Below are positions 1 to 64,000 of a stretch of 64,000 nucleotides of DNA, piece after piece. The number at the start of each line of letters is the position of its first letter. The stretch's first letter is position 1. Source of the DNA: Paratrimastix pyriformis (Eukaryota; Preaxostyla; Paratrimastigidae); assembly GCA_027972325.1 (NCBI GenBank), contig JAPMOS010000023.1, positions 258,001 through 322,000 on the forward strand, given 5' to 3'. The translations under genes and the position numbers were made by a program. The notes under the pieces were generated by a model, which saw nothing but the letters and a program-made list of their open reading frames with translations, ran no database searches and was not told where the DNA came from.

Positions 1-479
1 CAGGGGCATCCCCGCGATGGAGGTCTGAGTGAGGTTGTTCCGCAGCCGCTGGCTGGGCGACTGGGGCACCGCCGTGGGGAAGAGGGGCGGCAGGCGTGCC
101 GGGGGGGGCGGGACGGGCGGGGGGGACGGAGACGACGGCTCCGAGGCCGACTCCCTGGGGCTGCCGTAGGGGCGTGGGATGCTCCCCCGGGAGTGGAAGT
201 AGGCAGGCTTCGTGCCAAACTGGGAAGGGAACCAGGAAGTCGGGCCGGGACCCTCACCGAACCGCAGACCTCGAGCTGGCCGGGAGTCCGCATCAGGGGA
301 CGGAGTGGGGTCGCGCTCGTGGGGGTGGCAGAAGCAGCGGGGCTCGCAGTAGATTGCGAATACAGCCGTCCGGTCAGGGTCCTGGGGTCAAGACTCTGCT
401 GCTCGCTGAGAATCTCGTTAATTGATTTCCGGCGCGCCTTCCCGAACGGGGGGCGGGGAGGAACCTTACCGCCATCCAT
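1..479 (-). CDS. Hypothetical protein, 5' end only (gene runs off the left edge)
   Basis: An ATG on the minus strand at 479 opens a first exon of 74 codons (479-258). It is followed by a 38-nt intron (257-220) with a conventional GTGAGG donor and a CCCAG acceptor, then a second exon from 219 that is still open at base 1. The product begins MDGGKVPPRPPFGKARRKS, continues through a Ser/Thr/Pro/Ala-rich stretch, and then a proline-rich segment ending in a basic patch near QRLRNN. I recognise no domain; it looks largely disordered. The start is supported by the lower-GC 5' region, the divergent neighbour at 647, and frame continuity across the intron. Only the N-terminus is visible, so no function is proposed. 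Confidence 0.5.
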   Translation of the reverse strand, partial: MDGGKVPPRPPFGKARRKSINEILSEQQSLDPRTLTGRLYSQSTASPAASATPTSATPLRPLMRTPGQLEVCGSVRVPARLPGSLPSLARSLPTSTPGGASHAPTAAPGSRPRSRRLRPPRPSRPPRHACRPSSPRRCPSRPASGCGTTSLRPPSRGCP

Positions 480-646
480 ATTCTCTATCTACAGACAAAG
501 TCCAGTCCAAAAAAGCGGATCATTTTCCAGTTTTAGTTGCACCACTGACCAAAGAGGAGGCGGAGCGGTTTGAAAAATATTTCCGCTAGTGACGCGGTTA
601 AGATTACTGTCCGCCAAAACCGTTCTGTAACGGAAAGGAGCGCTGT
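480..646. promoter_or_regulatory. Short divergent (bidirectional) promoter
   Basis: This 167-bp gap separates the starts of two divergent genes and is clearly less GC-rich than the gene bodies. Just before the plus-strand ATG lies an inverted repeat, CCGTT-CTGT-AACGG (620-633). Such arms resemble MYB-type AACGG sites; that reading is inference. No TATA box is obvious. Confidence 0.35.
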
Positions 647-3600
647 ATGGCGCACATTTTCCGTGCAAAACGGATTCTTGCTGTCCCATCAGAAGCCACT
701 CCAACAAATATTGGCCCTGGAACATACACTTCATCGATTCTCGAGCGACGACATGGTGAAGGGTCTGCCAGGATTGGAGCCTGCCATTTCTGGACTCAGA
801 TTTTTTGTCCAGATACGCACCTTTTTCGTCGCGGGCAGAGCGGAAAATTACCACCGCGCCCGAGGCCGATATCATCACCCCTGGGCCTGGTTCCTATCTG
901 AAAGATTCGCATCGGCCCCCCAAAGACCAGGACCATTTTTCCGCCTTTGCGAGTAAGACGACCCGATTCGAAAAACCTCGGCGGCGAAGAGGGCCCCCTG
1001 GTCTTTTTGTTTTTCGCGCCTCCGCCAACCTCACCCCCGCGCTGCCTGCAGGTCCCGGGGCTTATGACGTGGGGTTGCCGTGGGAGAAGGATACTCACAG
1101 AGTAGAACCCGCCTCCAAAAATGTCTGCCATTTCAGCTCAGCATCTAACCGCCGCCACCACCGCCACCACCCCACCACCCCCACCACCCCCACCACCCCC
1201 CGGACACTTCAGCGACCCATTACCTGGGTTCGTGTGGCCACGGCACCCTCCATCCCCACCTGGGAGCAGAGCTTCGGCTACGAGGAAAGCAGGAGTCCGT
1301 CCCGGCTGCCACCCTTTGCCCTTTGCCCTCACCCACTGAGCCCCCTGCCCCTGCCCTGCCCCCTGCCTGCCCCTTGCCCCTTGCTGCGCGTCTGATTCGG
1401 TCGGCCGGGGATGCGGGATGGGCAAACGTAGCGGGGGACCTGGTTATGCAGCGGCCCCCACCCGTGGGCCACACTGGTCGGGGGAGCAGACGCGGTCCGG
1501 ACCTCCCCCCCCCCCCCCCCCCCCCGCCCCGTCCCTTCATGCCCTGATCGCACCCCCCACCCATGCAGCCGGGCCCTGGGGAGTACGACGGGGGCCGGTT
1601 GTACAGCACCGATTCGCGCCTGCTGGCCCGGGGCACCGACTTCGGGGCCTCGCGCACTCGGCGGATGGCCCCTCAAAGAGCGACGCCCCGGTCCCGGTCC
1701 GCACCCCGCCGTCACCACCACCGTCACCCGTCCCTGTCCCCCCCGTCCCTGTCGTCCCCTCCCTTCCTCTCCCTCCTCCCCTCGTCTGCTCCCCTGTCGC
1801 CCCTCGTATCGCTGGGCGATCTCAGCCTGGCGGCGCCCTTGCTTTCCCTTCCGTCTCTCGGACCAACGTGCCCTGGTGGGGCGACTGTCCCGCTCCAGGT
1901 GCGTACAACCCGGAGATCGCGGCCAGCCCGCCGGCCCGCGAGGGCCCCTCGTCGGTCTTCGTCAGCGCCGTGCAGCGCGACTTCCAGCGAAAAACGGAGA
2001 AGGTCCGCAGCACCCACCTCGTCGCCGTCCCCCCCCCCCCCCCCCCCCCCCTGTCCCCTGTCCCCGTCCCCGTCCCCGTCCCCCGTCCCCGTCCCCCGTT
2101 CCCCGTCCCCGTTCCCCGTCGCCCCGAGCTTACACTTGCGTCTGCTCGGCAACCCGTTGGTGTCGGCGCCTCTTGGCCCCGCCCAGAGCACGCCCGGCCC
2201 AGGGTACTACAAGCCCCGCACGCCCACCTTCCGTCGGGAGCTGCCCCCCAACGAGCGGGTGCAGCACTTCGGTCCGCCCGCCCTGTGGCCCCTCCTCTGC
2301 CTCCTCCTCTCCTCCTCGACCCATCCGCCACCACAAGGCCGCGCCGACGTCATCCGATCCGGTCACCAACCTCCGCCAACCGCCACCACCACCCGCCCGG
2401 CCCAGGGACGACCTCCAAGCGGCTCTCGGCCCTGGCGGGCGGCTCCAACCCGCTGCATCCGGCCATGCCGGGCCCGGGTGCCTACGAGGACCCCCGCATC
2501 GGGCTGGCCAAGGCCTCCTTCGCCCGGATGGGGCTCCACGCCTTCGACTCGGCCGCCCCGCGCTTCACCAACGGCTCGGTCGCACCCGCCCCCGGCCCCG
2601 GGGCATACGAGCCGCTCATGGTCCGCACCGGCCCTCCTGCCCCCCCAGGCTGCACGTTACCCCGTGTGCTGCCCGCCTCACCCGCACACGTCCCGCCCGC
2701 CCCGGCCCCCCGCGCGCAGCCCGCGACGACCATCGCCGCCCCGAAGCACCGCACCATGGGCGGCTTCGGGTCCACCATCGAGCGGTTCCCCGACGTCAGC
2801 GCACCCCCGCCCCCCGGTGCCCAGCCCCTCCGCACCATCGACCAGTCCAAGATCGGTCCGCCCCCTCCCGACCATCCCCCCCTCCCTGACCATCGACCAG
2901 TCCAAGATCGGTCCGCCCCCTCCTTGACCCCTCCCCCCCTCCGCACCATCGACCAGTCCAAGATCGGTCCGCCCCCTCCTTGACCCCTCCCCGACCCTCC
3001 CCACCTCCCTGACCATCGACCAGTCCAAGATCGGTCCGCCTCCTCCTTGACCCCCGCCATCCGACCATCCTCATCGCCATCCGGCCATCCCCATCCCCAT
3101 CAGGCCATCGGCCCAGCCTCCATCCCCCCTCGACACCCACCCCTTCCCCCACGCCCATCATCACCTCCTGTTTGCGCGGGTGCGTTGGTGCTGGCCGCTG
3201 CAGCCATGCTGCCCGGCCCGGGTGCGTACGCGGACAGCCACGAGGCGCCCGTGACCATGTTCCGCCGGCTGCAGCCCAACTCGGCCTTCGTCTCGGCCCA
3301 GCCCCGCTTCGTCAGGCCCAAGCAGGGTCCGCCCCGCCGCCTCCCACCCGCCCTCTCCGCCGGTGCCCCGGGGGTCGTCATGGGCAATCGAGACATCACT
3401 CCCTGTGTGTCGCCCGCCAGCGGACCTGCCCGCCCCCGGCCAGTACGAGCTGCAGAGGGACTGGGCCCGCCCACGGCCCGACGAGGGGGGCGGGGTCCCG
3501 CTGCCCTCCGCGGCCTTCCGCTCGGGGGCCCCGCGGATCGTGGCCACAACACACAGCGGTCCGCCCCCTTGCTCTCGCCCTCGCCCCCTTCTTCCGCCCG

Positions 3601-4073
3601 TCCCCTTCCGTCCCCATGGGATGGTGGGCATGCGACCTGATCCGCTCTCTGGTTTCTCACGCGCGCGCGCGCCCCAGTGGCCCCGGGCCCCGGTGCCTAC
3701 GAGGTGACCAGCCCGCCCCTGGAGCCGCCATCCTTCCCCAGGAAGGAGGTCTTCATCGCCCAGGTGCGCACGTCCTCCTCTGCCGGCGCCTCCCTTGCCC
3801 TTCCCCCTTGCCGCGCACCCCCGCCTTCCCCTTGCCCCTTTGCTTCCTGTAGGCCGCCAGCCCACCCCGCATTCACCCCCCCCCCCCCCCCCCCCCCCCC
3901 CCACCCCACCCCACCCCACCCCACCCCACCCACCCCTGCAGTCGCCACGGTTCCTGGGCAGCCGCATCGTCAGCGAGGTCCCGGGGCCGGGCAGCTACGC
4001 CAGCTCCCCGCCCGACGCGCTCCTCAAGCGCACCTACAACGTCACCATCGCCAACCCACACGAGGGCCTCTGA
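647..4073 (+). CDS. SHIPPO / sperm-tail PG-rich (STPG) repeat protein
   Basis: A multi-exon gene whose exons each carry a Pro-Gly-rich SHIPPO repeat: IGPGTYTSS (about 710), TPGPGSYLKD (about 885), PAGPGAYDVG (1050), QPGPGEYDGG (1565), TPGPGYYKPR (2190), MPGPGAYEDP (2466), APGPGAYEPL (2590), LPGPGAYADS (3212), PAPGQYELQ (3430), APGPGAYEVT (3680) and VPGPGSYASS (3978). The family (ODF3/CIMAP, STPG) binds microtubules in flagella and is often inside the tubule lumen. The start at 647 gives MAHIFRAKRILAVPSE and leads straight into the first repeat. Intron 1 is probably 756-799 (GTGAAG...CTCAG), and the last codon precedes TGA at 4071-4073. Later introns start GTCCG and hold long poly-C tracts. 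The exact boundaries of several proline-rich exons are uncertain. Confidence 0.75.
2831..3046 (+). repeat. Tandem copies of an exon end plus its 5' splice site
   Basis: A segment encoding TIDQSKI followed at once by the donor GGTCCGCC occurs four times (starting near 2833, 2890, 2943 and 3012), separated by short C-rich spacers. Each copy contains both the exon tail and an intact donor. The SHIPPO gene therefore carries four near-identical candidate 5' splice sites in about 200 bp. Confidence 0.75.
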
Positions 4074-4289
4074 GCGCGGGGCTGAATGAGGGGCGCTGTA
4101 ATTTCCATGTGCCGAGGGGGCCAAGATGCCGACCGGTGCTCATCCCGGCCAGCCTTGTGGGGAGGGGAGGGGCACGAGGTTGTCGGGGGGACTCTGAGCG
4201 TGAGGGGACGTCCCGCTCGAAGAGGGAGCGATTGGGCTTGGGGGCGATACTGATAAGAAGGGGGATACCCACCTGAAACCCGCCCGGTC

Positions 4290-7200
4290 ATGATGGCGGG
4301 ACGCTGGGCGGTGTGGGTGTCCCTCTGCTTGGTGACGTTATTTTCGGCCAAAGCGCTCGGAGTTCCCACACCTTGCTATGTTTCCAATACTGGGACAGAT
4401 CACCCCAATTGCACCCAGCTAAATGCACCTTGTCAAACTCCATCTTTTGCGATATCAGCCGAGCATTGTCAATCGGTCGTGTTCCTGACGGATCTTTCAA
4501 TTTATGAGGTCCGGAATCGCTCTCCTCCCTCAGGTTTCGCTTTCATCGTTATTTTGCAGTCGATCGTTATCCCCGCCGACATCCCGGATTTTTCTCTCTC
4601 AGGCGGCCCGAGCGGTCATTCGTTGACTTGCAATGAAAGTGCAACAGCATTTAGCGCTCTTGTAGCAACCTTGGATGACCAGAGTCAGATGACCTCTCTC
4701 ACCCTGGCCAACCTGACCTTCGTGGGCTGCCGCGCTCCCACCTCGGGCGGTGCCCTCCGCCTGTCCACCACATCGACGACCACCCTCGACGTGCTTGTCG
4801 AAGGTTGCGCCTTTGAGAGGTGCCAGGCCGCCTGCTCGGGGGGCGCCCTCGACCTGTACGCGGGCCCCGCCGCCGCTCGACTCCGGCTGGTCGTCACCGG
4901 GGCCACCTTCGCCGGGGGTCGCATCCTCACTTCGGCCACCTGCCCCCCAGAGCGTCGTGTGGGCGGGGCTGCGATCGCCCTGACCACGAACACGAGCGCC
5001 TCGGTCCAGCTGACGGCCACCGCGTGCGTCTTCAGGGACCATGTCGGGCTGGGCGCCTCGGCGGTGCGCACCGCGGGGCCTGTGGACCTGACCCTGTCCG
5101 GGTCCGCGTTCATCAACAACCAGGCGACGCCCTGCGTGGCCCAGGCCGAGGGCGGGGCCGGGACGGTGGTTGCCGAGGGCCCGAAGCGGGTGGCGGTGCA
5201 CGGGTGCCGCTTCCAGACCAGTGTGGTCCTCGACGCCCCCGGGGCAGCAGACTCCGCCCAGGGGCCCATCGGAGCCGCGCTGCTGGTGACGGGCACGACC
5301 TTTGCGATGGATGGGCCCCTGGTGGAGATTGCCGGGTGCACCTTCAACGAGTCCTCGGTGATCTCCACATCGCGGATCGTGGGCGGGGCCGTGTACCTGG
5401 CCCTTGGGGCCGGGCGGGCCAACATCTCCGGTCCGCGGGGGGTGGGCGACGGCGGCGACGGCGGCGGTGTGGTGAAGGGTATGAAGTGGACTTCAGTTCG
5501 CTTTGCCCTTCTTCCCCTTCATCATCTCATCCCAATCATCATCCAATCATCATCCAATCGCCAGCACCATCCTTCTTCTTCTCGGCCCCGTAGAGACGTC
5601 CATCCTGTGGAGCCACCTCGAGGCGTACGGCTCGCTGGCCTCAGCGGCCGCGCTGCACGTCGAGGCGGCCACCATTGGGCTGCAGGGCCTGCAGGTGGTG
5701 GGGTCGACGATTGAGGCGAGCGGCTTCGTCTCGGGCGGGGCGGTCTGCCTGGTCTACACCGAGCAGCTCGAGGTGGACCGGTGCGTCATCAGGGATTCCA
5801 TGGCCCTGGTCGCGGGCGGCGTCATCAACGGGGGCGCGATGGCCGTGCTGGCGATCCCGCAAGGCAGCACCGCTCCGGCGCGCATCACCAATTCGCTGTT
5901 TGAGGACAATGAGGCCCTGGGGGGGTCCATCTTGGGGGGCGCCCTCTTCACGGATGCGGCCCGGCTTCTCATCGCCGACACGGTCTTCCGTGCCAACAGC
6001 GGCACGGGCGCGGCCTTCGCCTCCGGGGGGGCGGCGGCCCTGTCGCGTGCCGACGGGCTGGCCATTCTAAGGGCCTCCTTCGTGAACAACAGTCTCGAGG
6101 CCCCCACTGCGGTAGGGGGCGCCCTGCACAGCAGCGCCGCCGCCAATCTGACCATCGTCGACTCGTGGTTCGTGGGGAACAGCCTCTTTGTGGACGGGTT
6201 CGGCAAGGGCGGGGCCGTGCACCTCATCTCCTACGTGAACGCCAGCCGAATGGTGATGGGGGGCTGCTATCTGATCAACAATTTCATCGACTGCCTGGAG
6301 TGCGCCTCCCAGGGCGAGGCCATGGTCATCATGGGGGCCAAAAATGCCCTGCTGGAGGGTGTTGTCTTCTTCACCACACGCCCGCCGGCCCCCTACACGA
6401 CCGGGGGCTGCCTCAGCCTCCAGACATCCGACGTGGAGATGCGCGGGACCACATTCACCGGGTGCCGGGCCCAGGACGGGGGCGCTCTGGCTCTCTCGGT
6501 CCAGTCGCGGGCCCTGCTCACCGATTGCGCCATGACCCGCTGCTCGGCCACCAGCCAGGGCGGGGCCGTGCGCGCTGACAGCCCGCTGACCCTGGTGGGG
6601 ACCAGCTGCGAGCAATGCTCGGCCCTGCTCGGTCTGCCGGCCAGCCCCCATCTCTCCTCTCGCCACGAGGGTTTCGTATCGCTTCCGTCTTCTCCGGGTG
6701 TTTTTTTTTTTGTTAACAGTTTTTTGGGGGGGGTGGGTGGGGGGGGGGCGGCTGATGGCCGACTATCGGTATTTTCTGCTCCTGCTGACGTTCGGTGGCG
6801 ATGGCGGCTGTGTTGGTTCGGCTTGGCCCTGGCTGCGCAGGGGGCTGCATCTCCGCGAGCAGCTCGCTGACCGTGAACAGGTCGGTCCTGACCGGGAACG
6901 AGGCCCTGCTCGCGGGCGGGGCGATCTTCATGCAGAACGCGGCCCTGGTCGTCGATGGCTCGACCCTTCGGGAGAACGCCGTCCCGCAGGGCAACGGGGC
7001 CGCCATCGCCGCATACCGGGGCAGCCTGGACCTCTCGCGGTCCACAGTCGCTGGGAACGTGGCTTACAACGGGGCCGTCTACGGGGTCAACGTGGCCCTG
7101 GTCTCGGCCGACACGACCTACGAGGGCAACGCCGCCTACATGGGGGCGGCGATCTCCCTGACGGGGGGCTCGCTCCGCTCGGCGGGGGACCTCATCCGCC

Positions 7201-10200
7201 AGCACACCGCCGAGGGCGCGCTGTACGGGGCCTGCTTCCTGACCAACGTCGAGCCGGCCATCTTCACCGCGGGCACCCTGGCCGGCAACACGGCCGACTC
7301 GGGGGGGGCCCTGGTGGCCATCGGGTCCTCGGTGTCCTTCGACGAGACCCAGCTCACCGACAACCGGGCCGTCGGCAACCGCGGGGGCGCCATGGCGGTC
7401 GTCCGGTCGCGAGTGACCATGACGGGCTGCAGCGCCCTGGGGAACAGCGCCTGGACCGACGGCGGGGTCCTCTACGCCACCCAGGACTCGACCGTGTCCA
7501 TCAGCGGGTCGACGTTCACCTTCAACATGGCCCAGGGCAGCGGCGGGGCCCTGGGGCTCCTGGGCCGGGTCCAGTGGCGCCTGGCCGACTGTCTCTTCGA
7601 CCGGAACGATGCCCTTCTCTCGGGGGGCGCCCTGTACGCCAGCCCGCCCATCGGGCCCCCCGCCGACCTGCCCTGCCTCCGATCGGGGTTCACCCAGAAC
7701 ACCGCCACCCAGATGGGGGCCGCCCTGTGCCTCAGCATCGCCAGCGCCTCGGGCAGCGCCTTGAGCGGCGCAGCGCCCCCGCGGCTGCTGGTAAGTGACT
7801 CGTGGTTCGAGGGCCAGGGATCGCCGGACCCGGCCCTGACCCCCAACGGGACCCTGTCCATCGCCTGCTCGGCCTGTGACATCCTCGATGCGGCGGAGGT
7901 CCATCTGGCCCGCACCAATTTCACGGGCAATGTGGGCGGGGGCCTGTACGCCTACCGGAATGTGCGCGCCGAGGCCGACGCGGGGTGCGTCTTCCAGGAA
8001 AACCCCGCGAGGCGCTCGGGGGCCGGCCGGATGAAGAGCGCCTGGCTGGAGGCCAACTGCACGCTCGCCCTGGGCGACGACGGGCCCAGCAACGACACGG
8101 CTGTGGCCGGGGGCACGGCCTGGATCTACACGGACCCCACCTCGGCCGTGGCCCGGCCACGGGCCCTGCCCCTGCTGCCCCAACTTCACGGGCTGCCTGT
8201 GGGCGAGGACGGCCGCCTGGGGGCCGCCGTCCGGCTGGCGCGGCCCGTGTGGGAAGTCTCCATCACCCTGCGCGATGCCCACGCCCTCGCCAACTTCGCC
8301 CCCGTGTGCCGCTTCCTGGTCGGAGGCGCGCCGGCCTGTGGGGGCCCCGTGCCCTTCTTCATCAGCCGCACCGACAACACGACCGGCACCTGCGCCCTGG
8401 CGGACCCCGCCCAGGAGGCCGCCGATCTGGTCTACGAGGTGCAGTTGAGGTCTGTCGGGTAGCGGGCCCTTGGCCCCCATCACACTCAGCGTGCGGATCC
8501 TGCCCCTTGCGGCGGCGCAGCAACGACGGGATCGAGTTCGTGAGCATCGGGAGGGTGACCACGTACCGAAGCTACACCGGGGTGGTCGCGGCGGTGGGCA
8601 TCACCCTGGGCGTGGTCGCGGCCCTGGGGGTGCTCGCCTTCGGTGTCTTCTTCCTGGCCCGGTGGGTGCGGCTGAAGCGGGCCACGGCCATCGAGCTGGC
8701 CTCGTGGCGCAGCTACCAGGTGGCCTCGGTCGACTTCACCAGCCTCAAGATCCTCCAGCGGGTCCGCCCTCCCGCCCTCCCCTGCGGTTGCCACGATCGA
8801 CATCCCGTCATCGTCGTTCAATCAATCTCAGCACCCAATTATCATCAATCATCATCATCATCATCATCATCATCGGCATCGGCATCATCGGCATCATCAA
8901 CATCGTGGGTGGCTGGGTGGTGGGCAGGTGGGCCACGGGGCAGCGGGCGAGGTCTTCAAGGGGGACCTCAACGGGACCGCGGTCGCCGTCAAGCGGCTCT
9001 TCGACACGAGCCCCTCCCAGGCCATGACGGACGACTTCCGCCGCGAGGTGGCCATGATGCGCACCCTCAGGCACCCCGTCTGTAGCCCCCGCCCCCGCTC
9101 CACATCCGCCCGCACACACCCGCACCCTGGAGGGAGTGACATGATGCGGCTGCTGCACGTGTGTCATCCTGGCTCCGCATCGCATCACTGTCTTGTCGTT
9201 GCGCCTCTTGGACGAGTCTGTGTGGCTGGTGGGTGTGGCTGGTGGGTGGGTGGCGCCAGGGGGGTGCCTGTGTGCCTGTGTGGCTTTGTGGCTGCAGTAC
9301 ATCGTGTCGCTGATCGGGATTGTGCCGACACTTCTTGCGGTGTCCTTCCTCCCTCTTTTTTCATGTGGCTGCAGTACATCGTGTCGCTGATCGGGATTGT
9401 GCCGACACTTCTTGCGGTGTCCTTCCTCCCTCTTTTTTCATGTGGCTGCAGTACATCGTGTCGCTGATCGGGGCCACCTTCGAGTCGCCCCGGCTGATCA
9501 TCACCGAGTTCATGGGGCGCGGCTCCCTCTACGGGCTCCTCCACGACGAGGCCCTCGCCATGCCGCCCGCCCTGCGCCTCCGCATGGCCTTCGACATGGC
9601 CAGGGGTCCGCCCCCCAGCCCCCACCTCCCTCCAACCTCTCTCCATCCCATCGCCCTGTCCCCTCATCGTGTCCCTGCGTGGTCTTGCCCCCCCTCCTCG
9701 CTTTCCTCCCATACGCCCACCCACCTTGGTGGCGGTCTTGGGTCTTGGGCGGGCTGGTGGCTGGGGCTGTTGGGCAGGCCTCAACTACCTGCACACCCTG
9801 AAGCCGCCCATCCTGCACCGGTCCGCACCCCGCCCCGCCCGCCCGTCCCCCAACCCTCTGCCGTCCCTTGGTGCGCCACTGGTGGTCGTCGCCCCACCTT
9901 CGCTGGACCTCCCATCGGAAAGATCCTTTCCGTGAACGCTGACGCTGGTGCTGATGCTGGGGTTGACGGTTGGCGGGTGGGGCGGGTGGGTGCGGGCGGC
10001 GCGGTGTGCAGGGACGCCAAGTCGCAGAACATGCTCACTCACCGTGGACACGGACACTGATGCTGCGGGTGCCTGGTGGCTGGTTGGGTGTGTGCAGGGA
10101 CGTCAAGTCGCAGAACATGCTGGTGACGGACGACCTGCGGGTGAAGGTCTCCGACTTCGGCATCTCGCGGCTCTCGCAGGAGGCCGGCATCACCACCGCC

Positions 10201-11208
10201 GCGGGCACCCCCGGTCCGCCAGACACGGCCACCCCGCACCGCACGGCCACCGGCGCGCAATTCCTTGAGCAGCCCGGCCGCCCGCGATGCCCTGCGCGCT
10301 CTGCTCGCGTTCATGTGGTGGCACGCGCCGCGTGTGTCTCTGGGTGGCCCGGGCGGGGCTGGGGCTGGGGCTGGGGCTGGGGCTGGGCGGTGTTGGGCGA
10401 ACAACAGCCTGGTCGGCGCCCGAGGTGCTGCGCGGGGACCGCTCGTGGCTGCCCTCGGACGTGTTCTCCTTCGGGGTCCGTGGCTGCTGCCCCGCCCTGG
10501 CCGCCCCGCCCTGTGTGGCGCCCCCATCGCCCGGTCCTATAGTCTAATGGTCAGGACATTGGACTCTGAATCCAAGAATCCTGGTTCGAGTCCAGGTAGG
10601 ACCAGCTCCTTTTTCCTTTTTCCTTCCCTCTCCAGCTGTTCTCTGGCCGCCTCATCCGCACCCACCTGCTGTTCCTCCCCCGGGCCGTCTGTGCGCAGGT
10701 TGTCCTGTGGGAGCTCTTCACCCGGCAGACGCCCTGGGAGGGGGTGCCCCCGCTGCGGGTGATGATGACCGTCACCCAGGGGGCCCGGCTGCCCGTGCCG
10801 CCCCCACCGGCCGCTGCTGGAGAGCCCGGCTGCCCGCCCCTGGTGGGGGACCTCATCCGGGCATGCTTCGAGGAGCGCCCCGAGGCCCGCCCCACCATGC
10901 AGCAGGTCCGACCGCCGTTGGCCCCCCCTGCCCGTTGTCGTTGTGCCGCCCCGCGGGATTGCGTTGCGTTCACTCAATAGCCCGCCATGTCGCTTGGGTC
11001 TGCGCCTGTCGGCTTGTCTGTTTGGGGGGTGGAGCAGGTCGTGGACCAGCTTGCCCCGGAGGTGGAGGCCCACCCGTACGCTGCCGAGGCGCCAGCCGGC
11101 GAGCGGCGCCGGCGCCGAAAGTCGCCAGTCCCTCAGGTCACAGCCGGCCCCGGGCGCAGGGCGGACTCCGTCGCCCTCCTCGAGGAGGGCCTCCTGGAGC
11201 AGCAGTGA
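4290..11208 (+). CDS. Receptor-like protein: Pmp-type beta-helix ectodomain, one TM helix, TKL protein kinase
   Basis: Eleven exons join in frame: 4290-5430, 5594-6631, 6841-8449, 8521-8761, 8928-9077, 9452-9605, 9778-9820, 10098-10213, 10408-10475, 10699-10915 and 11038-11208. The product starts with a signal peptide (MMAGRWAVWVSLCLVTLFSA). A roughly 1250-residue ectodomain of right-handed beta-helix type follows, with repeated GGA(L/I/V) and FxxN motifs as in pectin-lyase/Pmp proteins. Then come one membrane helix (GVVAAVGITLGVVAALGV) and a complete tyrosine-kinase-like domain: glycine loop VGHGAAGEV, VAVK lysine, HRDVKSQN catalytic loop, DFG, SAPE, and the C-lobe to PTMQQV. All key residues are present, so it should be active. 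It is probably a surface receptor; its ligand is unknown. All ten donors are GTCCG or GTCTG. The ATG at 4293 is an equal alternative start. Confidence 0.8.
9298..9470 (+). repeat. 77-bp tandem repeat carrying a 3' splice site and exon start
   Basis: A 77-bp unit begins at 9298 and again at 9375; a third, diverging copy begins at 9452. Each unit has the first bases of the kinase exon (encoding YIVSLI), then a pyrimidine-rich tract and the acceptor GTGGCTGCAG. Only the copy at 9452 continues into the in-frame exon (GATFESP), so two decoy acceptors with exon stubs lie upstream. Confidence 0.9.
10012..10121 (+). repeat. Partial duplicate of the catalytic-loop exon start
   Basis: GTGCAG followed by a near-copy of the next exon's first bases (GGACGCCAAGTCGCAGAACA) occurs at 10006-10036. 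It recurs at the true acceptor and exon 10098 (GGACGTCAAGTCGCAGAACA). The first copy quickly runs into unrelated sequence, so it looks like a decoy acceptor left by a local duplication of about 86 bp. Confidence 0.7.
10533..10604 (+). tRNA. tRNA-Gln (anticodon CUG), nested in an intron
   Basis: A 72-nt tRNA folds fully. The acceptor stem is GGTCCTA/TAGGACC with discriminator A. The D-arm contains TAATGG, the anticodon stem is TTGGA/TCCAA around loop CTCTGAA (anticodon CTG, reading CAG), and the T-arm is CCTGG-TTCGAGT-CCAGG. Internal A and B boxes are intact. It lies on the coding strand inside the intron (10476-10698) between the FSFG and VVLWEL exons of the receptor kinase. Pol III expression is expected from the internal boxes and downstream T-runs. 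Confidence 0.95.
10610..10621 (+). terminator. Pol III T-run terminator of tRNA-Gln
   Basis: Two T5 runs (10610-10614 and 10617-10621) start six bases after the tRNA 3' end, the usual Pol III stop signal. Confidence 0.7.
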
Positions 11209-11402
11209 AACTCACCGCACAGACGCTCAACGCGTTCTGATCTGGCCGACATGACTGTGAGGGTCGCTCCGAAAATGCATGCTGGAATTGCCGCCACGCG
11301 ATGATTATGTTGACAGGGTGGGGTGACACACAGAATCCGCCCCGGTCAACCCGCCGTGACCCAATTTTCCAGCCAAAACAGTTCCATTCTCCATTCTTTC
11401 AT

Positions 11403-12872
11403 ATGGAAGGCTCGAAGGCCCTAGTTGATTTTTCAACCCTTGTTTGCAAAGAAGAAGAGGTTCGTTTCTGCTTCCTTCTTGTTCCCCCTGATGCATTGAA
11501 TTGGGTAGCTTGGACATGGGTGGGTGGGAGGTGTCCACAGGGGCAATCTCAATGGAACCGATGTCGCTGTTCGAATCATCGACTCCGATGTCACCGAAGA
11601 ACAGTTCGCGGAGTACACGGGGCAGCTCCCATGTATGCTCTCGCTGCGGCATCCTGTCCGTGCCCGGGTGGTTCCAGTCGTTTTTGTTTTTTTGTTTTGC
11701 GGCATTTTTTTATCGCTCCTCACTGATCCCGCGTTCACCATCGTGGCGGCTGGGCAGTGCGTGGTGCGGCTGCTTGGGACGACGCTGGTGGGCGGGCAGC
11801 GGGCCATCATCACCGAGTTTCTGAGCCGCGGCTCGCTGGCCGAGCTGATCCACGACGAGGCGGCCCCCCTGCCCCTCCCGCTGCGGCTGCGGATGGCGCT
11901 CGACGTCGCCAATGGTCCGACCCGGCGGGTCTCGGGCCCCCTCTGATCATCCCTCCCCTCTTCCGGCACCGCGCACACAGGGATCAGCTACCTGCACACC
12001 CGGGACCCACCCATTGTGCACCGGTCCGCCTAACCACCAGCCTCCTCGCCGCCCTCCCCGTCCTCCATGGGGAGTTCTCCGCCACAGTCTTGCCCCCCCC
12101 CCCCCCCCTCCCCCCGTCAGGGACATTAAACCCCAGAACTTGCTGCTGACGGAGGACCTGCGGGTGAAGGTGGCCGATCTGAACATCGCATCGTTGGCCC
12201 CTCACAGACGCTGCGGTGTCCGGCCCTCCAGTCCGTCCCTTTCTCCCCCTTCTTCCTACCCCGCGCCCTGAACCCCTGCGCCCCTGCGCCCCCGCACCCC
12301 CGCACCCCCTCCGCATTCTTGTGAGCTGGGCGAATCCACATTGCCTCTCTTTTTGCACCCGGGTAGATTGGATCGCCCCCGAGGTCGTCCGAGGGACCGA
12401 GTCTGGCCTCCCCGCGGACGTGTTCTCGTTCGGGGTCTGCGATGAGGGACCCCCCCTCCCCCCCCCCCCCCCCCCCCGACGCCGTGGTTGCGAGGTTGGG
12501 GAGGGGGGGGGGTCATCCTGCCTCACCGCCTCACCGCCTCGCGGCATGGGTGTGCGCAGGTGGTTCTCTGGGAGCTGTTCACCCGGAAGATGCCCTGGGA
12601 GGGCGTCCACCCCATGCGGCTCATCTTCAATGTGGGTCGGGGCGATCGGCTGCCCGTGCCGCCCCCCGGTGAGCATATCACGCCCGGCATCGTGCAGCTC
12701 ATACAGGACTGCTTTAAAGAGCCGGGCGCACGCCCCACCATTCAGCAGGTCGGTTGCCTCTCGCCACCCTCGAAACAACTCATGGTCCCGTTTGTGTGAT
12801 CAGGTGGTGGAACGACTCGCGGCTGAGTTGGGCGCTGTCACACCCACGCCCGAGGGGAAGGATGACAACTAA
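11403..12872 (+). CDS. TKL kinase-like protein, probably catalytically impaired (copy 1)
   Basis: Eight exons join in frame: 11403-11459, 11509-11655, 11758-11914, 11981-12023, 12121-12215, 12367-12434, 12560-12748 and 12804-12872. The product (about 275 residues) is a kinase domain alone, with no signal peptide or TM segment. A glycine loop is present (LGHGWVGGVHRG), but the beta-3 lysine is arginine (DVAVRIID) and the DFG motif reads DLN (VADLNIASLAP). HRDIKPQN, IAPEV and PTIQQV remain. Within this family, loss of the lysine and of DFG points to a pseudokinase or scaffold; that is inference. It is clearly related to the C-terminal kinase of the upstream receptor. Donors are GTTCG, GTCCG (three times), GTGTC, GTCTG and GTCGG. 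Confidence 0.7.
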
Positions 12873-13061
12873 AACTGGTCGGAAGATTCAGGCCGTTTTT
12901 GTTACCTGTCGCGGATCTATCTAAAAATGTTTTGCTGTCGACTCTTGATCATGTGTTTGTATATTGTATATTTGCTACCTCTCCTCTTCTCGGTATTCGG
13001 CCAAGACGGTTTCTCTTTTGTCTCGAAACTAGACCGAAAGAAGTTTGAAGAACCCGGAGAT

Positions 13062-13874
13062 TGTTCTCCTTCGGGGTCCGTGGCATGCTGCCCCGCCCTG
13101 CCCTGTGTGGCGCCCCGCCCTGACCGCCGCCCTGACCGCCCCGCCCTGACCGCCCCGCCCTGTGTGACCCACCATCGCCCGGTAGGTAGGACCAGCTCCT
13201 TTTTCCTTCTTCTGCATCATCTTCTGCATCTTTTTCTCCTCTGGCCTCATCACCCACACCCGGGTCGCCCGCTGCTGCCTGCTGCCTGCCTGCTGCCTGC
13301 CGGTGGTGGTGGTGGCGGTGGTGCTGGTGGTGGTGGCGGTGCTGTTCCCCCGGGCCGGCGGGGTGGGTGCAGGTTGGAGCTCTTCACCCGGCAGACGCCC
13401 TGGGAGGGGGTGCCCCCGCTGCGGGTGATGATGACCGTCACCCAGGGGGCCCGGCTGCCCGTGCCGCCCCCACCGGCCGCTGCTGGAGAGCCCGGCTGCC
13501 CGCCCCTGGTGGGGGACCTCATCCGGGCATGCTTCGAGGAGCGCCCCGAGGCCCGCCCCACCATGCAGCAGGTCCGACCGGCCGATGGCTCCCGCCACCC
13601 CCCCCCCCCCCCCCCTTGCCCCGTTGTTGTGCCGCCCCGTGGGATTGCGTTGAGTCCACCCTGGGTGCGCCTCATGGCTTGTCTGTTTGGTGTTTGGGGG
13701 TGGGGGCAGGTCGTGGACCAGCTTGCCCCGGAGGTGGAGGCCCACCCGTACGCTGCCGCTGCCGAGGTGCCAGCCAGCGAGCGGCGCCGACGCCGAAAGT
13801 CGCCTGTCACAGCCGGCTCCGGGCGCAGGGCGGAGTCTGTCGCCCTCCTCGAGGAGGGCCGTCTGGAGCATTGA
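13062..13874 (+). pseudogene. 3' fragment of the receptor kinase
   Basis: This segment repeats only the end of the receptor kinase: FSFG, the VVLWELFTRQTPWEG C-lobe exon (about 13377-13571) and the tail exon ending RLEH at 13874. The signal peptide, ectodomain, membrane helix and N-lobe are missing. An upstream ORF beginning MFCCRLLIMCLYI (12927) reads into it only because the frame happens to stay open. The acceptor before the C-lobe exon has also changed (GTGCAGGTTGGAGC instead of GCGCAGGTTGTCC). It is most simply a truncated by-product of the tandem duplication. Confidence 0.8.
13181..13194 (+). other. Scar of a deleted tRNA-Gln
   Basis: In the duplicated intron the sequence CATCGCCC is followed directly by GGTAGGTAGGACCA and the same T-rich terminator. 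The last ten bases (GGTAGGACCA) are the 3' end of the tRNA-Gln still present at 10533-10604; the rest of that tRNA is gone. GGT at both ends of the deleted segment suggests microhomology-mediated loss. Confidence 0.75.
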
Positions 13875-14073
13875 AACTGGCCAAGCCAGGATGAACGCAC
13901 AGATGCATCACAATCTGGCCGACATGATTGTGAGGTTGTTCGCTGCGAAACTTCACGCTGGAGGAATCCACGCGATGTTGACAGGGTGGGGTGACACACA
14001 GAATCCGCCCCGGTCAACCCGCCGTGACCCAATTTTCCAGCAGCCAAAACAGTTCCATTCTCCATTCTTTCAT

Positions 14074-15585
14074 ATGGAAGGCTCGAAGGCCCTAGTTGAT
14101 TTTTCAACCCTTGTTTGCAAAGAAGAAGAGGTTCGTTTCTGCTTCCTTCTTGTTCCCCCTGATGCATTGAATTGGGTAGCTTGGACATGGGTGGGTGGGA
14201 GGTGTCCACAGGGGCAATCTCAATGGAACCGATGTCGCTGTTCGAATCATCGACTCCGATGTCACCGAAGAACAGTTCGCGGAGTACACGGGGCAGCTCC
14301 CATGTATGCTCTCGCTGCGGCATCCTGTCCGTGCCCGGGTGGTTCCAGTCGTTTTTGTTTTTTTGTTTTGCGGCATTTTTTTATCGCTCCTCACTGATCC
14401 CGCGTTCACCATCGTGGCGGCTGGGCAGTGCGTGGTGCGGCTGCTTGGGACGACGCTGGTGGGCGGGCAGCGGGCCATCATCACCGAGTTTCTGAGCCGC
14501 GGCTCGCTGGCCGAGCTGATCCACGACGAGGCGGCCCCCCTGCCCCTCCCGCTGCGGCTGCGGATGGCGCTCGACGTCGCCAATGGTCCGACCCGGCGGG
14601 TCTCGGCCCCTCTGATCATCCCTCCCCTCTTCCGGCACCGCGCACACAGGGATCAGCTACCTGCACACCCGGGACCCACCCATTGTGCACCGGTCCGCCT
14701 AACCACCAGCCTCCTCGCCGCCCTCCCCGTCCTCCAGGGGAGTTCTCCGCCACAGTCTTGCCCCCCCCCCCCCCCCCCCCCCCCCCCCGTCAGGGACATT
14801 AAACCCCAGAACTTGCTGCTGACGGAGGACCTGCGGGTGAAGGTGGCCGATCTGAACATCGCATCGTTGGCCCCTTCCGGACGCTGCGGTGTCCGGCCCT
14901 CCAGTCCGTCCCTTTCTCCCCCTTCCTGACCCCGCCCCCGCGCACTGAACCCCTGCACCCCCGCACCCCCGCGCCCCCGCGCCCCATTCTTGTGAGCTCG
15001 GCGAATCCGCATTGCCTCGCTTTTCGCACCCGGGTAGATTGGATCGCCCCCGAGGTCGTCCAAGGGATGGAGTCTGGCCTCCCCGCGGACGTGTACTCGT
15101 TCGGGGTCTGCGAGAGGGATCCCCCCTCCCCCCGACGCCATCCCGACGCCATCCCGACGCCATCCCGACGCCATGGTTGCGAGGTTGGGGGGGGGGGGGG
15201 GGGGGTCTCCCTCGCCACCTCGCGGCATCACTGCCTCGCGGCCTCACCGCCTCGCGGCATGGGTGTGCGCAGGTGGTTCTCTGGGAGCTGTTCACCCGGA
15301 AGATGCCCTGGGAGGGCGTCCACCCCATGCGGCTCATCTTCAATGTGGGTCGGGGCGATCGGCTGCCCGTGCCGCCCCCCGGTGAGCATATCACGCCCGG
15401 CATCGTGCAGCTCATACAGGACTGCTTTAAAGAGCCGGGCGCACGCCCCACCATTCAGCAGGTCGGTTGCCTCTCGCCACCCTCGAAACAACTCATGGTC
15501 CCGTTTGTGTGATCAGGTGGTGGAACGACTCGCGGCTGAGTTGGGCGCTGTCACACCCACGCCCGAGGGGAAGGATGACAACTAA
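14074..15585 (+). CDS. TKL kinase-like protein, probably catalytically impaired (copy 2)
   Basis: A near-identical paralogue of the gene at 11403, with the same eight-exon structure and intact frame from MEGSKALVDF to the TAA at 15583-15585. It keeps the VAVR and DLN substitutions, so these predate the duplication. Small differences are LAPSGRC for LAPHRRC, VVQGMESG for VVRGTESG and DVYSFG for DVFSFG, plus changed intron tracts (28 C residues at 14761-14788; a CATCCCGACGC repeat near 15135-15172). Keeping the frame in both copies argues that the substituted protein is still used. Confidence 0.7.
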
Positions 15586-15673
15586 AACTGGTCGGAATAA
15601 TAAGAATGCTTTGTTGTCGACTCTTGATCATTCGTTTGTATATTTGCTCCTCATTCCTCTTCTCTCGGCACCC

Positions 15674-15690
15674 GGCCAATACGTTTTCTC
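15674..15690 (+). promoter_or_regulatory. Shared upstream motif GGCCAANACGTTTTC
   Basis: GGCCAATACGTTTTCTC lies about 77-93 bp before the ATG at 15767. Its duplicate at 12999-13015 reads GGCCAAGACGGTTTCTC. Close matches occur three times in the 21.7-22.0 kb intergenic stretch. It is a candidate promoter element, based on recurrence only. Confidence 0.35.
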
Positions 15691-15766
15691 TTTTGGCTGC
15701 TCTTGTCTCCTGAGTCAAATCAAACCGGAAGGAGTTGTTTGAAGAACCCGAAGGGATTGCAGATTG

Positions 15767-18700
15767 ATGCCGAAAGAAGCCGAGCGGTCCAGTGAGGAGA
15801 GGCATCACCACCATCATCATCACCGTGACGACCACACAGGAAGCGGTCATCATCGCTCTTCTTCCCACCACTCTCACGATTCCCACAACAAAGATGATGC
15901 CGGCCATCATCACACTTCCAGCCGGCATCACTCTCGTGATGAGCACAGCAAAAGCACAGACCGTTCTTCTAAACCACGGACACAGTCTCCTGCGAAGGAA
16001 CCTCCACCACCGTCGACCTCATTAACCTCGATGGCTCCTCCCCCCCCAACGCGTCCGTCTGCTTCGACTCCACCAGTGTCTGTCACATTTCTCGGGTTTC
16101 GGGCACCCTCTGACACGTCGATAGTACCCCGGTCCCATCCCCCTCTCCTGCTCCCTCGGCGGCTCCTACCCCGGCCCCCTCTCCCGCCCCGGCGTCCAGC
16201 CCGGCGCCCTCGACCGGTTCCACCCCGAGCCCGACCCCGGCCCCTCTCGCACCCCTGCCAGTGCCGGCGACGGAGGACGAGGAGGAGCGGCTGATTGAGG
16301 AGCGGCGCAAGCGGCGCGAGGCCATCCTGGCCAAGTACAAGAACCAGCCCCAGGTCCGCCCCCGGCCCTCCTCCCCTCGCTCCCGCCCCATCTCACCGCC
16401 GCTGTTTTCTGCGACCTGACGCAGGCGCTTCCACTGCCCGCCCAGCCAGCCCCCCCGTCGCCCCCGTCGCCACCGCCCACCCCATCGCCGCCCCCCATGG
16501 CCCACAAGGGGCTCGTCCCGCCCCCGGGCACCACCCTGCTGGCGCGCCCCCCGCCCCGGGCCGTCTCCGTCGACGACTTCGACATGTTCGCCCTGTCCCC
16601 TGTCCCGGGCGCGGCAGCAACGACATCCCCCCCGGTCTGCCTCACAGTACCCATGCCCCTGTCCTCATCGCCCGCCTCCTGTCCCTCATGTAGGCGGCTG
16701 CGGCCCCGGGAACCCCGCCGCCCGCCCCGGGCGCCCCTGCGGCTGCGGCGGCGTCCCCCGCTGCGGTTCCCGCGGCTGCCCCCGCGCCCCCACCCGCCGC
16801 CGCTCCGGCTGCGGCCCCGGGCCACTCGGTGGACAACTTCGACGATGCCGACGGCTACTACCGTCCGGCCCCACTCCCACTCCCATGCCCGCCCCTCACA
16901 CGCCACACGCGCCGAATTCCTGGAGCTCACAGAACTTTCCCCGTCCCCCACCCCCACCCCCACCCCCACCCCACCCCCACCCCCTGCCCTGCTCGCACGC
17001 CCCAGTGTACCGTGTTGGCGAGGTGCTGAACGGGCGCTACCAGGTGGTGGGGCTGCAGGGCTGGGGCGTCTTCAGCACGGTGCTGCGGGTGCAGGACCTG
17101 CAGGTGGTGGCCGCCATCCAGGAGCTGCAGCAGCAGGGCAAGGAGCCCGCCCCGACCAGGTGCCCCCGTCGAGTACGCAGTCAAGGTCATCTGCAACAAC
17201 GATACAATGTCCGTCCCAGCCCACAGCCCACAGCCCAAAGCCACGGCCCCATGCGGCCCGCCTTAGAACTCTCGCCTCACGGTCGGTTTTTTCCATGATG
17301 CCTGTATGCCCCCCCCCCCCCCCCGCGCCGCCCCGGGGCAGGTACAAGGCGAGCATGAAGGAGATCGGCTTCCTGGAAGATCGCCACGGCCGACCCGCAG
17401 CACCGCAGCCACTGCATCCGCTACTTCGGCAACTTCATGCACCGCAACCACCTCTGCATCGTCTTCGAGAACCTCCAGTCCGTGGCCGGCCCCTTTGGGG
17501 GGCGGGGTCCATCCTTCTGGGCATCCCCGTCGCCACGCTCGCCTCGTTCCGTCCTTCCCCATCCCATCGCCCATCCCATCCCATCCATCCCATCCATCCT
17601 CGCCCCATCCATTTGATCCCCCCATTCCATCCATTCCCATCCATCCATTCCATCCATCGCCATTCCATCCATCCGTCCATCCCATTCCATTCCATCGCCA
17701 TTCCATCCCCATCCATTCCCATCGCCATCCCATCGCCCCATCCCATTCCATCCCATCCATCCCTTCCATCCATCCCATCCCATTCCATCCTTCCATCCAT
17801 CCATCCCATCGCTTCCATCCCATCGCCCATCCATTCCATCCATCGCCCCATCCCATCGCCCCCATCCCATCCCATCGCCTGCCACCAGCCTGAGCACGCC
17901 CATCGACCCCATCCCATCCCGGATCCAGCGTCCAGGCATTCCGTCCATCCTTCCCTGCCCTTCCACCTCCATCCACCATCCGTCCACCATCCATCCCCAT
18001 GCCATGCCATGCCCACCTGGCTCGTCTCACACACCTCATCGTGGGTCTGGCCCCCCCGCCGCCGCTTGGTCCGGCCCACCTCCCCATCCGTCCATCCGCC
18101 CCCAGCCCCATCCCCATCCCGCCCATCCCATCGTGATGATCGTCTGGGTGTCGATGCCGCCCCGGGGGGTGCAGATGAACGAGCGCCGGAACACGGTCAA
18201 GGTGTGCGACTTCGGGTCGGCCCTGCTGACCGCCGACCGGGCCGAGCTGACGCCCTACCTCTGCTCCCGCTTCTACCGCGCCCCCGAGATCAGTTCCGTG
18301 CCCGCCCTGCCTTTCCCTCTTCCCACTTCTTGCCCTGCCCTACCTCTGCTCCCGCTTCTACCGTGCCCCCGAGATCAGTTCCCTGCCCGCCCTGCGTCTC
18401 GTCCTTTCCCTCTTGCCGCTTCTTGTCACGTGCCCTTGTGCCCTTGTGCCCTTGCCCCCGTCCTCGCCTCACGGGCGTCCCTCCTCCCTTGGCTGCGTCC
18501 CCCTGGGCGGCCGGGTGCGGCAGTCCTGGGCATCGAGGTGACCCCGGCGGCCGACATGTGGGCCCTCGGCTGCGTCCTCTTGTCCGTCCCCCCGCCCCCG
18601 ACCCCATCCTACCCCACCCCGCCGCCGCCGCCGCTGCTCCTGTGCTGACCGACGACTGTCTTCCCCCGGCCTCCCCTGCCCGGGCGCAGCGAGCTGTACA

Positions 18701-19531
18701 CGGGCCGGATCCTCTTCCCGGGGGGCACCAACAACGACATGCTGCGCCTCATCCAGGAGGTCCGGGGCCGCTTCCCCGTGCGGCTGCTGCGCCGGGCGCG
18801 GTTCGTCTCGAAGCACTTCGACCGGGACTTCGTCTTCCAGCAGCTCGAGATGGACCACATCACCCAGAAGGTCGCTCCCACCAGCACTCAGCAGATCATC
18901 CAGTTATGATCGCCGTCATCCAGTCATCGTCCAGCCATCATCGTCCAGCCATCATCCAATCACCCCCCATGTCCCTGTCGCGCAGACGGTCTGCCGGCCG
19001 ATCGTCTTCCCGGCCAACCGGCCCACCCGGTCGCTGCACAACCTGCTCTTCGGCATCCCCTTCGAGAGCGCCCCCGGGGCCCCCGAGAGCGGCGGCACGG
19101 GCCCCTCGGCCGGTGGCGCCGTGGCGGGCGACGGCCCTGGCGGGCTCTCGGCCGCGGCCCTGCCCCCGCCCCCCGCCCCCGAGGACGTGCGCCTGGTGAC
19201 GCTGCTGGAGGCTTTCATCGAGCGGTGCCTCCAGCTGGACCCCGAGAAGCGTCTCGCGCCCCAGGAGGCTCTCGAACATCCCTTCCTGGCCCCGCCAGCC
19301 CCGGCCCCGGCCCCGGCCACCCCCGCCGCCGCCCCGGGATCGCCGCCCGCTGGTGCTGCTGCCCCGGGCCCCGCGCCTGGGGTGCCGATGGGCCGGGGCC
19401 GGGGCATGGGCCGAGGTGGCGTGGCGGGGCCCGTGGGGATGCCCGGGAGCCCTGCCGCGCCGGTGGGGGTGCCCGGCAGGGGCAGGGGCCTTCCGCCCCC
19501 TGGGGTGGCACTGCCCCGGGGCTCGCGGTAG
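15767..19531 (+). CDS. PRPF4B: PRP4-type (PRPF4B-like) splicing kinase, apparently damaged
   Basis: The N-terminus is rich in His, Ser, Arg and Asp (MPKEAERSSEERHHH...). A helical EEERLIEERRKRREAILAK segment as in PRP4 kinases follows, then a CMGC-type kinase: GEVLNGRYQVVGLQGWGVFS, EYAVKVICNND, HCIRYFGNFMHRNHLCIVFE, VKVCDFGSA, YLCSRFYRAPEI, AADMWALGC, ELYTGRILFPGGTNNDM. PRP4 phosphorylates U4/U6.U5 tri-snRNP proteins. Two defects are visible. A frameshift near 17374-17378 separates MKEIGFLE from KIATADPQHRSHC. And no exon for the helices and HADIKPDN-like catalytic loop is found between 17482 and 18174, where only CCATC repeats stand. The gene is therefore either a pseudogene or misassembled. 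The C-terminus is Pro/Ala/Gly-rich with RGRG motifs. Confidence 0.65.
17540..18010. repeat. Degenerate (CCATC)n / (CCATT)n intronic repeat
   Basis: About 450 bp of imperfect CATCC/CCATTCCATC pentamers fill the place where the PRP4-like catalytic-loop exon is expected. Such a tract is a likely site of assembly collapse or of genuine deletion. Confidence 0.8.
18253..18392 (+). repeat. Duplicated activation-segment exon end and donor
   Basis: A segment of about 58 bp encoding YLCSRFYRAPEI plus its donor (ATCAGTTCCGTGCCC) occurs at 18253-18310 and again, with few changes, at 18335-18392. The second copy sits in the following intron. This is another tandem duplication covering a 5' splice site. 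Confidence 0.8.
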
Positions 19532-19811
19532 GGGGCGATACCGCGCCATTGTTTGAGTCGTCGCAAAGAGAACACGCAAAAGAACAAACCAAGCCAAACA
19601 AACCAAACCCAAACCAGCACACCGACCGACAGTCGGCATCCCCGAAAATAAGGCTGTTGGAGTGGGCCCCGGACGTGCAAAAATCAGATGGGGGGGGGGG
19701 GGGGGGGGGGGAGGGGGATGCAGAAACCGCCACACAGGAAGAAATCCGTTTGCCGGACGCCCCAAAGAAGCGCAGGCCGCTCCCGATCCGCCACATCCAG
19801 ACCGGATCTCT

Positions 19812-21566
19812 TTAACAGAATTCCGGGATGCGCGAAAAAGCAGGGGCCCGACCCGCGCAATGCTCGTTCATGTGTTTGTAGGGGGCGATGGTGTTGAACT
19901 GGGGCATGTCCATGACCCACCGGCCCGCCACCTGGCACCAGGGCAGGTCGAGCTCCTTGCAGGCCGCGGGCCGGTCCCAGCCGAGGTCCCAGATCTTGAG
20001 CGAGTAGACATCGCGCGGGGTGAACTCGGCCGTGTTGACATTGTCGCACCAGTCCTGGTCGAAGGCCCCGCCCGCGCACAGGATCCGCAGCACGAGCACA
20101 TCGCAGACGATCGACGGGTGGCCATCGGGGTAGATCCACTTGTCCTGCTCGGGGTAGGCCGCCACCTCGGAGATGGAGAGCCCATTGTCCTCGGCCAGGG
20201 ACATGATGCACTTGATGGTGGAGCAGCTCGTCTCGATCCCGTAGCCGTGCTTCAGGCGCATGTTGAGCCCGTCGATGAGCATCTGCTTGGGCAGGAAGGA
20301 GCCGGCCATCTCGAGCATCTGGACGGCCACCCACATGGTTTCGTTGTTCAGGGGCGGGGGCAGGTTGTCACTGGGCGTGTCGATGGCCCCGAAGCCGAAG
20401 TTGGGGTAGCCAAAGGGCAGCCCTTCGACCGTCTTGAAGTAACCCAGGGCCGCCTCGGTGTTGAAGTTGTTGCGCAGCTCGGGGCGAAGCTTGGCCCAAA
20501 CAACCGTGTAGTTGTACTGGTGGTAGTTGTGGATCCAGGTGCTCCAGAGGGTCTTCTTGATGCCGTACGGGGCTGCAGGGCGAAGCTGTCAGACGGGTGC
20601 GGAAATGGCGAGGTGAGCAGACGAGGAAGATCAGAGCCGGGTGGGGCATCGGAATGATCGGTGGACTCGTGGATGTAGACGTGCCCATCCGGGTAGCGAA
20701 GAGCAACAGCAGTGTGGGCAGCATGTGAGCCCGACACTGTGACAAATCAGAAGTGGGGACGAAAAAGAGAGACAAACAGACTCACAACGATATCCATCTC
20801 GAGGCCACACATACGGAAGAGGAAGAAGACGTCACCGGACTGAATCTGGTCCTCAGGAATATCCAAGAGAGTGTCTTGGCGAAGGACTGGCGTCCAGCCC
20901 AAGTCCTTCTTCAGGAAGTTCGCAAGCGCTGCCTCTGTTTGATGTCCGAAGAGAAGCTCGTAGAATCGGAAGGCCTAGCGGAAGAAAAAGTGTATGGAAA
21001 AATACCAAGCAACCGACCTCAACAAGAGTCGAGACAACGCCATTTTTAAAGTAGAAAACCCGGAGGCCATCGTACTTCACATCATTCATTTCTTCCGGAG
21101 ACTTCCAGCCCTTGAAATTGAAATGGTGGACTCCGTGAAAAAGGAAGTCGTGGACAATCACGCGTTGCGACGTCGCAAAGACGTAAAGGTCGGTGCAGAA
21201 TGTACTTTTGGCATCGTTCAGTTGGAAGGACCAGCTCAGGCCATCACCCGTGAAGCTATCGATCCAGCCTTCACTTTTGCGGAAACATGATTCGCTCCAG
21301 GTCAGGTTTTGACCGACGCGAAGTGTGCCAACGTAGATAGGAAGCATTTGAGCGGGATCACCGTTGCTTGGCATCAGCTGCTTCCAATCTTCCGAGGATG
21401 GATGGTCACGATGAGCCGGGGGCAGAATCCAGTTCTCAGTCCCGAACTCCGTCTGCAGTGTTTGCGTGACATGAAGCGGGCTGAAGTCGCGCTGAGTTGT
21501 CCGGGCGGCGCTCAAGTGGAGGACACAAAACAAGAACAAAAAACTGGACAGCTTGGTCGTCATCAT
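19812..21566 (-). CDS. Secreted permuted papain-fold (YiiX/NlpC-P60-like) protein
   Basis: Exons on the minus strand include 21566-21018, 20974-20815 and one from 20736; the last exon runs from about 20580 to the TAA at 19812. A signal peptide (MMTTKLSSFLFLFCVLHLS) is followed by a roughly 160-residue N-terminal region with Cys and Trp. A module then reads like permuted papain-fold enzymes: SGDVFFLF, GSHAAHTAVALRY (candidate His), HESTD, LPFGYPNFGFG, and GIETSCSTIKC (candidate Cys). The tail contains WCQVAGRWVMDMPQFN. Donors are GTCGGT and GTATGT. The family call rests on motif order only, and the substrate is unknown. The boundary near 20670-20580 is unresolved. Confidence 0.5.
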
Positions 21567-21777
21567 CTGAGACCGAGCAAGGACGACGGGCTTGGGAGGT
21601 TGTTAAGTGGAAATTGCCGAGGGGTTTGTCGATGATACTCCTTTTCTCCTTCGTTGACGGTTCCAGTGGGGATCTGATTTTATCAGCAAATCTCATCATA
21701 TTCGATATGCCGCCTCAATAAAAGAGACGAACAAATGTGAAAGGATGGATTTTCTTCGTTCTTCTCCAATTGTCCCC

Positions 21778-22000
21778 GGGCCAACACGTTTTCCCCGGGC
21801 CAACACGTTTTCCCACCATCAATAACTATAGATAGTGCATCCTCAAAATGAGTTCGTTCCCCGCCCCCGGCCCCCAAAAAATCGTCACCTGGCACAGTGT
21901 TTTCCCCTCTTTCTTCCTTTCGCTCTAGTTTCGTCCTCAACCTTTTTGCATTTGCATCTCCCTTCTTCTTCCTTCTTGTCAAAAGCCAACACGTTTTCCC
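21778..22000. repeat. Three copies of GGGCCAACACGTTTTCCC
   Basis: Two copies lie in tandem with a 19-bp period (21778-21795 and 21797-21814). A third, slightly shorter copy (GCCAACACGTTTTCCC) is at 21985-22000. A diverged partial copy (GGGCCAATGTG) lies near 22060. Confidence 0.8.
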
Positions 22001-22107
22001 CCCCTTCTGTTGATCATCCCATTCTTCTCCACAACCTTCTCTGGCAACTGTCACCACCGGGCCAATGTGTCTCTAGTGTGAGCGAATGTTCGCATAGGGT
22101 TGAGAGG

Positions 22108-23167
22108 CACGGCGTGACACTTGGTAGCTAGAACCGAGCATTGGACTCTCGGTCTTCTCTGTCAAGAACGGTCAACCGGCCGACGACCGGGTTTTCAAAG
22201 AGAGCAAGTATTTTGGGTGTACTTTGTGGTGGTGCATGGTTTTCGCGCAAAAAAATGGGGTGTTGTATTGCTTTCTGGGCATCAACTGCGGCGATTCGCT
22301 TCAACTGCCAGCCAAGAAGTGGGGGTTTTGATTTCAGGCAAGGCACCGCTCATGCGGCGAGATAAACGCGTGCCGATGAAATTGAACAAACCGCACCTTT
22401 CTCGATGACCTCGGCGACGAGATATACAGATGAACAGGGGTCTGAGCACATCTTGCTCGTCGTCAACAAGGACCCCAGCCGGAACAAGGAGCATGAAGCC
22501 CCGCGAGCAGAAAACATGCGGCACCCTTCGGCTTTGCCTGAGAACTTCTTGAGCGGAGTTCGTCCGAGAAAGGCGGTTTGGGTGCTTTTGTGGGTGAGGT
22601 ATAGACGTGTTGGAAAAGAGTTGAGACAAGATCGCGCTCATGTGTCTGCCAATAACATTGAAGAACAACCTCCTTCAACCGAAAGATAGAATGTGGAGCT
22701 GTTCCGGAGATGTTTCAATTCATCTGTTAATGACCTGAGAAACGACACGAACAAAGCCGAAGCTCTTGCCGATCCACCGCAACGATGTCTTCAAGAATTT
22801 CTTGATGTGAAACGGTGAACATCACCAATGTACTGGAAGGAAATTCGGAAAAAGCAAGCAGGATTAATTTCTCTTCTGGCGGTGAAGCACCTGGCAAGGT
22901 TGGCAGGAGGAAAATGTCTCGCCTGGGGTGCGAAAACGGAACCGCGTAGAGTTGTCAGACCCAACCAACCAAGGCAAAACGTCAAAACGCAAGTGGGTAA
23001 GTCCATTTTCGCATTCAGCAACCTTCTGTCTGTTGACAAAAAAGAATGCCGTAAATCTTCCCAACCGCTGACTTTCCGAACCAAACCTTTGGGGTGTTGG
23101 GACAACTCCGCGAGGTGAGTTTAACAGTGTCCATACAAATATGCGGGCTACCAAGTGTCACGCCGTG
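22108..23167. repeat. Element-like segment bounded by a perfect 21-bp inverted repeat
   Basis: The 21 bases at 22108-22128 (starting CACGGCGTGACAC) are exactly reverse-complementary to 23147-23167 (ending GTGTCACGCCGTG). The intervening 1018 bp have no long ORF. Terminal inverted repeats of this size suit a non-autonomous DNA transposon. I see no obvious target-site duplication, so this remains a suggestion. Confidence 0.45.
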
Positions 23168-23250
23168 GAGGGAGAGGGCTCGGCCGCCTCTCAGCTTCTG
23201 GCTGGATTTTGGGTATCGCCCCCTGTCGAGATACATTTTCGATCTTCACA

Positions 23251-24123
23251 ATGGCAACTCCCGAGTGCGCCAAGTTCGATCAGTTCAATACCCAGACCTA
23301 TGTCTGTTGCGGGTTCCCTTTCAAACCTTTTAATATTTCTCGGCAGACTGTTGCTTACAAGGCCGATAACGTCTATGCTCTGTTGGGGAACTATCTCGAT
23401 AAGTATGTCCGGAACGGGATGCACATCATCGAAGTCGGTTGCGGTGCCAACGTTCCTGGGCTCTCCTGGTGCTCGAAGAACCGGAATGTGACCGCGTCTG
23501 TTGTTCCATTTTTCGTGGTCCCGAAACGTTCAACGGACTTTTCAGTGATATCTACGAGCCCAGTGATATGTTCCACTCAGCCGCGAAGCTGATCGCCACA
23601 CTCCCCGGTGCTGCCGGATACCAGGCCCATCACATGGCCGCCGACGATATCCCTGCTTCCAACCCCCGCAAGGGTGATGTGCTTATCTTTAACCGGATGC
23701 TCCATGAGTGGCGTCTCTATGAGCTGAAGCGTACTGGCTCGTTCGATCTGGCTGTGGAACTTCGGAAGGTGGCACATGCCTGCCTGAATCCCGGCGGGAT
23801 TGTCATTCTTGGCGACTTCTCCATCCCCGACGGTCTTCCCCAGGGTCTGTTCGCCCCTGCCCACACACCACTCAGCATTCTCACTCCCTGCTCCGGTTTG
23901 TTTTGCTGCCACAGCCCAACTCACCCGGGAGATGGAGGCCCTGCGCATCCGCATCGGGCACACCCACCCGCCCCAGGACTACGTCACCCTGCCCCAGGCC
24001 AACATCGCCCTGCGCGAGGCCCCCTGCTCGCTGGCCCCCCTGACCGTCCTCGAGAGCAGCCTGCTCAACGGGGTCGAGCATGACACCTCCCGGGTCTACT
24101 GGATGACCGCCGCCCGCCTGTAA
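23251..24123 (+). CDS. Class I SAM-dependent methyltransferase
   Basis: Three exons join in frame: 23251-23495, 23546-23844 and 23915-24123; both donors are GTCTGTT. The product has about 250 residues. It shows motif I in MHIIEVGCGANVPGL (SAM-binding Gly loop), an acidic beta-2 end (NVTADIYEPSDMFHSAAK), then KGDVLIFNRMLHEW and LNPGGIVILGDFSIPDG, the usual order for class I methyltransferases. The N-terminus (MATPECAKFDQFNTQTYVCC) is family-unspecific, and the C-terminus adds about 70 residues ending MTAARL. No substrate-specific motif is recognised. The first exon is visibly less GC-rich than the last. Confidence 0.75.
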
Positions 24124-24448
24124 GCCGAGCCTTGGCATCATCTGGACTGGGACTGGGCGGTGCGAGAGTGTCAGTCATCGGTGGTGATTTCGGTCTCTTT
24201 TTGTGGGAGTGCGTGAGCTTGTTTTTCCCATTTGTGCTGCTTGCTGCCCGTGACGGGCAGTGCGTGGTCTTTGCCTGGGCTGCCTCTCCCGGTCCCCTGC
24301 GGTGCCCTCTTCACCAGTGGCACGCAGCGACGGGCGGCGCCCTGTTTTCGGGAAGACTGCGGTTCTTTCGCATCGATCGATGCCCCGCTTGGGAGGGGGA
24401 GAGAGAGAGAGAGAGAGAGAGTCCTTGCGAGTCGGATTTGGAAGCCCC
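24124..24448. other. Convergent intergenic region with a (GA)n tract
   Basis: The 325-bp gap between two converging genes carries about ten GA units near 24401-24421. No gene or RNA signal was found. Confidence 0.6.
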
Positions 24449-27400
24449 TCAGTTCGTGGGTCGGGGCGCGGCATCCGCCTGCGGAGCGGGTGATGCAGCC
24501 CGGGCCCCGAGGCGCGACGCGGACCCCCGGCGCGGGAAGAGGCCGTCCCCAGCCGCGGGGCCCCCCTCGGTCGGAGAGGCTGTGGGCTGCTGTGTTGCCA
24601 ACGAGGTCTGGCTGGCCGCCAGGGCGGCACCCGACCCGGAGCGGCGCAATGAGGGCGCCCGGGATGGGGGCCGGCTAGCCGAGGCACGGGCCAGGGCCGC
24701 CAGGGGCGCATCCTGCGGGGGCAGCGACTGCGAGGCCCGCGCCAGGGAGCCGGCGCTGCCCGCCCGGCCAAGGGGCGGCACGGCACCCGTTGATGGCAGG
24801 GGCACGGGGGAGACCGAGTCCCGATCCCGGGGCGGAGGCGAGTCCGACGAGGCGCGGGCGGGGGCGGGGGCGGGGGTGTGGGTGGGGATGGGGCCCTCGG
24901 AGGACGCGGGGCCGGAGGCCGAGGGGGCGCGGGGCGGCAGTGCCGGCCGGCCGGCCGAGGCCGAGGCGGCCCTGGAGGCGGGGCGGGCCGCGGCTGCTGG
25001 GGCCTCTGCCGTCCGCGAGCCGGACGCCGGGCGGGCCGCCCCGACCTGCTCGGCCTCACCAATCCCCGGCCGCCCCGAGCTGGCGGGCCGGGGCGGGGGC
25101 AGGGGAGCCGTGGCGGCCCAGCCCGGCTCGGCGGCTGTGGGCTGCTGCTGCTGCTGGCTGGGGGGCCGCTTGGTGGCGCTGGATGCGGTGGCGGGTCGCC
25201 TGCCGTCGAGCGGCTCGGGGGCCGCGGTCTGGACGTCATGCCCGTGACGGGTCGAGGGCCGGGACGCCGAGGCGGAGGTCGGGGGCCGGGCAGCGGGTTC
25301 GTCCCCGTCGAGCGCGTGGCGGGACGGGGGCCGCCCTTCGGGCTCAGCCCCTGGGGCCGGGGCAGTCCGGGGGGCCGTTCCGAGGCGCGGGGAAGGCCCA
25401 TGCCCAACGGGCACCAGCGCCGGGGCCTCGGGAGGTGCCACCAGAGGGAGGGTGCGCGATGGGGGGCGCATGACGGGGAGCGGAGGCAGGCGAATCTCCT
25501 CCTCTTCATCATCGTCCTCCTCCTCCACTTCCTCCTCCTCCTCCTCGGCAGCTGTGGAGGCGTCGAGGCCGGGCGGGGCGGGCGGCGGGCGCGAGGGTGG
25601 CCTGGCGTTGGGCTGGGACGGGGTCGGGGCGGGCAGGACGGGTGCGCCCGGTCCGGCCGAGGCGCGGGGGGTCCGCGGGGGGCTGGCCGGCTGCGGGTGG
25701 GCCGCGGAGGGAGGGCGGGCCGAGGGCGGGCGAGGGGCGCTGCTGCTGCTCCCCACCAAGTCCGCCGTGGCTGGCCGAGGGATGCCGTCATCATCACCCG
25801 GTGGGGGCGGGTGGGGGCGCTGCTGCAGGCGGGACCCCGACGTGGTTCGGCTGCCGCCCGTTGCGGGCCGGGGGGCGGCCTCCTCCGGACCGGCAGCGGC
25901 GGGCCCGTCGACCCGGGCGGCGCTGGTGGCGGGCCGGGCGGCCTCGGCCAGGGGGCGCCTCTGGGAGTGGCGGGTGGTGGAGACCCGGCTGCCGCCGCTG
26001 CCCTCGCTGCCTGTGCCGGTGCGGGGCGGCTCCTCTGTGGCGGCGCCTGCGGAGGGGGGCCGGCCGATGGAGGCGGGGCGGTGGCGGTGGGGATGACCGA
26101 CTTCGGGTTCGGCTTCGTCCACAGGTGGGGGTGAGCCCGGGGCGGCCGGGGCAGGGGGCGACGCCCGGCCGGCCTGCGGGGCGACCGCCGAGTGGGCCGT
26201 CTGGGGGCGGCCCGCCTGGGCCGACCGAGAGGAACGCACCGGCGCCTCCTGAGGGGCCGCCGTCCGGTCCCCCGAGCGGGTGGAAGACGCCGTCCCGGGG
26301 CGGGGGACTTGGGAGGGGGCCGACGAGGTGGCTGGCCGTGCGCTGGCCGGCGCTGGGGCCTCGGCTGCGGTTGCGGGGCGGGCCGTGGCGGGCCGGTTGG
26401 CACTGGCCGGGGCATCCGCCTGGGGGCCAGGGGCCTCGGCTGCTGGGCGGGCTGTGGCAGGCCGCGGCTGGTGCTGGGAGGAGGGCCCGGATGGGGCGAG
26501 CCGCGAGGCGGGGCGGAGGGCTGCGGCTCCCTCCTGCGTCCCCGCCGCCGCCTCGGCCGCCCCGCCCGGCGCAGGGGGGTGCCCGCGGGCACTCCTGGCC
26601 GTGCCGGGCCGGGCGGAGGACGACGAGACAGCGCTGGATGGGCGCATGGTGGCCCCGAGGGGTCCTGTAACCTCCCTGTGCTCCGGCGCCTCATGCTCGT
26701 CCTCCCCCCCGTCCTCCTCCTCGTCCTCGTCGCCGCCGTGGGCCGGGATTGCCGCCAGGGCCGACATGAGGGCCGCCAGGGGGGCCGGGCTCGTCCCCTC
26801 CAGAGGGGCGGGCGACTGGGAGGCGCCCAGGGTGAGCAGGCCGGGGGGCTCATCCCCCGGGGCGCCCCGCTCCAGCTGGCCCGCAGACAGGGGCCGCTCC
26901 GCCTCCGACCGACGGACCGCTGCCGCCCGGCCTCCACCCGCGCCGCCGCCGTCGCCCCCGGGCGATTTGATGGTGGCGGGACGGGCCTCCTCAGCCACCT
27001 GGGGTACCCGGGCCGGCAAGATCTGCGAGAGGGGCCGCATGGGTGTTGCCGGCTGGGAGGCGGGCGCCGGGTGGGGGCTGCTACCATTCGCCGCCTCGCG
27101 GGGCAGCAGCAGGGGCCGTGGCGAGGGCCCGCCCGGGGTGGCGGCGGCGGGGGCCCGCGTGCTGGCGGCCGTGTAGGGCCGGGGCGCTGGGGACGGGTCC
27201 GTGGCGGGAGTGGCCGTCCGGGCGGTGGCGGGCCGGGACTGGTCGGGGTGGTAGGCCGGCAGGGTGCTGGCCGAGGCCGAGGCCGAGGCGCTTGTGGTGG
27301 TCGATGCCGTGGCGGGCCGCGAGAGGCCGGCGACGGTCCGATCCACGGATGCCGTGCGGGACGGGGGCCGGGCGGGGTCCATCGTGCAGGCGGCAGGGGC

Positions 27401-30400
27401 AGCAGAAGGGGCCTGCGCGGCGGCGATGATGTGGGGGCATGGGTGAGCGCAGGGTCATGATTGGGTGATGATGATTGGGTGATGATGATTGGATGATGAT
27501 TGGATGATGATGATTGGATGATGATGATTGGATGATGATGATTGGATGATGATGATTGGATGATGATGGTGGTGGTTGGGTGAATGATGATTGGGTGATG
27601 ATGATTGGGTGATGATGATTGGGTGATGATGATTGGGTGATGATGATTGGGTGATGATGATTGGGTGATGATGATTGGGTGATGATTGGGGCTGGGTGGG
27701 CGGACCGTGGGTGGGGGCGGCTGCTGGAGGCCCGTGGGGGCGGGCTGGGCCTCGCCCTGGACGGCGAAGCTCTCGAGGAGGTCCTCCCCGCGCAGCCGGC
27801 TGGTCCGGGCCGCCCAAGTGGCCCCCGGGGCTGGCGCCACGCCGCCCTCGGCCGACGAGGCGACCTGGCTGTCCGCGGCCGCCGCCCGGGAGGCGCCCGA
27901 TGTGGGGCGGGGCGTGGGCGAGGCGCACGGCAGCCGGGCGGGGGTCCGAGGCGACAGGGCGGGCCGGCCGGCCGCCGGGGGCGGAGATGCCATCCGCGAT
28001 GCGGGCACGGCCATGGCATCCTGGGCAGAGAGCGCCAAGGGGGCAGCAGGACGGCAGCAGGACGGCAGGGGGGGGGGGGGGGGGGGGGGGGGCGGCAGGG
28101 GAAGATGAGTAACAGCGTGCTTCGGTCATCCAGTCGCCTCAGATGGCGTGGCGTGCGGTGGGGGGCAGGGGTGGGTGGGGACCTGGACGGCGGCGAAGAA
28201 GGGCTCGCGCCTGCGGAGGGTCAGCGAGAGCACCGATGCCGACCGGGGCGTCGGCTGGGGCGGCTGCTGGTCGGGGGCCGGGGCGACCGCCACCGAGGAG
28301 GACGGGGGCCCGGCCAGCCCGGCCACGATGGCGGCCGGGGGCGTGTGGGGCGTGGCCGGGCCGGAGGACGGGCTGGTGGGGGAGATGACGGGGCTCTCGG
28401 GTTCACCCTCGGCGTCCTCCTCCTCGGCCTCCCCGTCCGAGGGCAGCTCCTCGGGCGGGTTCGCTGCCCCCACCGACACGTCACCAACGCCAGCACCACG
28501 GGCACAGCACCAACGCCAGCACCACGGGAGCACCAGAGCAACGAAAGTGACGAGGTCGGCAGCTGGGAGGGGCGATGGAGGGGGGCTGGTTTCAGTCACA
28601 GATGGCGGACCCTGGAGGAGCAGCTCCTCGATGTACTGGCGCTGCCTGAGGGTGGGCAGGAAGGCGCTCTCGGTGGGGACGCCCTCGGCGGGGCCGTGGT
28701 CCGTCAGCCACTCGAGCAGGCCACGCCCCAGGGCCGCCTCGTGCAGCCGCCGACGGTGCAGCACGCTGACACAGACAGCCACAGCCACAGCCTCAACGGT
28801 CAGCGAGGGCGCAGCGAGAAGGCGGGCAGCATGCAGGGGGGACGCACGCAAAGGGGGGAGCGGGGCTGCCGCCTGGGCTGGACGATGAGGGGCGGACCTG
28901 AAGAGGATGCTCAGCCCGTAGATGCGAACCTGCACGCCACGCAGAAACAGAAACCAACCCGACCGGCCCGGCCGGACGGACACAAGCGGCGATGAGGGAG
29001 GGAGGGAGGGAGGGAGGGCGGGTGTGTGTGTGTGAGGCAGGCCGGGGGCTGCCGACCTGGGCGATGGGGTGCACGGCGGCGGCCTGGAGGGGCCCCCAGA
29101 GCCCATCGGGGGGCAGCTCCTCGCAGGCGGCGGCCCCCGCCCGGCGGAGGGTCAGATGCAGCAGCAGCAGCGCCCCGTACTGGAGCCTGCCCATATGCCC
29201 AGGGGCCAACCGACATGTGCCCAAAGAACGGTTGGCCGCCACGCTCACAAAGGCCGGGATGATGGATTGCCCTCCCGTCACTCCTTCCCCAACGCCACCA
29301 GCGAAGGACGGGGGCCACAGACCCCAGGGCGGAGACGCCCATGACGGCGTCGGGCTGGCTGGGACCCTGGGCGGTCCGCTCGAGGGGCGCTCGCAACAGC
29401 GCAAAGAGCCACCCCACGGCCCCCAGCCGGACGAGCTCCCCCGATCCGGCCCGCCTGGCAGCCCGGCAAACAGCAGGAGCAGCAGGCAGGAGCGGAAAGG
29501 GTCATGATGCGAGGGCGCCAGAGGTCTCCGAGCAGGTCACGCACCAACGAAGTGCTACCCCGTGCCAGCCGGGCGGGTGGGCGGGCGGGGTGGGTGGCGG
29601 CGGACCGCTGGCTCATCTTGCGGAGGACGGAGAGGCTCACCTCGATGAGGCCCACCGAGGCGCTGGCCTCGGCAGGGTCGAGCGGGTCGGCCGCCCCCTC
29701 GGGACCCTCGCCTTCGCCTTCGCCATCGCCCTCGGGCCGCGCCAGGGCCGCCACCCGCTGCACAAAGGCAAACACGGTCCCCACGCATGTGGGAGCCAGC
29801 AGGTAGCCAGGTCTGCCCGCCGACCGCCCCCCCCCCCCCCCCCCCCCACCGCAGGTCAAACGCACCCCAGAACGAGCGAGAATGAGGGCAGAGGGCCGTG
29901 GGGGTGCTTTCGAGGGCCCCACCCCTGATGGGGGTCGAGGGCAGTGGGAGCCGAGAGCAGCAGGGCCATCCAGAGGTCGAGCCGAGAGCACAGGGGGGGA
30001 GACAGGCAGCAGGGACAGGGGCAGGGCGGGGCAGGTGCGGACTGCTCGTCCATCCAGAGGTCGAGGAAGCGGAGGGCCTGCAGGTGGATGGCCGCCAGCC
30101 GGAGGCGCCCCGGGCCGCTCAGCGCCCCCAGGTGCCGCCGGGCCGCAGCCAGGTCGTCCTCGGCGCCCCCGGGGGGCCCACCCGCCGTCACGGCGAGCGG
30201 ATTCAGCGAGTGCGATAGCAGGCAGGCAAGCACCGACTGGGCCCCGCCCAACCACCAGACAAACACCCGGGAACCGGATGAAGGAGGCTGGCTGGCGGCC
30301 CGTTGGATGGCCAGCGGGGCGGCAGGGCGAGGGGTCGAGCGGGGGGACCTGGTTCTGGCCGGCGACGGGTGCGTCGTGGAGGCCGAGCACGTCGTGGCGG

Positions 30401-31108
30401 GCGAAGTCGCGCAGGGTGGCCCGCCGCTGGGAGGCCGACTCCGTCCGGGCAATCCGCTGCCACCCCGGCGGCCAGGGCCCAGTCCCCCCAACATCCACAA
30501 CAGGCACCGAGTTTGATGATGAAACAGCTGACGGCGGGTGGGGCATGTGTGTGTGTGTGGGGGTTGAGCGGACCCAGCGCAGGGCCTGGAGGAGGTTGGC
30601 CCGGATCTCCATGAGGTCCTCCTCGGTCGCCTCGTCCTGCTCGTCCCCGGCCGCCCCCGAGGCCGCCGTGCCCCCGCCCCCGGCGCCCAGCAGCATCTCA
30701 GCGGCTCGGGTGGCCCCGCCGGCCGCGTGCGAGGAAGACGAATGGGCCGCCGCCTCAGGGGGCAGGGCCATCGACTGGGCCGCCCAGGCGCCCGTGGGCC
30801 CCTGGTCGGCGGGGGCGCCCGGGATGGGCATGGAGGCGCTCAGGGGGGTCACCGAGCCGCGCAGGAAGGCCTTGGCCCGGTCGTAGTCCAGCATGGGATG
30901 GGCATCGTCGCCGCCCGCCCCCGAGTAGGTCGGCGAGGGGTCCACGCTGGCCGAGCGGGCCCCCAGCCCCAGTCCCAGCCCCAGCGGGGCCGGCAGGGCG
31001 GCACCCGCGCGGGCCGAGAGGCTGCTGCCGGTGCTCGTGCTCAGACCACAGGCCTCGCCGCCCCGCCCCGCCGGGGGCACCGCCTGGGCCTGCTGCACCT
31101 GGGGCACC

Positions 31109-31141
<33 letters not shown>

Positions 31142-33614
31142 GCCGGGCGGGCGGTGGGGGGCGGGTCGGTCGATGCGCGGAAGGAGGCCGCCAGGGAATC
31201 GCTCGGGGGCAGCGCGGCGCGGGCCGTCGAGGGCCGGAACCGGTCGGCGCCTGGCGATGACCAGCGCAGGCCCAGCAGACCGACCCCCGGTCAGGCGCAC
31301 AGGAGATGAAGCGAGGCAGCGCCGGAGAGACAGCGGGCGGGCAGTGGGGGCGGTGTTGGGCTGGGGGGACGGCGGTGGTGAGGGGCAAGGAGCACGAGGG
31401 CCTGTGCGGACCGTCCCGGTCCTGGAGGGTCACGTCCCGCATGGCGGGCGCCTGCTCGGATGCCTCCTGCAGAGAGAGGGAGCCCATCTGCACGACCCGA
31501 CCCGACCCGGCGGCCGAGAGATGGCCCACATCCATCCATCCATCCATCCATCCATCCATCCATCCATCCATCCATCCATCCATCCATCCATCCATCCATG
31601 GGGTGAGTCCGACGAACAGGAGGGCGGAGGGGGTGCCACGAAGGGGCGAGGGCGAGGGGAGGGGGGTGGGAGGTGGGGGGAGCCGCCAGACCACGGAGGG
31701 CGTGATGCCCAGGGTCTGCTCGAACTCGCAGAGGTGCTCGTACAGGCTGCGGATGTACCCGCCCGAGATCTGCGCCCCCCCGGCCCGCGAGCCGCCCCGA
31801 GAGGTCAAGCGGGTCAGGCCAGGTCAGGTGTGGCGATGCAGGCCGGCGGCGCGTTGCTGCGGTGGACGGCAAGTCGTGCCCAGGCGGGCAGGCGGTGTGT
31901 GCGCGGGTGGGGTGTGGCTGTTTTCAGGGGCCGCAGACGGTCTCGCGGCGTGTGCGCATGTTCTCCATGGTGGCCATCATCGACGCGCACAGCTGCAGCA
32001 GGTGGCGGAACCGGGCCTGCGCCCACCGTCCGCCATGCACCCGCCCCACCCCGGGCGCAAATGGGGAGCCGAAGGTGTGAGAGGCAGGGGCCGAGGCCAG
32101 GTGTCGCCCAGCCGCACACACGAAGCGCGGGAACCGGGACGCGAGCGGGCGGGCGGATGTGACCTGGGCCTGGTCGAGCTGCACCTTGTACTCCTGCCTG
32201 AGGGCCCGCTCGCGCCCCTGAGTGGCGGCGATCTGAGCGCGCAGCTCGGCAATCACTAACCCCCACGCCCGGGCCCCCACGCCCATCGAGGACAGTGGGT
32301 GGGTGTCATACAGGGGGTGTGCCAGACAGGGGGTGGGTGTGCCATACAGGGGTGGGTGTGCCATACAGGGGGTGGGTGGCGTAGTGGCCATCATAAGCGC
32401 CGCAGGGGCAGCAGGGGGCCCGGCACGGACCGGCTTGGTGCTGTGCCGTCGCCGCGGGCGGAAGGGGGCCAGGCGCGAGGGGGCGATGATGAGGGGCGAT
32501 GGCAGCAGACGGGCAGGAAAGGAGGCGCGATGAGAGAGGGCCATTGGATCCGGGAGGGGTGGTGATAATTGGGAGAGTGGGCGTGAGAGGTGGTGGCGGT
32601 GGGTGGTGGGCGGTGGGGAACGCCGACCGTGCGGAGGGTCTCGGCCAGCTGGTCCTGGAGCAGCTCCGGCTGCTGGGAGCCGCCCTGGTCGCTCAGGGAC
32701 CATTCCGACTCCTGGCCGCCCGTCGACTGAAGCAGGCTGGGCGGGTGGCGGGTGAGGATCCCATCGGGCAGGTCCGGGTGTGGTGCAGCCGGGGGGAGTT
32801 GAGCGCGGGCGTCCGTGGGGAGAAGCCGAGAGAAGGTGAGCAATGGTTCCGCCAATCTGACACCTGGGGCATGGCGCGTGGGCAGGGGCTGCGTGAGGGC
32901 GGGCGACGGACGGGAGGGGCACCGTGGCCGCGTGCCCGGCCGAGGCCCCCGAGCTCTCGAAGGCGGGCTGGCGGGGCGCCCCGTACTGGCTGCTCACGAA
33001 TCGGGGCGCCCGAGGGGGCGACGGCGGGGCGGGCAGCACGTGGGTGAGGAAGGACTGCAGCTGCTCCCGCAGTCGGGTCACCCAGAGGTCCTGCCAGGCG
33101 GGCGGAAATCACCTCAGGTGAGAGATGCAGACGCAAACAGACCCCGCGCAAAAGCTCGGAGAAGCTCGGGTGAACGTACACCTCAGCCGGAGTCAGCCGA
33201 GGCAGGACAAAGAAGGGTTTCAGGTTGGTCATCGACGTGAGCCGATCCGAATATTGCATGAGAAAGCGCTGAAAGTTGGCGGCACAGTCGGAGAAGCGAG
33301 AGGACGTCTGGGGTGACCCCTAAAAGAAACGAAAAACGTGAAAATGAAACCAGGTTGAAAGGGAGCTGACCCTGCCGGCCAGAGTCCGCGGATGAATTGG
33401 GGAGAGGGTCAACCAAAGGTTGAGGTAAAAATACCTAACAAAAAAAAAATACCGAGTGCAACAAGCAAGCGAAACATGCCACAGACAACTTCAAAGTCAA
33501 CTCGTCATCTTTGACATCAGGCGGAATCAATGTGTCCCAAAGGCGCCCCATTGCCAAAAAGTTCCCTTCATCAAACGCCCCAAGGAATGATGGTATCGCC
33601 GGATGCTGACTCAT
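24449..33614 (-). CDS. ARMC9: ARMC9-like basal-body / ciliary protein
   Basis: The minus-strand start at 33614 gives [19 protein letters not shown] followed by [14 protein letters not shown], which aligns in order with the region after the LisH motif in ARMC9. Further family landmarks follow in order: [10 protein letters not shown]...[40 protein letters not shown], armadillo-like helices ([16 protein letters not shown]), [13 protein letters not shown], and the acidic [17 protein letters not shown]. The last exon (about 27421-24449) encodes a roughly 980-residue disordered tail full of RPATAR/RPxSA repeats, unusually long. ARMC9 acts at the basal body and ciliary tip. The N-terminal LisH domain is missing from this model. 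Many introns start GTCCG or GTCCA. Intron 1 is canonical (GTATTT...CTTTTAG). Confidence 0.75.
27458..27690. repeat. ARMC9 intronic minisatellite (TGATGATGATTGGG type)
   Basis: About 16 copies of a 12-15 bp unit built from GATGATGATTGG(G/A) fill one intron of the ARMC9-like gene. The copies vary slightly in TGATGA number. Confidence 0.9.
31530..31599. repeat. (CATC)n microsatellite
   Basis: About 17 uninterrupted CATC units lie in an ARMC9-like intron. Confidence 0.95.
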
Positions 33615-33707
33615 CCGTCACCAAGGGGGCGTTCGAAAAGGCAGGCGCCGAAATGAAAAAGATAGCAGAAACCACCCACGCGTTGGGCAGACCTTTGCAG
33701 GTGGAGG
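33615..33707. promoter_or_regulatory. Divergent promoter of the ARMC9-like and F-box genes
   Basis: Only 93 bp separate the two ATGs. The segment is less GC-rich than either gene body; no specific box is recognised. Confidence 0.35.
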
Positions 33708-43479
<9,772 letters not shown>

Positions 43480-43717
43480 GAAGCTTTGGAAACCCTCTCC
43501 CTCTCCTTCCCTCCCCTTGTAAACAGTTGCTCCGGCAACAGTTTGTGGTCGTTTTCATGAGAGTTTGAACTTTTGAAACGACGGCCGCCGCAACCCGTTC
43601 GCCTGGTGTTGGCAATTTCATCCACACCCGCCCGGGGGACGCAGACGCCCCTTCTCCCAAGACGTGCCCAGCCTGACGGTGATGAGCATATACAGCGGGC
43701 ATCTTGGGGAAATGCGC

Positions 43718-60352
<16,635 letters not shown>

Positions 60353-60454
60353 AGCCAACCACAAAAAGGGACTGTGCACTGGCCCCGTTCAAACAGTTTT
60401 TATCTCCTCACGCAGCCCCCAACTCAGCAGCCTCCAGCCTTCGACCCAGTTTCG
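60353..60454. promoter_or_regulatory. Divergent promoter of PI4KA and the 3'-most gene
   Basis: This 102-bp, lower-GC gap lies between two opposed ATGs. The rightward start is preceded by CCAGTTTCG. Confidence 0.35.
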
Positions 60455-63400
60455 ATGAACGTGTACGAGGTTTGTTCGCGCATTTTCTCATCGCGAAAAT
60501 CCCGCGAAACTCCCTCCTCCCTCAGCGGTTCAATGACTTTGAAACAAACCGAAAGAAAAAGCTGGAAATGATGAAAGAGGAGCAAGAGAAAGAGATCTTG
60601 GTCGGCACGCCAGTTCATTCCATGAACCACTCACCCGCCACATTCCCCCAGCGATCCGCCTCGCACACCCCACAAATCACCGATTACTCCCGGCAGCTTC
60701 CACGATCTGCCGTCTACGAGCGTCTTCTACGGGCTGCCCCCAAGAAGGAAGAGCCAGGTTCGGGCGCCTCATACCTCGCCCGCCCACCCTCATGTCCTCC
60801 TCACCCCGTGCCCCCACCCCACCCCAGAACCGGAGCCGTTCCCGATCGCGACGCCCCGGGTGGTCCGTGACGAGGCCATCGACGAGTCTCTCTACCGCGA
60901 TGCCGAGGCGCGCCGGCTGCGGTCTGCCACACCAGCCTCCATCGCCCCCCCCCCCCCCATCACCACGTCCACCACACCCCGACTCTCATCCACTGCGTCC
61001 GCTGCGGCTGCATCCCCGGGGACAGGCGGGAGGTGCTCGAGCGGCGCACGAAGGACGAGGAGGAGCACGAGCGGAACAAGAAGAAGATGAACGACCGCTC
61101 GGTGGTCCTCGCCCAGCGCAAGTTCGCAAGGTCGACATCCCCCCCCCCCCGCGGCCTGATGCGCCGATATCCCCCGGGACGATCCGCCTTTGCCACGGCT
61201 GCCGTTCCCTCCCCCCCCCCCCCCCCCCCCCCCATTGACGCTGACTCTGTCTGTCTGTCTGTCTGTCTGCCTGCTGCCCGGCCCGGGCCGCCCTGGGGGC
61301 TGGTGGTTGGGTTGGGGGAGCGCAGGAGCTGCAGTCTGTGCTGGCCGTGCACGGGGCCCAGGGCATCCTGGGCTACGACGCCTTCGTGGAGGCCCTCCGG
61401 GACCTGGGCTTCCTCAGGACCCCCGTGGGCCTCTCCCTGGGCACCCACGCCGAGGCCTCGGGCCGGGTCGCCAGGCCGGTGCAGGTCGGATCTCCATCCC
61501 ATCCCCGTCCCGCCCCCGTCCCCCCTCCACACGCACCTGCCCTGCCTGCCGCTCTTCTTGCCGCCTCATGCCCCGCTGGCTGCTCCGCCCTCGCGCTCGC
61601 GCTCGCCAGACGGCCCCGACGGACGACGCCAGCCTGGCCGCCCAACGGATCCAGGAGGAGGAGCGCGGCCTGCTCCAGGTCCGCCCCTGCCCCTGCCCCT
61701 GCCCCGTACCTGCCACCCACTCATGTCCTCATGGGCCGAGGAGAGGAGGTCCCCGCCGATCGCCCCCTCCCTCACGCGCTGCGCCGTTCTCCCGTTCTTG
61801 CCGTGGGGCCGGGCTGGGCTGGGGCTGGTGGGTGTGGCGGGGGGTGGCGCAGTCGCTGTGGATCCACCTGGGGCCCGACGACATGGGCAACATCTCCGCA
61901 GCCAACTTCGCGGCCTTCATCGAGGCCGCCATGGCCCGCGGCCTGCGCCCCGTCCCGGCCGCCATCCCTCTCGAGGCCCGTCCCCGTGCCCATGCCCGTG
62001 CCCGTGCCCATGCCCATGCCCATGCCCATGCCTTTACCCGTCTCCCAGGGATCCGTCATTCGGACGCTCCTTGTTACCTGCCGGTGGCTGATGATGATGA
62101 TCTTGGCTGCGTGGCTGCGGCACTGCAGGTTGGGGGCCGGGGGGCGGGCGGGCTCAACCTGGAGGGCGCCTTCGCCCGGCTGTACGTGAGCAAGCTGGCC
62201 TACCAGGGCATTCACCATGTCAAGGCCCTCGAGGACATCCAGCGCGAGGTGGCGTCCGTCGGCAGCCCCTGCCCACGCCCTCGTCGCCACCAGGACCCCC
62301 CCCCCCCCCCCCCCGCACCTGGGTTCTCTGTGATCACACAAACACGTCGCACACCCCACACCTGCTGTGGGCTGCAGGGCCGAGTGCACCTTCCACCCGC
62401 GGATCAACCCAAAGTCGATGGCCCTCGAGGCCGCCACCAGGTCAGCCCCTGCCCCCCCCCCCCCCCCCCCCCCCCCCGCGGCCCATTTTCGACCACGCTC
62501 TGGGCCTCTGTTCCTCGGACTCATATGTCTGGGGCGGTGCGATGCGATGTGGCAGCGGGCAGGCCGGGTCCGGCTACATCACGACGCCTGCCCCGGGGCG
62601 GCCCCGCAAGACCCGCCACGAGCTGCTCTTCGAGAAGGCCCGCCTCAACAAGGAGCGGTCCGCCAGGCCCCGCCAATGCCACACAGCCACCGCCACCGCC
62701 ACCGCCACCGCCACCGCCAATGCCGCACACCCACCGATGGGGGCGCGCATGTTGGGTGTGTGCAGGATCGAGCAGAAGCTTGCCCAGAAGCAGTCCGAGG
62801 AGCTGCTTGGGTGCACCTTCCACCCGCAGATCCTGCGGCCCCCCCGCTGGGTCAGCCCGGGCGAGGCGGCCGGCGAGCGTCCCTCGACGGCCCCCGAGGC
62901 GGACCCCGAGACCGAGCGGGAGGTGCACTTCCAGCGCCTCTACGCCCAGCGCACCCACCAGGTCACAGACGTCGCCGCCCAGGTCCGCTCCCCCCGCCCT
63001 TTGGCTGTGGCCGTGGCCGTGGCTGTGACCCCCTCCCCCTCCCCCCTTCTTGGGCACCGGCTGATGGGGGTCTTTGTTGGTGCTGGTGGTGGGCTGTGCG
63101 GGGCGGGGGCGGGGGCAGCTGACCACCCAGGAGCGCGAGGTGCAGGAGCATTGCACCTTCAGGCCCAACACGGCCCTCACCAAGACCGCGTCCGTGCCGC
63201 CGCGGCCTCTGCGCCCATGCCCTTGGCCCATGCCCCTGGCCATCCTGACCGTTGCCCCCTGGCCAGGCCCCTGGCCAGGCCCCACGGCACAGCCCATGTT
63301 TGCGCCCATGTGACCTGCGCGCGTACTCATCGTCACGGCCATCGGCCATCCGCACCTGCGCTTATCTCATCATCGGTTCCTCCCCGTGCCCCCGCCCCCT

Positions 63401-64000
63401 TCGCGGCGCCGCTCAGCCGGCCGCCCATCCCCCTGGTGACGGGGGCCCCCCAGCCGCGCGGCTTCGACAAGACCATCGAGCGCCTCCGCAAGGTCCGCCC
63501 CCCCCCCCCCCCCCCCCCCGGCCCTGAGCCCCGCCCTGGCGTGCACGCAGCCATATTATGTCCCTCATGATCCGGTTCCTGTACCGATACTGGTGGCGTG
63601 GCGGCGGCGGTCGGCGTGTGTGTGTCTGTGTCTGTGTCTGTGTCTGTGTCTGTGTCTGTGTCTGTGTCTGTGTCTGTGTCTGTGTCTGTGTCTGTGTCTG
63701 TGTCTGTGGGGGGGGCAGGCGACGAAGGCCCGTGAGCAGCGCCAGGAGGAGCAGGAGCGGAGCCCCTACACGGACGAGACCTACCGCAACCGGGCCCGCA
63801 CCGTGCAGCCCTTCCGCTTCCACACGGCCCAGCGCCAGGCCCGGGCCGTGCCGCTGCTCTACATGGACGTCAACCTGGGCGCCGGCAAGTCCGCCCCCCG
63901 TCCCCGCGCCGCCCCGCGCCCCATCGCCCGTGCCCGCGGCAGACCAGGCGCCTCCTCTTCTTCCCCCGCCCGGCTGACCGGCCCGCTTTCCTGTGCGTCA
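60455..64000 (+). CDS. Putative flagellar/basal-body protein with TFxP motifs (3' end missing)
   Basis: Exon 1 is MNVYE, then a GTTTGT...CTCAG intron joins RFNDFETNRKKKLEMMKEE. Later exons give charged coiled coil (EVLERRTKDEEEHERNKKK), an EF-hand-like helix pair (ILGYDAFVEALRDLGFL; LGPDDMGNISAANFAAFIEA), and three (C)TFxP motifs: ECTFHPRINPKS, LGCTFHPQIL and EHCTFRPNTALTK. Conserved-looking segments FDKTIERLRK and YMDVNLGAGK follow near the right edge. TFxP-type repeats recur in uncharacterised axonemal and basal-body proteins of protists; that link is from memory and is tentative. Donors are mostly GTCCG/GTCTG/GTCGA, and introns hold poly-C runs. The gene continues beyond 64000. Confidence 0.5.
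63617..63709. repeat. (TGTGTC)n hexanucleotide repeat
   Basis: About 15 hexamers lie in the last visible intron, followed by GGGGGGGCAG as the acceptor. Confidence 0.9.

Follow-up and report, generated by a model that had tools for sequence, protein, structure and literature searches.

Human vU1 is a variant U1 found alongside canonical U1. In the experimental suppressors of Zhuang and Weiner, dating from 1986, a U1 base change reportedly restores pairing with an altered donor, although at a single laboratory site, in contrast to the apparently genome-wide natural code found in Paratrimastix pyriformis. In Saccharomycotina, according to a survey, a lineage-wide switch from A to U at +4 tracks METTL16 and SNRNP27K, while U1 keeps ACUUACC unchanged in each of the 236 species for which there is a U1 candidate, nearly all of them yeasts; compensatory U1 changes were sought and none was found in these species, and a change of psi5 to A in U1 was proposed by the authors as a possible compensation (PMC10581693). 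The P. pyriformis genome shares the lineage-wide shift at +4, whereas here both U1 and +3 are changed and METTL16-like and SNRNP27 genes are present. The diplonemid Sulcionema specki is described as carrying an alternative U1 beside a conserved one, both with comparable complementarity to donors (PMC12621601). Both organisms have a U1 gene whose 5' end is altered, but the conserved form coexists there and canonical U1 was not found here.

Fritillaria borealis is reported to have non-GT/AG introns and two U1 versions that do not differ at the 5' end; the explanation proposed there is duplication of U2AF together with changes in m6A (PMC13326754); a genome-wide change of the donor signal and the retention of METTL16 are shared with P. 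pyriformis. The GUUUGU donors of Entamoeba histolytica likewise carry a pyrimidine at both +3 and +4, followed by G at +5, yet U1 RNA is reported absent there (PMC6018208, PMC6085484), whereas in P. pyriformis U1 is present and matches the donors. Compared with canonical U1 (AUAC-psi-psi-ACCUG) and GTRAGT donors, the pairing register, the GT-AG introns and the standard U6 and U5 cores are retained, and the eight loci align to the U1 model over its full length at scores below the Rfam cut-off, while U1 positions 5-6 read AG, position 11 is U and the donors are GTCYG. Among the papers listed by searches of open-licence literature, none was seen to describe a GTCCG class of donors or an altered U1 code.

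Donor sites in the receptor kinase gene and beyond

The original prediction held that introns in the window (the whole 64,000-nucleotide stretch analysed) begin almost uniformly with GTCCG or GTCTG, on the basis of a receptor-like kinase gene in which all ten donors were read as GTCYG (seven GTCCG, three GTCTG) and the acceptors as nine CAG and one TAG (Table 1). Both readings were confirmed, the same ten introns being recovered by an independent gene finder. The finder placed the start at 4689 rather than 4290, within a frame open from 4257, and gave a wrong acceptor (10272) for the intron at 10214, for which homology indicates 10407, likewise CAG. The protein, from a model with this one acceptor hand-corrected, matches PF07714 over 258 of 258 positions as well as PF13229 in Pfam. 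Seven of the ten junctions lie within the kinase domain, where the alignment to CTR1 has no gap within five residues; introns 1-3 lie outside conserved domains and are based on frame and coding signal.

Table 1. Positions of the receptor kinase gene, its introns and two further genes with homology-placed introns
Feature	Positions	Strand	Description
Receptor-like kinase gene	4290..11208	+	Beta-helix ectodomain, transmembrane segment, TKL-type kinase; ten GTCYG introns
Intron 1	5431..5593	+	GTCCG..TAG; frame continuity, gene finder
Intron 2	6632..6840	+	GTCTG..CAG; frame continuity, gene finder
Intron 3	8450..8520	+	GTCTG..CAG; frame continuity, gene finder
Intron 4	8762..8927	+	GTCCG..CAG; kinase alignment gap-free at junction; no equal-length alternative within 15 bases
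Intron 5	9078..9451	+	GTCTG..CAG; kinase alignment gap-free at junction
Intron 6	9606..9777	+	GTCCG..CAG; kinase alignment gap-free at junction
Intron 7	9821..10097	+	GTCCG..CAG; interrupts HRD motif; kinase alignment gap-free at junction
Intron 8	10214..10407	+	GTCCG..CAG; activation segment; kinase alignment, with the closest gap lying six residues upstream
Intron 9	10476..10698	+	GTCCG..CAG; holds tRNA-Gln gene; kinase alignment gap-free at junction
Intron 10	10906..11037	+	GTCCG..CAG; kinase alignment gap-free at junction
Second kinase gene model	11635..12799	+	Introns 11656, 11915, 12024 (GTCCG) and 12435 (GTCTG) homology-placed; 12231 not
PI4KA-like gene	43718..48824	-	Six catalytic-domain introns homology-placed: GTCCG x5, GTCTG x1

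The strictest set comprises 40 introns from seven genes, positioned by alignment to solved proteins, with PRP8 contributing 15. Their donors are GTCCG (29), GTCTG (9), GTCAG (1) and GTCGG (1), so that +3 is C and +5 is G in every case and +4 is C or U in 38, with G at -1 in 30. All 40 are GT..AG, as judged by alignment across the junctions, and equal-length alternatives exist in three (in PI4KA one with GC at +6; in PRP8 one with GC at +15 and another with GT at +12). The count leaves aside receptor-kinase introns 1-3 (unconserved), the second-kinase intron at 12231 (nearby gap), eight of the 14 PI4KA introns that lie beyond the aligned catalytic part (including GTCAC and GTCGC donors), both glycine-dehydrogenase introns (GTCTG with a nearby gap; GTCTT, ambiguous), PRP8 intron 1 (GTCCG, beyond the query), the unaligned PRP4-like gene, a near-duplicate kinase gene (14306-15512), and three genes identified by Pfam only (CotH, Nup192 and PP4R3).

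A broader view was provided by the gene finder, which was restricted to GT donors and AG acceptors. Started from a flat donor model, it yielded 309 introns in 183 kb, with 203 GTCYG and a single GTRAG. The whole window accounts for 135 introns (GTCYG 95, other GTC 27, GTRNG 5, GTRAG 1, other 7), and GTCYG was found in 35 of 60 introns on the contigs L037-L040 and in 73 of 114 in the flanks of snRNA genes. When started from a canonical GTRAGT model, the finder still ended at GTCYG in 207 of 311 introns, and with the window excluded (the coding seed being the exons of the first run) at 105 of 184; identical 40-base words common to some training pieces (26 lines) were retained. The minority of other donors is in part finder error, because the flat model picked GTGGG and GTTCC at PRP8 introns for which the alignment supports GTCCG. 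Some of the remainder may be genuine, one GTCAG and one GTCGG being homology-placed. In the PRP4-like gene, six of ten introns are GTCYG and the remainder, without homology placement, are GTGCC, GTCCA, GTTCC and GTCGC.

U1 loci and their predicted pairing with donors

Covariance-model searches for U1 and U6 had been suggested as a means of reading the U1 5' end and the U6 box, and they returned AG at U1 positions 5-6 and a standard ACAGAG. U1 loci were sought with Rfam U1, by sequence similarity and with a pattern leaving positions 5-6 free. Eight near-identical copies were found, one per contig on eight contigs; all start with ATACAGACCTTGC and begin AUACAGACCU, compared with canonical AUACUUACCU. 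AG replaces UU at positions 5-6 in all eight, so each carries ACAGACC in place of the canonical ACUUACC; position 11 is U in this genome. The Rfam model matched positions 1-166 with E values of 2e-10 to 4e-13 and 50.8-60.2 bits, none of the eight exceeding the 69.5 cut-off. No canonical U1 was found in the genome by any of the three approaches, and no U1 with GG at 5-6 by pattern or similarity; the Rfam search scored 41 of 992 candidates, and a very divergent second U1 could escape it. An exact search for the U1 start in viral and prokaryotic contigs gave no match. In its predicted fold, U1 alone has positions 4-8 paired with the Sm-site region.

The U1 loci have an upstream element in common with U2, U5 and U6. 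With at most one mismatch, GTCCCATAA lies 54-69 bases upstream of all 27 snRNA loci examined (8 of 8 U1 matches, 8 of 10 U2, 7 of 7 U5, 4 of 4 U6), while a scan of both strands of 104 kb of other sequence gave a single instance of TCCCATAA. Each of these four snRNAs is present in several copies. The U6 ACAGAG box is canonical in four of four copies, as is the U5 core; U2 matches its family, with GTAGTA in the copy read (L031).

Over the 40 homology-placed donors, U1 can pair at +1, +2, +3 and +5 in all, at -1 in 30 and at +4 in nine. G6 matches C at +3 in every donor and the canonical U in none. By predicted energy, the organism's own U1 pairs better than canonical U1 at 39 of 40 donors, with means of -7.4 and -3.6 kcal/mol, respectively. 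The earlier expectation that donors with C at +3 would fit standard U1 poorly is in line with these predicted values, and the co-evolved U1 offered alongside it as one of two options is supported by a matching U1 change in eight of eight loci found. Of the 16 dinucleotides possible at positions 5-6, predicted energy places AG second and UU at the bottom; GG is best (-11.6 vs -7.4 for AG). The pair gain of gene-finder donors over sampled background GT sites is 1.22 for AG, -0.01 for UU and 1.57 for GG. The doubt raised about C at +4 is resolved only in part: A5 pairs with U (9/40) but is left unpaired opposite C (29/40), GTCCG being the commonest donor. Since A5 pairs with +4U yet not with +4C, some U1-light character at this position is possible. 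In 200 gene-finder introns the C:U ratio at +4 is 3.5 and equals the intron background, therefore A5:U pairing is not visibly selected; A is the rarest base there (1/200).

Searches for proteins were also conducted. A METTL16-like open frame with CMCNPPFF, which we take to be the METTL16 motif, is present, in a Pfam family that also matches in 5 of 14 control genomes, and an SNRNP27 domain is present (positions 19-47 of 56). Plain loss of METTL16 or SNRNP27K is thus rejected as the cause. The search for U1-C gave a sole PF06220 match, which was judged by eye to be a WBP4-like protein and was not accepted as U1-C. The genome holds two LUC7 loci. Its genes also include an axonemal dynein that is most similar to outer-arm chains; an archamoebal origin (e.g. 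Mastigamoeba), suggested at first by the GUUUGU donors of Entamoeba, was not confirmed, as archamoebae are not known to have such dyneins.

A probable rewritten U1/donor code and its alternatives

These data, which come from sequence comparison, are very probably explained by an ordinary major spliceosome acting on U2-type GT-AG introns with a co-evolved, rewritten U1/donor code. U1 would bind through C9-C8-A7-G6-(A5)-C4 to G-1 G+1 U+2 C+3 Y+4 G+5, with G6:C+3 as a new strong pair in place of psi6:A+3 and with A5 pairing with U, tolerating C and disfavouring purines. U6, its ACAGAG box kept standard, would then take over the same donor via C42:G+5 and G44:C+3. U1 and the donors would thus have changed jointly, with the U6 box, the U5 loop and the one U2 copy read staying as they were.

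U1 opens with AUACAGA, which is identical to seven bases around the U6 ACAGA box, so both RNAs may read the same donor sequence, U1 being perhaps a copy of the U6 donor-reading strand. A conflict between the preference of U1 for A+3/A+4 and that of U6 for C+3/U+4 would then have been settled in favour of U6, the U1-to-U6 handover would swap equal strands, and +4C could perhaps be read via a modified A5. This copying is a tentative and somewhat doubtful suggestion, made less likely by predicted U6 energies, which favour only GTCTG and not the commoner GTCCG.

One refinement of the rewritten code would make +4C a true pair, through modification of A5 (e.g. to inosine) or a further U1 with GG. 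The frequency of C at +4 and the first rank of GG in both energy and pair count speak for it; nevertheless, it appears unlikely, given that no GG form was detected by pattern or similarity, that the excess of C over U is no greater than in the background and that inosine would also accept the rare A. The other option originally offered was U1-light recognition, in which U6 (ACAGAG:UCYGU) and proteins do most of the donor selection, leaving the U1 change as a neutral by-product. It is consistent with the capacity of U6 ACAGAG for Watson-Crick pairing at +2, +3 and +5 in each of the 25 donors examined, with the lack of C/U discrimination at +4 and with the GUUUGU donors of E. histolytica, which is reported to lack U1 RNA (PMC6018208, PMC6085484). 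However, it is very unlikely to suffice: the predicted U6 energy is no better than for a canonical donor (mean -1.93 vs -1.90; -0.7 and -0.8 for GUCCG types), eight near-identical U1 copies, each with the snRNA upstream element, have been kept, pairing at +3 is restored by the very change they carry, and the frequent G at -1 matches U1 C9.

An artefact of composition is refuted by the uniform C at +3 in homology-placed introns (chance 4e-11 at 55% C) with G at +5 alongside, by the weaker motifs learned from seven control donor dinucleotides (0.83-2.46 bits of flanking signal, vs 3.41 and 3.7 for GT) and by the U1 change matching the donors, even though 14 of the 16 four-kb blocks have at least 63.8% GC, C makes up 55% of intron positions +9 to +40 and the raw word is not clearly enriched (GTCCG 0.92 of first-order and 1.22 of second-order expectation; GTCTG 1.24 and 1.31), raw GTNNG counts being uninformative for the donor signal. 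Minor-spliceosome (U12-type) or non-spliceosomal introns, which the non-standard donors might suggest, are also most improbable, as the U12-type donor RTATCC occurs in none of the 40, the introns are GT-AG and U1, U2, U5 and U6 are all multicopy.

The rewritten code would be a case from nature in which the code for splice-site recognition has apparently changed on both sides, U1 and donors. The 5' end of U1 is regarded as one of the fixed points of eukaryotic biology, and the P. pyriformis system would show that the contract between U1 and donors can be rewritten and would offer a natural test of the contribution of U1 apart from that of U6. It would also suggest that, in lineages from which U1 is reported absent, real U1 genes could be overlooked by searches that depend on ACUUACC. 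Genomes of this kind would probably be annotated wrongly by gene annotation tools whose training used GTRAG donors.

Donor motif of the introns

In P. pyriformis, introns were called with a simple gene finder that works on both strands. Its splice-site models, for donors and acceptors alike, were flat at the start, only GT and AG being required, and its coding seed consisted of two stretches of receptor-kinase exon sequence. The input comprised 183,110 bases (the window, the other contigs L037-L040 and sequence flanking 27 snRNA genes), with donors coming from about 0.2 of 56 Mb and the U1 searches extending over the whole assembly. At convergence, 203 of 309 introns began with GTCYG (GTCCG 154, GTCTG 49) and only one with GTRAG, while the composition reached 87 % C at +3, 79 % G at +5 and 67 % G at −1. 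The ten receptor-kinase introns, all of which the original prediction had listed with GTCYG donors, were each recovered independently as listed. GTCCG already accounted for 24 of 64 donors in the first round, when the donor model had not yet been learned, and a canonical GTRAGT starting model also converged on the same motif (GTCCG 155 and GTCTG 52, n=311 introns). The motif persisted when the window was left out and exons from the first run served as the coding seed (GTCCG 76 and GTCTG 29, n=184). Forcing seven other dinucleotides as the donor gave a flanking signal of 0.83–2.46 bits, versus 3.41 and 3.7 for GT; raw word counts by themselves carried little donor signal. At the DNA level, the GTCYG donors are real.

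As judged from sequence alignment, exact junctions are fixed by homology. Gene-model translations were aligned to solved proteins, and the junctions kept, judged by eye, had no gap within five residues, yielding 40 introns in seven genes (Table). Their donors were GTCCG (29), GTCTG (9), GTCAG (1) and GTCGG (1), so that +3 is always C and +5 always G, and no GTRAG donor is among the 40. The strictest case is PRP8, in which 854 residues spanning 11 introns align without a gap to the reference; with the flat donor model the finder took GTGGG and GTTCC at two of its junctions and split the gene at a third, and the gap-free choice at all three is GTCCG.

Table. Genes with homology-placed introns and other features of the window and of contig L039
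Feature	Position	Strand	Remark
Receptor kinase and second kinase			Reference CTR1
PI4KA			Gene-model translation aligned to solved protein
Vps34			Gene-model translation aligned to solved protein
Methylthioribose-1-phosphate isomerase			Gene-model translation aligned to solved protein
Outer-arm-like dynein heavy chain			Gene-model translation aligned to solved protein
PRP8			Reference PRP8 of entry 6qw6
Receptor-kinase introns 5 and 7	about 9290-9460, 10010-10110		Repeats of own acceptor and next-exon start (by eye), hence decoy acceptors upstream of that used in the models
tRNA-Gln (CTG) gene	10533-10604	+	Within receptor-kinase intron 9, same strand
Kinase gene models	11635-12799, 14306-15512		Near-identical; apparently a recent tandem duplication
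Lower G+C than remaining window	20001-24000		0.537
Lower G+C than remaining window	40001-44000		0.603
Rfam tRNA match	51785-51854	+	44 bits; within predicted minus-strand gene; no tRNA called by ARAGORN with bacterial code
Glycine dehydrogenase fragment (L039)	1-791	-	Closest to separate subunit 1 (1wyt, presumably Thermus), not one-chain type

U1 genes and their predicted pairing with the donors

The altered U1 that had been guessed from the donors is supported by the Rfam U1 model, which identified eight loci on eight contigs, all with a changed 5′ end; a similarity search and a pattern leaving positions 5-6 free returned the identical eight. Each begins with ATACAGACCTTGC, compared with the Rfam consensus AUACUUACCUGG, so that AG replaces UU at positions 5-6 and U replaces G at position 11. 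In the predicted fold the stem-loops are joined and a 3′ hairpin stands apart, but positions 4-8 are also paired with the Sm-site region. A second, very divergent U1 may be present in the genome.

Since the best score (60.2) lies below the curated cut-off of 69.5, independent support was sought. The element GTCCCATAA, with at most one mismatch, lies 54-69 bases upstream of all 27 snRNA loci examined (L001-L019 and L029-L036: U1, 8; U2, 8 of 10 matches; U5, 7; U6, 4), and a single copy of TCCCATAA is present in 104 kb of sequence elsewhere, both strands counted. The element is probably the proximal sequence element of this lineage, and its position 60-62 bases upstream in both U1 and U2 supports the assigned U1 start. 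Two of the U5 loci (L013 and L014) are flanked by the halves of one gene (CotH-like and dynein heavy chain, respectively) and are thus probably intronic.

In the standard register, C8, A7, G6 and C4 of U1 pair with +1, +2, +3 and +5 in all 40 homology-placed introns; in 30 of them C9 is matched by a G at −1. With U at position 6, as in canonical U1, +3 would be unpaired in every intron. The mean predicted duplex energy in the best register is −7.4 kcal/mol for the organism's own U1 versus −3.6 for canonical U1, the former being favoured by 39 donors and the latter by one. When the 16 dinucleotides at positions 5-6 are ranked by energy, GG is best, AG second and UU last. On canonical donors the own U1 is predicted to be poor (−6.7 versus −14.0 for CAGGUAAGUAU).

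At +4, opposite A5, 29 of these 40 introns have C and 9 have U; in 200 gene-finder GTCNG..CAG introns the bases there are C 141, U 40, G 18 and A 1. The C:U ratio in the latter, 3.5, equals that at intron positions +9 to +40 (0.549 to 0.156), with no visible preference for the paired base, and A is nearly absent against a 10 % background; +4 thus acts as 'pyrimidine, not A'. We take A5:C to be a mismatch that is tolerated with a strong pair on either side. Modification of A5 to inosine is possible but not favoured, because inosine should accept A at +4. At +6, opposite A3, U (18/40) and C (17/40) are similarly frequent, U being favoured relative to background.

In a survey of 227 yeasts and nine outgroups the ACUUACC of U1 was invariant; its authors name psi5-to-A as a possible U1 compensation, for which they saw no case (PMC10581693). 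In a diplonemid, an altered U1 exists alongside a conserved one (PMC12621601); Fritillaria keeps the U1 5′ end (PMC13326754); and Entamoeba, reportedly without U1, has GUUUGU donors (PMC6018208, PMC6085484). No description of a GTCYG/changed-U1 code was found among the matches listed from the open-licence literature.

Other components of the splicing machinery

The U6 ACAGAG box and the U5 loop are kept, and GTAGTA is present in U2 (one copy read). The genome encodes a METTL16-like gene, an SNRNP27 domain and LUC7; a search of the genome for U1-C found none. CTCAC is enriched 2.6-fold near acceptors, several G-rich words being enriched more, and fits the branch-site consensus yUnAy. Acceptors of the 200 GTCNG..CAG introns lack a clear polypyrimidine tract, with 22-47 % G at −20 to −5 and 59 % at −4. 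U2AF may also be unusual.

U1 and U6 usually differ in preference at +3/+4. The U6 ACAGAG is able to pair at +2, +3 and +5 in all 25 donors examined, and AUACAGA is both the U1 start and a stretch of U6, which suggests that in this lineage the difference may have been settled toward U6. Against such a settlement, the mean predicted U6 energy of the 25 donors (−1.93) is no better than that of canonical GUAAGUAU (−1.90), a gain being predicted only for GUCUG types (−3.9, −5.0) and not for GUCCG types (−0.7, −0.8).
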